From Thalassotalea sediminis (lineage in GTDB: Bacteria > Pseudomonadota > Gammaproteobacteria > Enterobacterales > Alteromonadaceae), in NCBI RefSeq assembly GCF_030295915.1, contig NZ_AP027361.1:2542001-2606000 (forward strand): DNA of 64,000 bases, given 5' to 3'. A program made the translations under genes and the position numbers. Below the pieces are notes generated by a model. The model ran no database searches and was not told where the DNA came from. It saw nothing but the letters and a program-made list of their open reading frames with translations. Of the stretch, positions 1 to 64,000 are shown piece by piece; the first letter of the stretch is position 1; every line of letters starts with the position of its first letter.

Positions 1-882
1 AACTAAAAACACTAACTTGTCGCGATTTTTTTTACTATAAAGTACTGGCGGCATAAAACTGGGCTCTTTAGCAATGTAACTAATCTTTGCTTTTTGTTGG
101 TCGCCAGCATCACTATCTAACATTACAGTTTGGCCTATTTTCAGCGTTGAGAGTTGCTGCTGTGGTAAATAAAATCTCACCTTAACCTGAGAGGTACTCG
201 TTATTGCCGCAATCGGTTGACCTTGGGAAACAAACTCTCCTTCACGAAAATACACTTGCTCAACAGTTCCCTCATTGCCTGCAATAATATTTCTACGATC
301 TAACTGCCATTGAGCAAGCGATTTTTGTGCTATTGCCTGTTCTACTGCCGCAAATGCTGCTGTAATAGCTGCTCCTCTAGCAGGTAATTTTTGTGAAATG
401 AGTCCTTGTTGAATTTCTTCGACTTTTGCTCTTGCAGCTTGATATTCAGCACTCGCATGGTCAAGTTCTGCTTGTGATGTAAGATTTTGTTTTAATAATG
501 CTTTTTGCCTTTCAAAGATGCGTTGAGCTTCATCAGTTATAACTTGTTGAGCCCTAAGCGCTTTCTCACTAACAGCAAGTTCTTCTGGCCTTTGTCCTGA
601 TAATAAATTTTCATACTCTGCTCGCCTTTGTTCTACAAGGCGAGTTGTTCGCGTGAGCGCTATTTTCTGCGCCTCATTATCTAACGAAGCAACAGTTAAC
701 GTCGCATTTACTGGCATTCCTTCTTTGAGTGATGAGTGCGATAAATATCCAGATTCTGGCGTAATTACATAATAATTTATTGCTTCGATATACCCGGTGA
801 GCGATTGCTTTTTAACTGCTTGTTCACAGCCAAATGATAGCGTTAAAAACAACAGTAAAATTAGCAAGCTTAGCTTTGACAT
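1..882 (-). CDS. HlyD-family efflux adaptor lipoprotein (3' end beyond window)
   Basis: Periplasmic adaptor (membrane fusion protein) linking an inner-membrane exporter to an outer-membrane channel. The reading frame is open from the ATG at 882 to the window edge, 294 codons. It starts with a lipoprotein signal ending in LSFGC (Cys19), then a short beta/lipoyl half, a long Gln/Ala/Glu-rich coiled coil (about residues 80-190), a second lipoyl half (NIIAGNEGTV) and the beta-barrel region ending FMPPVLYSKKNRDKLVFLV. That ending is typical of adaptors paired with ABC-2 exporters (YbhG/YhiI type). Partner genes would lie to the left, outside the window. The family is clear; the substrate is unknown. 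Confidence 0.85.
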   Translation of the reverse strand, partial: MSKLSLLILLLFLTLSFGCEQAVKKQSLTGYIEAINYYVITPESGYLSHSSLKEGMPVNATLTVASLDNEAQKIALTRTTRLVEQRRAEYENLLSGQRPEELAVSEKALRAQQVITDEAQRIFERQKALLKQNLTSQAELDHASAEYQAARAKVEEIQQGLISQKLPARGAAITAAFAAVEQAIAQKSLAQWQLDRRNIIAGNEGTVEQVYFREGEFVSQGQPIAAITSTSQVKVRFYLPQQQLSTLKIGQTVMLDSDAGDQQKAKISYIAKEPSFMPPVLYSKKNRDKLVFLV

Positions 883-979
883 TCTCTTTCCTTATTTTTA
901 TGAAAACTAACAATTATTATTTACCGTTATCAAGCGTAAAGTTATCGTAGTAGCTTGCACTTATGTTCCTTTTAGATCT

Positions 980-2563
980 TTAATCACTAACGTCTGGCAT
1001 GCCTTGCGTAATGAGTTCAGATACAGGTATTGCGACAATGTGATATATATTACGACCATGTTCATTCTTATCTGGTATCATTACCGCACGAATATATAAG
1101 TAATTATGCCCTTGTATTCGATCAAATTTAGTAAAGCGCTGTACTAACTGACCAAGTCCACAACTATGTTTGATTGAATCAAAATCCTGCTGCGACATAA
1201 ATTCAGTGATGTGATCTGTCTCAATATTTATTTCAATATGCGCATGTTTATTGATCCGTAATAACTTACCGTCTTCATCTACAACAATAAATGGTACAGG
1301 AAACTTATTCGAAGATTCGATATGTTTTCGTGGAGGTAATCGCGATTGAAACCCTTCAAACGCATTGACTAACATTACTAACTTGCCTGATGATTCATCG
1401 ATTCGCGGTAACTGCATACATAATACTTTTTTCGCGTCACCACTTGGAAAAAAGTCCCACTCTGAGCTAATTTCTTCTTCACCAGCTTGCAACCTTCTTT
1501 GGTAACTTTGTAGCCGTGTTTTTACCAAGTAACTCATGCCTGAAAAATCACGCTCTTCTAATTCTTTTTTTGAAGATGCCTGCCAAAATTCTAACGCACT
1601 TCTGTTTGCCCATTTAATGCTGTTATTTTCAAAATCCCAGATCCAAGAAGGGTGTGGTCGTGCCTCTAGTTGAAATCGTTCGTTTTGCGTAAAAGGAAGG
1701 CATAATTGATTACAAGGATTGTTACTCTTATTGTTCGTATAGCCTTCAATCCAGTTGGCTAATGCATCCTCTTTAACTCCCTTACTGAACAAAAAACCTT
1801 GTCCATGAACAGCGCCAGCTTCAAGCAATACAGAACGCACCATACAGGTTTCTATGCCCTCAACCACACAACGCATACCTAAATCACTACTTAATTGTAA
1901 GATTGAATTTACGCCCGCCATACTGGTTTTATCGTTAATCAATTGAGACGTTAACGAATAATCAATTTTGATCTCGGAGAATACTCCTAATCTTATCGTT
2001 TCGAGTGTAGAAAAGCCGGTCCAAAAATCATCCACGGCAAGTAAAATACCGTACTCATGTAATTTTTGCAGATTATTGACACTATTTTCACCAAAGATCC
2101 CTGCGGTTTCTGTTACTTCTAAAACAATTTTACTCATATCAACTTCATATGCGTTAGCAATACGAATAATATGATTTGCGAATTTTTCTCGACATAAATC
2201 GTTAGCCGAAATATTTAACGAAAAGTGTATGTCAGGAGCAACTCCCTGAATACTAGAGAGCAGCGTTAAAACTCGTTCAAATAAGTGGAGTGTCAGAACA
2301 TGACATTGTTTTTCTTTTTCTAACAAAGGGATAAAATGGTACGGTAATAAATCACCATATTCAGGATGGTGCCAGCGTGCCAAAAACTCAAACCCAACCA
2401 ATTCGAAACTTTCCAAATCTACTTGTGCTTGCGCAACTAAATAAAATTGGTCTTTTTCTATAGCACTTAACACTTGCTCCAGAGTAAATTGAGGCACTGC
2501 TATCCCTAAGTTTGTCGCTAATTTATTGCCACTTTCTTTATTATTTTGACTGGTATCTCGCAT
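980..2563 (-). CDS. EAL-domain protein with C-terminal PAS-like region
   Basis: Cyclic-di-GMP phosphodiesterase-type protein of 527 residues. The EAL domain covers about residues 25-270 and keeps the signature EFLAR (59-63), SLNIS, LEVTET, IKID and VVEGIET. The loop-6 motif is DDFWTG (178-183) where the family has DDFGTG, so activity may be altered. A PAS-like region follows (about 300-510, with HPSWIWDFENNSIKWANRS). No signal peptide or membrane segment is seen, so it is probably cytoplasmic. I start at the ATG at 2563 because a GAGG box lies six bases upstream. An upstream in-frame TTG at 2617 would add 18 residues but has no well-placed ribosome site. Function by family; target pathway unknown. 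Confidence 0.8.
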   Translation of the reverse strand: MRDTSQNNKESGNKLATNLGIAVPQFTLEQVLSAIEKDQFYLVAQAQVDLESFELVGFEFLARWHHPEYGDLLPYHFIPLLEKEKQCHVLTLHLFERVLTLLSSIQGVAPDIHFSLNISANDLCREKFANHIIRIANAYEVDMSKIVLEVTETAGIFGENSVNNLQKLHEYGILLAVDDFWTGFSTLETIRLGVFSEIKIDYSLTSQLINDKTSMAGVNSILQLSSDLGMRCVVEGIETCMVRSVLLEAGAVHGQGFLFSKGVKEDALANWIEGYTNNKSNNPCNQLCLPFTQNERFQLEARPHPSWIWDFENNSIKWANRSALEFWQASSKKELEERDFSGMSYLVKTRLQSYQRRLQAGEEEISSEWDFFPSGDAKKVLCMQLPRIDESSGKLVMLVNAFEGFQSRLPPRKHIESSNKFPVPFIVVDEDGKLLRINKHAHIEINIETDHITEFMSQQDFDSIKHSCGLGQLVQRFTKFDRIQGHNYLYIRAVMIPDKNEHGRNIYHIVAIPVSELITQGMPDVSD

Positions 2564-2627
2564 GTTATGCCTCACAACAACTATTTTTTCTTCTAAGGAT
2601 AGCTTGTCTCTACTCAATTGTGTAACG

Positions 2628-2786
2628 CTACCCCATTATCATAAACCGCTCAAGCAATACCATGATTTGCCCTGCACCATCATGTACACTGCTACTAAAA
2701 TTTACCGTATGCACCTTCCAACCATCTTGCACGTACTTGTGTAAAATGCTGCCCAGATCCTCAGGTACATGACCATTTATTGACAT
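2628..2786 (-). pseudogene. Relic of a small DUF4177-like protein
   Basis: A minus-strand frame of about 53 residues has the DUF4177-like pattern: a short beta strand, an LGSILHKYVQDGW helix with the conserved GW, then strands ending in VLLER. It has no ribosome site at its only plausible ATG (2786). The residues upstream of this ATG in the same frame are the antisense of the neighbouring acetyltransferase relic, so the 5' end appears lost. Family assignment is tentative and made by eye. Confidence 0.35.
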
Positions 2787-2795
2787 TGAATATAT

Positions 2796-3047
2796 GTGCG
2801 AACAAAAACTAATGGCATCTCTAACGAGGTAATTGCAACCGTAACGTTGTTGGCGATTTGGCTGCAATCGCAAGGCTTAGGATTAGGATTAGGGAAAATG
2901 CTAGTGAAGCAAGCTGCAGTCTGGGCAATAGCGCGCGACTGTCGATTATTACACTTAGAAGTTTTTGACAATAACACCTATGCCAAAGGCTTTTATCAAA
3001 ACTTAGGGGTTAAATCTAAAATACTTAATATGATCAAACCTATATAA
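2796..3047 (+). pseudogene. GNAT acetyltransferase C-terminal relic
   Basis: The plus-strand frame encodes the C-terminal half of a GNAT N-acetyltransferase: an acetyl-CoA-binding turn (QGLGLGLGKMLV) and the following FDNNTYAKGFYQNLGVK segment, with the FYxxxGF-like motif of the family. The N-terminal half is absent. The only available start is a GTG with no ribosome site. It is divergent to the DUF4177-like relic, and both lack their 5' ends, which suggests one deletion between them. Confidence 0.5.
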
Positions 3048-3068
3048 AATATGGGTTGAAAAAAAGCG

Positions 3069-3125
3069 CTTGTAAAAACGTGTGTAATCACAAGAGAGGC
3101 GGAAATTACCTAAACAAGCGCTAAA
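3069..3125 (-). terminator. Putative terminator of the 3-hydroxybutyrate operon
   Basis: On the minus strand AGCGCTTGT pairs with ACAAGCGCT about 40 bases further on, followed by a run of T. It lies just after the scoB stop codon. The long loop makes it a moderate candidate. Confidence 0.5.
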
Positions 3126-3138
3126 ATCAAATGAAATG

Positions 3139-3795
3139 CTACAATTGCATTTCCTTTACCTGATCACTTACAACTAACTCGCCTTGTGTTAACGATTGAA
3201 TTTGTTCAATCGACACACCCGGTGCATATTCAAGTAAGTGGAATTTTCCATCAATAATTTCAAGGTAGGCTAAATCCGTTAATACCTTTTTGATACAACC
3301 TTTACCGGTTAGCGGTAACGTGCAATTAGCCAGTAATTTAGATTCACCATGCTTTGACGCATGTGTCATAGTTACGATGATATTGTCAGCACCAGCGACT
3401 AAATCCATCGCACCGCCCATCCCCTTAATTAATTTTCCAGGGATCATATAAGAGGCGATATTACCGTGAACATCAACTTCAAACGCCCCTAATACCGTTA
3501 AATCAACATGACCACCACGGATCATGGCAAAGGATTCAGCACTCGAAAATATTGATGCGCCTTTTACCACTGTTACCGTTTGCTTACCTGCATTGATAAG
3601 ATCAGCGTCAATTTCATCTTCCGTAGGAAATTGTCCCATACCTAGCAAGCCGTTTTCCGATTGTAACATCACTTCCATATTGTCTGGTACGTAGTTTGCC
3701 ACCAAGGTTGGAATGCCAATACCTAAATTTACATAAAAGCCATCTTGTAACTCTTGTGCAACACGTTTTGCCATTTGTTCTCGCGTTAATGCCAT
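3139..3795 (-). CDS. scoB: 3-oxoacid CoA-transferase subunit B
   Basis: Beta subunit of the CoA-transferase that moves CoA from succinyl-CoA (or acetyl-CoA) to acetoacetate, giving acetoacetyl-CoA. The protein has 218 residues, the usual length, and contains the SENG motif (46-49), whose Glu47 is the expected catalytic glutamate that forms the enzyme-CoA thioester, and the GGAMDLVAG segment. The ATG at 3795 is chosen because an AGGGG box precedes it and the product then starts MALTREQMAKRVA, as in homologues. A longer frame would overlap scoA. It follows scoA by 10 bases and closes the operon that starts with the GntP permease. Cytoplasmic. Confidence 0.93.
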   Translation of the reverse strand: MALTREQMAKRVAQELQDGFYVNLGIGIPTLVANYVPDNMEVMLQSENGLLGMGQFPTEDEIDADLINAGKQTVTVVKGASIFSSAESFAMIRGGHVDLTVLGAFEVDVHGNIASYMIPGKLIKGMGGAMDLVAGADNIIVTMTHASKHGESKLLANCTLPLTGKGCIKKVLTDLAYLEIIDGKFHLLEYAPGVSIEQIQSLTQGELVVSDQVKEMQL

Positions 3796-3805
3796 TTTAA
3801 TTCCC

Positions 3806-4507
3806 CTACCCTTGCCTAACGGTGCGTTGTTCAATGCGTTTTTCAAATTGTCCTTGAATTAGTCGATCAACATAAATTCCTGGTGTATGGATCTCATCCG
3901 GATCTAACTCGCCTGCAGGTACAATCTCTTCTACCTCTACCACAGTAATTTTCCCTGCTGTTGCCGCCATGGGGTTAAAGTTACGGGCTGTTTTGCGATA
4001 AACCAAATTACCATAAGTATCGGCTTTCCAAGCTTTAACAATGGCAAAATCACCGGTAATACTTTCTTCCATAATGTAAGGGCGACCATTAAATTCACGT
4101 ACTTCTTTTCCGTCACCGACAGGTGTTCCATAACCAGTTGCAGTAAAAAATGCAGGTATCCCCGCACCACCAGCACGCATCTTTTCTGCAAGTGTGCCTT
4201 GAGGTGTCAATTCAACCGTTAACTCACCATTTAGCATTTGTCGCTCAAACTCGGCATTTTCTCCTACATAAGAAGCCACAATTTTACTAATTTGACGATC
4301 TGCTAACAAAACGCCTAAGCCAAAACCATCTACGCCACAATTGTTCGAAACGACGGTTAAACCTGTAGTACCTTGTCGCTTAATTTCATTGATTAAGTTT
4401 TCAGGAATACCACATAAGCCAAAACCACCAGCGATAATGGTCATATTATCTTCAAGGCCAGCCATGGCTTCTTCGTAGCTAGCGACCACTTTATTAAATC
4501 CAGACAT
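3806..4507 (-). CDS. scoA: 3-oxoacid CoA-transferase subunit A
   Basis: Alpha subunit of the acetoacetate CoA-transferase, 233 residues. It shows the CoA-binding glycine-rich segment [10 protein letters not shown] near the N terminus, then [11 protein letters not shown] and [13 protein letters not shown], all typical of the family. Start at the ATG at 4507 with AGGAG seven bases upstream; this lies within the last codons of bdhA's intergenic junction, so the genes are tightly packed. Together with ScoB it activates the acetoacetate made by the dehydrogenase encoded just upstream, feeding acetyl-CoA metabolism. Confidence 0.93.
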
Positions 4508-4515
4508 AATGACTC

Positions 4516-5283
4516 CTATTTCACCGTCCAACCGCCATCAAGCACAAGCGCTTGGCCGGTCATATTTTTTGCTTCATTACTGGCAAGAAATTGCACTGTT
4601 GCAGCGATTTCTTCCATGTCAATAAACGATTTTTTCGGCATTGGTGCCAACATTATTTTTTCAATCACCTCATCTTCGCTAATGCCATGTTCTTTTGCTT
4701 GATCGGCAATTTGCTTTTCGACTAAGGGCGTTTTTACATAGGCAGGACAAATCGTATTGATGGTAATATCACAATCACTCGTTTCTAACGCTATTACCTT
4801 AGAAAAACCAATTAAACCGTGCTTTGCAGCGACATAAGCGGACTTATAGGGCGACGCCACCAACCCATGAATTGAGCCAATATTAATAATTCGACCAAAG
4901 CCTTGTTCTCGCATTCTAGGTAACACAGCTTTACACGTTCTAGCAGGCCCGGTGAGTAACACGTCAACTATCTTTTGCCAAACGTTCATTGGAAATTCTT
5001 CTAGTCGTGAAACATGCTGAATTCCGGCATTGTTGACTAGTACATCAATGGGTGTGCCATTAAGCGACGTCATTAGTTGTTCAATATCAGTATCACTGGT
5101 GACATCAAGTTTAAATGCTTTAACAGCAATGCCTTGTGCTGCAAAAGCTTGTTGCGCTTTTTGTACAGCTTCTTCACTTACATCGGTGATGATCACATTG
5201 GCACCTAAGTTCGCTAATTGCTGAGCAATATTAAACCCAATACCACTAGCAGCACCTGTAATTAATACAGATTTATTTTTCAT
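4516..5283 (-). CDS. bdhA: 3-hydroxybutyrate dehydrogenase (SDR family)
   Basis: Short-chain dehydrogenase of 255 residues oxidising (R)-3-hydroxybutyrate to acetoacetate with NAD+. It has the cofactor motif TGAASGIG (9-16), NNAG (84-87), and the catalytic Ser137, Tyr150 and Lys154 (YVAAK). The segment [23 protein letters not shown] and the LVEKQI lid match bacterial 3-hydroxybutyrate dehydrogenases rather than generic SDRs. Immediately upstream of scoAB and downstream of the exported esterase and the permease, which supports the substrate. Ribosome site: GAGT before the ATG at 5283 is weak but the start matches homologues. Confidence 0.92.
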
Positions 5284-5299
5284 TTTTTTACTCCAGAAA

Positions 5300-6463
5300 T
5301 TACTCTGCTAGAAAATCGCTCAACACTTTCGCTTTTTGACTAATGGTGAATAAACCATCTAAGTGGCCCCACATACCATTTATTTCTTCGTAATGGCTAT
5401 TTTCGCCAATAAGATCGTGAGCTTTTTTCGCCATTTCTGGATAAAGTAATAAGTCATTTGTTGCCGGTAGAAATAGTGATTTCGCTTTAACTTTTGCTAA
5501 ACTTGCTGCTAAGTCATTGTTATGACCTGCAATAAAAAGTTGGCTTGCTCTTACCAAATACAAAATATGGTTCGCATCCATGGAGTTAACACGTGCTTTA
5601 GCTGCACCGTATAACCAATCAACGACAGGAAAAGTCGCGTTAATATCGTTTAGCGCACCATCAATGATGTTTTGATGTTTAGGGTTAGAGGCGTTAAAAA
5701 TAGCGGGGTGCATTGCTTCTTGTGTAATGGTAGCTAAAGAGAGCATTAACCCAGTATTAGGAGCTGTTCCCTGATAATAATCGCCATTATTCCACAAGGG
5801 ATCTTGTTTAATTGGCGCTGCCCATTTTTCAAGTCCAGCAACAAGCCAAGCATCAGATTGACCTAATCCAATCACAGAAACCATACGCTCAACCATATCA
5901 GGATATGTAACCGCCCATTCGAGCGACTGCATTGACCCCATCGATGCACCAACAACAGCATGCAACTTTTTAATTCCTAAGCTTTCCACTAACGCTTTTT
6001 GTACATTGACAAAGTCACGAATAGTGACAACAGGAAAAGATAATCCATAAGGTTTACCTGTATCAGGGTTTATACTTGCAGGCCCTGTAGTTATAACGTT
6101 CTTATCAAATGCACTTGCATTGACTAAAGTATCAGAGCTAATAACATAATACTTATCAGTATCAATGGCTTTGCCTGGTCCGATAATACTGTCCCAATAC
6201 CCGGGCATCGCATCTTGTTTAGTGTATTTGCCTGCGGCATGTGAATTTCCTGTAAAGTAATGCGTGATTAAAATGGCATTAGACTTTTCTTCATTAAGGG
6301 TGCCATAAGCTTCCCATCCTACATTCACCTGCTTAATTGTTTTGCCATTAAACGTAGTAAAGTTATCAAGTGTAAACTTTTGCTTTTCAACCATAAGATC
6401 CGCTGCAGATAGAGCACAGGAGCAAACAAGCAAGAATGTACAAACATAAAATCTAAAGTTCAT
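5300..6463 (-). CDS. Exported MetX-like alpha/beta-hydrolase (putative esterase)
   Basis: The 387-residue protein resembles homoserine O-acetyltransferases (MetX fold) but begins with a signal peptide (MNFRFYVCTFLLVCSCALSA), so it should act in the periplasm and not in methionine synthesis. A catalytic triad is visible: Ser174 in GASMGSMQ, Asp337 in ATNDLLL and His367 in MWGHLDG. Family knowledge puts such proteins among esterases. Lying between a permease and 3-hydroxybutyrate dehydrogenase, I infer that it releases 3-hydroxybutyrate from an ester or oligomer in the periplasm. The substrate is not proven by sequence. Confidence 0.8.
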   Translation of the reverse strand: MNFRFYVCTFLLVCSCALSAADLMVEKQKFTLDNFTTFNGKTIKQVNVGWEAYGTLNEEKSNAILITHYFTGNSHAAGKYTKQDAMPGYWDSIIGPGKAIDTDKYYVISSDTLVNASAFDKNVITTGPASINPDTGKPYGLSFPVVTIRDFVNVQKALVESLGIKKLHAVVGASMGSMQSLEWAVTYPDMVERMVSVIGLGQSDAWLVAGLEKWAAPIKQDPLWNNGDYYQGTAPNTGLMLSLATITQEAMHPAIFNASNPKHQNIIDGALNDINATFPVVDWLYGAAKARVNSMDANHILYLVRASQLFIAGHNNDLAASLAKVKAKSLFLPATNDLLLYPEMAKKAHDLIGENSHYEEINGMWGHLDGLFTISQKAKVLSDFLAE

Positions 6464-6481
6464 GATATAAGTCTCTTTTTC

Positions 6482-7777
6482 TTAAAATAATATAAATAAA
6501 CTAATGGCAAGTATTAAGCCTATCAAAGGGACTATCCCTGTCATAGCAAACATCGACCAATAAGCACTAGCATGCGTTTCTTTACAAATAGCGCGTATCG
6601 TTGTTACTACGTAACCATTATGTGGCAAGGTATCTAAAGCACCAGAACTAATCGCAACTACACGATGCAATTGTTCGGGGTCAACGCCCTGATCTAAGTA
6701 ATGAGGCGCTAATAAAGGCAGCGCAATAGCTTGTCCTCCAGATGCTGAGCCCGTTAAACCAGCAATAACTGTAACTGCTACAGCTGCGCCAATTAATTCA
6801 TTTCCGGGTACTTGCGTCATAATATCGACTGCAAGTTGAAAGCCGTCAGTTGATTTTGCCACGGCGCCAAAACCTACTACCGCGGCTGTATTACCAATGG
6901 CAATTAAAGCACCATTGGTACCATCAGACACAGCATTAGCAAGATGATGAAAATGCTTATTGTTAATAATCAAAATACTGAGTACACCGCCTGCTAACGC
7001 GATAATTAAGGCGTTGTGACCAAATTCATGATGCAAAGTAAAAGAAAGGCCAAGGACTACTAGCAATGGAATAACACCGGTAATTGGGTGCGGATAATCA
7101 CGTTCTGGTATCTCTGGGTCGTCGTCACGATGTTCAAACACTTCCCCATTCGCAATTGCTTTTCGAATTAGGCGATTTAGCCACCAATAGCCAAATAACG
7201 CCATAAAAACTGCAACAACCAAACTGACTTCCCAGCCAGCATAAGGTGTTGTACCCAAATACTTTATAGGGATCCAATTCTGGATTTCAGGCGAACCAGC
7301 AGATGTCATGGTAAAAGTAACAGAACCAAATGCCAACGTCGCGGGTATAAATCGCCGAGGTAGATTGGCATCCTTAAACAAACTAAGCGCCATAGGATAA
7401 ACAGAGAAAGCAACTACGAATAAATTTACACCGCCATATGTTAAAATCGCACAAGCTGCTACTACTGCAAATACGGCTCTTTTCATACCAAGCTTATTTA
7501 CAATATAGCGAGCAACGCTGTCTGCCGCTCCCGTGTCTTCCATAAATTTGCCAAACAAAGAGCCAAGCAAAAACATGAAAAACCATGCGGCAATAAAACT
7601 AGTAAAGCCCGTCATATATGTACTGACAAAATGTGTATCCCCTGTCAGTATTGCCATACCGTTTGTCAGCGCAACAATCAGTGCGCACAACGGGGCACTG
7701 ATGAATAAGTTCATCCCCCGCATGGTAAGGATAACGAGCAATACAAGCCCCCCTACCAAGCCAATCATACTTATCAT
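6482..7777 (-). CDS. GntP-family permease, probable 3-hydroxybutyrate carrier
   Basis: Inner-membrane symporter of 431 residues with about 11-12 hydrophobic segments and the GntP-family features AYGGVNLFVVAFSVYP, GSVTFTMTSAGSPEIQN and the DTLPHNGYVV motif near residue 385. GntP-type carriers next to bdhA are known from other proteobacteria (for example Pseudomonas), so 3-hydroxybutyrate or a related short hydroxyacid is the likely cargo; gluconate is the alternative. It is the first gene of the five-gene minus-strand operon. ATG at 7777 with an AGGA box in front. Confidence 0.85.
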   Translation of the reverse strand: MISMIGLVGGLVLLVILTMRGMNLFISAPLCALIVALTNGMAILTGDTHFVSTYMTGFTSFIAAWFFMFLLGSLFGKFMEDTGAADSVARYIVNKLGMKRAVFAVVAACAILTYGGVNLFVVAFSVYPMALSLFKDANLPRRFIPATLAFGSVTFTMTSAGSPEIQNWIPIKYLGTTPYAGWEVSLVVAVFMALFGYWWLNRLIRKAIANGEVFEHRDDDPEIPERDYPHPITGVIPLLVVLGLSFTLHHEFGHNALIIALAGGVLSILIINNKHFHHLANAVSDGTNGALIAIGNTAAVVGFGAVAKSTDGFQLAVDIMTQVPGNELIGAAVAVTVIAGLTGSASGGQAIALPLLAPHYLDQGVDPEQLHRVVAISSGALDTLPHNGYVVTTIRAICKETHASAYWSMFAMTGIVPLIGLILAISLFILF

Positions 7778-8041
7778 AGTCGTTCCTGCGTAATATTAGA
7801 GTTAACGTTTGACTGAAAACATATTTGACTCACAACGCTGGGTAGTCTTGGCACAGAATGGTTTATTGATAAACTGGCTTAAAACTACAATTTCATTATT
7901 AAACGCGACGAAGAAAATAGGTATAGTACTTAAGTACCACATACAGATGGATTAGCTTCGACTAGATTAGAAAGCGACTGAAAAATAATCACAACAATAA
8001 CTAAAAACATAAAGACAAGAACAATATCCATCGGGGGAAGT
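7778..8041. promoter_or_regulatory. Divergent promoter region with a perfect palindrome
   Basis: This 264-base gap separates the permease operon (leftward) from the TonB-dependent receptor (rightward) and must hold both promoters. A perfect 12-base palindrome, GTACTTAAGTAC, lies at 7926-7937 and could be an operator. The receptor start has a strong GGGGG ribosome site. No adjacent classical activator gene of the HbcR type is present. Confidence 0.5.
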
Positions 8042-10324
8042 ATGAAGCACTCAATAGCTACATCGAAACAACACAACACCTTATACAAAAAATCGGTTTG
8101 TGCTTTAGCGATCAGCTCAGCACTATTTTCAGCAAACATTTATGCTGAAGAAGCGACAGATTCAAAAAAGGCAGGACTAGAACGTATTGAAGTTACTGCT
8201 CGTAAAACCACAGAAAGTTTACAAGAAGTGCCAATTGCAGTTACTTCTGTTGGCGCTGCAGAATTAGCGGAAAATGGCATTTCAAATATTACAGAGATAG
8301 AACGTTTTTCACCCAACACCACCTTACAAGCGAGTAGAGGTACCAACTCAACGCTTACTGCTTTTATTCGCGGTATTGGTCAACAAGATCCACTTTGGGG
8401 TTATGAGCCTGGTGTTGGTATTTATATCGACGACGTCTATATGGCTCGCCCTCAAGGTGCGGTATTAGACTTACTTGATGTTGAACGTATCGAAGTATTA
8501 CGTGGCCCACAAGGTACCCTTTACGGTAAAAATACCACAGGTGGCGCAATTAAATACGTAACTAAGTCAATGTCTGGTGATACCGAATTTAATATTGAAG
8601 GTACTGTTGGCAGCTACAGTCAACGTGATTTAAAAATTACCGGTCAAATTCCATTAATTGAAGACAAATTATATGTTGGCTTTGGTCATGGCATGCTAAA
8701 GCGTGATGGCTTTGGCGAGTTTCTCGTTGCGCCAAATGGCTCAGATACGGAAAACTACAACAAGGAATTAACAGCTTCACGCTTAACGCTAGAATATCAC
8801 GCAACGGATGATTTATTTATGCGTTTAGCATGGGATAAAACCGATGACGACTCCAACTCAAAAGGTGGTTTCCGTTTATTACCTAGTTTATTAGCACCTA
8901 ATGCGCCAATTCCTGACAGTAAATACGACTCGTATACAAGCTTACCTACATGGAATAAAGTAGAACTTGAAGGTATTAGCTTAACCATTGACTGGCAAGC
9001 AACAGACAACCTTTCACTAAAATACGTAGGCTCAAAACGTGAAAGCTATTCACCAACAAACATCGACTTTGATAACACAGGCTTACAAATATTTGATGTG
9101 CCAGCCGTATATGACGATGAAAATTCAAGTAATGAGTTACAAGCGAGCTATCGAGGCGATGGCTTTAATGTAGTTGGTGGACTCTATCAATATTCCGGTG
9201 AATCGTGTGGTCAATATGACGCAATTATATTCTTATCTTTAACAGCAGAAGTTTCTGGTTGTAATGAAAGTGAATCAGTCGCTGCTTACATACAAAGTAA
9301 CATCGATTTAACAGATAAGCTTTCTTTGACTTTAGGAGCTCGTTACACCAAAGAAGAGCGTAAAGCGGACGTTTACAATGATTTGTATGCCAGTATTGAA
9401 TACCCTTATGACAATTGGATCCCTGGCTATGATAGAGACTCTTCATTACCAAAAACACAAGTATTAGGTAAAGATACCAATGGTGATGGTGTACTAGATG
9501 CAATGAAGTCTGAAGATTGGTCACGTTTTACACCACGTGTAGGCATTGAATACCAAGCAGATGACAACACCATGTATTTCGCGAGTTTCTCACAAGGCTT
9601 TAAGTCGGGTACCTTTAACCCTCGTGCTGGTGCAAACGAAGATGCTGCCGATCCAGAAATCGTCGATTCATTTGAAATCGGCATGAAAAAAGACTGGACA
9701 GATGCATTACGTACCAATATCACGTTATTTTCAACAGAACACCAAGACAGACAATATATTGTTGTGGTACCTCAAGAAAATGACACTGATTTAGGCCAAT
9801 TTTTAGCGAATGCAGCCAGTTCAGATGTTAAAGGTATTGAAGCAGAAGTGACTTGGTTGGCCACAGAAAACCTAACATTAAACTTAGCTTATGGTCATTT
9901 ATCTGCTGATATTAAACAAGATGAAACAATTAAGGTACCACTTGTAGGATTATCAAATACACCAGATGACACGTTCAGCCTTTCTGCAAATTATTTACTA
10001 GAAAGTAGTGTTGGCGTATTCATGATTAATGCCGGTTATTACTATCGCAGTGACTATACTATCTTCGAAGATGATGACTCACTAAAGCAAGACGGATTTG
10101 GTCAAGTTAACGCAAGCATTACATGGGAAGGTAATGACGGTAACTGGTATGGCGGTATCCACGCAAAGAATATTACGGATAAAGAGTATATGGTTGGCGG
10201 CTATAATTTCACGAGCCGTAACCCTGATGGCTCATATGGTCCAGGATTTGGTGGCGATACAACATTAATTGGCTACTACGGTGATCCGCGCACTGTACAC
10301 CTTACAGTGGGCTATAGGTTTTAA
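8042..10324 (+). CDS. TonB-dependent outer-membrane receptor
   Basis: Outer-membrane active transporter of 760 residues. Signal peptide to about residue 35 (ending SANIYA), TonB-box-like segment RIEVTARK (about 48-55), plug domain (VPIAVTSVG to about 175, with RGPQGTLYGKNTTGG), then a beta-barrel of aromatic-ended strands finishing in TVGYRF with the C-terminal Phe. Plug and barrel resemble the large marine family for non-siderophore substrates. It diverges from the 3-hydroxybutyrate operon, so I infer uptake of an ester or oligomer of 3-hydroxybutyrate; this is context only. A hairpin follows the stop. Confidence 0.9.
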   Translation: MKHSIATSKQHNTLYKKSVCALAISSALFSANIYAEEATDSKKAGLERIEVTARKTTESLQEVPIAVTSVGAAELAENGISNITEIERFSPNTTLQASRGTNSTLTAFIRGIGQQDPLWGYEPGVGIYIDDVYMARPQGAVLDLLDVERIEVLRGPQGTLYGKNTTGGAIKYVTKSMSGDTEFNIEGTVGSYSQRDLKITGQIPLIEDKLYVGFGHGMLKRDGFGEFLVAPNGSDTENYNKELTASRLTLEYHATDDLFMRLAWDKTDDDSNSKGGFRLLPSLLAPNAPIPDSKYDSYTSLPTWNKVELEGISLTIDWQATDNLSLKYVGSKRESYSPTNIDFDNTGLQIFDVPAVYDDENSSNELQASYRGDGFNVVGGLYQYSGESCGQYDAIIFLSLTAEVSGCNESESVAAYIQSNIDLTDKLSLTLGARYTKEERKADVYNDLYASIEYPYDNWIPGYDRDSSLPKTQVLGKDTNGDGVLDAMKSEDWSRFTPRVGIEYQADDNTMYFASFSQGFKSGTFNPRAGANEDAADPEIVDSFEIGMKKDWTDALRTNITLFSTEHQDRQYIVVVPQENDTDLGQFLANAASSDVKGIEAEVTWLATENLTLNLAYGHLSADIKQDETIKVPLVGLSNTPDDTFSLSANYLLESSVGVFMINAGYYYRSDYTIFEDDDSLKQDGFGQVNASITWEGNDGNWYGGIHAKNITDKEYMVGGYNFTSRNPDGSYGPGFGGDTTLIGYYGDPRTVHLTVGYRF

Positions 10325-10341
10325 CCTATTGCAAACTAAAT

Positions 10342-10378
10342 GGAGAGGGTACTAGCGCCCTCTCTGTTGTTTTGTTCT
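10342..10378 (+). terminator. Probable terminator after the TonB-dependent receptor
   Basis: GAGAGGG and CCCTCTC form a GC-rich hairpin 18 bases after the receptor stop codon, followed by a T-rich tract (TGTTGTTTTGTT). Confidence 0.6.
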
Positions 10379-10400
10379 AATAGTGGTATTAAGGTTTAGC

Positions 10401-11054
10401 ATGAGTGAAGACATTGTGAAATTAGCAGTTGCCGATGATCACCCCTTATTTAGAGCAGCATTAATTCAAGCGGCAAAGAAATTGCTCCCTAATAGCGATA
10501 TTCTCGAAGCAGATTCTTTTGACAACCTAATGCAGGTTATTAAGAATAATCCAGATACAGAATTAATCTTCCTTGATCTAAACATGCCTGGCAACGACGG
10601 CTTTACCGGCTTAACATCGATTAAGAATGCCTACCAAGATATTCAGGTAGTCATGGTTTCAGCCACTGAAGAGCCAAGTGTTATTAGTAAGGCCATCCAT
10701 TTAGGGGCAAGTGGTTACATTCCTAAGTCAGCCTCTCTAGACTTAATTGCCGATGCTATCGAAGAAGTGCTCGATGGTGAAACTTGGTTGCCAGATAACA
10801 TTGATCTTAGCCAAATTGCCGAACCGCCGGAAAAAGCATTGGCTGATAAGCTACATAAATTAACACCCGCTCAATACCGTGTTTTACAGATGATCGCTGA
10901 CGGGCTACTAAACAAACAAATAGCCTATGAAATGAACATTCAAGAACCAACCGTTAAAAACCATGTTTCAGCGATATTACAAAAGTTACAGGTCAATAAC
11001 CGCACACAAGCGAGTATGTTGTTTCAAAACTTAAAGCAAATGACGCCTAGTTAA
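10401..11054 (+). CDS. LuxR/NarL-family response regulator (CrbR-like)
   Basis: Two-component DNA-binding regulator of 217 residues. Receiver domain: acidic pair in DDHPLF (12-13), phosphoacceptor Asp59 in FLDLNMPG, Lys109 in YIPKSA. C-terminal LuxR helix-turn-helix about 150-210 (LTPAQYRVLQMIADGLLNKQIA, TVKNHVSAILQKLQVNNRTQA). Start at the ATG at 10401 behind an AAGG box; a GTG 18 bases upstream is less likely. The only kinase nearby, the CrbS-like protein encoded beyond the integron on the other strand, is of the type that in Vibrio and Pseudomonas works with just such a regulator on acetate use. Pairing is inferred. Confidence 0.85.
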   Translation: MSEDIVKLAVADDHPLFRAALIQAAKKLLPNSDILEADSFDNLMQVIKNNPDTELIFLDLNMPGNDGFTGLTSIKNAYQDIQVVMVSATEEPSVISKAIHLGASGYIPKSASLDLIADAIEEVLDGETWLPDNIDLSQIAEPPEKALADKLHKLTPAQYRVLQMIADGLLNKQIAYEMNIQEPTVKNHVSAILQKLQVNNRTQASMLFQNLKQMTPS

Positions 11055-11141
11055 AGACGCTAAACTATGAATCACCAGCAGAAAGATTTAATCAATGTGT
11101 TGTATCGTCCATCGATTGATCTCACAGCCACTAACGGACAA

Positions 11142-11239
11142 TGGTAACGCCGTAAAATGGGGCGTATAAATGCTTGGCTATAATTAGCGAAGAATGAGCG
11201 CCAGCCAAGCATTAGACGTCCCACACATAATTGCCTTGA
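11142..11239 (-). repeat. attC site, terminal cassette (R'' side cut by IS)
   Basis: Read on the minus strand this has the attC layout: AAGGCAATTATG, an inverted pair GCTTGGC / GCCAAGC around a GCGCTCATTCTTCGC loop, CGCCCC, and GGCGTTACC at the far end. It is the last attC of the array, next to the response regulator. Its other core end lies beyond the inserted IS element at 12846-12854. Confidence 0.7.
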
Positions 11240-11316
11240 TACTTATTGAACCTTCTCCCCGAAGTCTAGCCATTGGCTAAACTTCAAGGCGACAAAACCA
11301 AAAAGGAGAAAGCTAA

Positions 11317-12360
11317 ATGAAATTCTACACCAAATTACACGATTTTTATTGTGGAATCGATTTACATGCGCGAATTATTTATGTCTGCATTTTAAATCAA
11401 CAAAGTGAAAAGGTGCTTCATCAGAAAACTAAGGTTGAAAAAGGCTTATTAAACCAGCTTATTTCACCCTATCTAGGCAATATCGTTATCGGTGTTGAGT
11501 CTATGCACTGTTGGTATTGGGTCAGTGATTAGTGTGAGCAACAAGGTGTTGATTTTGTGCTCGGCCATGCCCTTTACATGAAGGCTATTCATGGTGGTAA
11601 AGCTAAAAATGACAAAATAGATTCTTATAAAATTGCCAGCTTGTTACGTGGTGGTAACTTTCCATTAGCCTATACCTACCCACAAACCATGCGTTCAACT
11701 CGTGATTTACTGCGCAGAAGAACCAAGCTCGTCAGGCATGGCGCACAACTCAAAGCGCATACCGTTAACACCAATAGCCAATAAAACTACCCAGCACTTG
11801 AGTTGCACATGAAGAACCCATCGGTTCGAGAAGCCTTTCGCCACCGCTTTGATGATGAAGTGGTGCAACGTAATGTTAATTTTGACTTAGCTATTCTTGA
11901 TAGCTATGCCAAAGAGCTAAAGTACCTTGAATACTTTATTGAGCGCAAAGCCAAGCAACATCGACCAGACTATTATGCGCAACTACGCACTAGACCAGGT
12001 ATCGGCATTATTCTGGCTATGACCACACTTTATGAAATTGGTGACATCGACAGGTTTGAATCTGTCCAGAAGTTTGCTTCTTATTGTCGCTTAGTTAAGT
12101 GCAAAGCAGAATCTGCGGGAAAAACCTATGGTACCTCAGGCAACAAAATCGGTAATGGTCATTTAAAGTGGGCGTTTAGTAAAGCTGCCGTGTTGTATTT
12201 ACGCGGCAATGACAAAGCACGTCGATACTTAAACAAACTACAAAAACGCATGAGTAAAGCAAAAGCTTTATCAGTACTCGCCCATAAAATTGGTCGTTGC
12301 GTGTATTACATGCTTAAACATAAAACGGTATTTGATGATGAACGATTCTTAACTGTTTAA
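11317..12360 (+). pseudogene. IS110 transposase with two in-frame stop codons
   Basis: A single frame of 347 codons plus stop encodes a DEDD transposase. The N-terminal RuvC-like domain (YCGIDLHARI, IGVESMHCWYW, KAKNDKIDSYKIASLLRGG) gives the four acidic positions, and the C-terminal Tnp20 domain (RTRPGIGIILAMT, KIGNGHLKWAFSKAAVL) gives the expected serine. TAG at 11530-11532 and TAA at 11782-11784 interrupt it without any frameshift; each sits where related transposases have an ordinary residue (after WYWVSD, and after NTNSQ where Tyr is usual). Start ATG at 11317 with AGGAGA upstream. Probably inactive in cis. Confidence 0.85.
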
Positions 12361-12845
12361 GCCGCACAGCGAGGTGAGCTCAACACCTAACTGGAAAAGC
12401 TAGAACAACCACGGGTTATTTGCGATTAAGTGTGTTTAAACACGTTAATGCTGGTAAATGTTATCGCCTTATTAGCCCTTTGCGCTTGGTTAGACACCTC
12501 GCTGGTGCGCACTTAATTATTAAACAAGGCAATGAGCAAAATCGTTTACACCTTAGCTGAGCCTTAAACTAACTGAACGTGGCTAAATGCCAATGAGTCA
12601 TTTGCTTGAGTAGTGCCAGCAAAGGTTAACCGATGAATGTCTAGTGCCCCTGAGTCACTAATGGATTGATAACTTAGGCGGTGATGAGATCACAATAAGA
12701 AAGCCTCAATATGTGTTTGCCGTAAACGATTTTAACGGCTAACTGACAGAGCGAAGTAAGAGATTTTTCTGATTGAAGACAAATTAGCTACCTGGCGGTA
12801 GCTAATAAAAACCCTATTGCCTATTGACGGGCAGAAGGTTCATAT
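12361..12845 (+). ncRNA. IS1111-type right-end non-coding region (candidate bridge RNA)
   Basis: No reading frame is seen in these 485 bases between the transposase gene and the right end. IS1111-group IS110 elements carry their bridge RNA (target- and donor-binding guide) downstream of the transposase gene, so this is the place to expect it. Exact boundaries cannot be set by eye. Confidence 0.4.
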
Positions 12846-12854
12846 GTGTTATGT
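12846..12854 (-). repeat. attC R'' core left of the IS insertion
   Basis: On the minus strand ACATAAC (12848-12854) overlaps the stop codon of the cassette lipoprotein gene and matches an attC R'' core. The rest of this attC continues at 11239 after the inserted IS element. Confidence 0.6.
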
Positions 12855-14252
12855 GTTCTCAGGGATTTTAAAGTAATGGATATAGTTTACTCTATCATTT
12901 TGCCCATTCACTTCTATTAAGCAATCCTGTTTAACAAATACCATTTTACCATTTCTAGAAAATTCAGCATGAAACAAATCATTGTATGGGCAAGGTAGTA
13001 TTTCTTTTTTTAAAATTTCTTGGTAGGTTGAAGTATTATAAACAACTAAACTGGTGTAATTAGTTGTTGCAAGCATACTATCATCATAAGAAAAAGAAAC
13101 ACTATTCGGATATGCACCAACATCCCATTTGCCACGAACATTAGATAGATCTGTAGAGTCAAAATTTAAGATATCATATCCATGACCATTCCCACCGCCC
13201 GCAGCTAAAACTACAATTGAACCATCGTTAGAAATTTCAAGATCATTACCATTTGCACCGTCAGTTCTCAGATGTTCAAGCATTGAGATATTACCATTCT
13301 CATCAAAACCATATCGATAAAGGCTCGCAGGTGACACTCCGTAATCAGCAGCTATTATTTGATTATTTGTATGATTGTATCTAATAGCAGGAACATCAAT
13401 TGACCATGGCCCGCCAACCACCTCATCTCCTTCAATTTTGTAAACATCATAATTCAAAAAATATTGATTCCTACTACTAATGAATACACCTCCGTTTTTG
13501 TTCAATGTTAACATCGTTATAGGAAAATCTAGAGTTACATATTCAACTGTCATTTCATTTCTATCAATTACAGCATAATAGTTTTCTGGCTGATTAATGT
13601 TATAAAAAGTAACATAGAGCTTTTCTTGGAGATGATCGAACTCCAGTTGTTTAGGAGAACTTATTAATTGGAAAGTTTCAATAGTTTCCCCTGAAACTAC
13701 ATTTACCCAGTCAATTTGCATTAGCTCTTTATTAGCAATATATATATCACCATTACAGCCAGGAACCATTTCTGCAGAGAAATCCGTAGAAAAAATGCCG
13801 GATGCTGGGATATTTTCTGAATAATCTAAACAGTTGACATCCTTAACCTCTAATGTTGTTGAGTCAGTACTTTTTGCACCAGAATTATCAATAACTTCTA
13901 ATTGAAATTCAAATATGGTCTTTGATTTAACATCGGGAAGCTCTATTTCTGTAATTGAACTTGTAGGAGATGTAATTTTCGCTTCAGGAGCTTCATTATC
14001 TACTTGTTTCCATGAGAATTTAGTAATTTCACCATCACTATCTGAACTCAAAGAACCATCTAGTGTGGATATAGTTAAATCATTTACAACAACTACATCT
14101 TTTATTTGTGCTATAGGAGCGCTGTTTACTTTGGTCGGCATAGTGGTTTCACTACTTCCTCCGCCACATCCCGTCGTGAATAGGAATGCAACTATAGTTA
14201 ATAAGAGCTTAGGTGAGTTAGACTTTTTTAAATTCGAAAGGTGTTTTAACAT
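12849..14252 (-). CDS. Cassette-encoded lipoprotein with PKD-like and beta-propeller regions
   Basis: The 467-residue protein begins with a lipoprotein signal ending in FTTGCGGGSS (Cys29), so it should be membrane-anchored. Residues about 45-140 look like a PKD/Ig-like domain (APIAQIKDVVVV, DGSLSSDSDGEITKFSWKQ). The remainder has repeated strand motifs (LQEKLYVTFYN, NQIIAADYG, DGSIVVLAAGG, DDSMLATTNY), suggesting a seven-bladed beta-propeller. It sits between an attC end (R'' overlapping its stop) and an R'-type core at 14323, so it is a gene cassette, large for one. ATG with AGGA six bases upstream. Function unknown. Confidence 0.8.
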   Translation of the reverse strand: MLKHLSNLKKSNSPKLLLTIVAFLFTTGCGGGSSETTMPTKVNSAPIAQIKDVVVVNDLTISTLDGSLSSDSDGEITKFSWKQVDNEAPEAKITSPTSSITEIELPDVKSKTIFEFQLEVIDNSGAKSTDSTTLEVKDVNCLDYSENIPASGIFSTDFSAEMVPGCNGDIYIANKELMQIDWVNVVSGETIETFQLISSPKQLEFDHLQEKLYVTFYNINQPENYYAVIDRNEMTVEYVTLDFPITMLTLNKNGGVFISSRNQYFLNYDVYKIEGDEVVGGPWSIDVPAIRYNHTNNQIIAADYGVSPASLYRYGFDENGNISMLEHLRTDGANGNDLEISNDGSIVVLAAGGGNGHGYDILNFDSTDLSNVRGKWDVGAYPNSVSFSYDDSMLATTNYTSLVVYNTSTYQEILKKEILPCPYNDLFHAEFSRNGKMVFVKQDCLIEVNGQNDRVNYIHYFKIPENT

Positions 14253-14322
14253 CTTGTCCTAAAATTCCATTTAGTAATTATAAAAATTCAAATTAAGCAA
14301 TAGTTAAATATTCAACCATTAC

Positions 14323-14329
14323 ACATAAC
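14323..14329 (-). repeat. attC R' core (G/TTATGT) right of which the second IS is inserted
   Basis: Minus-strand GTTATGT, the consensus crossover core at the head of the lipoprotein cassette. It joins exactly onto GCCCAAC at 15682 if the IS between is removed, restoring a complete attC. Confidence 0.65.
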
Positions 14330-14404
14330 AATTGAGATGGACTCCCCCTGACTTTGGCAAATTTTGCCAAACTTAAGGTGCGAAACTTAAAAAAGGAGCC
14401 CATC

Positions 14405-15430
14405 ATGAATAACATTAAAACACTTGGTATCGATTTAGCAAAAAATACGTTTAGCCTGGTTGGCATGAATGAGTTTGGAAAAATTGTGCTAAGGAAAACG
14501 TTATCACGTAAAAAACCACTTCCCTTTATTGCTCAACTCAATCCTTGTCTCATTGCCATGGAGGCATGTAGTGGCGCGCATTATTGGGCGCGTCAGTGTA
14601 AATCTCTCGGACACCAAGTCGCGATTATTGCCGCCAAGTTCATCGAACCTTTTCGCACTGGCGGTAAAAACGATAATAACGATGCCGAAGCGATTTGTGA
14701 AGCAGCAATGCGACCTAATATTTGGCATGTGCCAGTGAAAACAGCTGACCAACAAGCCGTCATGACGTTACATCGTGTACGCCAAGGGTTAGTGAAAGAG
14801 CGCACCACCATGATTAATCGCCTTAGAGGCTTACTCGCTGAGTTCGGTATTGTTATGCCTAAAGGTAGATACCCAGCACAACATGCTATCACCAGTATTT
14901 TAGAAGATGCAGAGAACGGCTTACCTATGCTCGCCAGAGAGCTATTGCATGATTTATGGCAAGAGATAAAAGGGTTAAACGAACAAATCCTTAAACATGA
15001 CAGAAAACTGTATCAATTAGCCCATCAAATGCATGCCGCTAAACGCTTAATGAGTATTCCTGGTGTCGGCGAAGTGACCGCAACCGCGGTAGTTGCTACT
15101 GTCTGTGATGCCAAAGACTTCGACACCTCTCGTGCCTTTAGTGCATGGATTGGTTTAGTACCAAAGCAATACACTACAGGTGGACAGGTAAAGTTAGGAA
15201 GAATATCCAAACGTGGCGAAAAACATATTCGCACCTCACTCATTCATGGCGCGCGAGCCGTGATTGCTAACTGCAGGCACAAAACTGACAGAACCAGTTT
15301 ATGGATAAAAGACCTTATCGAGCGACGAGGGTTTAAGCGTGCCACCGTGGCATTAGCGGCAAAAAATGCCCGATTAATTTGGGCATTATTACACTCAGAA
15401 AAAGAATATCAGATTGATTATGTAAAATAG
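14405..15430 (+). CDS. IS110-family (IS1111 group) transposase
   Basis: Full-length 341-residue DEDD transposase that inserts the element with the help of a bridge RNA. N-terminal RuvC-like domain: Asp in LGIDLAKNTFS, Glu in AMEACSGAHYW and the acidic pair in GKNDNNDAEA. C-terminal Tnp20 domain: IPGVGEVTA and a serine in KHIRTSLIHGAR, the expected nucleophile. The ATG at 14405 with GGAG upstream is preferred to an upstream in-frame start at 14354, which would run into the left inverted repeat region. No stops or frameshifts, so likely active. Confidence 0.93.
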   Translation: MNNIKTLGIDLAKNTFSLVGMNEFGKIVLRKTLSRKKPLPFIAQLNPCLIAMEACSGAHYWARQCKSLGHQVAIIAAKFIEPFRTGGKNDNNDAEAICEAAMRPNIWHVPVKTADQQAVMTLHRVRQGLVKERTTMINRLRGLLAEFGIVMPKGRYPAQHAITSILEDAENGLPMLARELLHDLWQEIKGLNEQILKHDRKLYQLAHQMHAAKRLMSIPGVGEVTATAVVATVCDAKDFDTSRAFSAWIGLVPKQYTTGGQVKLGRISKRGEKHIRTSLIHGARAVIANCRHKTDRTSLWIKDLIERRGFKRATVALAAKNARLIWALLHSEKEYQIDYVK

Positions 15431-15681
15431 AAAAGGTTAAACCAAACGGTTAACCCCACCGAGTCGTAGCATTAGCAATTGACGATAACACGGTCAGACC
15501 GAGCGCATTAAAGCCTGTTTAGTCGGGAAGTATTTAAATACTGTTTAACGAATGAGGCCATGCGCAAGCGCAAATCATCAGGGCGATAGCGTATATAGCT
15601 AATAAACGCCGAATGTAGAGTTGCTGTCAGATCTTCTTGTTGTCATAGACTGCTTGTGCTTGACAAAGGGGAGTCCATGTA
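15431..15681 (+). ncRNA. Right-end non-coding region of the second IS (candidate bridge RNA)
   Basis: 251 bases without a gene between the transposase stop and the right end, with internal short inverted repeats (for example GGTTAA/TTAACC near 15436-15454). Expected bridge-RNA location for an IS1111-group element. No transcript limits can be given by eye. Confidence 0.4.
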
Positions 15682-15776
15682 GCCCAACTAAGGGGCAAAT
15701 AATTAGCTTGGCTAAGATATGGAACGCAGTGACAAAAGCCAAGCTTTATTTGTCCTGCTTGAGTTGCTTGTTAGCT
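15682..15776 (-). repeat. attC site of the membrane-protein cassette
   Basis: Minus strand: R'' AGCTAAC, then AAGC, paired arms AGCTTGGC / GCCAAGCT, GCCCCTTAGTTGGGC, ending at the IS insertion that separates it from its R' core at 14323-14329. The last codons of the 15746-16390 gene lie inside it. Confidence 0.75.
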
Positions 15777-16390
15777 ATACGATTTAACCAAAGCAATGTT
15801 AACTTAGCAATTAAAAGAAAACCAAATATTTGAAATAAAGAAAGGTATATTGCATTTCCAGATTGTTTAACATACCATTTTTTGAGTTCACTAATTTTTA
15901 GATTGGTAGCGGCATTATCGTCATATTTATTAACATCTAAAGTAGACGGATTAAAGTCCTTATAATTACCAGATTCAAGTTTGAACTGAACTATAACGCC
16001 ATAATTCTGGTATATGGCTTGAGCGTGCAACCTGTTTTTTTCTTCACTATCTAAATAAGTTCGTTTAAACAATTCTACGGAGTTTACTGAAGAGTCAAAC
16101 CCAAGTTCAACGGCATTACTTTTTAAAATGAATCCTTTAGTCGAAAGTACGTTCAATCCAACAGATAGAATAAACAAAACCAAAAACTCATTAAGCCCAA
16201 TTGGAAGGACTTTGGTAGCATTAATTGGTTGTTTGAATGACGAGATAGAATATGCAATTGGTAATAAAATTGATAAAAGAACTATCAATCCCCAATTTTC
16301 AAAAAGATAGCCGTCTTCTATTGGAAAAACAAAAATAAATATTAATTGTACATAAAACAAAATATGACAAAAAAACGTTAAGTACTTCAT
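15746..16390 (-). CDS. Cassette-encoded membrane protein, unknown function
   Basis: A 214-residue protein with about four hydrophobic segments: residues 5-25, 32-50, 66-83 and about 183-203. A polar, probably periplasmic, stretch (85-175) lies between the third and fourth and is rich in Asn, Lys and Glu. I recognise no family. It lies between two attC sites and overlaps the attC at its own 3' end, so it is a gene cassette. Start ATG at 16390 has AAGG as a moderate ribosome site and is directly next to the preceding attC, as cassette genes usually are. Confidence 0.7.
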   Translation of the reverse strand: MKYLTFFCHILFYVQLIFIFVFPIEDGYLFENWGLIVLLSILLPIAYSISSFKQPINATKVLPIGLNEFLVLFILSVGLNVLSTKGFILKSNAVELGFDSSVNSVELFKRTYLDSEEKNRLHAQAIYQNYGVIVQFKLESGNYKDFNPSTLDVNKYDDNAATNLKISELKKWYVKQSGNAIYLSLFQIFGFLLIAKLTLLWLNRIANKQLKQDK

Positions 16391-16403
16391 GACTTCCTTG
16401 TAT

Positions 16404-16495
16404 AGCTAACGCCTCGTTAAGCGTATAAAAATGGTTGGCTATAATCGCGAAGCGATGGCCATCTGTTTTTATTCCGTTTAAACAACTTGTTATAC
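16404..16495 (-). repeat. attC site of the cupin cassette
   Basis: Minus strand: R'' GTATAAC overlapping the cupin stop codon, paired arms GGCCATCGC / GCGATTATAGCC, CGCTTAACGAGGC and R' GTTAGCT. About 92 bases; standard cassette recombination site layout. Confidence 0.8.
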
Positions 16496-16801
16496 GCTTC
16501 CTTCCGATTCTACGACTAGTATTCGAGCTTCACCACGCGGATGCGCAACATGCTCAGTCCCAGTTGATGCATAAAATATATCACCTGCTCTTAAAACCGA
16601 TGATTGCTCAATTCCATTATCTTTAAACAACATTTCAACAACGCCATCTAAAACAACAAACACTTCTTCGCCGTCATTTACATGCCACTTATAAGGCTGA
16701 TCAGTCCAATGCAAGCGCGTCGTAATACCGTTCATATTTGCGATGTCTTTTGCACCCCAGGCGCGTTCAGATTTGAATTCTTTACTTCTAATTATTTCCA
16801 C
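16490..16801 (-). CDS. Cassette-encoded single-domain cupin
   Basis: A 103-residue cupin (RmlC-like jelly roll). Cupin motif 1 is seen in HVNDGEEVFVVLDGVVEM and motif 2 in GDIFYASTGTEHVAHP, giving the His/Glu metal-binding set. Small cupins of this kind are common integron cassettes; the substrate cannot be told. Flanked by attC sites at 16404-16495 and 16825-16929, with its stop codon inside the first. ATG at 16801; the ribosome site is weak (GGAA). Confidence 0.85.
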   Translation of the reverse strand: MEIIRSKEFKSERAWGAKDIANMNGITTRLHWTDQPYKWHVNDGEEVFVVLDGVVEMLFKDNGIEQSSVLRAGDIFYASTGTEHVAHPRGEARILVVESEGSV

Positions 16802-16824
16802 AATACTTCCAAATTATGAATAGC

Positions 16825-16929
16825 GTATAACGCCGCCATATGGGGCGCAAAAATGCTTGGCTAAAATTAGCGACGAAGGAGCACAAGCCAAGCGTTTTGC
16901 GTCCTTTTGCCATAATGGCCTTGTTATAT
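16825..16929 (-). repeat. attC site of the 183-residue cassette
   Basis: Minus strand: R'' ATATAAC (16923-16929), AAGGCC, paired arms CGCTTGGCTTG / TAGCCAAGC, GCGCCCC, GGCG and R' GTTATAC (16825-16831). 105 bases, the most complete attC in the window. Confidence 0.88.
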
Positions 16930-17481
16930 TTACATATCTCCATTGTATGAAATAGGTGTTTTATCAATACCAATGTCAATTCGAACTTCATTTATAAACT
17001 TGATAGCTAGCTCTCTTACTTCAGCCCATTCATAGCCCACTTCATTCCCTGATATTTTCATTAAATGGTCTATAAAATCATCATGAGCGTCCATAGCCGA
17101 TTGCGGTGCTAACATGGCTAAATAACCATAAGTTTGCATTCGTTGTTCATTAAATAAATCAAAAGCTTGAGCAGCTTGCTCAATAGGTGTTCTGCCAGAT
17201 TGTACTGAATCAAAGGTAGATAAAAGTTTAGAAACTACGTCTACTACTGCGCGATAAATAACTATTTTATCATTATGACTACGCATATAAGTTTCTTTGT
17301 AAACATCTAGTTCTCTTTTGGTTGCTTCAAGTTCCTTATTTAGAGCATTTTTTTCTCTCTCTAAAATCCTGTTAGCCCAAACTTTGCCTAACCAATTAGA
17401 TAATCCAAAGATTATTACACCAGCTGCACCAACAGAAGTAATTACAGCGGTTATAATTTTAAACACATCTTCCCAATTCAA
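16930..17481 (-). CDS. Cassette-encoded protein with N-terminal membrane anchor, unknown function
   Basis: 183 residues. One hydrophobic segment (about 8-30, ITAVITSVGAAGVIIFGLS) anchors it, followed by a charged coiled coil (about 38-70, with repeats of Glu, Lys and Leu) and a helical domain containing AMDAHDDFIDHLMKIS. No family recognised beyond being a typical integron cassette product. Its stop codon abuts the attC R'' core. ATG at 17481 with AGAGTT upstream is only a weak ribosome site. Confidence 0.75.
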   Translation of the reverse strand: MNWEDVFKIITAVITSVGAAGVIIFGLSNWLGKVWANRILEREKNALNKELEATKRELDVYKETYMRSHNDKIVIYRAVVDVVSKLLSTFDSVQSGRTPIEQAAQAFDLFNEQRMQTYGYLAMLAPQSAMDAHDDFIDHLMKISGNEVGYEWAEVRELAIKFINEVRIDIGIDKTPISYNGDM

Positions 17482-17499
17482 CTCTTAAACTCCCTGTAA

Positions 17500-17602
17500 A
17501 TATAACGCCCGCATAAGGGGCTGATAATAGCTTGCTATACTGTGAAGCGAAGCGGAACCGAGCAAGCTGTTAGCGTCCCACTCACTTAATGCGCTTGATA
17601 TG
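17500..17602 (-). repeat. attC site of the two-helix membrane cassette
   Basis: Minus strand: degenerate R'' (ACATATC in place of an AAC core) within the end of the 17586 gene, paired arms AGCTTGCTCGG / AGCAAGCT, GCCCCTTATGCGGGC and R' GTTATAT (17500-17506). Confidence 0.75.
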
Positions 17603-17843
17603 TTTTGTTTTCACCAAACTTCCGAAACAAAAATTTAAGAAGAAATACACCAAATGAGATAACTAAAATCCAAAAGCTTAGTAAATAAACCACTACGACA
17701 GTTGGGCCAGATGAAACAGAATATAAACCGCAATCATACCCACATGTTTCCATTCGATACATTGCCCAAACAAATATTACTGAGCTTAACCCAATTAGCA
17801 CAGAATAAAGTAATTTCTCTTTTCGGCTAAACAACTTATCCAT
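17586..17843 (-). CDS. Cassette-encoded small membrane protein, unknown function
   Basis: 85 residues with two hydrophobic segments, about 11-28 (LLYSVLIGLSSVIFVWAM) and 47-70 (TVVVVYLLSFWILVISFGVFLL). Between them lies a short loop with two cysteines (ETCGYDCG). The last codons lie within the attC site. It is the first cassette of the array, nearest to the integrase remnant. Family unknown; small two-helix proteins are frequent in cassettes. Confidence 0.7.
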   Translation of the reverse strand: MDKLFSRKEKLLYSVLIGLSSVIFVWAMYRMETCGYDCGLYSVSSGPTVVVVYLLSFWILVISFGVFLLKFLFRKFGENKTYQAH

Positions 17844-17865
17844 AAGTTAACTCATCTAATGAAAA

Positions 17866-18148
17866 ACATAACAGCTTATTAGCGTGAATTCCCGATTAAC
17901 TCAAATCAGAGTTATGAGAGTACATTTCAAAACACACCAATTTTATTTATTAATTTTAATACGTTAGCAATTATTTCACTCAAAAACAACGAACTCTAAT
18001 TAAGGAGAAAACGAGAACTGAGATAAACGAGCATTATTTTGGCTCACTAAGCAAAGTACCACCATTGTAAGTTATTAAAATATCGTTAATTTATTAAATG
18101 TTGTTGAGTTAACCGAGAAATCTCTCGACTTACATAACGCCCCATTTC
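17866..18148. other. Head of the cassette array: possible attI region and fusion scar
   Basis: No gene is seen in this roughly 280-base AT-rich stretch. A crossover-type core, minus-strand GTTATGT, lies at 17866-17872 before the first cassette, where the attI junction is expected. A second copy with an attC-like GGGGC in front lies at 18132-18143 directly before the integrase fragment. This suggests that a deletion ran from an attC or attI sequence into intI. Confidence 0.4.
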
Positions 18149-18388
18149 TTGCTTATTTCTATAAAGCAACTTAGACAGGCTGTTTTAAAAAGCAACATAA
18201 CTAAAAGAGTAAAAGCACATACTTTTAGGCACACTTTTGCAACACAACTTTTGATGAACGGGACTGATATTCGCACAGTTCAAGAGTTATTAGGGCACTC
18301 TGATTTAAGAACAACTGAGTTATATACTCATGTAGTTGGGTCTCGATTTAGCCATACGGTAAGTCCACTAGATAGAAATATTAACTAA
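18149..18388 (+). pseudogene. intI: Integron integrase, C-terminal fragment
   Basis: Tyrosine recombinase fragment of about 75 residues that matches the C-terminal end of IntI proteins: [12 protein letters not shown] (the HxxR box), [20 protein letters not shown] with the catalytic His and nucleophile Tyr, and the IntI-type ending [14 protein letters not shown]. The N-terminal domain, the first catalytic Arg and the integron-specific extra helix are missing. Orientation, divergent to the cassettes and with its 5' side facing them, is that of a normal integron. The array can therefore no longer be rearranged by its own enzyme. Confidence 0.9.
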
Positions 18389-18478
18389 AGTGAAAGTCCA
18401 CTACTCGCTCTAAGCTGCCTATCAGACTAATTATTAGCCTTTTCATTAAAATTGTTTATATCTAACGCTATGCTCGTA

Positions 18479-21400
18479 CTACGCCGTTTTCATTAACGAT
18501 TTAATGGTGCGTTTTAGTGCTGCTGGCTTGACCGGTTTATGAATAAAAATAAAGTTATTCTCAACGACTTGTTCATGAAGTTCCTCAGAATGATCTGCCG
18601 AATTAATAATGACAGGAATATCCTGTTGCAGTTGCTCTCGCAGTAAAACAGAGGCTTCTATTCCTGTTTTTCCATGATCTAAATGATAATCGGCAATAAT
18701 AATTTCGGGTAGTTGTTGCTCACATGCAACCAGAGCTTCTTGTTGATCACATGCGGTGTAAACCTGACACCCCCACTCAGAAAGGCGTTGTTGCATTGCT
18801 GCGAGTACAGAAGTGTCGTTATCAATAACTAATACCTTTAAGCCTGCCAAATCTCGTTTGTTTCGATTTATCACGGGGTGTTTTTCAACTACGCGACTGT
18901 GTTGCATGTTAATAACTGGGAGCGACAAAGTAAAACAACTACCTTGTGCAAGCTCAGAGGTAAGCGTTAATGGGATCCCTAAAATCTTACAAATCCGTGA
19001 TGTTATCGCTAAACCAAGCCCTAAGCCTGTATGATGCTTATTACCTTGTGCATCTTCAATTTGTTCAAAATCATTAAAAATTCGTTGTTGATCTGTCGCC
19101 TTTATCCCGACGCCTGTATCGGTAATATCGATAATCACCTTTTGTTCTGATTGATAAACTGATAACGATATTTTGCCTTGTTCAGTATAGCGAATAGCAT
19201 TCGCTAAAAGATTTTGCAGCACACGTCGTAGTAACGCTTTATCTGAGCGTGTTGCACAATTGTCGATATGTTGTTCGAACGCTATCCCTTTATTTTTCGC
19301 AATATAACTAAACTCATCAGCAATGGGTTTAATAAAACTCTCTATAGTAAAGTCTTCTAAATACGGCTTAGTGCTCCCCGCGTCTAGCTTAGTCAGTTCC
19401 AAAATAGAGCTTAAGAGTTGTTCAGCATTGGTAAGTGAATTATGAATATTCTCACTAAGCTCTTTTAGTATCGCTTTATCGGTCGTCTCCTCTCCTGCTT
19501 TTTCGGTAAGGATCGAAGAAAATAAACTTGCGGCATTAAAAGGTTGCAGTAGATCATGACTTAAAGCAGCAAAGTATCGTGTTTTATTAATATTTGCCTG
19601 TTCGGCTTCTTGTTTTGCTGCTTGTAAATGTAAATTTACCTGTTGTAAGTCGTGCGTACGTTTTTCAACACGAGATTCCAAATGCACATTCACTTCTTCA
19701 AGCGCTTTTTGTGTATTTACAAATTCGGTAATATCGGCATAAGTGGTAACAAAGCCGCCTCCTGGTAGTGGATTTCCTGTCATTTCATACACTTTTCCAT
19801 TTTGTTGGACACGTTGGAAACGATATGACTTTCCTTGTTTTAAATAGGCAATACGCTTTTTAATTTCCTCTTCACTATCATCGGTATTAAACAAACCACG
19901 ATTAGCATTAAATTGTAAAACCTCTTCTACTGGCCTGCCGACAAAAATTTCTTTTTCAGGATAATCAAACATTTCGATATAACGTCTATTCCACGCCACT
20001 ACACGCAATTCTTTATCAACTACGGAAATACCTTGTTCAACATTTTGAATCGTAGCTTGCAATAAAGAACGGTTAAAGCGCAGTAATTCACTTGCTTCAT
20101 CAACAATATCAACCACATCATTTAACAGCGCGCTACGCCTACGTTTTGCAGAATCAAAAAGTAATTTAGCAGATGCACCACCGATAACCCCCGCGAGTTC
20201 TTGCTCAGCATTTTGTTCTAATGCCACTGGCGCTACATGTTCCCAATTAAACGCTTGTTGCTTAAAATATTCATCAATGAGTTGATCTGCAACACCAGCA
20301 CCAAAAAAACGAGCAACTAAACTATGTAAATCTCTGATTGTTAACGCGGAGCTGTCATATTGAGTATGTCGTTGGGACTCTTCTGGTTGAATAAAGTTAA
20401 CCGCTTGCAACTGTTCAGTTATCTCAGGCGTTTCGGTAATCGAATAATAGATAAACACGATAAAACTCGACAATAAGCTGATAATCACACCATGAGAAAT
20501 AAACTCTAACTCTAAGCCAAACATCATCGTTGGTCTTAACCATTCGACACCTAAAAACCCCTCATTCAATAGTGACTCTATATTAATTAAGCTGTTATGA
20601 AGCGATGGTAAAAGCAGTGTATAAGCCCAAAATAGCGTACCAATAATAATACTGCGATACGCCGCTTTTTCATTCGCTTTTCGCCAAACTAACCCAAGCA
20701 ATAATGCAGGTGAAAATTGGGCAACAAGTGACATCGACATTAACCCTGTTACCGCTAATAGTTCAGAATTTGAGGTCACCTGATAATAAGCATAAGCCGC
20801 TAATAAAATCACCACGATGGCGATACGTCGTATCAAGAGTAATTTATTTGGACTGAGCTTTTGTACTTGGCTGGAATAAACCTCACGGTTTAGCAACTTA
20901 GGCGTGATCAGATCATTCGAAATCATAATACTTAACACGATCGTAGCGACAATAACCATACTGGTTGCAGCAGAAAAACCACCAAGAAAAGAGATTAACG
21001 TCATCAACTGGTTATCAGCATAAATAGGCAATTGCAACATAAAACTATCAGAGCCAACAGCAACACCGTCAAATATTATCAACCCAGCATAAGCAATAGG
21101 TAGTGCAAAGATATTAATTAAAATCATGTAAATAGGAAAAAGCCAACGGGCATGATTCAAGGCTTTTTTGTCATCAAGTTCAATAAACGTCATATGAAAC
21201 TGACGAGGTAAACAAAACATCATTAACACGCCAAGCAACGTCTGGGTAAGGTAAACATAACTCGGTGGGGAGCTAATTTCCTGCACGGCAGCATGTTGAT
21301 TTGCTTGCTGAAAGAGGTCTGACATACCATCAAACATAAAAAAGCAGACAAAAAATCCAATAGCAAGAAAAGTAATAAGTTTGATAATTGATTCAAACGC

Positions 21401-21964
21401 AATGGCTAATAATAACCCTGGATTATGCTCTGAAGGACGAATTCGCCTAGTACCAAACAAGATGGCAAACACAGCTAAAGTAACGGTAAATAACAATGTT
21501 ACATCGACAGGTGATTGCTCATTAGGGTAATTAATCACCTCATTAAAGCTACTTGTGATCGCTCGTAATTGCAAAGCAATATAAGGGATGATGGCAAATA
21601 CGGCCGTTACGGTAATGAGCCCTGCTAGTTTTGAAGATTTACCATAACGAGATGAAATAAAATCGGCTAAAGAAGTTAACGACTGTTCACGGCAAATATG
21701 CGCGACTTTAAGTACTAAAGGCCAAGCAAAAATAAACACCAATATAGCGCCAGTATATGTTGGCGTAAACCACCAACCCGTTTCCGCTGATTGCCCGGTT
21801 ACACCATAAAATGCCCAAGAGGTGCAGTAAACACCTAACCCTAGACTATAAACAACCGGCTTAACTTTTTTTGATATTGTGTATTTATCACCAACAAAGG
21901 CAATGGTAAACAGTAAAATCAGATAGAAAAAGCTTAATAAAACTAAAACAGAAATCGGCAGCAT
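18479..21964 (-). CDS. CrbS-like hybrid sensor: Na+/solute symporter, PAS, histidine kinase, receiver
   Basis: Inner-membrane protein of 1161 residues. Residues about 1-520 form a sodium/solute symporter (SSF) domain with some 13 helices; then a PAS domain (about 640-750, NVEQGISVVDKELRVVAWNRRY), a coiled coil, a dimerisation/phosphoacceptor box (FAALSHDLLQPFN), an ATPase domain (NLLANAIRYTEQG, DITDTGVGI, HTGLGLGLAI) and a C-terminal receiver (phosphoacceptor in IIADYHLD, Lys in IHKPVKP). This build is that of CrbS/ErcS' kinases that control acetate and short-chain carbon use. ATG at 21964 preferred over a TTG nine bases upstream. Ends close to the intI fragment. Confidence 0.9.
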   Translation of the reverse strand: MLPISVLVLLSFFYLILLFTIAFVGDKYTISKKVKPVVYSLGLGVYCTSWAFYGVTGQSAETGWWFTPTYTGAILVFIFAWPLVLKVAHICREQSLTSLADFISSRYGKSSKLAGLITVTAVFAIIPYIALQLRAITSSFNEVINYPNEQSPVDVTLLFTVTLAVFAILFGTRRIRPSEHNPGLLLAIAFESIIKLITFLAIGFFVCFFMFDGMSDLFQQANQHAAVQEISSPPSYVYLTQTLLGVLMMFCLPRQFHMTFIELDDKKALNHARWLFPIYMILINIFALPIAYAGLIIFDGVAVGSDSFMLQLPIYADNQLMTLISFLGGFSAATSMVIVATIVLSIMISNDLITPKLLNREVYSSQVQKLSPNKLLLIRRIAIVVILLAAYAYYQVTSNSELLAVTGLMSMSLVAQFSPALLLGLVWRKANEKAAYRSIIIGTLFWAYTLLLPSLHNSLINIESLLNEGFLGVEWLRPTMMFGLELEFISHGVIISLLSSFIVFIYYSITETPEITEQLQAVNFIQPEESQRHTQYDSSALTIRDLHSLVARFFGAGVADQLIDEYFKQQAFNWEHVAPVALEQNAEQELAGVIGGASAKLLFDSAKRRRSALLNDVVDIVDEASELLRFNRSLLQATIQNVEQGISVVDKELRVVAWNRRYIEMFDYPEKEIFVGRPVEEVLQFNANRGLFNTDDSEEEIKKRIAYLKQGKSYRFQRVQQNGKVYEMTGNPLPGGGFVTTYADITEFVNTQKALEEVNVHLESRVEKRTHDLQQVNLHLQAAKQEAEQANINKTRYFAALSHDLLQPFNAASLFSSILTEKAGEETTDKAILKELSENIHNSLTNAEQLLSSILELTKLDAGSTKPYLEDFTIESFIKPIADEFSYIAKNKGIAFEQHIDNCATRSDKALLRRVLQNLLANAIRYTEQGKISLSVYQSEQKVIIDITDTGVGIKATDQQRIFNDFEQIEDAQGNKHHTGLGLGLAITSRICKILGIPLTLTSELAQGSCFTLSLPVINMQHSRVVEKHPVINRNKRDLAGLKVLVIDNDTSVLAAMQQRLSEWGCQVYTACDQQEALVACEQQLPEIIIADYHLDHGKTGIEASVLLREQLQQDIPVIINSADHSEELHEQVVENNFIFIHKPVKPAALKRTIKSLMKTA

Positions 21965-22044
21965 ATCAGACAATTTTTTATTATTGTGTGAGCCATACTA
22001 ATCTATCTGTCTGAAATTGCGAATAGTGCTTAAGTCATACACGT

Positions 22045-22755
22045 CTATTTCTTTGCATCTAATTGAAACTCAAATACCACTTCAAGCGTTTCGTTTATGG
22101 TTAAGTCCTTATCATATTGCCAGGCACTCAAGGCTTTTTTGGCGGCACGTCTAAACTGTCTATCCCCTGTTTGTTCCATAATCTCGATATTAATAACACG
22201 TCCATCTTCAGCGACTTTGTAACGCATTTTTACCATACCTGTTTGCTTCTTGGCTAAAAGCGCCGCTGGGTAATCAGGTAATATCTTTAATATAGGAGTT
22301 ATACTCGTTTGTGGTAAATCAATATCAGGTAAATGAACGGTGTTGGTACCATCAAAGGTTACGTTGCTATCAATAGAGGGTTTGACCTTTTCAATCTGAG
22401 GAGGCTTATAACCATTAACGTTTGGTTGCGTTGCGACAAGAGTTTTTTCAGGTAACGCCACACTCTTTATAACCGTATCGTCTTTACTTTCATCAACAAT
22501 AACATCTGGTAACACAACCACCTGATGACTTATTTTCGGCTCAACGGTAACAGGCGTTGGCGTTTTAGCTAAATGTGACATTAACGCAAAAATACCAAAA
22601 GACGATACACCGCCACAGAGTAATATTGCCAACGGTTTAAAAACAGAAACACGTTTTTTAAACGTTTCATTAGGTAGCTTTATTGAAGGAGCATCTATCT
22701 GTGCTTTACGTTGTTGATAAAGCGAATTCAACTCTTTATCAAAATCATCATTCAT
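22045..22755 (-). CDS. Single-span TonB-like protein, probable anti-sigma/TonB hybrid
   Basis: 236 residues: a short charged cytoplasmic N terminus (MNDDFDKELNSLYQQRKAQI), one membrane span (about 40-60, PLAILLCGGVSSFGIFALM), a Pro/Val-rich periplasmic stretch, and a TonB C-terminal domain (YPAALLAKKQTGMVKMRYKV to VVFEFQL). The start codon overlaps the end of the sigma-factor gene by eight bases, the position where anti-sigma factors are normally encoded, and the N terminus looks like the short sigma-binding tail of such proteins. I infer dual use; the TonB part is certain, the anti-sigma role is not. Confidence 0.75.
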   Translation of the reverse strand: MNDDFDKELNSLYQQRKAQIDAPSIKLPNETFKKRVSVFKPLAILLCGGVSSFGIFALMSHLAKTPTPVTVEPKISHQVVVLPDVIVDESKDDTVIKSVALPEKTLVATQPNVNGYKPPQIEKVKPSIDSNVTFDGTNTVHLPDIDLPQTSITPILKILPDYPAALLAKKQTGMVKMRYKVAEDGRVINIEIMEQTGDRQFRRAAKKALSAWQYDKDLTINETLEVVFEFQLDAKK

Positions 22756-23296
22756 GATCTTTTCCTAAGATTGTTTTAAGCTGTTTTCTTGCATACCTTA
22801 AACGGCTTTTTATCGTTTCAAAACTTTCATTCGTCATTTCTGCAATTTCTAATATGGAAAAGCCTTCTTGCTGAAATATAAACGCTTCTCGTTGATAAAA
22901 GGGTAAGTGCATTAATGCGGAATTAAAGGCTGCCAATCGATCATCTTTTTCAGTTAACGCATTGGTTGACGCGTGTTGCGTTTCATCTAAAACAACATAG
23001 TGCCAACGTTGTGTTTTTCGTAATTCATCGAACAACGTATTTCTAGCAATCGTATACAACCAAGCCCTAACGTTAGTATGTTCATGACTAGTGTTCTTAA
23101 TGTTTAGTACTTTAAGCCACGTTATTTGCACTACATCTTCTGCGAGTTCTTTGTCTGACAGAGTTAATAAATAGTGATACAAAGAGTGATTGAATTGTTT
23201 GATCAACAGCGCAAGAAACTTATTATCTCTCGTTGTTAAGTATCGTTTCAATAACGCCTCTGGGGTGGATGATGTTATCATCCACCCTTTAATCAT
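22748..23296 (-). CDS. ECF-type RNA polymerase sigma factor
   Basis: Group 4 sigma factor, 182 residues from the ATG at 23296. Region 2 is seen in LYHYLLTLSDKELAEDVVQITWLKVL and WLYTIARNTLFDELRK; region 4 in MHLPFYQREAFIFQQEGFSILEIAEMTNESFETIKSRLRYARKQL, a clear helix-turn-helix. Starts at TTG 23311 or ATG 23281 are also possible; none has a strong ribosome site. Middle gene of a three-gene operon between a TonB gene and a TonB/anti-sigma-like gene, which points to a regulon for energised uptake. Confidence 0.88.
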   Translation of the reverse strand: MIKGWMITSSTPEALLKRYLTTRDNKFLALLIKQFNHSLYHYLLTLSDKELAEDVVQITWLKVLNIKNTSHEHTNVRAWLYTIARNTLFDELRKTQRWHYVVLDETQHASTNALTEKDDRLAAFNSALMHLPFYQREAFIFQQEGFSILEIAEMTNESFETIKSRLRYARKQLKTILGKDHE

Positions 23297-23315
23297 TGAA
23301 GGTAACTTCAATTGG

Positions 23316-23930
23316 CTATCCTATATTTCTTTGCTGCATGTTAAAGTCTAATTGAACGGTAAATCCCGTCTGAATAATCGCTTTACCATCGATAGACTTC
23401 GCTTTATATTTCCATTTTTTTAATGCTTGTTTAGCTGCTTTGTCAAATACACGTTTCGGTTGTGAGTCAATAACTTGAATATTAATCACTTCACCTATGC
23501 TATTAATATCAAAAGCTAATCTAACCCAACCTTCAAGACCTCGTTGCAATGCTTCTCTCGGATACCGAGGATTAGATCTAATTATTGGTCTAGCCTCTTG
23601 GTTGGCAAGCTGACCATTTAAATTAAAGTTTGCCCTTTTATTTTCAAGGTTTAAGCCAGTCGCTTCAAACTCAAAGTGGCTCAATGACTCTGCGGGCTCT
23701 AGCGTAGACTTCGTCGTCGTCATTGCAGGTGGCGGTTCAGGTGGTTGAAATTGACGTCTAGTAATTGATTTAACCTTACTATCTTTAGGTACGTCATAAA
23801 CCTGAACGGTTATCGGATCTGGAATATCAATCTTAGCCACCTTATCTTGCTTAATTAAATAAGCCATAAAAGCAAATAACCCGATGGTAATAATACCTGC
23901 AAATACTATTATCGTTAAAGATCTAGTCAT
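23316..23930 (-). CDS. TonB energy-transducing protein
   Basis: 204 residues: N-terminal membrane span (about 5-26, LTIIVFAGIITIGLFAFMAYL), a proline-rich linker (FQPPEPPPAM), and a TonB C-terminal domain (NPRYPREALQRGLEGWVRLAFDI, with the YP motif, to QTGFTVQLDF). It transmits the proton-motive force to outer-membrane receptors. ATG at 23930 with a GAGG box. First gene of the operon with the ECF sigma factor; the span lacks an obvious SxxxH signature, so it may be a specialised paralogue. Confidence 0.88.
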   Translation of the reverse strand: MTRSLTIIVFAGIITIGLFAFMAYLIKQDKVAKIDIPDPITVQVYDVPKDSKVKSITRRQFQPPEPPPAMTTTKSTLEPAESLSHFEFEATGLNLENKRANFNLNGQLANQEARPIIRSNPRYPREALQRGLEGWVRLAFDINSIGEVINIQVIDSQPKRVFDKAAKQALKKWKYKAKSIDGKAIIQTGFTVQLDFNMQQRNIG

Positions 23931-24136
23931 AATGTTTCCTCATTTGTTATTCAATAAAGAGGTGTGATCACACATTGGTAAGCAATTCATCCTTACTTAG
24001 TAATAAAACGATTGAAGGGGAAAAAAGGGGTTAAATTTATTATTTATTTATGGCTATACTGACCTTTTAAGCGATTATTTTGTTATGCTGTAGCTCTATA
24101 AAAAATATTAACAGGCACTTGGAGCATCACTTTCTA

Positions 24137-24901
24137 GTGAAAAGTATTACACTAAAGCTTACCCTTTCAGCACTGCTATTAAACGTACACCTAGCTTTTG
24201 CTCAAGACAGTGAATTGACTTTTGCTACGATGGAACAATTACCATACGGTTTTACGAAGTCACCGCATAAAAAATCTGGCATGCTCTATGAAATGTTAGA
24301 ACTAATTCGTCAAGGCGTAGAAGTTAATGCAGAGCACCAATTATTGCCAGTTAAACGACTGACTAACTATTTGCATTCCAATAAACCAACTTGTTCATTG
24401 ATCGTTAATACCTATGACTATATAGAGAAGTTTACATTGGTCGCGCCTATCAATATCTACCTAAATGCAGGCGTAGTAGTCAAAAAAACGACAAACGACA
24501 TCTCGAGAAAAAACTTATCGTCGTTGACTATTGCAGTACCGTTGGGGTTAAAAATAAGCAAAGAGTTTGATCAAAACCCATCATTAAAAAAAATATACCC
24601 GCCCCGTTATAAAAACGCCTTAGAGATGTTTAAACATAACACGGTAGATGGTATTGCCGGTGCAATTCCAACCATTCTCTACCTTGCGAAACAAAAAGAT
24701 ATTCAACTATCATCATTTGCAAAGCCCATAGTGTACTCTACTGGCAAGTTATATTTAGTGTGCAACAACAATGTTGATGAAAAAATAAAAAAACAACTTG
24801 CAGAGAATGTAAAGCAGCTAAAACAACAGCGAGCCTTTAAAAAAATTACTGAAAAATATTTTGATGACAGCGCTAAAAACTTATGGGCAATGCGACGCTA
24901 A
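24137..24901 (+). CDS. Periplasmic solute-binding protein, family 3-like
   Basis: Extracytoplasmic binding protein of about 254 residues. Signal peptide (KLTLSALLLNVHLAFAQ), then the family-3 pattern: LTFATMEQLPYGF at the N terminus, MLYEMLELI, and a C-terminal LAENVKQLKQQRAFKKITEKYF. No transporter genes adjoin, as for many orphan SBP_bac_3 proteins in Alteromonadales. The GTG at 24137 gives a proper signal peptide; TTG starts at 24119 or 24080 would extend it. Ligand unknown. Confidence 0.75.
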   Translation: MKSITLKLTLSALLLNVHLAFAQDSELTFATMEQLPYGFTKSPHKKSGMLYEMLELIRQGVEVNAEHQLLPVKRLTNYLHSNKPTCSLIVNTYDYIEKFTLVAPINIYLNAGVVVKKTTNDISRKNLSSLTIAVPLGLKISKEFDQNPSLKKIYPPRYKNALEMFKHNTVDGIAGAIPTILYLAKQKDIQLSSFAKPIVYSTGKLYLVCNNNVDEKIKKQLAENVKQLKQQRAFKKITEKYFDDSAKNLWAMRR

Positions 24902-24921
24902 GTCTTTATAAATACCAAGCG

Positions 24922-25428
24922 CTATACCTCAACCTTTAACGACGCTAATACTTCGTCAATTTCAATTGTCGAGAACTTTGCATGACGCCATTTAGGCCGT
25001 TTTGCACCGTCAAGATAAGAAATCGTTATTTTTCGATCTTTAAATGAATTTCCTAAATTGTCTTGATTAAACATAAGGTGCGTTGAAATATCCAATAAGT
25101 TTTCAACGAAAGAGTGCACTTCAAAAGGTTCAGTCAATATTACTTGCTCCCCTTTCACTAAATATGAAGTCGTTCTAATTAAGCCATAGGTTGGAGAGCT
25201 GTATTGAAACACAGCGCCTTCCTGCCCAAAATGGGCGAAATTCGGTAATACCAACTTTACTTTCGTGACTTTTCCGTTACGTGCTTCAAGATGTAACTGA
25301 CTATCACCATCGCGCGTGTGAGCTGTTAAGTACGTCTGCTTATTATCGACATACCATTGACCAATAAACTTTTCTGCCATGACAAATGGCGAAACCAGTA
25401 GAATAATAAGTAACGTAAAGTTATGCAT
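24922..25428 (-). CDS. Exported protein of unknown function
   Basis: 168 residues from the ATG at 25428, giving a clean signal peptide (MHNFTLLIILLVSPFVMA). The mature part is mostly beta (GQWYVDNKQTYLTAH, VTKVKLVLPNF, IRTTSYLVKGEQVIL), without cysteines. No family recognised. It converges with the solute-binding protein gene and has no partner on its strand. An upstream ATG at 25452 would add eight residues. Confidence 0.65.
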   Translation of the reverse strand: MHNFTLLIILLVSPFVMAEKFIGQWYVDNKQTYLTAHTRDGDSQLHLEARNGKVTKVKLVLPNFAHFGQEGAVFQYSSPTYGLIRTTSYLVKGEQVILTEPFEVHSFVENLLDISTHLMFNQDNLGNSFKDRKITISYLDGAKRPKWRHAKFSTIEIDEVLASLKVEV

Positions 25429-25452
25429 AAAGATAGCCCAAAAACTAAACAT

Positions 25453-25842
25453 ATCGATACTATTACGTTTAGCGCAGTTTCGTGCAACTAATTATCAAAA
25501 GAAACATTCACTGGCTAATCTTAACAACGTAAAGTTAAACCAATTCCTATTTAAAAAATGTTAACCATATCGCAATTTATTCCATAACCTCTTGATAAAA
25601 ACATCATCCTTACACTCACCACAAAAAAATATAACTTTAAAAATCAGTAACTAAAAATAAATTCGTAATACTTTATTATCATATTTAAGCAATAATCAAT
25701 ATAAATGTTGCCTTATTACCTTACAAATTGTAGGGTTATAGGTGTTCAATAATTATTCGCAAAAAAAAGCGGATTATTGGCTGTATCTCGTTATAAAAAA
25801 TAAACAAATAATAAAAGAAATAATAAATGCGACGGAGTGTAC
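25453..25842. other. AT-rich intergenic region before the chemoreceptor gene
   Basis: No gene seen. A hairpin with arms CAATAATTATTCGC / GCGGATTATTGG around an A-rich loop lies at about 25746-25780. The chemoreceptor has a GGAG ribosome site at its end. No clear -35/-10 pair could be picked. Confidence 0.4.
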
Positions 25843-27387
25843 ATGAACAAAGAGCAGGTGTTCTCACAATCTGAAATTTTACTATCAACGACCGATTTAA
25901 ATAGCCATATAAAATACGCAAATGATAATTTCTGTAACATTGCAGGCTATAGCTTAGAGGAGATGGTTGGTCAACCACACAATATGGTGCGCCACCCCGA
26001 TATGCCAAAAGCAGCCTTTGCAAACCTATGGCAACATTTAAAATCCGGTAAATCATGGATGGGGCCGGTCAAAAACAAGTGTAAAAATGGCGATTACTAC
26101 TGGGTTAATGCCTTTGTAACACCAATAAAAGATAACAATGGCAAGGTAAAGGAATATCAATCTGTACGCACGTGTCCTGATAGAGATGTTGTTAAACGAG
26201 CAGAACAGGCATATGCGCAACTAAATCAAGGAAAAGCGCCAAAGAAACTCACAAAAACAACCGATAAAAGCATATGGTTTCACGGATGTTTTATCGCAAT
26301 ATTGTTACTAACAATCATCAATGTTATTTCGACAGGCACAGATATTATTGCTATGACGCTTTGTGTTGTTGCCTTTTGTTCGACACTCCTTTATACACAA
26401 TGGCAACGTACATATAAAAAAGTAGCGGACAAAGCAAAAAAGATATATGACAACCCACTCATGACATATCTGTATGCAGGTAACAACGACTTGATTGGTA
26501 CCATTGAGGTTGCACTAGAGAAACGACAACTAGAGCTAAATGCTATTGTCGGACGCGTATGTGATATTTCTTCAAGCATTACAGAAATCGCTCATCAATC
26601 GTCTCAGCGTGGACAAAATATTGCCACGATACTCAGTAACCAAAAGTCTGAAACCGCGCAAGTGGCAACTGCCGCCAATGAAATGTCGACGACGGTAAAG
26701 GATATTACGTTTACGGTTAAAGAAGCAGCTAAAGTCACTCAACAAGGGCTTAATATTAGTAACCAAGGAAGATTACACGTTGATAAAGCAACTGAGGCAA
26801 TAAACCAACTATCTAACCAATTAGCGCAGGTAGACCAAGCAATTAACAAGCTAACTGTCGGTTGCCGATCTATTGAAAGTATTTCAAATGAAATTAGCAG
26901 TATTGCAGATCAAACTAATTTATTAGCTCTTAACGCAGCAATTGAAGCAGCACGAGCGGGAGAACAAGGTCGAGGCTTTGCTGTTGTTGCTGAAGAAGTT
27001 AGAGCATTAGCAAAACGTACGCAACAATCAACGGAAGAAATAAACACCTTACTTGACCAACTACAAAAAGAATCAGACATTGCTTTACACGCAATGAATG
27101 AGGGCAATCAACTCTCTCAGAACTGTGTCAGTTTGTCCGAAAAAACCGGTGTGTCATTACAGCAGATCTCACAAGAAGTTCATGATCTCGTTGCCATCAG
27201 CGAACAAATAGCAGCCGCTATTACTCAACAATCAGCAGCTGCTGAAGATGTTAATCAAAATGTGACATCTATCTCGGATATGTCTTCAGAAAGTGAATTG
27301 CATGGCAATGAGTCAGTTAAACTAAGTAACTACTTACTCGATCAATTAACAGAACAACAGAACTTAATAAACCAATTCAAATTATAA
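25843..27387 (+). CDS. Aer-like methyl-accepting chemotaxis protein with PAS domain
   Basis: Chemoreceptor of 514 residues. N-terminal PAS domain (about 10-115: [57 protein letters not shown]), the Aer-type redox/energy sensor signature; two adjacent membrane spans (about 148-190); a HAMP-like stretch; and the signalling domain with the hairpin tip [39 protein letters not shown]. It should signal to CheA/CheW, not encoded here. ATG at 25843 with GGAG upstream, preferred to GTG at 25837. Confidence 0.92.
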
Positions 27388-27447
27388 AACCAACCAAGGA
27401 ATCACCTCTCTCAAAGTACGAGTTAAGCAATAGGATATCGGTAACAA

Positions 27448-29553
27448 ATGGAAGCAGAAAACATATTCAAAGACAGCAGCATTTTTGGGCACTCTGGAGA
27501 CTTATATCAATCACTATTTGAGCAAAGTGAAGATGCAATGTTGCTTATTAAAGACAATAAATTTGTGTACTGTAATGTTGCAACAATTAAAAAACTAAAG
27601 TTAGAAAATAAAGATCAAATTTATACTGCGCACCCTGCTGAAATTTCTCCTACAAGACAACCTTGTGGCCAACTATCAGTTGATAAGGCTGAGGCAATGT
27701 TAAAAACAGCGTATCAAAAAGGTAGCCATCGTTTTACCTGGGTTCATCGTAATAAAACCGGTGAAGAGTTTCCTGTTGAAGTTTGCTTAACCAAGTTACA
27801 TCACTTAAACAAAGATTATATTCACGTATTTTGGCGCGATATTGCACAAGATAAACAACTTGATAAAACGCTTGAAATATCAGGGCTGATTTACAATGAA
27901 ACCAGTGATGCAATCATGGTAACTAATAGCAAAAATATCATTGTAGACGTAAACCCTGCTTTTGAAAAAATAACGGGCTACTCAAAACAACAAGCCATTG
28001 GTCAAAAAGCTGGTTTTATGAAATCTGGTCAACATGATAATGAGTTTTACCAAGCCTTATGGACAACACTTAATAAAACAGGCAAATGGCATGGACAAAT
28101 TTGGGATAGACATAATAAAGGACATTTAATACCCAAAGATTTAAAAATTAATGCCATTTACTGTGACAATAACGTAATACAAGGTTATATCGCTATTTTT
28201 TCTGATTGTACGGAAAAAATAAACTATGAAAAAGAGCTACAAAGGCTAGCCTATTATGATTGTCTAACGAGCTTCCCCAACCGAACAACACTGCTCGAAA
28301 TATTAAGAGCAAAAATCACCGAGCTATCAACGACAGACACATCAAAAGGGTTTTATGTAGCATTTGTCGATTTAGATAACTTTAAAGCAATCAATGATAC
28401 GCGAGGTCATCAATTTGGCGATAAGGTATTAAAAACTACTATCTCTACTATTTCCTTATTGCTTAATAAAAATGATGTAATTGGCAGAATGAGCGGTGAC
28501 GAGTTTTTAATTATTTTCAATGCCGAGCATACAGAAACAAGTGTGAATAATTTACTCAATACGCTTTATCAACGAATGTCGTTACCAATCATGATAAATG
28601 ACGAGGCCTACTACATAAAACTCAGTATCGGACTAAGTAACTACCCGAAAACAGCTCAAAATACCAAAAGTCTTATTTCTAATGCCGACATTGCAATGTA
28701 CCGAGCAAAAAGTAAAGGTGGCAACCAATATATTTATTATAATGAAACGCTGGGTGATCGCTTCCATCAGTACCACAAAATTGAATCCGAATTAGCAGTG
28801 GCAATTAGTAATGATGCAATTTTTTCACACTATCAACCTCAAGTAGATTTAAAAACAGGCAAAATTGTGGGCTGTGAAGCACTTGCGAGGTGGATTAACA
28901 ATGATCATAAAAATATTCCCCCAAATATATTCATTGCAATGGCAGAAAAGTCTAACCAAATAAAAACGTTATCAAGCAACTTACTGAAACATAATTGTCG
29001 ATTTTTTAATAGTTTACCTGAAGAAATAAAGGCTTCGGTTAATATTTCTGTCCAAGAACTATGTGGTACAACCTTTGTTAATGATTTTATCACTGCACTT
29101 CATTCACTCAACTTATCAACATCTAACATTGTTATTGAGATCACAGAGTCAAATTTAATCAAGAATTTTACATTTGTACAAAACACATTAAAAAATCTAC
29201 GTAAGCAAGGGATCAAAATAGCCATTGACGATTTTGGTACCGGCTTCTCTTCACTAAGTTACCTCACTAAACTGTCAATAGACATTATCAAGTTGGATAA
29301 ATCGTTCCTCGATAATATTGAGAATAATCAAGGAAAAACAGTACTGGCGTCAATAATTAAACTAGCCCATAAATTAAAACTAATCGTTATCGCGGAAGGT
29401 GTAGAAACAATACAACAATATAACTTGCTGTGTGAGTATAACTGTGACATTGCACAAGGTTATTTTATTGCACCACCACTAAATGAAAATGACTTTAGAG
29501 TATTCATTAAACATTTTAATGAAAGTAGTATTGGCGTAAAACTTAGTACATAG
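27448..29553 (+). CDS. PAS-PAS-GGDEF-EAL cyclic-di-GMP protein
   Basis: 701 residues, apparently cytoplasmic. Two PAS domains (about 20-135 and 145-265), then GGDEF (about 270-435) with active-site SGDEF in RMSGDEFLII, and EAL (about 450-690) with CEALARW, NISVQEL, EITES, DDFGTGFSSL, KLDKSFL and AEGVET. The phosphodiesterase motifs are complete. The first GGDEF residue is Ser, which diguanylate cyclases often tolerate, so dual activity is possible. It follows the Aer-like receptor gene by 60 bases and may be co-transcribed with it. Confidence 0.9.
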   Translation: MEAENIFKDSSIFGHSGDLYQSLFEQSEDAMLLIKDNKFVYCNVATIKKLKLENKDQIYTAHPAEISPTRQPCGQLSVDKAEAMLKTAYQKGSHRFTWVHRNKTGEEFPVEVCLTKLHHLNKDYIHVFWRDIAQDKQLDKTLEISGLIYNETSDAIMVTNSKNIIVDVNPAFEKITGYSKQQAIGQKAGFMKSGQHDNEFYQALWTTLNKTGKWHGQIWDRHNKGHLIPKDLKINAIYCDNNVIQGYIAIFSDCTEKINYEKELQRLAYYDCLTSFPNRTTLLEILRAKITELSTTDTSKGFYVAFVDLDNFKAINDTRGHQFGDKVLKTTISTISLLLNKNDVIGRMSGDEFLIIFNAEHTETSVNNLLNTLYQRMSLPIMINDEAYYIKLSIGLSNYPKTAQNTKSLISNADIAMYRAKSKGGNQYIYYNETLGDRFHQYHKIESELAVAISNDAIFSHYQPQVDLKTGKIVGCEALARWINNDHKNIPPNIFIAMAEKSNQIKTLSSNLLKHNCRFFNSLPEEIKASVNISVQELCGTTFVNDFITALHSLNLSTSNIVIEITESNLIKNFTFVQNTLKNLRKQGIKIAIDDFGTGFSSLSYLTKLSIDIIKLDKSFLDNIENNQGKTVLASIIKLAHKLKLIVIAEGVETIQQYNLLCEYNCDIAQGYFIAPPLNENDFRVFIKHFNESSIGVKLST

Positions 29554-29712
29554 CCTTTTGAGTCTAGGGCCTTAGTGATGAACTGATTCTCACCTAACAT
29601 GCGATTATCAGCATACAGTAGTCCTTCGATACATAACCTCTAAATACACTATCATTTAGAAAACAACGTAACATTCGAATAAATGTAACAACTGTATCGA
29701 GTGCATAAGTGT

Positions 29713-31002
29713 CTAATCCGTCTGTTCATAAACACTAGGCTTTTGAGTAAATACCCCTGTATGTAATTGCAATATCTTGCGATGAACCTCAGCCATTGAT
29801 AATTCAGGATTATTTGCTTTCATGCGTTGAGCAATTTGTTCTATTACCGCTTTACCATAAACATAAGAGATCACTTGAACCGGCCAAGTTCTAATTCGAT
29901 TAATTTCTCTTGCCATAATGGCCCGCTGCTCAGGTATATGTTTCATCCACTCTTGTTCTGCCTGCTCGTCTGTCCAGCCATAAAAATGAATACCAATATC
30001 CAATAACACGCGAACCGCTCTTAACGCTTGCCAATCAAGCGCATAAGCCGCACTTGATTTATCGGTGAATAATCCCAAATCAGCACCAAATTGTTCAACA
30101 TAAGCAGCCCAGCCTTCGCTAAAGACATTAGCCCCCACTTCACCATTCAAAGACGAACAGTTAGATTGATGTAATGAAAATTGGCTTTGATAGTGATGAC
30201 CTGGCACAGCCTCATGTAAAAGCAACCAATCCATATGCGCTATTGGCAACAGATCCGTTTGTAAGTGATACAAAAACGTTTGATTAGCCGGGTTATATAT
30301 ACCCGGTGCCGGAAAACTTTTAGGTAAACTTGATTGTTCAATACGAAGTTTTGGTGCTTTAAAGTTACCAGTAACAAATGTTGATAAATACTGATATACC
30401 GTTTTTTCTCGTTGTTCAAACGCCGATACAATCTTACTTTTATCCTTAATTGAGTAACTCTCGTGATTTTTAGCTAGCGACAATTTATCTAAAGCTTCTC
30501 TTCGTACATCAACTGCTTGTAGCTCTTTTTTCGCCATGGTTTGTAGTTGTTTAATACTCACATCATGACGCAACCAAGATTTTAGCCAATGTTTATACCA
30601 AGCTCGACCATTTGGTAATTGATAAAAACTTGAAGAATACTCTACAGCATCGTGCGGTAGTTGTTCGATGAGTCTATTTCGCTCTTGCAATAACGCAAGC
30701 TGAAACGTTAATTCATCCACAGCCGCTTGTTGACACACAGTCAATTGATTCTGTTGCTCACTTAATCTATTGATGAGCAATTGGAGGTTTTCAAGCGGCA
30801 CCCGAGTATCATGAACTCGGCGTTCATGCCAACGTCGCCAAATAGGCGCAAAATCCAGCTGTGGTTGGATAGCATTCAACTGTCTATAAAGCAATTGTGC
30901 TCGATGAAGCGAGTTAGCAACACTCTCCTTTAAAGGCAATGCTTGTGCCTCGGTTAATACGCTAAAAACACAAACACTAACCAATAATATGATCCATTTC
31001 AT
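29713..31002 (-). CDS. DUF885-family exported metallopeptidase-like protein
   Basis: 429 residues with a signal peptide (MKWIILLVSVCVFSVLTEAQA). A zinc-site motif HEAVPGHHYQ is followed by EGWAAYVE, the hallmark of the DUF885 family of putative carboxypeptidases. The protein is shorter than usual (many have about 580 residues) and the N-terminal half is divergent. Likely periplasmic. ATG at 31002 gives the signal peptide directly; an upstream GTG at 31035 is in frame. Confidence 0.82.
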   Translation of the reverse strand: MKWIILLVSVCVFSVLTEAQALPLKESVANSLHRAQLLYRQLNAIQPQLDFAPIWRRWHERRVHDTRVPLENLQLLINRLSEQQNQLTVCQQAAVDELTFQLALLQERNRLIEQLPHDAVEYSSSFYQLPNGRAWYKHWLKSWLRHDVSIKQLQTMAKKELQAVDVRREALDKLSLAKNHESYSIKDKSKIVSAFEQREKTVYQYLSTFVTGNFKAPKLRIEQSSLPKSFPAPGIYNPANQTFLYHLQTDLLPIAHMDWLLLHEAVPGHHYQSQFSLHQSNCSSLNGEVGANVFSEGWAAYVEQFGADLGLFTDKSSAAYALDWQALRAVRVLLDIGIHFYGWTDEQAEQEWMKHIPEQRAIMAREINRIRTWPVQVISYVYGKAVIEQIAQRMKANNPELSMAEVHRKILQLHTGVFTQKPSVYEQTD

Positions 31003-31219
31003 CAATAACAAGACCTTGATACTCAACACTAACACTCAGGTAAACAGATTTTAATGGCTGCCTTAAAGCACATGTAAACCTTAATCGGGGTTATCGAAAA
31101 AGACAAAAATACCGATTAAATTAGACCTTTCACTGTAAATTTACATCGAGCTTATCAAATTTTTATCTGCGCTATCGACAATAGATAGCACCTTAACTTA
31201 ATAACAAGCGCTTTATTCA

Positions 31220-31942
31220 ATGCAATTCAATCTTAAACATATAATTATCACGTCTTTACTTAGCTATTCGTTACTGATAAGCCCTACTCACGCAACACAA
31301 TATTCAGGCATTAACAAACTAACATTCCACAATGCCGCAAACAACAAACACTTTGTTGGTAATGGTTTTTTACTCAAACATAACAACAAGCTCTATGCAG
31401 TAACGGTGAAGCACACTTTACTTGAAGCTAAAACTCCTGAAATGAAGACAGTATCGATTAAAAACCACATTCGCGATTGGCGTATTCACCCTAATCAAAG
31501 TCCTGATCAATACGTCAAACTCGGCAAACTGTTAAACGCCGATGGTAACGAAGCTATTAACATGAAAATATTAGAAAAAGACTGGCTAGTTTTTGAAGTG
31601 ATCGAGAATAAATCTCCTCTTGCAATACTGACCTTGAGAAGTACCCCTGTGCCTGCTGGTGAAACACTGACCGCCTATGGTTGCAGCTATGTTAATCAAG
31701 AAACATGTCAGCAAGATATTTATACAGGTACTTTCCTATCTGCAGAGCCGAATAATTTACGTATTGCCATGCCGAACCTGACCTTCAATAAACTCAGTGG
31801 CTTAAGTGGTAGCCCTGTTCTTGATAATCAGGGCCAAGTCGTGGGTATCGTATCTAATATAATGAAGTCAAGCACTGGAGAAGGTTTTGATTTTGCACCT
31901 GCTAATTTAAAGTACCTGAAAACAATACTGGCAGATCTGTAA
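31220..31942 (+). CDS. Exported trypsin-like serine protease
   Basis: 240 residues with a signal peptide (about 1-25). A chymotrypsin-type triad can be read: His in VTVKHTLLE, Asp in LEKDWLVFEV and Ser in LSGLSGSPVLD, the last in the GxSGSPV context of S1-family proteases. Two cysteines (GCSYVNQETCQQ) could form a disulfide. No PDZ domain follows, unlike DegP. Probably a small periplasmic protease or a relative without proteolysis. Confidence 0.8.
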   Translation: MQFNLKHIIITSLLSYSLLISPTHATQYSGINKLTFHNAANNKHFVGNGFLLKHNNKLYAVTVKHTLLEAKTPEMKTVSIKNHIRDWRIHPNQSPDQYVKLGKLLNADGNEAINMKILEKDWLVFEVIENKSPLAILTLRSTPVPAGETLTAYGCSYVNQETCQQDIYTGTFLSAEPNNLRIAMPNLTFNKLSGLSGSPVLDNQGQVVGIVSNIMKSSTGEGFDFAPANLKYLKTILADL

Positions 31943-31970
31943 GTTAATCACATAAAATAGGAAGCACTTG

Positions 31971-32414
31971 ATGAAGAATAAAATGTTGTTTGCCTTTATT
32001 TGCATCGCGTGCTTTCTAGCCATTTTCTTTGTGGCAAAAATGTATGGTAGCGACGTCGAAAAACTCGCGTTACTGCCTTCTTATATCGACCAAAACATAA
32101 ACGTTGCATTATCCGTAAATATTACAGCAAATATTTTTAACGTCCTTGATCGTCAAGATCTACTGAGCCGAACTAACGGTGACTCATGGCTTAGTATCTT
32201 TTTCATCCACGATATTGATGATGAAGCAATTTTTTTATTAAACGTACCTAAGTTACTGGCTTGTCGTTGCGTAAACTTCATTAAATCTGACTTATTAGCA
32301 AACGCAAGTAAGCTATGTTCAGTGCGCTCAAACGTTAAAGCCTGCCCAGTGATACCTTGCTTTTTGTTAACAAGCGCAGCTACCTTATATGCCCAGTCAG
32401 CCTCAATTGCCTGA
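31971..32414 (+). CDS. Short membrane-anchored ORF, probably truncated gene
   Basis: An ATG with a strong AGGAAG ribosome site starts a frame of 147 codons. The first 60 residues look genuine: a membrane anchor (MLFAFICIACFLAIFFVAKMYG) and a polar stretch. From 32153 on it runs antisense through the 3' end of the PDZ-hydrolase gene and loses protein-like character. I take it as the remaining 5' end of a gene truncated at about 32150. It follows the protease gene by 28 bases. Confidence 0.35.
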   Translation: MKNKMLFAFICIACFLAIFFVAKMYGSDVEKLALLPSYIDQNINVALSVNITANIFNVLDRQDLLSRTNGDSWLSIFFIHDIDDEAIFLLNVPKLLACRCVNFIKSDLLANASKLCSVRSNVKACPVIPCFLLTSAATLYAQSASIA

Positions 32415-33535
32415 ATGTCAAATTGACCATGTAACATTAACGCATGTGATCTAGCATTCTTCCATATCGTCTCAAAATCGAAACGATTAACGCTGCGAAA
32501 AAAGCTATAGTGACGATCCATGATCTGTTCTTCATTGATTGTCACTAACTGCTCATCCATAACCCGCTTAGCCGCTTTACTATTCACTACCGTTTGCCAA
32601 GGAAGATCTGAGGCAAGCCACTTGGTCAAAAATGGTGACATAATTTCAACATTACGTTTAGCCTGTTCTTCGCTCACGCCCCAGTATAAAACCGATTGCT
32701 TTCGATAAATATCATGTAAATAATCTATCCAAGGCTTAGCGACACCTCCATATCCTATCACACCTTTTGCTAAGCCTTTTTCGGCTATAATCGCTGCATG
32801 CAATACACCCAAAGAATGACCAAACACAAAAACATTGCCAGCATTAACATCGGCCATTGCCTTTAAGTGTGTTAAACCTGCTAAAAATGCATTGTTCTCA
32901 GTCACAAAATCGTATAATTGACAGTCCAGTTTGCCTTCACTATCTCCTACCCCTGGCTTTTCCATTTTCATCACGGCAAATCCAGCATTGGCATATTGAC
33001 CAAGCAATTGGTTTAAACTTATATCTGGCAGCATGCCATAATCAATTGATCCACAAGTGTAACCTTGTATAAAGAAAACCGCTGCATTGTCTTGCCGTGG
33101 TTTATCCGGAGTATAGGTAATAGTACGTATTTTTTCTTGCTGCCAAGAAAGCTCGCCATAACGAACACGAAAACCTAGGCCTTGCTCTTTTGGTCTTCCT
33201 TGAGCGTTTGCATTAAGCGTTAAAGATCCTGCACCTCGCTCAATGCCAAGCGCAATATTTTCACCTTCGTTAATGTTTCCAAGTGCAGCAACTAATTGAG
33301 AGAAATCACCGATAGCCTTGCCATTAAGACTAATTAATCTATCTCCCACCTTTAAACCCAGTGCATGTGCAGTCCCTTGAGGATGCAGTTGACGAACAAC
33401 TACCGCCTCACCTACCTGCGAACTTTCTGGTACCAACCCTAAAAAGCTCGTTCTTTTTAAAGTATTTTTCGCAAGTGTGCATTGACTAAAAGCGATTAAA
33501 CTCGTTAAAAATAAAACTTGAACCCATGTCTTCAT
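32153..33535 (-). CDS. PDZ domain plus alpha/beta hydrolase, exported
   Basis: 460 residues. Signal peptide (MKTWVQVLFLTSLIAFSQCTLA), then a PDZ domain (about 30-120: GLKVGDRLISLNGKAIGDFSQLVAAL), then a hydrolase fold with FFIQGYTCGSIDYG and nucleophile Ser in FGHSLGVLHA; His in RTEHSLLAF and an Asp in HGQFDIQA complete a likely triad. The PDZ fusion suggests binding to a partner or substrate tail in the periplasm. ATG at 33535 with AGGAG is chosen. Divergent from an AraC-type regulator gene. Confidence 0.85.
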   Translation of the reverse strand: MKTWVQVLFLTSLIAFSQCTLAKNTLKRTSFLGLVPESSQVGEAVVVRQLHPQGTAHALGLKVGDRLISLNGKAIGDFSQLVAALGNINEGENIALGIERGAGSLTLNANAQGRPKEQGLGFRVRYGELSWQQEKIRTITYTPDKPRQDNAAVFFIQGYTCGSIDYGMLPDISLNQLLGQYANAGFAVMKMEKPGVGDSEGKLDCQLYDFVTENNAFLAGLTHLKAMADVNAGNVFVFGHSLGVLHAAIIAEKGLAKGVIGYGGVAKPWIDYLHDIYRKQSVLYWGVSEEQAKRNVEIMSPFLTKWLASDLPWQTVVNSKAAKRVMDEQLVTINEEQIMDRHYSFFRSVNRFDFETIWKNARSHALMLHGQFDIQAIEADWAYKVAALVNKKQGITGQALTFERTEHSLLAFANKSDLMKFTQRQASNLGTFNKKIASSSISWMKKILSHESPLVRLSRS

Positions 33536-33725
33536 AGATAACTCCTGTTTACATTCAGTCAATCACTTTCATATAAAGCCTGTCGATAGTTGATAATCTT
33601 GTTTTAGGTTTACCAGAATACGCGCTAAATTCACCTATTGATGAGATAAACTTGCTTGTGGTTTGAATGTTTCTTTATCAAAATAGTCACACTTTATTAA
33701 TATTTTATTTTCACGTCTCTGAAGC

Positions 33726-34940
33726 ATGAATATAACTGTTCTTAGCGTTATTTACTTTGTCGCCTTTAGTCACGCATTGATGATAGCCATAGTATTATGG
33801 CAACGCAGTGCTCCTAGAAATGCTGGACGCATGTTAGCCGGTGTCATGCTGATTTTAGCTTATAAACTCTTTGAAGGTGGGGCAACCTATTCCGGCTTTT
33901 ATCGTTATATTCCTCATTTACTTGATTTGATGCCTGGCATGGTATTGCTACTTGGACCTGTTTTTTATGGCTATGTTCGTAAAATGTCTGGACTCCCCTC
34001 ATTTACTTGGGGTCAATGGTTACTGCATTTTGCACCTTGGCTTATTCTTTGGTTGCTGTTTAACAGCGCTAATGTGTTTCGATCAGCAGAGCTAAAAATC
34101 GCCATGTGGGATAACGTTATCGCTAGCGATAGTAAATACCAAGCAAATTATCCATTGCCAGTAGTACTGTTGCTTATTGGCATTAAATTACATCTAACAA
34201 CCTATCTGGCGCTGGCAACGATGCGCTTGCAAAAGTTTAGTCGCACTTTATACAACTTAAGAAGCGATAACAGCGGCGAAATCATCATACAATTAAAAGG
34301 ACTCGTGATCGCCTTTATATTACTGGAAGCACTATGGGTAAGCTTGTTTATCGCTCAGCAATATTATAGTGCCATAACGCTAGGACAAGTGAGTCAATCA
34401 TGGTTACTCTTCATTAGCATTATTGTACTAGCAATGGGGTTTGTTGGCTTAAAGCAGCCCAGTATTATTTTTACCAAAGAAGAACAACAAATCTCAAATA
34501 TTTCAGAAGAGACCTCGCAAAATAAACAAGTGGGCATACAAGACAACGATGGAAACCAAGTAAAATATATTCACTCGGCGCTTCCAGACAGCACAGCTAG
34601 TGAAATAGCAAAACAAATTAAAACGGTGCTCACATCACAGCAATTATATTTAAATGAAAAGCTTGCCCTAACCGACCTTGCACAAGTTCTTGAGATAAAG
34701 TCTCACACGATTTCACAAGTCATTAACCAATATATGAAGACCAATTTTTACAAACTAGTGAACGGTTTTCGTGTTCAACATGCCGCAGATTTGCTCGAAG
34801 ATACTAAGCTAGCATGGCCTATTGAACGCATTGCACTAGAATCGGGATTCAGTAACCGTGTCACCTTTAATAAAGCCTTTAAAGAGCAAATGAATTGCAC
34901 TGCATCACACTACAAAAAGCAATTTAAACAGGCAGGTTAG
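33726..34940 (+). CDS. Membrane-bound AraC-family regulator
   Basis: 404 residues: an N-terminal half with about seven hydrophobic segments (residues 5-245), a linker, and a C-terminal AraC helix-turn-helix pair (LALTDLAQVLEIKSHTISQVINQ and PIERIALESGFSNRVTFNKAFKEQ). This build senses an extracellular or membrane signal and acts directly on DNA. It diverges from the PDZ-hydrolase gene across a 190-base gap, so that gene is a likely target. ATG at 33726. Confidence 0.88.
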   Translation: MNITVLSVIYFVAFSHALMIAIVLWQRSAPRNAGRMLAGVMLILAYKLFEGGATYSGFYRYIPHLLDLMPGMVLLLGPVFYGYVRKMSGLPSFTWGQWLLHFAPWLILWLLFNSANVFRSAELKIAMWDNVIASDSKYQANYPLPVVLLLIGIKLHLTTYLALATMRLQKFSRTLYNLRSDNSGEIIIQLKGLVIAFILLEALWVSLFIAQQYYSAITLGQVSQSWLLFISIIVLAMGFVGLKQPSIIFTKEEQQISNISEETSQNKQVGIQDNDGNQVKYIHSALPDSTASEIAKQIKTVLTSQQLYLNEKLALTDLAQVLEIKSHTISQVINQYMKTNFYKLVNGFRVQHAADLLEDTKLAWPIERIALESGFSNRVTFNKAFKEQMNCTASHYKKQFKQAG

Positions 34941-35152
34941 TAACGGTACATTGTTAGTCCTAGCTAAAAGTAGAGGTCAGAGTATAGAAGTGTGATTTAG
35001 CCAGGGACTTCGTTAGAAGTAAAATTCAATTAACTAACGAGATTAAAATGCTAAATAAAGTATTAGAAGCAGAATTTAAACGTGAATGTTATTGAACGGC
35101 TACACGCCCTGATATTAAAGAACCTTAGAGAATTAAAGGGCTAGATAAAGAA

Positions 35153-35270
35153 TGGCGATGACGGAGAGATTATAAAATACTTCCCTAAATTTTACCCTAC
35201 GGGTCGCTATCGCGTTCAATTGGGTTCCTGACCAAATTGTCGAACTCTAACGTTCTCATCTCTCCTAACG
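35153..35270 (-). repeat. tRNA-associated repeat ending in a copy of the tRNA-Ser 3' end
   Basis: Positions 35153-35171 repeat the last 19 bases of tRNA-Ser (35301-35319) with one mismatch. Between this copy and the terminator of the tRNA lies a sequence with the hairpin CAATTTGG / CCCAATTG around TCAGGAA, GAACGCG and GACCCGTAGGG (minus strand). The same layout occurs next to tRNA-Lys at 37082-37243. This resembles the tyrT repeats (RtT) of E. coli. Confidence 0.65.
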
Positions 35271-35296
35271 TAAAAAAACCTGCATATGCAGGTTTG
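35271..35296 (-). terminator. Terminator of tRNA-Ser
   Basis: Minus-strand AACCTGCATATGCAGGTT followed by a run of T, five bases after the tRNA 3' end. Confidence 0.8.
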
Positions 35297-35300
35297 AAGA

Positions 35301-35388
35301 TGGCGGTGACGGAGAGATTCGAACTCTCGAAAGGTTGCCCTTTACACACTTTCCAGGCGTGCTCCTTCAGCCACTCGGACACGTCACC
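35301..35388 (-). tRNA. tRNA-Ser (anticodon GGA)
   Basis: 88 bases including encoded CCA. Acceptor stem GGTGACG / CGTCACC, anticodon stem CACGC / GTGTG with loop CTGGAAA (anticodon GGA), a long variable arm AAAGGGCAACCTTT and T arm GAGAG TTCGAAT CTCTC. All parts are in place, so it should be functional. Confidence 0.95.
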
Positions 35389-35479
35389 TAAATTCTAAAT
35401 TTTAAGACTTGGCATAAACACATCCATGATGATCGGCACCCAAGCCATTCGTCCATGAATGTCTGCCCTTACCTGAAAA

Positions 35480-35532
35480 AGCAGTGCTTTTTCCAGGCGG
35501 TAACGCCCCACTCGGACACGTCACCTAAATTT
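35480..35532 (-). pseudogene. Decayed tRNA-Ser copy
   Basis: The leader and first bases of tRNA-Ser (AATTTAGGTGACGTGTCCGA, read on the minus strand) are repeated exactly. Then the sequence jumps to a piece of the anticodon arm (GCCTGGAAA) and the 3' half is lost. Confidence 0.7.
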
Positions 35533-35594
35533 GATTCATATATAACGATAAGCTTTTTACAGTGTTTATCGACACTGGGTGATCTGGCTGAGCA

Positions 35595-35645
35595 CGCCAG
35601 GCGTGATTTAAACCTTGGCAGCCACTCGGACACGTCACCTAAATT
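35595..35645 (-). pseudogene. Second decayed tRNA-Ser copy
   Basis: Same leader and 5' end as the intact tRNA-Ser on the minus strand, including GAGTGGCTG, followed by an unrelated stretch and CACGCCTGG from the anticodon arm. The 3' half is missing. With the copy at 35480 it shows a former tandem tRNA-Ser array. Confidence 0.7.
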
Positions 35646-35705
35646 AGATTCTTTTTTAACAAACAAGCTTTTTAAACTGAGCCTGAAAAAGCTGCGCTAT
35701 GTTAG

Positions 35706-35740
35706 AAAAAAAGCCTCGTATAAGCAAGGCTTTCTTCGTT
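35706..35740 (-). terminator. Terminator of nadA
   Basis: On the minus strand AAGCCTTGCTTATACGAGGC folds into a hairpin (GCCTTG / CGAGGC) followed by TTTTTTT, 29 bases after the nadA stop. Confidence 0.75.
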
Positions 35741-35768
35741 ATTCTACGTCAATTGGTTGTTTTTTAAC

Positions 35769-36809
35769 TTAGCGCTTTAAACTTGCAGCAAAATCTAACA
35801 TACGATTAGTTGACCGAAGCGCGCCTTCACGCAATTCCATATCAACAAAAATTTCTTTTCCGCTAGGGTCAATCAGCGCTTCCTCAATCGCTTTAAGGCC
35901 GTTCATAGCCATCCATGGGCAATGCGCACAGCTTTTACAGGTTGCGCCCTCACCTGCTGTTGGTGCTTCAAAAAATTCTTTATCAGGGCAAAGCTGCTGC
36001 ATTTTATAAAAAATGCCGCGATCAGTTGCAACGATAAATTTTTGATTAGGCATTTCTTGTGCAGCCTTAATAAGCTGGCTTGTAGAACCAACCGCATCTG
36101 CAAGTTCAACAACATCAGCTGGAGACTCAGGGTGAACCAAAATAGCAGCATCAGGGTGTAACGCTTTCATATCTTTAAGCGCTTTAGTTTTAAATTCATC
36201 ATGCACAATACAGGCGCCCTGCCACATGATCATATCTGCGCCTGTTTGTTTTTGAATATAACTGCCTAGGTGACGATCTGGCCCCCAAACTATTTTTTCA
36301 CCTTGCTCATCCAAGTGTTCGACAATTTCTAACGCACACGAAGAAGTAACAATCCAATCTGCTCGTGCTTTAACCGCTGTTGACGTATTAGCATAAACAA
36401 CAACCGTTCTATCAGGGTGTTGATCACAAAATTCACTAAACTCTTTAATTGGACAACCCAAATCCAGAGAACAAGTTGCTTCTAGTGTTGGCATAACGAC
36501 GCGTTTTTCCGGCGTTAAAACTTTCGCCGTTTCCCCCATAAATTTAACACCTGCGATAATCAACGTATCAGCTTGATGTTGGTTTCCAAAACGCGCCATT
36601 TCAAGGGAATCAGCTACGCAGCCGCCAGTTTCCTCTGCCAATGCTTGGATTTCAGGATCAGTATAGTAATGCGCGATTAGTACAGCGTTCTTTTCAACAA
36701 GAAGCTGTTTAATTCGTGCTTTGTAATCTGACTTTTCTTGTGATGTTAGCTTCGCAGGTTTTGCTGGAAACTTAAATTCAAAATCTACTGCCAAATTGCT
36801 TTGCGCCAT
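35769..36809 (-). CDS. nadA: Quinolinate synthase
   Basis: 346 residues. Condenses iminoaspartate with dihydroxyacetone phosphate to quinolinate in NAD biosynthesis; contains a [4Fe-4S] cluster. The three cluster cysteines stand at positions 113 ([10 protein letters not shown]), 200 ([10 protein letters not shown]) and 297 (CKSCAHCPW), the same numbering as in E. coli NadA. Length is as expected. ATG at 36809. Separate transcription unit between the tRNA-Lys cluster and tRNA-Ser, with its own terminator. Confidence 0.97.
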
Positions 36810-37081
36810 TACTTTACTCTTATGTACCTATTACAACTGGGGCCGAATTATACGAGATCTACGGATAAATGTGTACTATCAGATCATAGTACAACCATCG
36901 CTTTTAAAATGTTTCGGAGTTCAATTATTAACGCTTTGAATTTATTACGAAAAGACAATATATCTAAAGCTATTAACGTTTAGTGAGGAAGCATTTCTGA
37001 GCTATTACCATAAAGGTAAGTTTTAGAGAGTGTGTTCAGTTTATCAAGAATATTAAAGTAAGACGCATTAATCGAAAGAAG
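36810..37081. other. nadA upstream region, no gene
   Basis: About 270 bases holding the nadA promoter region. I see no reading frame of substance and no clear operator. The stretch at 36836-36860 (CTGGGGCCGAATTATACGA) contains a -10-like TATACG on the plus strand, not on the coding strand of nadA. Confidence 0.4.
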
Positions 37082-37243
37082 TGGTCGGTCGTGAAGGATT
37101 TACTCCGTACATCCTGTACTTCACCTATGGGCCGCTTCGCGTTCAAAATTGTTCCTGACAATTTTGTGAACCTTCTTCTCGGTTCAAATTATTACGATTA
37201 AAGAACTATTTCGTTTGAATGTAATAGATGTATAGAAAGAAGG
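37082..37243 (-). repeat. tRNA-associated repeat ending in a copy of the tRNA-Lys 3' end
   Basis: Positions 37082-37101 repeat the last 20 bases of tRNA-Lys exactly. On the minus strand the interval contains the hairpin ACAAAATTGT CAGGA ACAATTTT, GAACGCGAAGCGGCCC and GTACAGGATGTAC. It is related in order and sequence to the repeat next to tRNA-Ser (35153-35270). Confidence 0.7.
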
Positions 37244-37319
37244 TGGTCGGTCGTGAAGGATTTGAACCTTCGACAAATTGGTTAAAAGCCAACTGCTCTA
37301 CCAACTGAGCTAACGACCG
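37244..37319 (-). tRNA. tRNA-Lys (anticodon TTT), copy 3
   Basis: 76 bases with encoded CCA. Anticodon arm TTGGC TTTTAAC CAA..., anticodon TTT; D arm GCTCAGTTGGTAGAGC; T arm GAAGG TTCAAAT CCTTC. The acceptor stem is CGGTCGT / ACGACCG, so base 1 is C where E. coli has G. Identical to the other two copies. Last of the three in transcription order. Confidence 0.95.
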
Positions 37320-37374
37320 ATGATAGATAGATACGGTATTAAAAAGAGATTGGTTCACTTCTCATGTAAAGAAG

Positions 37375-37450
37375 TGGTCGGTCGTGAAGGATTTGAACCT
37401 TCGACAAATTGGTTAAAAGCCAACTGCTCTACCAACTGAGCTAACGACCG
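37375..37450 (-). tRNA. tRNA-Lys (anticodon TTT), copy 2
   Basis: Identical 76-base copy, 55 bases from copy 3 and 64 bases from copy 1. Probably one transcript with both. Confidence 0.95.
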
Positions 37451-37514
37451 ATATTCTATTTTTACTACCTATTAAATGAGCGAGCTCCACTTTCTAAATT
37501 TGGTGAGAAGAAAG

Positions 37515-37590
37515 TGGTCGGTCGTGAAGGATTTGAACCTTCGACAAATTGGTTAAAAGCCAACTGCTCTACCAACTGAGCTAACGACCG
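37515..37590 (-). tRNA. tRNA-Lys (anticodon TTT), copy 1
   Basis: Identical 76-base copy, nearest to cpoB. It lies 147 bases after the cpoB stop codon, so it may be read from the end of the tol-pal transcription unit or from its own promoter. Confidence 0.95.
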
Positions 37591-37737
37591 ACATTTAATA
37601 TGCGATGAACGTCTCGTTCAACGCGCCGCATATGATACTCATAATTTTGTCGAGTGCAACAACAAAATTAAGTTTTTTTATATTCTTGGTTTATTTGCTT
37701 AAAAAGCCAACATAGTGAGCAAGTTATCGCCACACAC

Positions 37738-38514
37738 TTACTGTAATGACGATAATCTTGATTGCGCCAACTTGGCAGCGCTTGAATCAGGGTAAAGTTT
37801 AATGAGCTGCTGATACAAACTAATTGCTTGCGCATTATTATTCTGCTTTTGCTCAACCATGCCTAACTTAAGCATAGCATCGCTACGCTTAGATGATTCT
37901 TTATACTTATCAACAACAACTAAAAAGGATGCTTTCGCCTGAGCCAACTCACCTTTACTAAACAATAACTGCCCTAACCAATACTGAGCATTTGCTGCAT
38001 AGTTTGAACTTGGATATTGCGATATAAACTGACGAAATGCAGGAATTGCGTCATCGTAACGCTTTTCCTTCAAGACCAAATTAAGTGCGGCATTATATGC
38101 ATCATCACCATTAACAGCTGTTGGGCTAACCGTGGGTGTTTCAGTTACAGCCTGCTGATATGTAGGTGTCACTACTTTCGGCTTCAATGCTTGTGAAACA
38201 CGACGTTCAAGCTCTTGATACAACTCTTTTTGTCTATCCAATACTTGCGTCAATTGATGTGAATGTAGTTCTGTCACACCACGAAGTTCGCTTACTTCAT
38301 TTTGCAATTCATCAAGTTGTCTTTGCATTTTCACCTGATTGCGGGTGTAAACCTTATTTTGACGAACAATATCTTCAATTTGCTCATGTAAAGAGCCCGA
38401 TGCTGCGGAACTAGAAATAACGTTAGAAGCATCTATCACTGGTGCAGGCTCTGCTGCATACCCATTAAGAGCAGCAGCAGATAAAACACCAAATAAAACT
38501 TGGTTTAGTTTCAT
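37738..38514 (-). CDS. cpoB: Cell-division coordinator CpoB (YbgF)
   Basis: 258 residues, periplasmic. Signal peptide (MKLNQVLFGVLSAAALNGYA), N-terminal coiled coil for trimerisation (about 45-95, LHEQIEDIVRQNKVYTRNQV) and C-terminal TPR repeats (DDAYNAALNLVLKEKRYDDA, YAANAQYWLGQLLFSKGE, DAMLKLGMVEQKQNNN). It links Tol-Pal with peptidoglycan synthesis at division. Last gene of the tol-pal cluster, 15 bases after pal. Length normal. Confidence 0.94.
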   Translation of the reverse strand: MKLNQVLFGVLSAAALNGYAAEPAPVIDASNVISSSAASGSLHEQIEDIVRQNKVYTRNQVKMQRQLDELQNEVSELRGVTELHSHQLTQVLDRQKELYQELERRVSQALKPKVVTPTYQQAVTETPTVSPTAVNGDDAYNAALNLVLKEKRYDDAIPAFRQFISQYPSSNYAANAQYWLGQLLFSKGELAQAKASFLVVVDKYKESSKRSDAMLKLGMVEQKQNNNAQAISLYQQLIKLYPDSSAAKLAQSRLSSLQ

Positions 38515-38529
38515 TTAAATGTTACTCGA

Positions 38530-39069
38530 TTAGTAAACTAATACAGCACGACGGTTTTTAGCAAAAGCGCTTTCTGAACGGTCTCTAACCATAGGCTTTT
38601 CTTCACCGTAGCTCACAATAGAAATTTGAGAAGGTGAAACACCCATATTTTCTAAATAAGTTTGTACTGATTTAGCACGACGCTCACCTAACGCAATATT
38701 GTAATCAGGTGTACCACGCTCATCAGCATGACCTTCGATTAATACGTTAACATCGTTGTTCTTTGCTAAGAATGCAGCGTGCGCATCTAATACATTTGAA
38801 AACTCAGCACTCACTGTTGATTTATCAAATCCGAAATAAACAATATGCTCTGAACGTAAACGCTCCATTTCTTGGCGTTTTTGTTCTGCAATTTCAGCTT
38901 CACGTTGCGCAGCAGTCACTTGAACATTGTCTTGCTCAGTTGCTGTCTGAGTTTGTGTGTTAGTATCAACTTGGCTTTGCTCATCAGTTTCAGTGTTTGA
39001 GCTACAAGCCGTTAAAGCCATAATAGGTAAAGCTACAGCAAGAGCCTTCACAGTTTTATTCAAGCGCAT
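38530..39069 (-). CDS. pal: Peptidoglycan-associated lipoprotein Pal
   Basis: 179 residues. Lipoprotein signal ending LTACSS; a Gln/Thr-rich linker; C-terminal OmpA-like domain (about 70-179) with HIVYFGFDKSTV, ANVLIEGHADERGTPDYN and the ERRAKSVQTYL peptidoglycan-binding motif. Anchored in the outer membrane and bound to TolB and peptidoglycan. 45 bases after tolB. Confidence 0.97.
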   Translation of the reverse strand: MRLNKTVKALAVALPIMALTACSSNTETDEQSQVDTNTQTQTATEQDNVQVTAAQREAEIAEQKRQEMERLRSEHIVYFGFDKSTVSAEFSNVLDAHAAFLAKNNDVNVLIEGHADERGTPDYNIALGERRAKSVQTYLENMGVSPSQISIVSYGEEKPMVRDRSESAFAKNRRAVLVY

Positions 39070-39114
39070 TTTGGGTTTCCTTATTGTTTCAATAATTTTT
39101 AATTTTTACAATTT

Positions 39115-40464
39115 TTATAAAAATGGTGACCAAGCTGGTGATTTTACTTCGCCATTTAGCGCCGGTAACCTCGCTTTAAATCGACCATCTAATGAGACTA
39201 AGCTCAAAACTTGTCGGTTATTGTGCAATGTACTATATATGATCATACCGCCATTAGGGGCAATACTTGGCGATTCATCTAACCTAGTACGGGTTAATAC
39301 CTGAAAAGTCCCTGTTTCCAAATTTTGTTTTGCTAAATGGTATTGACCACGTGTGCGATTTACCATTACAAGCTGACGACCATCCGGGCTTAATGAACCT
39401 CCGAGATTCATTTCACCATCGAAAGTAAGTCGCCTAATTTTTCCATTGACTAAATTTACGCGATATAGCTGCGCTTTTCCACCCCGTTCTGAACTAAATA
39501 TCAATGAATTACCATCAGGAGTCCAACTTGGTTCAGTATCTATCGCGCGATGACGAGTAATTCTGCGCAATTTTTTCGTTGCAATTGTCATAACATAAAG
39601 CTCAGGATTACCATCTTTTGATAAAACCATTGCCATCTTCTTACCGTCAGGCGACCAACGAGGAGCACTGTTTATACCGTTAAACGATGCAATTAGGCTG
39701 CGTTTACCTGTATAAATATCAATAGCATAAATTTGTGCTTGGTGATTTAAAAACGTTACATACGCAAGTTTGTTGCCTGTAGGATCCCATGATGGTGACA
39801 TTAACGGCTCTTTTGAGCTTAATAACACATGTTCGTTATAACCATCATAATCGGCAATAACTAATTGATAAGGGTATTCACCTTGATCTCTTACAATCAC
39901 ATAGGCAATTTTTGTTAAGAAGGCACCACGTGTACCTGTTAGTGTTTGATATATTTTATCACTTATACGATGTGCATAACGACGGAACTGGCTTGTACTA
40001 ATAGTAACACTACTTTCAGCCAAAATATGATCAGTGGCTTTAACTAACTTACCACCGCTTAACATTTGTGATTTACCGTCAGTAATTTGGCCTCGTACAA
40101 CATCGATTAACTGAAAAGTTACCTGATAGCGCCCTAACCCCGTTGAAGTAATATTACCAATTACTACGTTTTCTACGCCAATACCCGTCCAAGCAGCGTA
40201 ATCAACATCAGTATCTTTTTTAGGGAACTGAGGAAAACTCGTCGTCGAAACTGGGCTAAATTTACCACTACGTAATAAATCTTCACTAATAATTTTGGTA
40301 ATATTTTCAGGTAGTTGCCCTGGCCCATTATAGGTAAAAGGTAAAATAGCTATTGGGCGAGCCCCATCTACACCTTCGGTTATTACAATTTCTAATGAAC
40401 CAGCGAATACACGTGTTGTTAACAATAACACGACCAAGGAAACAAAAATTCTGAGTTTTTTCAT
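39115..40464 (-). CDS. tolB: Tol-Pal periplasmic protein TolB
   Basis: 449 residues. Signal peptide ([21 protein letters not shown]), N-terminal TolB domain (about 25-170) and a six-bladed WD40-like beta-propeller made of repeats such as [32 protein letters not shown] and [16 protein letters not shown]. Binds Pal and TolA. Length as in E. coli (430) plus a few loops. Confidence 0.97.
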
Positions 40465-40494
40465 AGGATATTAAATGCTTTTTATTTAGGTTAA

Positions 40495-41322
40495 TTAAAA
40501 CTCCGGCACAACAGTTAAACTGATTGTGCGCATTTTTTCAAATACTTCTGGATCTTTTGATACGGGTAACGTACCCGCTTTTTGCACAGCATTGCGTGCA
40601 GCATCACATACAACGCGGTCACCACCTTGTCTAGAAACATCAATAACAAAGCCAGACGCTGCTAACGTAATATTTAACTTACATGACTTTCCTTCCATGG
40701 TGGCTTGGTCTGTTAATAAGTTACTTTGAATAATATGAGTAATTAGTGCGGTATACCGTCCTAATTCAGACATCACTTGCTGTTTACGTGCTTTCGCTCT
40801 AGCCGCCATTTCCTGTGCCATTTGTTCGGCCAGTTGACGTTCTTGTTCTTCACGTTCTTTTTTAGCACGACGTTTTCTTTCAGCTTCTTGACGTTTACGT
40901 TTCTCATCTTCAGCTTTTTTCTTTCGCTTAGCTTCTGCTTCTCTGCGCCGTTTTTCTTCAGCTGCTTTTTTCTTTTTAGCTAACGCTGATTTACGTTGTG
41001 CTTCTTCCCTTTTTCTTTTTGCTTGCTCCTGTTTTCTTTTTTTAGCAAGCGCTGCATTACGCGCACGATCCTTTCGTGCTTTTTCCTCAGCTGCTTTTTT
41101 ACGCTTTTTAGCTAAGTCTTTTTCACGAATATCGTTAAGTTGCTTCTCAATCGTTTTCCTTTCTACCACCACAGCTTTAATGGGCTTTGGCGGAGCAATA
41201 GCAGCACTCGCCGTTGGCGTGGGCTTTGGAAGCGATGAAAAATCAGCAAATAATAGCACTAAAGCAATGACGACATGCGCAGAAAAGCTAATCGCTAACG
41301 CTTTAACAAAAGGCCCTTGCAC
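40495..41322 (-). CDS. tolA: Tol-Pal inner-membrane protein TolA
   Basis: 275 residues, short for TolA (E. coli 421). N-terminal span (about 8-27, ALAISFSAHVVIALVLLFADF), a long helix of Lys, Glu, Ala and Arg repeats (about 55-180) with reduced length, and a C-terminal domain with two cysteines (GKSCKLNITL, DRVVCDAARNAV). Energised by TolQR, it pulls on TolB/Pal. It follows tolR by three bases. Confidence 0.95.
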   Translation of the reverse strand: MQGPFVKALAISFSAHVVIALVLLFADFSSLPKPTPTASAAIAPPKPIKAVVVERKTIEKQLNDIREKDLAKKRKKAAEEKARKDRARNAALAKKRKQEQAKRKREEAQRKSALAKKKKAAEEKRRREAEAKRKKKAEDEKRKRQEAERKRRAKKEREEQERQLAEQMAQEMAARAKARKQQVMSELGRYTALITHIIQSNLLTDQATMEGKSCKLNITLAASGFVIDVSRQGGDRVVCDAARNAVQKAGTLPVSKDPEVFEKMRTISLTVVPEF

Positions 41323-41325
41323 GTA

Positions 41326-41754
41326 CTAATTCTCCTCCGGTGTATCTGTCATTAAACCAACAGAAGGTACACCTGCATCTTTTTGTAACAACACCATCAG
41401 TTGAATTACAGCGTTATATGAAACCGCGCCGTCACCATTGACTACAACAGGAGTATCAGGTTCCTTCGCTAAATGAGCCTTTACTAAAGATGCCACTTCT
41501 TCACCAGACAAACGCTGATTTTTACTTGTACCAACAGCAAGATAATAATTACCTTCTGCATCAACCGATGCGACTAGTGGTGGTTTTGCATCTTTTGATA
41601 AAGGCTCTGCATCGGCCTTAGGAAGATCAACTTTGACACCCTGTGTAATTAAAGGGGCGGTTACCATAAATATAATTAAAAGTACCAACATAACGTCGAT
41701 ATATGGAACGACATTTATTTCGGCAACTTTTTTACGTCTAACACGATTGTACAT
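41326..41754 (-). CDS. tolR: Tol-Pal proton channel subunit TolR
   Basis: 142 residues, ExbD/TolR family. One span with the conserved channel Asp in VVPYIDVMLVLLIIFM (about residue 19), then a periplasmic domain. Works with TolQ to energise TolA by proton flow. Between tolQ and tolA. Confidence 0.97.
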   Translation of the reverse strand: MYNRVRRKKVAEINVVPYIDVMLVLLIIFMVTAPLITQGVKVDLPKADAEPLSKDAKPPLVASVDAEGNYYLAVGTSKNQRLSGEEVASLVKAHLAKEPDTPVVVNGDGAVSYNAVIQLMVLLQKDAGVPSVGLMTDTPEEN

Positions 41755-41772
41755 AATCGATACCTCTCGTAA

Positions 41773-42450
41773 TTACTGAACTGCCGAAGATTGGCGGTGT
41801 AAGATACTCGAGAACTCTTCCATAAAGTTGGCATAGCTATTTTCAAGTTTTTCCACGCTATGTGTAAATCGGTTATAGGCCATAACTGCAGGAATTGCAG
41901 CAAATAACCCCATCGCTGTTGCAACTAATGCTTCTGCAATACCTGGCGCAACCATCGCCAATGTTGCTTGTTGCACGGCACCTAGCGCAATAAATGAATT
42001 CATAATGCCCCAAACAGTACCAAATAAGCCAATATATGGACTAATAGAGCCAACCGTTGCCATGAAAGGTAAATGCATTTCTAAAGCATCTACCTCACGA
42101 GATAGCGCAACACGCATTGCTCTATGCGTACCATCTACAACAGCCTGTGGAGTATATACATTACTTTTTCGAATACGTGCAAACTCCTTAAACCCTGCTA
42201 CGAATAAGCTTTCAATTCCTTTGATTTGTGGATGTGCAGTAACCTCAGCATATAATTTGCTTAAATCGGCGCCGCTCCAAAACTTATCTTCAAATTCTTT
42301 TAATTGTTGAGTTGCTTCAACAAGTGCTTTACGACGTTGAAAAATCATCGCCCAAGACACAACTGAAAAACCAAGTAAAATTAACATCACTGTTTTCACG
42401 AGCAAACTTGCTTCCAAAAACAAATCCAAAATTGAAAGTTCAGCTGACAC
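41773..42450 (-). CDS. tolQ: Tol-Pal proton channel subunit TolQ
   Basis: 225 residues, ExbB/TolQ family with three spans (about 17-38, 133-155 and 168-190), including the conserved [14 protein letters not shown] and [22 protein letters not shown] segments. Its start overlaps the end of ybgC by 11 bases. Inner membrane. Confidence 0.97.
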
Positions 42451-42850
42451 TTTTTAACGCTCCTAAAATATTATTGGGTATTGCACAAGGTTTAGCATGG
42501 ATAAGATCTACAAAAGCAACGACCACATGGATTTTACACAAACATACCTGTTGTTCGTTAAAAACCTGATGAATAAAGCTCACACTAGCACGTTTTAATT
42601 GCTCAATGGAGGTTGAGATAGTTAATAAATCATCTAACTTAGCAGGAGCTAAGTTGTCCATAGCAAGTTTTCTGACCACAAAACCAGCGTTTTGTTCTAA
42701 AAAGATTGATTGATTTATACCTAACGTTCTTAACCACTCAGTACGCGCCCGTTCGCAATAATTCAGATAATTTGCATGATAAACATTACCACCTGCATCA
42801 GTATCTTCGTAAAACACTCTAATTTGAAATTGATATTGAGGTGTTTGCAT
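42440..42850 (-). CDS. ybgC: Acyl-CoA thioesterase YbgC
   Basis: 136-residue hot-dog-fold thioesterase. The active-site segment [20 protein letters not shown] with its conserved Asp, and [13 protein letters not shown], are typical of YbgC. First gene of the tol-pal operon, as in most Gammaproteobacteria; it hydrolyses short acyl-CoA/ACP thioesters. Confidence 0.95.
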
Positions 42851-43246
42851 TAATGAAAGTATGGCTTATGTAGGTTTTATAATGCTGGATATAGTAATAG
42901 AAAACCACAGATGCAAACAACCCCTACAGCGTACGTTTTGCAAGAATTTACAAATAAATTACATATTTATTTATTGGGCTAAAAATACTGTTATAAAGCA
43001 ACAGCACACTCAGATATATATCTATTAGTTTTTCTAATGTGAAAGATAAAATTTTCTCGTTTGTTCTAGATCAAAGTTTTGTCTAAAATACTCATGTTTT
43101 CTGAGCTAGCGCATTGATAAACTTCTGATACCCCTAGATTTTATCATTAGCCAGTTAATATTTAGATTAGATAGTTTGCTATCTTATCTCTCTGACATGT
43201 TTCCTGGAATACCATATTCCTTCTAGCAACTTGAGAAATTAAGTTG
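42851..43246 (+). ncRNA. Possible small RNA gene before an orphan terminator
   Basis: No protein gene is seen in this gap between ybgC and the AbgT gene, both of which are on the minus strand. Yet a strong plus-strand terminator follows (43247-43276), and just before it a perfect hairpin GGAATACCATATTCC lies at 43206-43220. A plus-strand transcript starting somewhere after about 43090 would end here. Family not recognised. Confidence 0.4.
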
Positions 43247-43276
43247 GCCCGCTTAACTTAAGCGGGCTTTTTTTTT
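43247..43276 (+). terminator. Orphan plus-strand terminator
   Basis: GCCCGCTTAA / TTAAGCGGGC hairpin followed by nine T on the plus strand. No plus-strand gene precedes it for more than 7 kb. In the minus direction there is no matching T run for ybgC, whose gene starts on the other side. Confidence 0.75.
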
Positions 43277-43328
43277 GCTTAGTTTTTATCTTGAACACTC
43301 GAGCACGCTATGCCCAAACTAAAAACAC

Positions 43329-44873
43329 CTACCCTGGATAAACGTAGCTCGCTTGTAAACCTAGTGGAAAGCCAAGCCCCCAGTAAGCGAGTAAGAATAA
43401 TGTCCAGCCAATTAGAAAGACAATTGAATATGGGATCATTAGCGCAATTAAGGTACCAATTCCAGTATCTTTAACGTATTTCTGACAATAAACAACAACA
43501 AGTGGAAAATATGGCATAAGTGGTGTGATTATATTAGAACTTGAATCACCAACACGATATGCTGCTTGCGTTAGGTCTGGTGATATACCCAATTGCATTA
43601 GCATAGGTACAAAGATCGGTCCTAATAACGCCCATTTAGCAGAACTAGAGCCCACAAACAAATTAACAAAACCAGTCAAAATAATAATGCCAATAATCGT
43701 AATTGAACTTGGCAACGCTAATGCTTTTAACACTTCTGCACCTTCTATCGCTAACAAGGCACCAAGATTTGATTTACCAAAAGCAGAGATAAACAATGCA
43801 CAAAAGAACGCCATAACAATATAATACGCCATACCGTTCATCGACTTAGTCATCGCTTGCACCATATCTTTGGTTGATGTAAACGTCCCAACCATAAACC
43901 CATATACGATACCAGGTACCCAAAATAACAAAAATATAAGGGGCACAATTGACTGCATTAATGGCGCGCTAAAATCTGTTAAAGAGCCGTTAGTACCGCG
44001 AAAAGCTGACTCTTCGCCAACAGTAGCTGCTACGAGCAAAGCAATACCAACTAACATAACCGTGGATGCAACGTAAAAGCTTTTACGCTCTTGGGCGCCA
44101 ATCTCATCAAAACTCGGTAAGTCTTCAGTATCGCCGTCAATCTTGACGTCTTTTAGCCGTGGCTCAATAATCTTATCAGTAATATACCAACCAACAAGTA
44201 CGATAAATAAGGTTGATGCAGAGGTAAAGAACCAATTATTCAAAGGGTTAATTGCAAGATCTGGGTCGATTATATGGGCAGCACTTTGAGTAAAGCTTTG
44301 TAACAGCGGATCAATACCAGACGGGATAAAATTGGCACTAAAGCCACCGCTGACGCCGGCAAATGCCGCTGCAATTCCAACAAGTGGGTGTCGACCCATA
44401 GCGAAAAAAATAACCCCAGCAAGTGGGATCACCAATACATAACCAGCATCAACCGCTGTATGACTGATAATGGCAATAAGTATCACGCAAGGTGTCAGTA
44501 ACACCTTAGGTGTTCGTTTTAACATAAGTTTCAACGCAGTATTAATATAACCAGAGTTTTCTGCCATACCAACACCAAGCATAGCAACTAGAACCACACC
44601 AAGTGGCGCAAAACCTGTAAAGGTTTTAACCATGCTCGACAAAAATTGAGCAAAAGCCTCTAAAGTCAATAAGTTATTAACTACGATAGCGTCACCTGTA
44701 CGCGGATCTAATGAGGTAAAAGTAACTTGGGAAAGTATCGCTGATAACACCCATATAGTGATCATTGCGATTAAAAAGATAATTGCTGGATCAGGAAGTT
44801 TATTACCTACTCGTTCGATACCATTTAGAAACTTATCAATGCCTTTTGTATTTGTTTGTTGTTCGGCACTCAT
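43329..44873 (-). CDS. AbgT-family transporter
   Basis: Inner-membrane protein of 514 residues with about 12 hydrophobic segments, of the AbgT family (p-aminobenzoyl-glutamate uptake or MtrF-type drug export). Recognised by NGIERVGNKLPDPAIIFLI, the AHTAVDAGYV-like segment SHTAVDAGYVLVIPL, GGFSANFIPSGIDPLL and the conserved GSSSAKWALLGPIFVPML plus YRVGDSSSNIITPLMPYF. Single gene with a long upstream gap. Substrate unknown; marine relatives may export sulfonamide-like compounds or take up aminobenzoyl peptides. Confidence 0.92.
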   Translation of the reverse strand: MSAEQQTNTKGIDKFLNGIERVGNKLPDPAIIFLIAMITIWVLSAILSQVTFTSLDPRTGDAIVVNNLLTLEAFAQFLSSMVKTFTGFAPLGVVLVAMLGVGMAENSGYINTALKLMLKRTPKVLLTPCVILIAIISHTAVDAGYVLVIPLAGVIFFAMGRHPLVGIAAAFAGVSGGFSANFIPSGIDPLLQSFTQSAAHIIDPDLAINPLNNWFFTSASTLFIVLVGWYITDKIIEPRLKDVKIDGDTEDLPSFDEIGAQERKSFYVASTVMLVGIALLVAATVGEESAFRGTNGSLTDFSAPLMQSIVPLIFLLFWVPGIVYGFMVGTFTSTKDMVQAMTKSMNGMAYYIVMAFFCALFISAFGKSNLGALLAIEGAEVLKALALPSSITIIGIIILTGFVNLFVGSSSAKWALLGPIFVPMLMQLGISPDLTQAAYRVGDSSSNIITPLMPYFPLVVVYCQKYVKDTGIGTLIALMIPYSIVFLIGWTLFLLAYWGLGFPLGLQASYVYPG

Positions 44874-45101
44874 GAGCTATGCTCCTATTTGATTATTATT
44901 AACAATCAAATAGCATACGGCTTTGAAATGAAAAGTTCAAAATTAGTCGATTACTTGTCGTTTTTTTAGGTTTACTCGCACTTACGATAAACAACAATAT
45001 AATTGAGGTTAATTCCCTGTAATTGAATTGATATGTTGTTGCGACATAAGATTGTGCATTAAAACATAACCATCGCCTCAGGCATTGGCATATCAGTTGG
45101 C

Positions 45102-46106
45102 TTATGTTTTACGCACCACTGAAAAATGTTGGTAAGCTTTATCCGTAACAATACGTCCTCGAGGCGTACGTTGTAAGAATCCTTGTTGAATTAAAAAGGG
45201 TTCTAAAACATCTTCGATCGTTTCACGTTCCTCCCCTATTGCCGCTGCTACATTATCTAACCCAACTGGACCACCATCAAATTTATTAATAATCGCTTCG
45301 AGTAGCTTTCGATCCATAATGTCGAATCCTTGATTGTCTACTTCTAACATAGTTAACGCATTATGCGCGACATTTTGATCAACCTTCCCCTGTGTTTTAA
45401 CATCGGCATAATCTCGCACACGACGTAACAACCGGTTCGCTATTCTTGGTGTACCACGTGAGCGTTTAGCAACTTCAAAGGCGCCTTCTTGCGCAATATC
45501 TAAATTTAAAAAATGTGCAGATCGATTAACAATGTCGGTAAGATCTTTATTATTGTAAAACTCTAAGCGTTGAACAATACCAAAGCGATCACGCAGTGGT
45601 GAAGTCAGCGCACCTGCTCTTGTTGTCGCCCCTATCAACGTAAAAGGAGGTAGATCCAACTTAATGGATCTTGCAGCAGGTCCTTCGCCAATCATAATAT
45701 CTAATTGATAATCTTCCATAGCTGGGTAAAGTACTTCTTCAACAACGGGGCTTAAACGATGAATCTCATCGATAAATAGTACATCGTTTTCTTCTAAATT
45801 AGTTAATAGTGCAGCTAAATCACCGGCCTTTTCTAACACAGGGCCAGAAGTTGTACGAATATTAACCCCCATTTCGTTAGCGACTATATTCGCTAACGTC
45901 GTTTTGCCAAGACCGGGAGGGCCAAAAATCAATAAATGATCAAGCGCTTCTTGGCGATTTTTCGCTGCTTGAATGAAGATTTCCATTTGTGCTTTAACAT
46001 GCGCTTGCCCAGTATAGTCACTCAACAATTTAGGGCGAATAGCACGATCAATGCCTTCATCTTCTTTGGTGGCAACAGGTTGTATTAAACGATCTGCTTC
46101 TATCAT
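45102..46106 (-). CDS. ruvB: Holliday junction helicase RuvB
   Basis: 334-residue AAA+ motor that drives branch migration. Walker [11 protein letters not shown], Walker [10 protein letters not shown], sensor/arginine finger region [17 protein letters not shown], and the C-terminal winged helix ([19 protein letters not shown]). Follows ruvA by 13 bases. Confidence 0.98.
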
Positions 46107-46119
46107 GCAAAAATTCTCT

Positions 46120-46737
46120 CTATAACATCGATTTTAAGGCATCACGAATAATCGACTCACTATCCATACCTTGTTGGTGAACCGCTTTGACGGCCTTACT
46201 CGCTTGCGCATTTGAATATCCTAAAGAGACTAATGCATTTATTGCATCACCCTTTGCATCTGGTGCTGCTTCTTGCATATTACCTGCATGCACAGATGTT
46301 AACGTGAAACTATTGGCATCAGGGTCAGCATGCCAATCTTTCAATTTATCACGCATCTCAATTAATAATCGTTCGGCCGTTTTTTTACCAACACCAGGGA
46401 TCTTAACAATGGTACTTAAATCATCATGAGCAACACAACTGACAAATTGTTCTGCTGACATTCCAGATAAAATAGCTAATGCGAGTTTGGGCCCTACACC
46501 ATTAATTTTTATCAGGAGCCTAAACAGTTTACGTTCAGTTTTATTAGCAAACCCATAAAGTAACTGAGCATCTTCACGTACGACAAAATGCGTAAATATT
46601 GTCGCTTGTTGGTCGTTATCTGGAAGTGCATAGATACTGGTCATTGGCATTGTAACTTCATAGCCAACACCTGCGCATTCAATTAAGATTTCGGGTGGCA
46701 GTTTTTCAACTAATGTTCCACGTAAACGGCCTATCAC
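46120..46737 (-). CDS. ruvA: Holliday junction protein RuvA
   Basis: 205 residues. N-terminal OB fold ([20 protein letters not shown]), two helix-hairpin-helix motifs ([15 protein letters not shown] and [16 protein letters not shown]) and the C-terminal RuvB-binding domain ([20 protein letters not shown]). Tetramer that grips the junction. Confidence 0.98.
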
Positions 46738-46814
46738 TGGGCTTACCTTATAATTTCATCATCAATTCTTACAATAGTGCAAACCTTATCACTATATATT
46801 TATACAGTAAAGTA

Positions 46815-47342
46815 TTATCGAAGCCTTCTACGTACTGTTTTAGTCGCTTGACCCGACATTTTGCTAATAGAGTCATGGCTATGTGCATGGCATAATGCTA
46901 CAGCTAGCGCATCTGCAGCATCTGCTTGTGGTGTCGCTGGTAATTTAAGAATTGATTTCACCATATGTTGCACTTGTGTTTTATCTGCTCCACCGGTTCC
47001 CACCACCGATTGCTTGATCTGCCTTGCTGAATACTCAGCAATTTTTAACCCTGTATTCGTAGCCGCAACTATGGCTGCACCGCGCGCCTGGCCAAGTTTT
47101 AACGCTGAATCTGGGTTTTTTGCCATAAAAACTTGTTCAATTGCAAACATCGTTGGCTGAAACTGTAAAATAATCTCACTCACGCCTGCGTAAATGGTTT
47201 GTAACCGATCACCTAATTCATCCCCAGCCGCTATGGCCTTAATACAACCGCTACCTAAATATGTAAGCGTTCGCCCTTGTTGAGCGATAACACCATAGCC
47301 AGTAAACCGAGAACCGGGATCAATACCTAAAATAATTGCCAA
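46815..47342 (-). CDS. ruvC: Holliday junction resolvase RuvC
   Basis: 175-residue endonuclease. Catalytic acids in ILGIDPGSR (Asp8), FAIEQVFMA (Glu) and [13 protein letters not shown] (the final pair). Starts the ruvCAB cluster; the usual yebC gene between aspS and ruvC is not present. Confidence 0.98.
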
Positions 47343-47386
47343 GGCCGTTCCTAATGTAACTCTCTAAAATATGAAGTATTCTTGAA

Positions 47387-47422
47387 ATAAAAAATGCAGT
47401 TAAAGCATTACTTTAACTGCAT
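47387..47422 (-). terminator. Terminator of aspS
   Basis: Minus-strand ATGCAGTTAAAG / CTTTAACTGCAT perfect 12-base stem with a five-base loop, followed by TTTTTTATTT. Lies between aspS and ruvC. Confidence 0.85.
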
Positions 47423-47458
47423 CAAATTCGTTCGTCGATAAAAACTTCTTAAACGAAG

Positions 47459-49240
47459 TTAGCTATCTGTTGGTTTTTCTTCCTGCTGTGGAATGGCTTG
47501 TATGCCTAATTCCTTCAACTGTTCAGGATTTGCTTGACCAGGTGCATTAGTTAGTGGGCATGCCGCTGTTGTCGTTTTAGGGAATGCCATAACATCACGA
47601 ATAGATGTTGCTCCTGTCATTAACATAACCAAGCGATCTAAACCAAATGCTAAGCCTGCATGTGGTGGTGCACCATACTGTAATGCTTCCAGTAAGAAGC
47701 CAAACTTCTCTTGTGCTTCTTCATCACTAATGCCCAAAATGCGAAATACTGCTGCTTGCATTTTCTGGTCATGAATACGTACAGAACCGCCACCAAGCTC
47801 ACAACCATTCAACACCATATCGTATGCATTAGATAACGCACCAATAGGATTCGCTTCTAAAGCTTCCGGAGTCATGTCAGTAGGAGCAGTAAACGGATGA
47901 TGTAACGCATGAAGGTGGCCATCTACTTCTTCAAACATTGGAAAATCAACAACCCAAAGTGGCTTCCATTCGTCAGTTGTTAAGCCAAGTTCTTCACCCA
48001 ATTTTAAGCGTAATGCCCCCAAAGATTCAGTGACGACATTGTAACTATCAGATCCGAAGAAAATAATATCGCCCGTTTCAGCATTCGCTCTATCTAATAA
48101 AGCGTTAACAGCATCTTCAGATAAGAATTTCAAGATTGGTGATTGCAAGCCTTCTAGCCCCGCAGCCTTGTCGTTTACTTTTAACCAAGGCATACCTTTA
48201 GCACCATAAATGCCAACAAACTTAGTTAATTCATCAAGGTTTTTACGCGAAAACTTTGCAGCGCCATCTGGCACACGAATAACTGCCACACGTCCTTTTT
48301 CATCATTTGCAGGACCAGAAAATACCTTAAACTCAACATCTTTTAATATGTCTGCTACATCTACTATCTCAAGCGGATTACGCAAATCAGGCTTATCTGA
48401 GCCATAACGTTGCATCGCTTCACTGTATGGCATACGCGGGAAGTCGCCTAAGTCAACATCAAGCAACTGTATAAATAACTCACGGATCATTCGTTCAGTT
48501 ACTTCCATGACTTGATCTGCTGTCATAAATGACGTTTCAATATCGATTTGAGTAAATTCTGGCTGGCGATCCGCGCGTAAATCCTCATCCCTAAAACATT
48601 TTACGATTTGATAATAACGTTCCATGCCAGACATCATAAGCAATTGTTTAAACAATTGTGGAGATTGTGGCAAAGCAAAAAAGTTACCTTTATGTGTGCG
48701 ACTAGGTACTAAGTAATCTCGCGCACCTTCTGGCGTAGCCGCGGTAAGGATCGGTGTTTCAATATCCATAAAGCCTTGAGCTTCAAGCGACTGGCGTACA
48801 GCAGCCGTAACTTTGGCTCTAAAACGTAATCGATCCGTCATTTCTGGGCGACGTAAATCTAAATAACGGTACTTAAGACGATTTTCTTCTGAGTTTTCTT
48901 GATTAGAATCAAGTGGTAGTGGTGCCGAACGGTTAAGAATATTGACATCTAAACCAAGCACTTCAATAGCGCCTGTTGCCATATCTTTATTAATTTGTCC
49001 CTCAGGACGCCCACGAACTTTACCTTTAACTTGAATACAAAACTCATTACGTAGCGAATTTGCCTTTTCAAGCACTTCTTGCAAATCAGGATCATAAACA
49101 ACCTGTACGATACCTTCGCGGTCACGTAAATCTATAAAGATCACCGCACCTAAATCACGACGACGATTTACCCATCCACAGAGAGTAACTTCTTGACCAA
49201 TATGAGATTCGTTAACCTCACCACAATACAGCGTTCGCAT
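47459..49240 (-). CDS. aspS: Aspartyl-tRNA synthetase
   Basis: 593 residues, bacterial type. N-terminal anticodon-binding OB fold ([31 protein letters not shown]), class II motifs ([57 protein letters not shown]) and the C-terminal motif 3 ([27 protein letters not shown]), with the bacterial GAD insertion between. Length close to E. coli (590). Confidence 0.98.
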
Positions 49241-49343
49241 ATACCTAAATCCTGAATTCTTTAAATGTTGATTATCTGTAAGAGATAACCTATTTTACGG
49301 AAAAAATTGCCGCCAATTATATAGAAATACGTCAGAATGTCAC

Positions 49344-52184
49344 TTAATTATCGGCGTTAAAAACGTAATGGTTTTTACCAGCAGCCTTAACGCGATACAT
49401 TAACGTATCTGCTATTTTTAATAACTCAGTTTCTGACTCGCCATCACTAGGAAACATGGCAATGCCAATACTACAGCCAATGTTCTCTTCTCCAGAAGAC
49501 AACTCAAATGGTTGTTGAACAAGTTTTAATACTTTCTCTGCAACAAAAGCAGCTTCATTCTTGTTATGCAATTCTGTCAGTAATAATACAAATTCATCAC
49601 CACCAAAACGAACAACAGTGTCGGAGCTTCTTATACAACCAGATAACCGTTCTGCAACCAGTATTAATAACTCATCACCTACATCATGACCATGGGTATC
49701 ATTGACCGTTTTAAAGCCATCTAAATCAATAAAAAGTACAGCCATTAATCTATCTTGACGTCGATGGTAATTTATTCCGTGATTGATACGATCTTTGAGC
49801 AATAAGCGATTTGGCAAGCCGGTTAACTCATCGTGCATCGCCATATGTTTCATTTTTTCTTCTAATGCCTTACGTGTTTCAACTTCAACATATAAACGTC
49901 TATTCCAAAATACTATCACCACGATTATGATGACAATAATAGCCCCAACTTGGAGGGAAACTCTTAATACAACATTTTTATCCAGACCTGTTTCTAAATT
50001 TATTTCAAACCAATGTTCATATATTTCTTTACGCTCGGTAGCGCTAATTGTGGCTAAACCTTTGTTGATAATACTTTGCAATAACGGCCAGTCTTTACGA
50101 ATCGCATAACTGTTTTTATCAATATTTAGATCTTCAATAATCGACATCGTTAAGGTAACTAAACTTTCACGACGAATTAATTCAGATGCTGATGCAATAT
50201 TTTCAATGAAGCCCTCTACAGCACCTGTTTGTACTGCTAATAATCCTTCTTCGTGGGTATCGACAAGCCGCAAAGATATATTTGGTTGCTCGGCTCTAAT
50301 TTTATCTACGAGGTGGTAACCCTTTACTATTGCCAATTCACTGCCATAAAAATCTTCTAGTCGTTGTCGTTTACCACGTTGTTTACTGTGAATAACAACC
50401 CAAGGCATATCCCAATAAGAGTCAGTAAAAAGAATATGTTCTTTACGCGCCTGCGTTTCAGTAGCACTGGCCAAAATATCAATGTTTTGTTGCATGAGTG
50501 CCTCTAACATTTGCTGCCAATTATCAAATGCTACATAGGTAAAATTAATACCCGTTCGTTGCTCAACAAGTGCATTAATATCGGCATTTATACCGCCAAC
50601 GTTGCCATCTTCATTGATAAATTCGACCGGCATCCAATTTTTATTAACGCCTATACGAATTTCACGATGGTTTGCTATCCAGTTTTTTTCTTCTTCAGTT
50701 AGTTGGGCTTTTTGTTTGCTATGTTTAAAGTAGCCCTTGCTGTCTTGAGATAACCACCTACGCTCTAGATTGATCAAAGCTTCGTCAGGAATTAATGCAA
50801 AACCATTTTTTATAATTTCAGCGAGCTTTTCATTATTATTTGCGGTAACCGCATATAAGTTTGCAGTATAGAAAGAATCAGGTAACGCCATAAATTCATG
50901 CTGCACATTTGCCATGCTTAAACGTGATTCCATAATATCTTTCGCGCCGAGCAAACCATCTATTTTTCCCGATTCAGCGTGTTGAACCATGGTTTTAAAA
51001 TTTGTGTAAAAAACCAATTCATTGTCTGGAAACAACAGGCGCAAATTCTCTATGTTCGGTATATTTTTGTAGATACCTAACTTCATGCCCTTCGTATTAG
51101 CTGTATTATTAATTCTATCTTTTGATACATAGCATTTGATATCCGCCTGATATACCTGCATCGCAGCACTCAACGCTGGATATAGTGTTAACGCACCTTG
51201 GGTAAAACTAAGATCTGGAAAGCCAATATGAATATCAGCACCGCCACTTGCTAGCATTTCTGATGCATTATCAAAAGACTGCGGAATGAACTCGATAGAC
51301 TGTCCACTATACTCAGACCAAATACGCCACATATCAATGAAAAGCCCTTGTGCAAGCCCCGATGTTGACACCGTCATAAATGGCGGAAACTCAGGTGAAA
51401 ACATTAAAATTAACGTGTCTGACTTTTTATCAATACCAAGCCATTTCTTTTCAATATCAGAACGCTCTGTTCGACTAATTTTAGCCATGCCCTGTTCTAT
51501 AAATGCTAATAACGCCGTGTTACCTTTTTTAACCGCCGAGGTATAGTCGCCCTTATTAAACAATAAGCGTTTATACGCTGGGAAAAGCTGACTAACTTCA
51601 CGGTACTGGGGATAATTATTTGATATTTTATCTAAATTAGTAAAAGCAACAATTTCGCCACTTAAAGCGGCATCAAATAACGCGAAACGACTGTCATAAT
51701 ATTTAAGTATTAATTCTGGGTATTGATTTTTAATAATATCGACATGACTTGAATCTTTTACTATGCCTATTGCAAAAGGTCTTAACTCTTCCATACGGCG
51801 TACATGATAGTCTCGATGAACAAAAATATAATTTTTCTGATGGAAGAAAGCAGACGTGAAATCATAGTGTTTAATGCGTTGCTGTGTTTTAGACAAGCCA
51901 CCATGAATATCAACGCTACCGTCAGCTAGTGATGATAGTGTTTGCGGCCACTTCATCACTTTAAAATCGACTTCAACCTTTTGTTTCTCCGCCCAAAGGC
52001 GCCATAAATCGACTGTTAAACCAGCAGCTTCACCTTCAGCATTTTCAAAGTGATAAGGGTATGAGGTTTTGTTGATAGCAACAGTGAAAACTTTATCGGT
52101 AAATGTAGCTGCAATGGTCTGTTGCGTATTAACCATAAAACAGAGCAGTACAACAAAAATTAAATGCGTGCATGACTTCAACAA
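49344..52184 (-). CDS. Triple solute-binding-domain diguanylate cyclase
   Basis: 946 residues. After a signal peptide (to about residue 26), three consecutive family-3 solute-binding domains (about 28-250, 255-490, 500-735; each with an aromatic FTVAINKTSYPYHFENAEG- or FSPEFPPFMTV-type start), one membrane span (about 750-772, VSLQVGAIIVIIIVVIVFW) and a C-terminal GGDEF domain with intact RFGGDEFVLLL. It should convert periplasmic ligand binding into cyclic-di-GMP synthesis. The I-site RxxD upstream of GGDEF is not obvious. Divergent from cmoA. Confidence 0.9.
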   Translation of the reverse strand: MLKSCTHLIFVVLLCFMVNTQQTIAATFTDKVFTVAINKTSYPYHFENAEGEAAGLTVDLWRLWAEKQKVEVDFKVMKWPQTLSSLADGSVDIHGGLSKTQQRIKHYDFTSAFFHQKNYIFVHRDYHVRRMEELRPFAIGIVKDSSHVDIIKNQYPELILKYYDSRFALFDAALSGEIVAFTNLDKISNNYPQYREVSQLFPAYKRLLFNKGDYTSAVKKGNTALLAFIEQGMAKISRTERSDIEKKWLGIDKKSDTLILMFSPEFPPFMTVSTSGLAQGLFIDMWRIWSEYSGQSIEFIPQSFDNASEMLASGGADIHIGFPDLSFTQGALTLYPALSAAMQVYQADIKCYVSKDRINNTANTKGMKLGIYKNIPNIENLRLLFPDNELVFYTNFKTMVQHAESGKIDGLLGAKDIMESRLSMANVQHEFMALPDSFYTANLYAVTANNNEKLAEIIKNGFALIPDEALINLERRWLSQDSKGYFKHSKQKAQLTEEEKNWIANHREIRIGVNKNWMPVEFINEDGNVGGINADINALVEQRTGINFTYVAFDNWQQMLEALMQQNIDILASATETQARKEHILFTDSYWDMPWVVIHSKQRGKRQRLEDFYGSELAIVKGYHLVDKIRAEQPNISLRLVDTHEEGLLAVQTGAVEGFIENIASASELIRRESLVTLTMSIIEDLNIDKNSYAIRKDWPLLQSIINKGLATISATERKEIYEHWFEINLETGLDKNVVLRVSLQVGAIIVIIIVVIVFWNRRLYVEVETRKALEEKMKHMAMHDELTGLPNRLLLKDRINHGINYHRRQDRLMAVLFIDLDGFKTVNDTHGHDVGDELLILVAERLSGCIRSSDTVVRFGGDEFVLLLTELHNKNEAAFVAEKVLKLVQQPFELSSGEENIGCSIGIAMFPSDGESETELLKIADTLMYRVKAAGKNHYVFNADN

Positions 52185-52315
52185 ATTTTTACTCCTAAGT
52201 GCATGCGTACATCTGATCTCTCAAGATATTGAAGAGAATTTCGCATTCAAGTTCATTCATTCTCGATTTTACGTTAAAATAATGACAGTTATCTACATTG
52301 CAACGTAAAAGTAAT

Positions 52316-53050
52316 ATGACATCGTCAAAACCTGATCTTATCTTTTCTAACAAACAACGCCAAGTAAAAGACTTTACTTTCGACGCTCAAGTGGTTGATG
52401 TGTTTCCAGATATGATTTCACGATCAGTGCCAGGATATAACACCATCATTGACACTATTGGTCGATTAAGCCAGCAATATGTCACTGATCATTCAAATAT
52501 ATATGACTTAGGATGTTCACTTGGTGCAGCAACCTTAGCGATGCGACAAGGCATTCAAAGTGACCATTGCCGTATTATTGGTGTTGATAATTCAGCAGCA
52601 ATGGTAGACCGTTGTCAACGTCATGTCGCTGCATTTAAAGGGCAAACACCCGTCGAAATTATTGAAGCAGATGTATTAGATATCGCTATCGAAAATGCTT
52701 CAATGGTGGTGTTGAACTTTACATTGCAATTTATTGAACCAGATAAACGAGAAACTTTACTTGCTAACATTGCAAATGGACTTAACCCAGGTGGTATTCT
52801 AGTAATATCAGATAAGATGATCCATCCAGATAAAACTTGCAACCAAACACTTATTGATTTACATCATGATTTTAAACGTGCAAATGGATACAGCGAACTT
52901 GAAATCGCTCAAAAACGAACAGCACTTGAAAATGTGATGAAACCAGACGCGATTGACGTTCACCATGAGCGACTTTCAAAAGCGGGCTTTTCTCATAGTA
53001 GTACTTGGTTCCAGTGCTTTAATTTCTTTTCTCTTTTTGCCATAAAATAA
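52316..53050 (+). CDS. cmoA: Carboxy-SAM synthase CmoA
   Basis: 244 residues. Converts S-adenosylmethionine and prephenate to carboxy-S-adenosylmethionine, used by CmoB. SAM-binding motif [14 protein letters not shown] and [11 protein letters not shown], plus the [13 protein letters not shown] motif conserved in CmoA. ATG at 52316 ([12 protein letters not shown]) preferred to an upstream start at 52298. Confidence 0.95.
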
Positions 53051-53059
53051 GTAGTAGTA

Positions 53060-54025
53060 ATGAACTTTTTTTCCTCTTTTTATCAACAAATTGCCGTTAA
53101 TCGTCTTGCACCTTGGTTAAACACGTTACCCCAACAACTAACTCGATGGCATAAAGAGCAATTACATGGCGAATTTGCGCATTGGCAAAAAACGCTAGAA
53201 GCGCTACCAAAGACCACAAGTTCAACAATAGATATCACTAATCAAGTGAAAGCAGGTGAACGAAGCGATATCAATGATGGCGAATATAAACGCATGGAGA
53301 ATCTGCTTAAAAAACTAAAACCTTGGCGAAAAGGTCCCTACCACCTTCATGGTTTACACATTGATACCGAATGGCGAAGTGATTTTAAGTGGGACAGATT
53401 ACTCCCCCATATCAGTGATCTAAACAATAAATATGTCTTAGATATTGGTTGTGGTAGCGGCTATCATTTATGGAGAATGAAAGGCGCAGGGGCAAAGTTC
53501 GTTGTTGGTATAGACCCAACACAATTATTCTTTATGCAATTTCAAGCTATTCAACATTTTGTGAATGATAATACTGTTAACTTATTACCTTTAGGGGTAG
53601 AAGATCTTCCTGAACTTGAAGCTTTTGATACCGTTTTTGCAATGGGTGTATTGTATCACAGACGTTCGCCTATCGATTTTTTGTATCAATTAAAAGTACA
53701 ATTGGTTAAAGGTGGTGAGTTGGTGTTAGAAACACTGATTGTCGATGGCGACGAGAATACAGTACTTGTGCCAGGCGAACGCTATGCAAAAATGCGGAAT
53801 GTTTGGTTTTTACCTAGCGCAAAAGCTATGTGTGCTTGGTTAAGTCGTTGCGGCTTTAGTAACATTCGTGTTGCTAACATTGATACCACATCGTTAGAAG
53901 AACAAAGAAAAACAGATTGGATAGACACAGAATCGTTAAAAGATTTTCTTGATCCAAACGACCAGAGTATTACTATCGAGGGCTATCCAGCGCCTAAAAG
54001 AGCAATTTTTGTTGCCAACAAATAG
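53060..54025 (+). CDS. cmoB: tRNA uridine 5-oxyacetic acid (cmo5U34) synthase CmoB
   Basis: 321 residues. Transfers the carboxymethyl group from carboxy-SAM to 5-hydroxyuridine at the tRNA wobble position. Methyltransferase motif [15 protein letters not shown], the CmoB-specific [16 protein letters not shown] and [15 protein letters not shown]. Starts nine bases after cmoA; the two form an operon. Confidence 0.96.
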
Positions 54026-54030
54026 TATTG

Positions 54031-54774
54031 CTAATTAATATAATGATTAATAATTTGCTGGTATTCGCCATTTTCTCGCATTTCAGAGATTGCCTGATCA
54101 AACTGATCGCGCATTTTTTTGCTTTTAAAAGCAGCGGGAAAATGTTGTGGTTCAAAAATTTTATGTACCTTGTAAGGTTTAGAAAACAAAACTTTATTTT
54201 CTGCATGCTTAACAATATATTTAAAAATATTGATATCAATCACAATAAGTTCCGTTCGCCTTAAAAATAGCATTTCTACTTGCTTGCTTTGCTCTGGAAT
54301 TTCTCGATAATCAATAACGTAATCAATCGCTTTTCGATAGTCTTTTCCGAGATACTTTTTAGCATTTTGAAAGGCTACAACCACTTTATTTGTTAAGTCA
54401 TTTTCACTTTCTATTACGAAATCATTTTCTGCCAGACTTATGACAACATTTTGATAACTAACATAAGGTTTTGATAAATATAACGATGGATGCTGGTAAT
54501 CAGACTCAACCGTAAGAATAATATCGGCATTTAAGCGCTGATAAGAAGTAATATTACGCCCGTTAGGTGCATGGTAAAAGTTAACACCTAAACCTTGTTT
54601 ATTTAACCCTTTACGCATTAAATCTAATTGCAAACCCGCGCCATTTTCTTCAATAATAAAGGGAGGTTTAACGAGTCCTGCCACTACAGTTACGTTTTGA
54701 GCAAAAACACATTTTGCTTGGAAAAGACTACAAAAAACGACAAAAAGCCCAGTTCGCCAAATTTTTACTTTCAT
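54031..54774 (-). CDS. Periplasmic solute-binding protein, family 3-like
   Basis: 247 residues from the ATG at 54774 with a signal peptide (VKIWRTGLFVVFCSLFQAKCVFA). The mature part has the SBP_bac_3 pattern: VTVVAGLVKPPFIIEENGAGLQLDLM and a C-terminal DQAISEMRENGEYQQIINHY. No transport partner adjoins. Its 3' end faces cmoB six bases away. An upstream ATG at 54867 would give an unlikely double hydrophobic start. Confidence 0.75.
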   Translation of the reverse strand: MKVKIWRTGLFVVFCSLFQAKCVFAQNVTVVAGLVKPPFIIEENGAGLQLDLMRKGLNKQGLGVNFYHAPNGRNITSYQRLNADIILTVESDYQHPSLYLSKPYVSYQNVVISLAENDFVIESENDLTNKVVVAFQNAKKYLGKDYRKAIDYVIDYREIPEQSKQVEMLFLRRTELIVIDINIFKYIVKHAENKVLFSKPYKVHKIFEPQHFPAAFKSKKMRDQFDQAISEMRENGEYQQIINHYIN

Positions 54775-55247
54775 GGATTCACCAATGCAATACGCACCAA
54801 ATAAAGACAACAAGCCAATTGTAACATATGTTATGATAAACCTTACAAAAATTGTACTGATGTGCAATATAAAATCAAATTTTTACTTTTTAACCTTAAC
54901 GAATATAAAGCCAATATTAGCTTTTAGGCAATCATATCAAAAGCACCTAGCTAACTAAAAAGAGATCAAACTTCACTTACTATCTTTGTTTTTAACTTTC
55001 AACAGGTTACAATCAATAAATAATGCCTGTTATAGTTATAAGCAAAATCGCACAGTTAAGCAATAAAATACATGACTGAAAGCGCATATTGCTCGTTAAA
55101 ATAGCACAGTAAAAAGTTGAATCTATGCCTTTTACACGGTACTAATAACACTTGAAATAAATAATTAACCTATTCAGCGCTACGTCAGATAAGTAGGCAC
55201 AAGCAAATTTTCTGACGTTAAATTATCACATAATGTAAAGGCAGTGT
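54775..55247. other. Intergenic region with an inverted repeat before the dGTPase gene
   Basis: No gene recognised in 473 bases. At 55183-55222 ACGTCAGA and TCTGACGT form an inverted repeat about 22 bases apart, just before the dGTPase start, and may be an operator or an RNA hairpin in its leader. Confidence 0.4.
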
Positions 55248-56597
55248 ATGAACGATACTTGGTCAGACCGTCAATTTGCTTCTGTCGTGAAGCGTCGACA
55301 CGATCACCGTAGTCCTTTTCAACGGGATCGCGCACGTATTTTACATTCTGCAGCTTTTCGTCGTTTACAATGTAAAACACAAGTAATTGGCAGTGGTCAA
55401 AGTGATTTTTACCGGACACGACTTACCCACTCGCTTGAGGCAGCACAAATAGGCTCAGGTATAAGTGCACAATTACGCGCTAAATATCCAGAATTGGCTG
55501 CACAATTATTTCCAAAAGACGACAGCCTCATAGAAGCGCTTTGCTTAGCGCATGATATTGGCCATCCACCTTTTGGCCATGGTGGTGAAGTCGCTTTACA
55601 TTTTATGATGCGCGACCATGGCGGCTTTGAAGGTAACGGACAAACATTTCGTATTGTTTCTAAATTAGAGCCTTTTAGTGAAGGATACGGGATGAACCTC
55701 GCACGACGCACGTTACTAGGTCTTGTAAAATACCCACAAATTATTGATGAGCTACAAGGTACACACTCGCCAACTACTCCAGCTAGCTTTAGACAGCTTA
55801 AAGCGAATGACTGGCATCCACCAAAAGGTCTGTATAAAGATGATGCTAAATCAATTGACTGGCTACTCGCACCGCTATCAGAACAAGATAAAGCAGCATT
55901 TCAGCAATCAAAGGTTAAAAAAACTGGCGCTCATCTAAAAACAATTTACAAGTCATTAGATTGTTCTATGATGGAACTCGCCGATGATATCGCTTATGGT
56001 ATTCATGATTTAGAAGACGCTATAGCAACCGGCGTAGTACATGCCAATGACTTTGAACAGCACGTGGTTAAACAATTACAGCGCCTAGATGATGAGTGGC
56101 TACAAAATATTAGCCAAGATCTGACCGCACAACTTTTTAGTCAACAACATCACCAACAGAAAGAAGCGATAGGATCATTAGTAAACTACTTAATTACGGC
56201 TATTGAGCTTATTGATCTAAACCAAACCCACAACACGCATTTTCAGGAGAGCTTATTACGATATAATGCTAAACATCCTCAAATTGCCGATACAGTATTA
56301 GATATTTTTAAAGACTTCGTCTATCAGTTTGTCATTAAGCAACCTGCAATTCAGCAAGCAGAGTATCGTGGGCAACAAATAGTGATGGAGCTATTTGAAG
56401 CGTTATCGTCAGATCCAGAAAGACTTTTACCAGCACAAGCAAAAATTCAATACCGTCAAGCGATTGATCATGGTGAAAGTCCTGCACGCGTTATCGCAGA
56501 TTATGTAGCGAGTATGACAGATGATTTTGCAACCAAGCTTTATCAAACACTTTTTATACCGCAAGGTAACACACCTATTTCATGGTCGAATAATTAG
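55248..56597 (+). CDS. dGTPase-like deoxynucleoside triphosphohydrolase
   Basis: 449-residue HD-domain enzyme that cleaves dNTPs to nucleoside and triphosphate. Metal-binding set: His61 (RLTHSLEAA), His102-Asp103 (LAHDIGHPPFGHGGE) and Asp in MMELADDIAYGIHDLEDA. This is the dgt-type subfamily of about 450 residues, shorter than E. coli Dgt (505). Such enzymes balance nucleotide pools, and some act as phage defence. Two bases before a patatin gene, so probably one operon. Confidence 0.92.
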   Translation: MNDTWSDRQFASVVKRRHDHRSPFQRDRARILHSAAFRRLQCKTQVIGSGQSDFYRTRLTHSLEAAQIGSGISAQLRAKYPELAAQLFPKDDSLIEALCLAHDIGHPPFGHGGEVALHFMMRDHGGFEGNGQTFRIVSKLEPFSEGYGMNLARRTLLGLVKYPQIIDELQGTHSPTTPASFRQLKANDWHPPKGLYKDDAKSIDWLLAPLSEQDKAAFQQSKVKKTGAHLKTIYKSLDCSMMELADDIAYGIHDLEDAIATGVVHANDFEQHVVKQLQRLDDEWLQNISQDLTAQLFSQQHHQQKEAIGSLVNYLITAIELIDLNQTHNTHFQESLLRYNAKHPQIADTVLDIFKDFVYQFVIKQPAIQQAEYRGQQIVMELFEALSSDPERLLPAQAKIQYRQAIDHGESPARVIADYVASMTDDFATKLYQTLFIPQGNTPISWSNN

Positions 56598-56599
56598 CA

Positions 56600-57649
56600 A
56601 TGTTAGACATTTACGCAGGTAAAACTGCCCTAGAAAAAATCAAAAAATACGGCTTTACACCTGAATTATTCTCCGCAATGTTTGGTGCAAGTGGTGGCCC
56701 TAAATGGTTTACATTGCTAGCGCTAGACAAGTATATTTTTGGTGAGTTCTTCAAAGATAAAGCAACACCTGTTGATTTAGTTGGCTCATCTGCCGGTGCC
56801 TTTCGTTTTGCAGCTTTAAGCCAGCAAAATCCAGTTGCAGCGATTACCCGTTTAGCGGAGACATACAGTGAAACTGTATATTCAGCTAAAGCTGACCGCA
56901 TAGAAATTACCGATAAAGCAAAAGCACTGCTCGATAGTGTGTATAGCGAGCAAGGTATCGAACAATCAATTACCAACCCTATTTTCAAACCACATTTTAT
57001 TGTCGCTAAATGTGCAGGGTTAACGAGCTATGAGCATAAATTGCCACAGATGTTAGGACTTATCAGCAGCATGATCTTAAATAGAATCAATCGAGGTTTA
57101 TTAGCTCACCAATACCAACGCTTTGTATTTCAAGCGCCGAATCAAGCGTTTGAATTGACTGATCAATACAACTTCAATACGCAATACACCCCTTTAAATT
57201 CAGTAAACTACAAACAAGCTTTATTAGCATCTGGCTCAATACCTATGGTAATGCAAGGGGTAAAACATATCGAAAACGCACCGGAAGGCATGTACCGAGA
57301 CGGTGGCATTATTGACTACCACTTTGATGTAGCATTACCTAAAAATAAAGGGTTAACTCTCTTTCCACATTTTAACGATCAGCCAAAACCTGGGTGGTTT
57401 GATAAAAATTTATCAAGATCTGTGACGCACGAGCATTACGATAATGTCGTCATGCTTAGCCCCTCCAAAACTTTTATCGATAGCTTACCTTATGGTAAAA
57501 TTCCAGATAGAAATGATTTTACTGAATTAGATGCAAATACACGTATAAAGTACTGGCGTACAGTATTTGCTCAATCAGAGTTACTTGCAGAAAGTTTAGC
57601 TGAATTTATCCAAAATCCTGATTACAACCGAATCATACCTTTGTCGTAA
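56600..57649 (+). CDS. Patatin-like phospholipase
   Basis: 349 residues. Oxyanion segment GASGGPKWFTL (29-39), nucleophile Ser64 in GSSAGAF, and the catalytic Asp in YRDGGIIDYHFDV (about 232), the Ser-Asp dyad of patatins. No signal peptide or membrane span, so it is probably cytoplasmic and acts on membrane lipids. Translationally close to the dGTPase gene. Function beyond lipid hydrolysis is unknown. Confidence 0.9.
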   Translation: MLDIYAGKTALEKIKKYGFTPELFSAMFGASGGPKWFTLLALDKYIFGEFFKDKATPVDLVGSSAGAFRFAALSQQNPVAAITRLAETYSETVYSAKADRIEITDKAKALLDSVYSEQGIEQSITNPIFKPHFIVAKCAGLTSYEHKLPQMLGLISSMILNRINRGLLAHQYQRFVFQAPNQAFELTDQYNFNTQYTPLNSVNYKQALLASGSIPMVMQGVKHIENAPEGMYRDGGIIDYHFDVALPKNKGLTLFPHFNDQPKPGWFDKNLSRSVTHEHYDNVVMLSPSKTFIDSLPYGKIPDRNDFTELDANTRIKYWRTVFAQSELLAESLAEFIQNPDYNRIIPLS

Positions 57650-57796
57650 ACATTGCATGCCATTCGTTAACAATACAGGCGTGAATATAGAAACATCAAT
57701 TAATTACCTCGTTTGGTTATAATCGATAAAAAATATAACAGCAGCCGTTCAATAGGCCACATGCCTATTAAAAAACTAACTCATTTTCTTGTATAA

Positions 57797-58180
57797 CTAG
57801 TTATTTTCCGATTTTTGATAAATCGCACAAACAGCACCGGCAGGATCTTTAATTATTACGTACTTGTCATTTCCCATGCCTTTAATGGCCGTTACTAACT
57901 CGCCACCTTTATCCTTAACCGCAGTAACCGCCTGTTCAATATCTGCAACCAAAAAATAAGGTAACCACGCTGCGGGTATATCAATATTACAACCTTTCGC
58001 ATGACAAATTCCTGCAACAGCATCACCACTATCAGGCATTAACATCGCATAATCTTGATAATCTCCCATCGAAACTTCACTCGATTTCCAACCAACTACT
58101 TGCTGATAAAAATCTTTAACGGTTGACGCATCATCTACAGATAAATCTAACCAAGCCATTTCTCCAATACCGTTTTTCAT
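57797..58180 (-). CDS. VOC-family (glyoxalase-fold) protein
   Basis: 127 residues with the two beta-alpha-beta-beta-beta units of the vicinal-oxygen-chelate fold: AWLDLSVDDASTVKDFYQQVVGW and PYFLVADIEQAVTAVKDKGGELV, ending in KDPAGAVCAIYQ. Sequences of this kind are often annotated as glyoxalase/bleomycin-resistance-like; substrate unknown. A divergent gap separates it from patatin. Confidence 0.85.
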   Translation of the reverse strand: MKNGIGEMAWLDLSVDDASTVKDFYQQVVGWKSSEVSMGDYQDYAMLMPDSGDAVAGICHAKGCNIDIPAAWLPYFLVADIEQAVTAVKDKGGELVTAIKGMGNDKYVIIKDPAGAVCAIYQKSENN

Positions 58181-58200
58181 CTTAATATCCTTGTGTATTT

Positions 58201-60030
58201 CTATTTTTCACTACGTTTTGGATTCATAGGGTAATACTTTTCTGGCAAGCAGCTAATATGCTCAAAAAAACGCGTATCTTTGTATGGGAGCTTCATAAAA
58301 CCTGATATACCTAGCCCTTCAATAGCGGGTAATAACGCCAGCAACTTTGCTAACAATTTAGCAAAATCCTGTTCTTGTTCATGGTTTAACAGCATCAAGT
58401 AACTGTGAATTTTCAAATGTGTTGGCAATACCTCAAAAATAATACAACCCGTATGATGAATTAAATTCATTTGTGCAAGCACTTCCATGATCTCATCAGG
58501 TAAATATAGGTATTCATCGGGATCTTTACCATCTTCAAAATAAGAATGTAACTTCGATGCATCATCCAAGTCTGGCACATCACTAATATCAAACGGTATA
58601 ACTTGCTCTGAGGCTGCAATAAAGGGTTCTTCTGGCGTGTTACGTTCAACATGTAAAGTGTTTCTTGCATTAAACAAGCAACTTTTAAATACCCCGGTTC
58701 TAAAGATACCTTGGGCGAGGTATATCATATTGTTCACAGCACTTTGAAATGAGGTTTTCAGACGTTCATCAAACAAAGTAAGATTTGAATCGATATATAC
58801 GCCTTGCTTCTCCCAACGTATTGCAAGTCCACCAACAACAGGAAAGTTACCAAGACGACTGACTGCAGCGATAAAGGCTTTTTCAGTATCCCCCATTCCC
58901 ATAAGGTAATTTTTATAATATTTCTCTAACTGTGCATCATTAATGTCAGATAGAGTCCCTTCATCACTTTCTTCTCGTAAAAACGATTTACGTGACCCAT
59001 ACACAACCGTATCTATTTCACGTGTATTAGGCTTGCACCAAACAGGAATTAAAGGCTTTATCTCTGGCCAGCTAGGTGTCGAAGCTAATACCGTGTTCCT
59101 TAACAGAGACAAATTCTTAAAGAAATAATCACCACCTTGATCACGTACTTTTTTGTCGTCACTCAGCATTGCTTCAATCACTTTTGCCAAAACTTTTGGT
59201 AAACCAAGCGATGTGGGTGGTATTACACGATGACCATACCGACATGATTGACCAGAAGCCAAGGCATACAGTGTAGCAGCCATACCTTGTTCATCAAAAC
59301 GAGGCGAAGACATTTCACCACTAATTTGTTCCGGACCAATAAAATAAACATCGCCAAGGCGTGCGTTAGAATTTTGTAAGTCGCTACTCATTAAATCCAT
59401 AATATTATTTGCCGTTGTTTGGCCATTAATATCAAGCTGAGCAGTGACCGCTGACCCCCAATCCACGAGATAGAGTTTATTGTTATCTTGATGATAAACC
59501 AAATTTGATGGCTTAATATCGCCGTGTACGTATGGTTTACCCTTATGGTGATTACGGGTATCGCGTAAATATAATAAAATGTCGGCTAATTGAAGCGCAA
59601 TGTTAACAATTAGCTCTGGCGCCAAAGGCCCTACTTGATGAGAAAGTTTTTCTAAGTCAATACCTGGCGCTCGCTCCATATGAACAATGGATTGACGTTT
59701 AATTTTGTAATACTCAATAATTTTAGGAATACGCTCATGCAAGAGCTCACGCTGTATTTCGGCTTCTTCTGCCAGCCTATCTTGCACATGCTGCGGCAAA
59801 TTTATACGAGAAAATTTAAAAACTTGTTCAATGCCTGCTTCATTTTTTCCTCCAAAAACAAAGCCATATGCTCCCTTTCCGATAAGCGAAATATCATCAT
59901 AGCCAAGTAATGATAATTGACGTTCGCATAACTCAACCCATTCTTTTAGCTTAGTCGCGTCTTTATGGCTAAGTAAATAAATTGATTGTTCTTCTGCAAT
60001 ATAAAAATGTTGAAGTTTCTTCTCTGCCAC
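58201..60030 (-). CDS. Serine/threonine protein kinase with unknown C-terminal domain
   Basis: 609 residues. Eukaryotic-type kinase domain (about 40-300): glycine loop IGKGAYGFVFGG, Lys in VFKFSRI, catalytic loop HGDIKPSN, and DWGS in place of DFG as the metal-binding motif, which some bacterial kinases have. The C-terminal part (about 330-609) has no clear family. I place the start at the GTG at 60030 because AGGA lies seven bases before it; TTG at 60072 would add 14 residues but has no ribosome site. Single gene; no phosphatase adjoins. Confidence 0.85.
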   Translation of the reverse strand: MAEKKLQHFYIAEEQSIYLLSHKDATKLKEWVELCERQLSLLGYDDISLIGKGAYGFVFGGKNEAGIEQVFKFSRINLPQHVQDRLAEEAEIQRELLHERIPKIIEYYKIKRQSIVHMERAPGIDLEKLSHQVGPLAPELIVNIALQLADILLYLRDTRNHHKGKPYVHGDIKPSNLVYHQDNNKLYLVDWGSAVTAQLDINGQTTANNIMDLMSSDLQNSNARLGDVYFIGPEQISGEMSSPRFDEQGMAATLYALASGQSCRYGHRVIPPTSLGLPKVLAKVIEAMLSDDKKVRDQGGDYFFKNLSLLRNTVLASTPSWPEIKPLIPVWCKPNTREIDTVVYGSRKSFLREESDEGTLSDINDAQLEKYYKNYLMGMGDTEKAFIAAVSRLGNFPVVGGLAIRWEKQGVYIDSNLTLFDERLKTSFQSAVNNMIYLAQGIFRTGVFKSCLFNARNTLHVERNTPEEPFIAASEQVIPFDISDVPDLDDASKLHSYFEDGKDPDEYLYLPDEIMEVLAQMNLIHHTGCIIFEVLPTHLKIHSYLMLLNHEQEQDFAKLLAKLLALLPAIEGLGISGFMKLPYKDTRFFEHISCLPEKYYPMNPKRSEK

Positions 60031-60072
60031 TCGTTTTCCTACATTTAGGGGATCAACACATAAAATTATCAA

Positions 60073-60193
60073 AAAAGAAATTTAAGTCATTTTTCTGTCA
60101 TATATCCGTATTACTATAGCGATACTTAATTTGCAGTGCTCGCTGAAATTAAGTGCTCTCTAGAAGTCGAATGTATTGGCTTACACCGTTCCC
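60073..60193 (+). ncRNA. Possible small RNA gene between kinase and anion transporter
   Basis: The flanking genes are both on the minus strand, but a plus-strand terminator closes this gap. A perfect stem ACTTAATTT / AAATTAAGT lies at 60124-60154 and a -10-like TACTAT at 60112-60117. A transcript of roughly 100 bases would fit. No known family recognised. Confidence 0.45.
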
Positions 60194-60223
60194 AGCCTTG
60201 GTTTTATACCAAGGCTTTTTTTT
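60194..60223 (+). terminator. Orphan plus-strand terminator
   Basis: AGCCTTGG / CCAAGGCT stem followed by eight T. It overlaps the stop codon of the minus-strand transporter gene by two bases. On the minus strand there is no T run after the stem, so it does not serve that gene. Confidence 0.75.
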
Positions 60224-61577
60224 AAGTAAACCACCAATAACTGACGAACGCTACCAAAATTGACACGACAAAACTTAAAACAGCCCCTTCTTTCGCCATT
60301 TGCCTAATTGTGACTTCACCAGTAGCAAACGCTATTGCATTAGGTGCTGTAGCTACTGGCAACATAAACGCGCAACTTGCACAAATTGCCGCTGGTACCA
60401 TAAAAACGCTTGGCTCTAAACCAGCAGATATTGCGGCGGCTGCTAGAATTGGCATTAATAATGTCGCTGTTGCAGTATTACTGGTGATCTCTGTTAAGTA
60501 AGTAACCGTTAAGCAGATCGTTAATAACATTAATATCGCAGGCAAATTGGCTAACGAAGTTAACCATTCTCCAAGTAAAACACTTAAGCCCGATGCATTA
60601 AAGCCTTTAGCAATGGCAATACCGCCGGCAAAAAGTAATAACATCCCCCATGGGATCTCTTTAGCGCAGTCCCAATCAAGCAAACGCCCACCTTTGCCAT
60701 TAGAGATAACAAACATCATGACAACGGCAAACAAGGCAACGGTGCTATCGCCAGCGATTGACATATCAAGTGCACCAGACCAACCACCAAAAGGTTCTGT
60801 ACGTGTGATCCAAGCAAGCGCAGTTAAACCAAATACCCATAAAGTTCGTCGCTCTTCTTTACGCCACTCACCCAATTTAGGAAGCTCAATCGCTTTTTCT
60901 AATTTAATATCTCGTGTCAACCACAACGCCATGATCGGAACAACCAACAACACAATTGGAACGCCTATTTTCATCCAACGGACAAAGCCAAATTCCTGGC
61001 CAGTTTGTTCTTCATAAATGCCCATAAAAATGACATTAGGTGGTGTACCAATAGGCGTTCCTACGCCGCCAACACTTGCTGCATAAGCAATTCCTAAGAT
61101 GAGCGCAACACTCAATTTAGGATTATTAACATGTGTTAAAATAGCCAATGCGATAGGTAACATGATTAAGGTCGTTGCCGTATTAGAAATCCACATACTT
61201 AATACAGCCGATGCGAGCATAAACCCAAAAACGAGCCGTTTAGCGCTAGAAACACCAACAAATCGCACCATATAGACAGCCAAACGATGATGCGTACCGC
61301 TTTTTTCAATTGCTTTCGACAGCATAAAAGCGCCCATCAATAATAAGATAACGTGACTACCAAGACTCGACGCGACGGCTTTGTGATCAAGTACACCAAA
61401 CAATGGTAATAACGCAAAAGGTACCAAAGACGTTGCGGGAATAGGTATCGCTTCAGTAATCCACCAAAGTACGGTTAAACACGTAATGGCAGCAGTCACT
61501 GCTGGCTTAGCATCCAACCCAAGTGACAATAAAAGCCAATAAACCGCAAACGAAATACAAGGTGCAATAATAATCAT
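60222..61577 (-). CDS. SLC13/DASS-family sodium-coupled anion transporter
   Basis: 451 residues with about 12 hydrophobic segments. Carries the family signature SNTATTLIMLPIALAIL and its second half STNTATATLLMPIL-like motif SNTATATLLMPILAA, with GVGTPIGTPPNVIF between. Imports dicarboxylates, sulfate or similar anions with sodium; substrate not resolvable. ATG at 61577 with AGGA six bases upstream, 10 bases after nagZ, so likely co-transcribed with it. Confidence 0.92.
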   Translation of the reverse strand: MIIIAPCISFAVYWLLLSLGLDAKPAVTAAITCLTVLWWITEAIPIPATSLVPFALLPLFGVLDHKAVASSLGSHVILLLMGAFMLSKAIEKSGTHHRLAVYMVRFVGVSSAKRLVFGFMLASAVLSMWISNTATTLIMLPIALAILTHVNNPKLSVALILGIAYAASVGGVGTPIGTPPNVIFMGIYEEQTGQEFGFVRWMKIGVPIVLLVVPIMALWLTRDIKLEKAIELPKLGEWRKEERRTLWVFGLTALAWITRTEPFGGWSGALDMSIAGDSTVALFAVVMMFVISNGKGGRLLDWDCAKEIPWGMLLLFAGGIAIAKGFNASGLSVLLGEWLTSLANLPAILMLLTICLTVTYLTEITSNTATATLLMPILAAAAISAGLEPSVFMVPAAICASCAFMLPVATAPNAIAFATGEVTIRQMAKEGAVLSFVVSILVAFVSYWWFT

Positions 61578-61587
61578 TTTAGTCCTA

Positions 61588-62622
61588 TTAATCATGCATA
61601 ACTTCCTGTGCAAGATACGACTGATTAGCTCGGTTTAGCGTTTGCCAAGCTTTACTTGCTTGCATGGTTTTCCAATCCATTGAATTCGTTTTTAACATCG
61701 CTTTCAATCGTATTTCACTTGCTGGATTAATGGAAATGTTTGCATTATCGATAACATCAATACAAGCATCGCGGTTATTACAGACTAATAACATGTCACA
61801 ACCTGCGGCCTGTGCTGCTTCAGCCCTTTCTATAAAGCCACCGATTGATGATGCACCATGCATTGATAAATCGTCACTAAATATTGCGCCTTTAAAGTTA
61901 AGATCATTTCGAAGGATCTGAGCTAACCACTTTTGAGAAAACCCTACTGACTTATCGTCTACATCAGGATAAATAACATGGGCAGGCATAACAGCATCAA
62001 TTAATGCTTCTTGAATAAGCTGTTCAAATGGACGTAAATCGTGCTGATATATATCAGAAAATGGACGTGGATCGACAGGCATCGCGATATGAGAATCTGC
62101 TTGCACACTACCATGCCCAGGAAAGTGCTTAGCGGTGCATTTCATACCAGCAGAACGCATTCCATGAATAAATGCATTAGCTAGTGGAGTGATCTCTTCG
62201 ATATTCTCAGAAAAAGCACGTTTTCCGATAACTTCACTTATTCCATTAACGTCAAGTACAGGAGCAAAACTAATATCTATGCCAACTGCCTGTACCTCCA
62301 TCGCCATTAGCGCTCCAGCATTTTTTGCATGCGCAGACGCTAACGCTAACCTACCATCAGTGTTTTCAATAAAGCTTCCCATAGAAGGTATTTCTGAAAA
62401 ACCGTCTCTGAAACGTTGAACGCGACCACCTTCATGATCAACACCAATTAAAAGCGGTTTGTTAGCTGCTTGCCTCAATTGAGTTATTAACTCAGTTAGT
62501 TGGCTTATAGATTCAAAATTACGTGAAAAAAGAATTAACCCACCAACGAGTGGATGTTGAACAAGCTCTTTATCTTGTTCCGTAAGCGACGTGCCAAGCA
62601 CGTCCATCATGATTGGACCCAT
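61588..62622 (-). CDS. nagZ: Beta-N-acetylhexosaminidase NagZ
   Basis: 344 residues, glycoside hydrolase family 3, cytoplasmic. Removes N-acetylglucosamine from anhydromuropeptides in peptidoglycan recycling. Motifs: HPLVGGLILFSRNF at the N terminus, GVDHEGGRVQRFR, KHFPGHGSVQADSH (catalytic His/Asp loop) and IFSDDLSM with the nucleophile Asp. ATG at 62622 gives the usual MGPIMMDVLG start; upstream in-frame sequence lacks homology to NagZ. Confidence 0.96.
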   Translation of the reverse strand: MGPIMMDVLGTSLTEQDKELVQHPLVGGLILFSRNFESISQLTELITQLRQAANKPLLIGVDHEGGRVQRFRDGFSEIPSMGSFIENTDGRLALASAHAKNAGALMAMEVQAVGIDISFAPVLDVNGISEVIGKRAFSENIEEITPLANAFIHGMRSAGMKCTAKHFPGHGSVQADSHIAMPVDPRPFSDIYQHDLRPFEQLIQEALIDAVMPAHVIYPDVDDKSVGFSQKWLAQILRNDLNFKGAIFSDDLSMHGASSIGGFIERAEAAQAAGCDMLLVCNNRDACIDVIDNANISINPASEIRLKAMLKTNSMDWKTMQASKAWQTLNRANQSYLAQEVMHD

Positions 62623-62712
62623 AATACCAAGTAAATTAAACAGTAATTTGGCTACTGTACCTAATATTGTGGCGTTGCAAAAGTTAAATTCAGCAACAAC
62701 ATTCAACAATGA

Positions 62713-63342
62713 TTAGTTTTGCTGAAGTGGCGCACCTACTCCTGCGGAAACAAATGGAATAACTTTACGAATAACATCACTAATATCTAATGATTGTGCA
62801 AAATCATTATGAGCAATATCAATTAATGCATCACTTGAAGACATAGTAAAAACAACAGTGCCCATAGTAAAATGTAGACGCCAAAAAATGTCTTCCGCCG
62901 TTAATTCTGGATATGCACGTTGAACCGCTTCAACAAAGTGTGTAATAACGCCGGGGTACTGTGTAGTCAGAAACCAACGCAAAAAACCTTGGCTGTCTGT
63001 ATAGCCACGTCCTAATAATTGTAAAAATTTACTGGTGCCATTTTCTCGAAAAACATTTAACGATAATAAAGGCTCAATGAATGCGGAAAATACTTCAAGT
63101 AATGTCGGTTTTTGCGATTGCTGACAGACTAAAATTAGTGAATTTTCCAAATGCGGTGCCAACTCATTCATATATCGCGACATTACGGCCTTTATTAACT
63201 CTTTCTTAGAACCGAAATGATAGTTAACGGCAGCAAGATTTACGTCAGCGAGACTGGTGATCTCTCGCAACGACGTACCATTAAAGCCTTTATCGGCAAA
63301 TAGCGTTTCAGCCGCATCAAGTATTTTACTTTTTGTATCCAT
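62713..63342 (-). CDS. TetR-family regulator, PsrA-like
   Basis: 209 residues. N-terminal TetR helix-turn-helix (LREITSLADVNLAAVNYHFGSK) and a C-terminal ligand domain with LGRGYTDSQGFLRWFLTTQYP and AEDIFWRLHFTMG, resembling PsrA fatty-acid-responsive regulators. ATG at 63342 preferred. Upstream of nagZ and probably its operon head. An AAAC-AAGC-GTTT palindrome 38 bases upstream of its start suggests autoregulation. Confidence 0.85.
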   Translation of the reverse strand: MDTKSKILDAAETLFADKGFNGTSLREITSLADVNLAAVNYHFGSKKELIKAVMSRYMNELAPHLENSLILVCQQSQKPTLLEVFSAFIEPLLSLNVFRENGTSKFLQLLGRGYTDSQGFLRWFLTTQYPGVITHFVEAVQRAYPELTAEDIFWRLHFTMGTVVFTMSSSDALIDIAHNDFAQSLDISDVIRKVIPFVSAGVGAPLQQN

Positions 63343-63379
63343 CAAAATTACCACCAGTTACTGCACAATTGAACAACAG

Positions 63380-63398
63380 TTTAAACAAGCGTTTTAAA
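63380..63398. promoter_or_regulatory. Probable TetR/PsrA-type operator
   Basis: TTTAAACAAGCGTTTTAA contains the AAAC-N4-GTTT core known for PsrA boxes. It sits just upstream of the TetR gene and has the same core as the palindrome at 63751-63770. Confidence 0.6.
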
Positions 63399-63715
63399 TA
63401 ACGCAATCATGAAAATCTCAATAAATATTGTCACTATTTCCCTTTTGTAAAACAGAGGAGTACTCTATTTCAATGTCACCATTCAAAAAGTTGTACTGCT
63501 TGGTGGGATCTCAACATGCCTAGTAACCACTTCCTTGTCAAAACATGATGAAAAGAATCAAATATTCTTAAGAAATAAGCAATTACAAAATATTTTGAAA
63601 TAGCAGAAGATCCCAGTCAATATTTAGGTTATTATTTAATCAACTCTTGTGAATGTATCGTTCAATACGCGGAAGTATTGACTGTGAGAGTGTTCTAAGT
63701 TTCATGAATTTTATT
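63399..63715 (+). ncRNA. Possible structured RNA before an orphan terminator
   Basis: No protein gene seen. TGGGATCT (63504-63511) and AGATCCCA (63608-63615) pair over 96 bases, and CAATACGCGGAAGTATTG (about 63664-63681) forms a hairpin with GGA in the loop. A terminator follows at 63716. The TetR gene runs away on the other strand, so any transcript here would be separate. Not assigned to a known RNA. Confidence 0.4.
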
Positions 63716-63742
63716 AGCCCGGCAGTCGCCGGGCTTTTTTTT
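63716..63742 (+). terminator. Orphan plus-strand terminator
   Basis: AGCCCGGC / GCCGGGCT stem with AGTC loop, then eight T. The nearest upstream plus-strand protein gene is the patatin gene, 6 kb away. Confidence 0.8.
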
Positions 63743-63750
63743 GTTCTAAC

Positions 63751-63770
63751 AAGTAAACAAACGTTTACTT
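63751..63770. promoter_or_regulatory. Perfect AAAC-N4-GTTT palindrome overlapping a -35 box
   Basis: AAGTAAAC AAAC GTTTACTT is a perfect 8-4-8 inverted repeat. The next bases are TTGACA (63770-63775), a consensus -35 element sharing one base with it, with TTATCC 17 bases further as a possible -10. A repressor bound here would block the promoter of the lipoprotein gene. Confidence 0.65.
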
Positions 63771-63888
63771 TGACATAGTCAATAGACCATTGTTATCCCT
63801 ATTAATACCATGGCCTATTTGCACAACTATTAAAGATAAATATATTCTTTTATACTGAACTTAATTTACAACAAGTTAACAAGAAAGA

Positions 63889-64000
63889 ATGATGAAAAAA
63901 CACCTAAAAAAATCACTTATAGCACTTTGTGTTGCTGCCACTATTGCAGGCTGTAATAGCACGCCAGAACCAACAAATTCACTAACTGCAAAAGATGCAG
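63889..64000 (+). CDS. Lipoprotein, 5' end only (window edge)
   Basis: Two consecutive ATG codons (63889 and 63892) after AAGAAAG begin a frame that is open to the window end. The product starts with a lipoprotein signal ending TIAGCNSTPEP, then a Ser/Thr-rich linker. Only about 37 residues are visible, too few to name a family. Confidence 0.75.
   Translation, partial: MMKKHLKKSLIALCVAATIAGCNSTPEPTNSLTAKDA

Follow-up and report, generated by a model that had tools for sequence, protein, structure and literature searches.

Hairpin cassettes within copied tRNA 3' ends of Thalassotalea sediminis and their relation to RtT RNA

The units downstream of tRNA-Lys and tRNA-Ser

The stretch of DNA analysed here (the window; 64 kb) contains two similar units that each lie downstream of a tRNA gene; both units and all of their parts are found on the minus strand. 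The Lys unit (162 bp, 37082..37243) follows the minus-strand gene for tRNA-Lys(UUU) (37244..37319), which is the source of its copied end. Further tRNA-Lys genes at 37375-37450 and 37515-37590 are without such a unit. Read from 37243 to 37082, the Lys unit terminates with AAATCCTTCACGACCGACCA, which reproduces the final 20 nt of tRNA-Lys without mismatch, as already noticed in a sequence-only reading of this DNA. Since GAAGGTTCA directly precedes the spacer, the copied stretch actually comprises 28 nt rather than 20, i.e., GAAGGTTCA^AATCCTTCACGACCGACCA (GAAGGTTCA^AATCCTTC...CCA), and is split at the T-loop by a cassette of 66 bp. That is, the left half of the direct copy (GAAGGTTCA, 37167..37175) provides the T-stem and the 5' half of the T-loop, the cassette (CAAAATTG...GGAGTA, 37101..37166) is placed within the T-loop, and the right half (AATCCTTCACGACCGACCA, 37082..37100) completes the tRNA end. 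To set the cassette boundaries, we compared the unit to tRNA-Lys itself and to the cassettes found at loci L145 and L243 (see below). The cassette harbours three hairpins, namely hairpin 1 (AAAATTGT-CAGGA-ACAATTTT, 37145..37165; based on fold and covariation), hairpin 2 (CGC-GAA-GCG, 37133..37141; based on sequence and fold) and hairpin 3 (GTAC-AGGAT-GTAC, 37107..37119; based on sequence and fold). In addition, a degenerate inverted copy of the tRNA-Lys T-arm is present at 37181..37190 (AATTTGAACC vs. GATTTGAACC), which is better kept in Lys units of the same genus.

The Ser unit (148 bp, 35153..35300) is located downstream of tRNA-Ser(GGA). Here, the 8-bp inverted copy GGAGAGAT (35258..35265) pairs with ATCTCTCC of the copied end (pairing P1). 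The left half of the copied tRNA-Ser end (GAGTTCGA, 35240..35247) is followed by a 69-bp cassette (35171..35239) and by the right half (ATCTCTCCGTCATCGCCA, 35153..35170), which agrees with the tRNA in 17/18 positions. By its sequence, an intrinsic terminator-like hairpin with a T-run (35272..35295) is placed between tRNA-Ser and the unit. On the 5' side of the gene, the tRNA-Ser(GGA) 5' end and its leader (AATTTAGGTGACGTGTCCGAGTGG) occur in two extra copies upstream of tRNA-Ser (35508-35546 and 35622-35660, minus strand), after which pieces of tRNA-Ser appear in scrambled and partly inverted form. The 5' side forms a mirror image of the 3' units.

Both units consist of the same parts in the same order, i.e., hairpin 1 with its CAGGA loop, GAACGC, hairpin 2, a CCC/GG(G) element, hairpin 3, and TA followed by ATC. 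The arms of hairpin 1 differ between the units and nevertheless pair (AAAATTGT/ACAATTTT for Lys; CAATTTGG/CCCAATTG with one mismatch for Ser). The likeness of spacer order and CAGGA hairpin, which the sequence-only reading had pointed out, is confirmed by R2, a covariance model built from 16 copies (found via RF00391 in other genera, plus E. coli), none of which is from this genus. When the 64-kb window is scanned with R2, these two copies are the only matches, with 51.7 bits for Ser (E 1.6e-10) and 50.1 bits for Lys (E 4.2e-10, match 37095-37172). E-values of these covariance models are rough, the margin for both copies being large. Elsewhere in the genome, one further good copy follows tRNA-Pro, another is placed between atpB and atpE, and a decayed copy is found after tRNA-Tyr. 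Near-identical cassettes are present in records assigned to Thalassotalea, in agreement with the genus of the window.

Distribution of the family and its host gene ends

An RtT model search in 185 genomes of the class provided matches in 33. At all 30 RtT-match loci examined, a tRNA (Gln, Tyr, Ser) or tmRNA gene is present upstream on the same strand, immediately so in 29 cases and 287 bp away in one (L048). A search with the core-only covariance model R1 identified copies in 87/119 genomes of the taxonomic family and 97/398 genomes of the phylum, with 4 to at least 38 copies per genome; four R1 matches fall into the tyrT-tyrV locus of E. coli K-12. Copies of the family are thus found at hundreds of sites among many proteobacteria, which include E. 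coli as well as members of other classes. One architecture is observed across the alignment, i.e., the host end in inverted orientation, a short loop, the left direct half (GGTTCGA), the cassette, and the right half (ATCC...CCA). We also scanned viruses with a loose left-half pattern, but none of the 49 resulting stretches is a real cassette.

Next, we consider whether the copied end belongs to the neighbouring gene. Among 122 copies found within 150 nt of a tRNA or tmRNA gene, 70 match at least 14/16 letters of their own host's end, while no comparison of these copies with other host kinds reaches this value. The summed identity to the own host end is 1562 over the 122 copies, compared to a permutation mean of 1088 and a maximum of 1146. 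In the remaining 52 copies, the end copy is decayed or placed differently. The idea that the repeat takes on the 3' end of the preceding tRNA is hence sustained for this majority, but the hosts extend beyond tRNAs: besides tRNAs of about ten kinds, we find tmRNA, 5S rRNA, atpB and tuf (the latter assigned from reading the sequence and not from a family search). Downstream of rRNA operons, the 5S rRNA end is copied, with an inverted copy on the left; one example reads ...CATGTGAGAGTAGCACACCGCCAGG, terminator, GTGCACTCGAACATGG, AATGTGA[cassette]GTAGCACACCGCCAGG. In L220, the copied end is that of the protein gene tuf, and in L249 the cassette is located at the tuf stop codon. A cassette without RNA host is also found at the apparent atpB end, in the atpB/atpE interval, of two congeneric genomes (L088, 1501-1583; L104, 707-789).

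Location was assessed in seven complete genomes, where 77/122 matches (63%) are at most 700 bp downstream of, and on the same strand as, a tRNA, 5S or tmRNA gene. The chance expectation for such stretches is about 1%, roughly estimated from their extent. The repeat is therefore clustered at stable RNA genes and not equally common away from tRNA genes. The other matches in these genomes are found at D-loop-like tRNA sites, antisense tRNA-like sequences and plain intergenic DNA. The earlier picture of a repeat tied to tRNA ends has to be modified accordingly: the cassette is situated inside the copied end and not beside it, an inverted copy is often present on the other side, and a minority of copies is without an RNA gene. 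In one genome (G298), cassette relatives at four loci (L099, L100, L101, L103) have TTTTACCACGAA...-type repeats on their flanks, along with palindromic clusters that give matches on both strands, i.e., they are BIME-like.

For the inverted copy, a 10-mer test finds 15/48 units with at least 9/10 matching letters vs. 5.6% in permutations; this test is weak alone, and the pair count given below is the better one. A T-run between gene and unit is present in 29/48 intervals vs. 21/52 downstream controls, and we consequently do not regard an intervening terminator as a general feature of the units.

The genome also contains end copies that are free of any cassette (loci L011, L014, L016, L018, L024). 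These arrays of tandem 3' end copies are observed downstream of tRNA-Asn (142 bp, five times), tRNA-Met (101 bp, six times), tRNA-Val (100 bp, six times), tRNA-Leu (181 bp, three times, decayed tRNA-Leu genes) and tRNA-His (104 bp, once).

The cassette as a discrete unit and the pairing of its arms

The cassette is sharply delimited, and its interior is conserved in a sequence of its own. The cassette of L145 (75 bp) is inserted in frame within hsdS at GGTTTGA^ATCCC, i.e., at a T-loop look-alike where no RNA gene is present. Homologues of hsdS without cassette show the uninterrupted GLNPNAPM (AVTKGLNPNAPM, DNA GGCCTAAATCCTAATGC in Shewanella), and the comparison reveals no target duplication; this is the one protein-gene insertion for which an empty site was compared in detail. 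L243 comprises five perfect 72-bp cassettes head to tail, with TTCGA on the left and ATTCC on the right. Two joined cassettes are also found in the second unit after tRNA-Pro in two congeners (L158 in G283, L077 in G250), where the second cassette begins at the GGAATA end of the first. The base directly before the hairpin 1 stem is A in 101/113 copies and is preceded by G in 76/113. This GA is found in front of the cassette across T-loops (TTCGA), D-loop-like sites (GGCTGA), 5S (TGTGA), antisense tRNA copies (GGCGGA) and tuf (ATCGA). The ends of the cassette (C..GAGTA) are not inverted repeats, its palindromes being subterminal. Given this and the lack of target duplication in hsdS, we rejected a classification as MITE.

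Filled and empty sites, proposed earlier as a check, both exist within the genus. Of five congeneric species, G000 and G676 have the unit at tRNA-Ser(GGA), and G205, G250 and G283 lack it. For tRNA-Lys, units are located after the first and second gene of the cluster in G205 and G283, where G000 has none; its unit follows the third. The mean cassette likeness between different hosts within one genome (0.663) is not above that between different genera for the same host kind (0.706), which implies that most copies are old and inherited in place. Homogenisation within a genome, taken as a sign of recent transposition, is not seen. The guess of a small mobile element is borne out in part, i.e., by the insertion in hsdS and by the perfect cassettes in tandem. 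A link to a RAYT/Y1 transposase was rejected: none of the 18 Y1_Tnp loci of 14 genomes has a cassette match nearby, four genomes with 19-34 copies are without Y1 transposase, and at the transposase loci examined no RAYT gene is flanked by the repeat.

We also folded both units as single-stranded DNA. Compared to dinucleotide shuffles, z-scores of -2.5 (Ser unit) and -3.6 (Lys unit) are obtained. The fold of the Ser unit is exactly the arrangement described above, P1 included; for the Lys unit, hairpins 1 and 2 form and the 3' end pairs differently.

The covariation of the arms, a test set beforehand, was evaluated on 69 distinct copies. In the respective model-fitted alignment, 94.6% of the cells hold standard pairs vs. 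68.0% when shuffled, with 396 vs. 116 double changes, while controls with slid pairing reach only 31-43%. An unfitted MAFFT alignment yields 90.1% vs. 66.7% paired cells and 98 vs. 28 double changes. Covariation is likewise seen between the inverted copy and the end copy to which it pairs (86.8% vs. 75.5%; 40 vs. 14.8 double changes). The arms hence covary, as anticipated from the two units of the window. Their pairing, earlier attributed to selection for structure, may be kept up by RNA selection, by DNA selection or by template switching. G-U pairs account for 8/1127 standard pairs of hairpins 1-3 (0.7%) compared to 3.3% for 153 tRNAs of these loci (acceptor and T stems), where the Fisher value is merely indicative given that pair cells are not independent. 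The low number of G-U pairs points to a maintenance of the palindromes at the DNA level rather than the RNA level.

Relation to known systems and possible origin

Neither unit is matched by Rfam at gathering thresholds; matches are sub-threshold only. The Ser copy aligns end to end with RtT (RF00391) at 19.8 bits, compared to a gathering score of 45, and the Lys copy is not listed. By the cut-off of RF00391 itself, the window units are outside that family. On the other hand, RtT RNA/RttR of the E. coli tyrT operon shares the order of parts, the fold, the repeated 3' end of the preceding tRNA and the tandem units; the window units are found downstream of a tRNA whose 3' end they repeat; and their whole core is homologous to RtT copies of other genera (R2 E-values above). 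Judged by this sequence homology, the family includes E. coli RtT/RttR, such that it can be seen as an enlarged RtT superfamily with the behaviour of a non-autonomous DNA cassette maintained by its structure, and this kind of repeat is already known in so far as E. coli RtT belongs to it. RtT aside, our literature search found no account of the family. A difference remains, i.e., RF00391 models an RNA with one tRNA-like end, whereas here the end varies with the host (5S and tuf included) and the core is separable. The E. coli copy downstream of tyrV is annotated as the small RNA RttR, and PMC4986893 (citing Bosl and Kersten 1991) reports it as an RNA product. The consensus of AaHKsRNA22 from Aggregatibacter (RF02902) shows the same order (hairpin, GAACG, hairpin, GGCCC..GGGCGA, hairpin, GAGUA). 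It is filed as an unrelated sRNA and its match to the Lys copy is just 15.9 bits (E 0.63), but from this order of motifs RF02902 probably belongs in one clan with RF00391.

Among mobile elements, PATEs, i.e., non-autonomous IS200/IS605 derivatives described in Haloquadratum (PMC3119063), are similar in that they lack both terminal inverted repeats and target duplication, carry palindromes near their ends, are preceded by a fixed short motif, and are too short for a transposase. In contrast, we found no Y1 transposase with matching ends, and the cassettes reside in duplicated gene ends with inverted copies. Membership is not established, as the partner element was searched for and not found. 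REP/BIME elements with RAYT are likewise small, extragenic, palindromic and sometimes clustered repeats; the present family differs by its ties to stable RNA genes, its copy number range and the lack of a RAYT neighbour among the loci examined.

By a narrow balance, we favour the reading that the units contain an old hairpin DNA cassette, non-autonomous and slow to move, whose entry sites are T-loop-like sequences within duplicated gene ends. The members of the family are short non-coding cassettes of about 65-80 bp that form three to four hairpins and lack terminal inverted repeats. On this reading, they would enter directly 3' of GA, mostly at T-loop-like GGTTYGA^ATCC, and leave no target duplication. 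Their main location in spare 3' end copies of genes with strong expression (tRNA, tmRNA, 5S rRNA, tuf) would be explained by a T-loop sequence common to all tRNAs and by the fact that insertion into a duplicated end spares the real gene. A unit would thus seem to adopt its neighbour's end because that end pre-existed or was copied from the neighbour and was not borne by the cassette. The cassette may move as folded single-stranded DNA served by an enzyme in trans, similar to IS200/IS605. Simple insertion does not explain the inverted copy of the host end, which needs a second process; the flanking inverted and direct copies may arise via template switching at the gene end, our preferred guess since the genome also contains decayed tRNA-end arrays without cassette. 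The missing partner enzyme, the slow movement, the inverted copy and the annotation of RttR as RNA all speak against this reading.

The last of these points leads to a functional RNA, i.e., an RtT-like small RNA cut from the stable-RNA transcript, with the copied 3' end aiding processing or recognition and selection acting on the RNA fold. The strong covariation of the hairpins and the covarying pairs between inverted copy and copied end fit this explanation, as do the location of the unit on its host gene's strand and its conservation at the same host kinds over genera. RtT has furthermore been reported in Pasteurellaceae and tied to the stringent response (PMC4986893). We nevertheless consider this explanation rather unlikely, given the scarcity of G-U pairs, the clean hsdS insertion, the tandem bare cassettes, the copies without RNA gene and the easy gain and loss among congeners. 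An intrinsic terminator between gene and unit, as possible for tRNA-Ser of the window, would also count against it, though T-runs are frequent in the controls, too.

If no mobile cassette is assumed, template switching during replication and unequal recombination could generate the end copies, and the cassette would spread by such copying alone, via the shared GGTTCGA/ATCC flanks. The cassette-free arrays described above, in which decayed ends of tRNA-Asn, -Met, -Val, -Leu and -His are repeated, and the inverted plus direct host-end copies at tRNA, 5S and tuf are in line with this, the target flanks in hsdS equal those of the tRNA copies, and paired arms without G-U intermediates would be expected from quasi-palindrome correction. 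However, the 5S, tuf and atpB sites match the T-loop by (N)GA only, which is too little for homology, and the cassette's sharp ends and conserved interior do not fit either, such that we regard this scenario as distinctly unlikely. The 3' ends of tRNA and tmRNA genes are classical integration sites, and direct repeats of these ends flank the unit. One could therefore take the repeated ends for attL/attR scars of a tiny or decayed integrative element with a tyrosine recombinase. This is very improbable, as the copied end is split by the cassette with an inverted copy alongside, one cassette family is found at about ten tRNA kinds plus 5S and tuf, contrary to the site specificity of integrases, and 66-75 bp are far below the length of an integrase gene.

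Taking the favoured reading of a hairpin DNA cassette further, the family may represent an unrecognised class of mobile DNA, i.e., a hairpin cassette of 65-80 bp with T-loop-like targets that ranges from E. coli to other proteobacterial classes, resides in inverted-and-direct ends of tRNA, tmRNA, 5S rRNA and tuf genes, and is moved by an enzyme or by replication, with RtT as one resident copy. We put this forward tentatively, as a possibility slightly short of an even chance. The family raises the question of how a cassette gets between the inverted and direct end copies of whichever essential gene precedes it. So far, RtT has been classed as an RNA of tRNA operons in enterobacteria and Pasteurellaceae, its role in the stringent response being vague. 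If the above holds, RtT would be a single member of a large group of tiny DNA cassettes in many proteobacteria, and sRNAs annotated as RtT-like or AaHKsRNA22-like would have to be revised.
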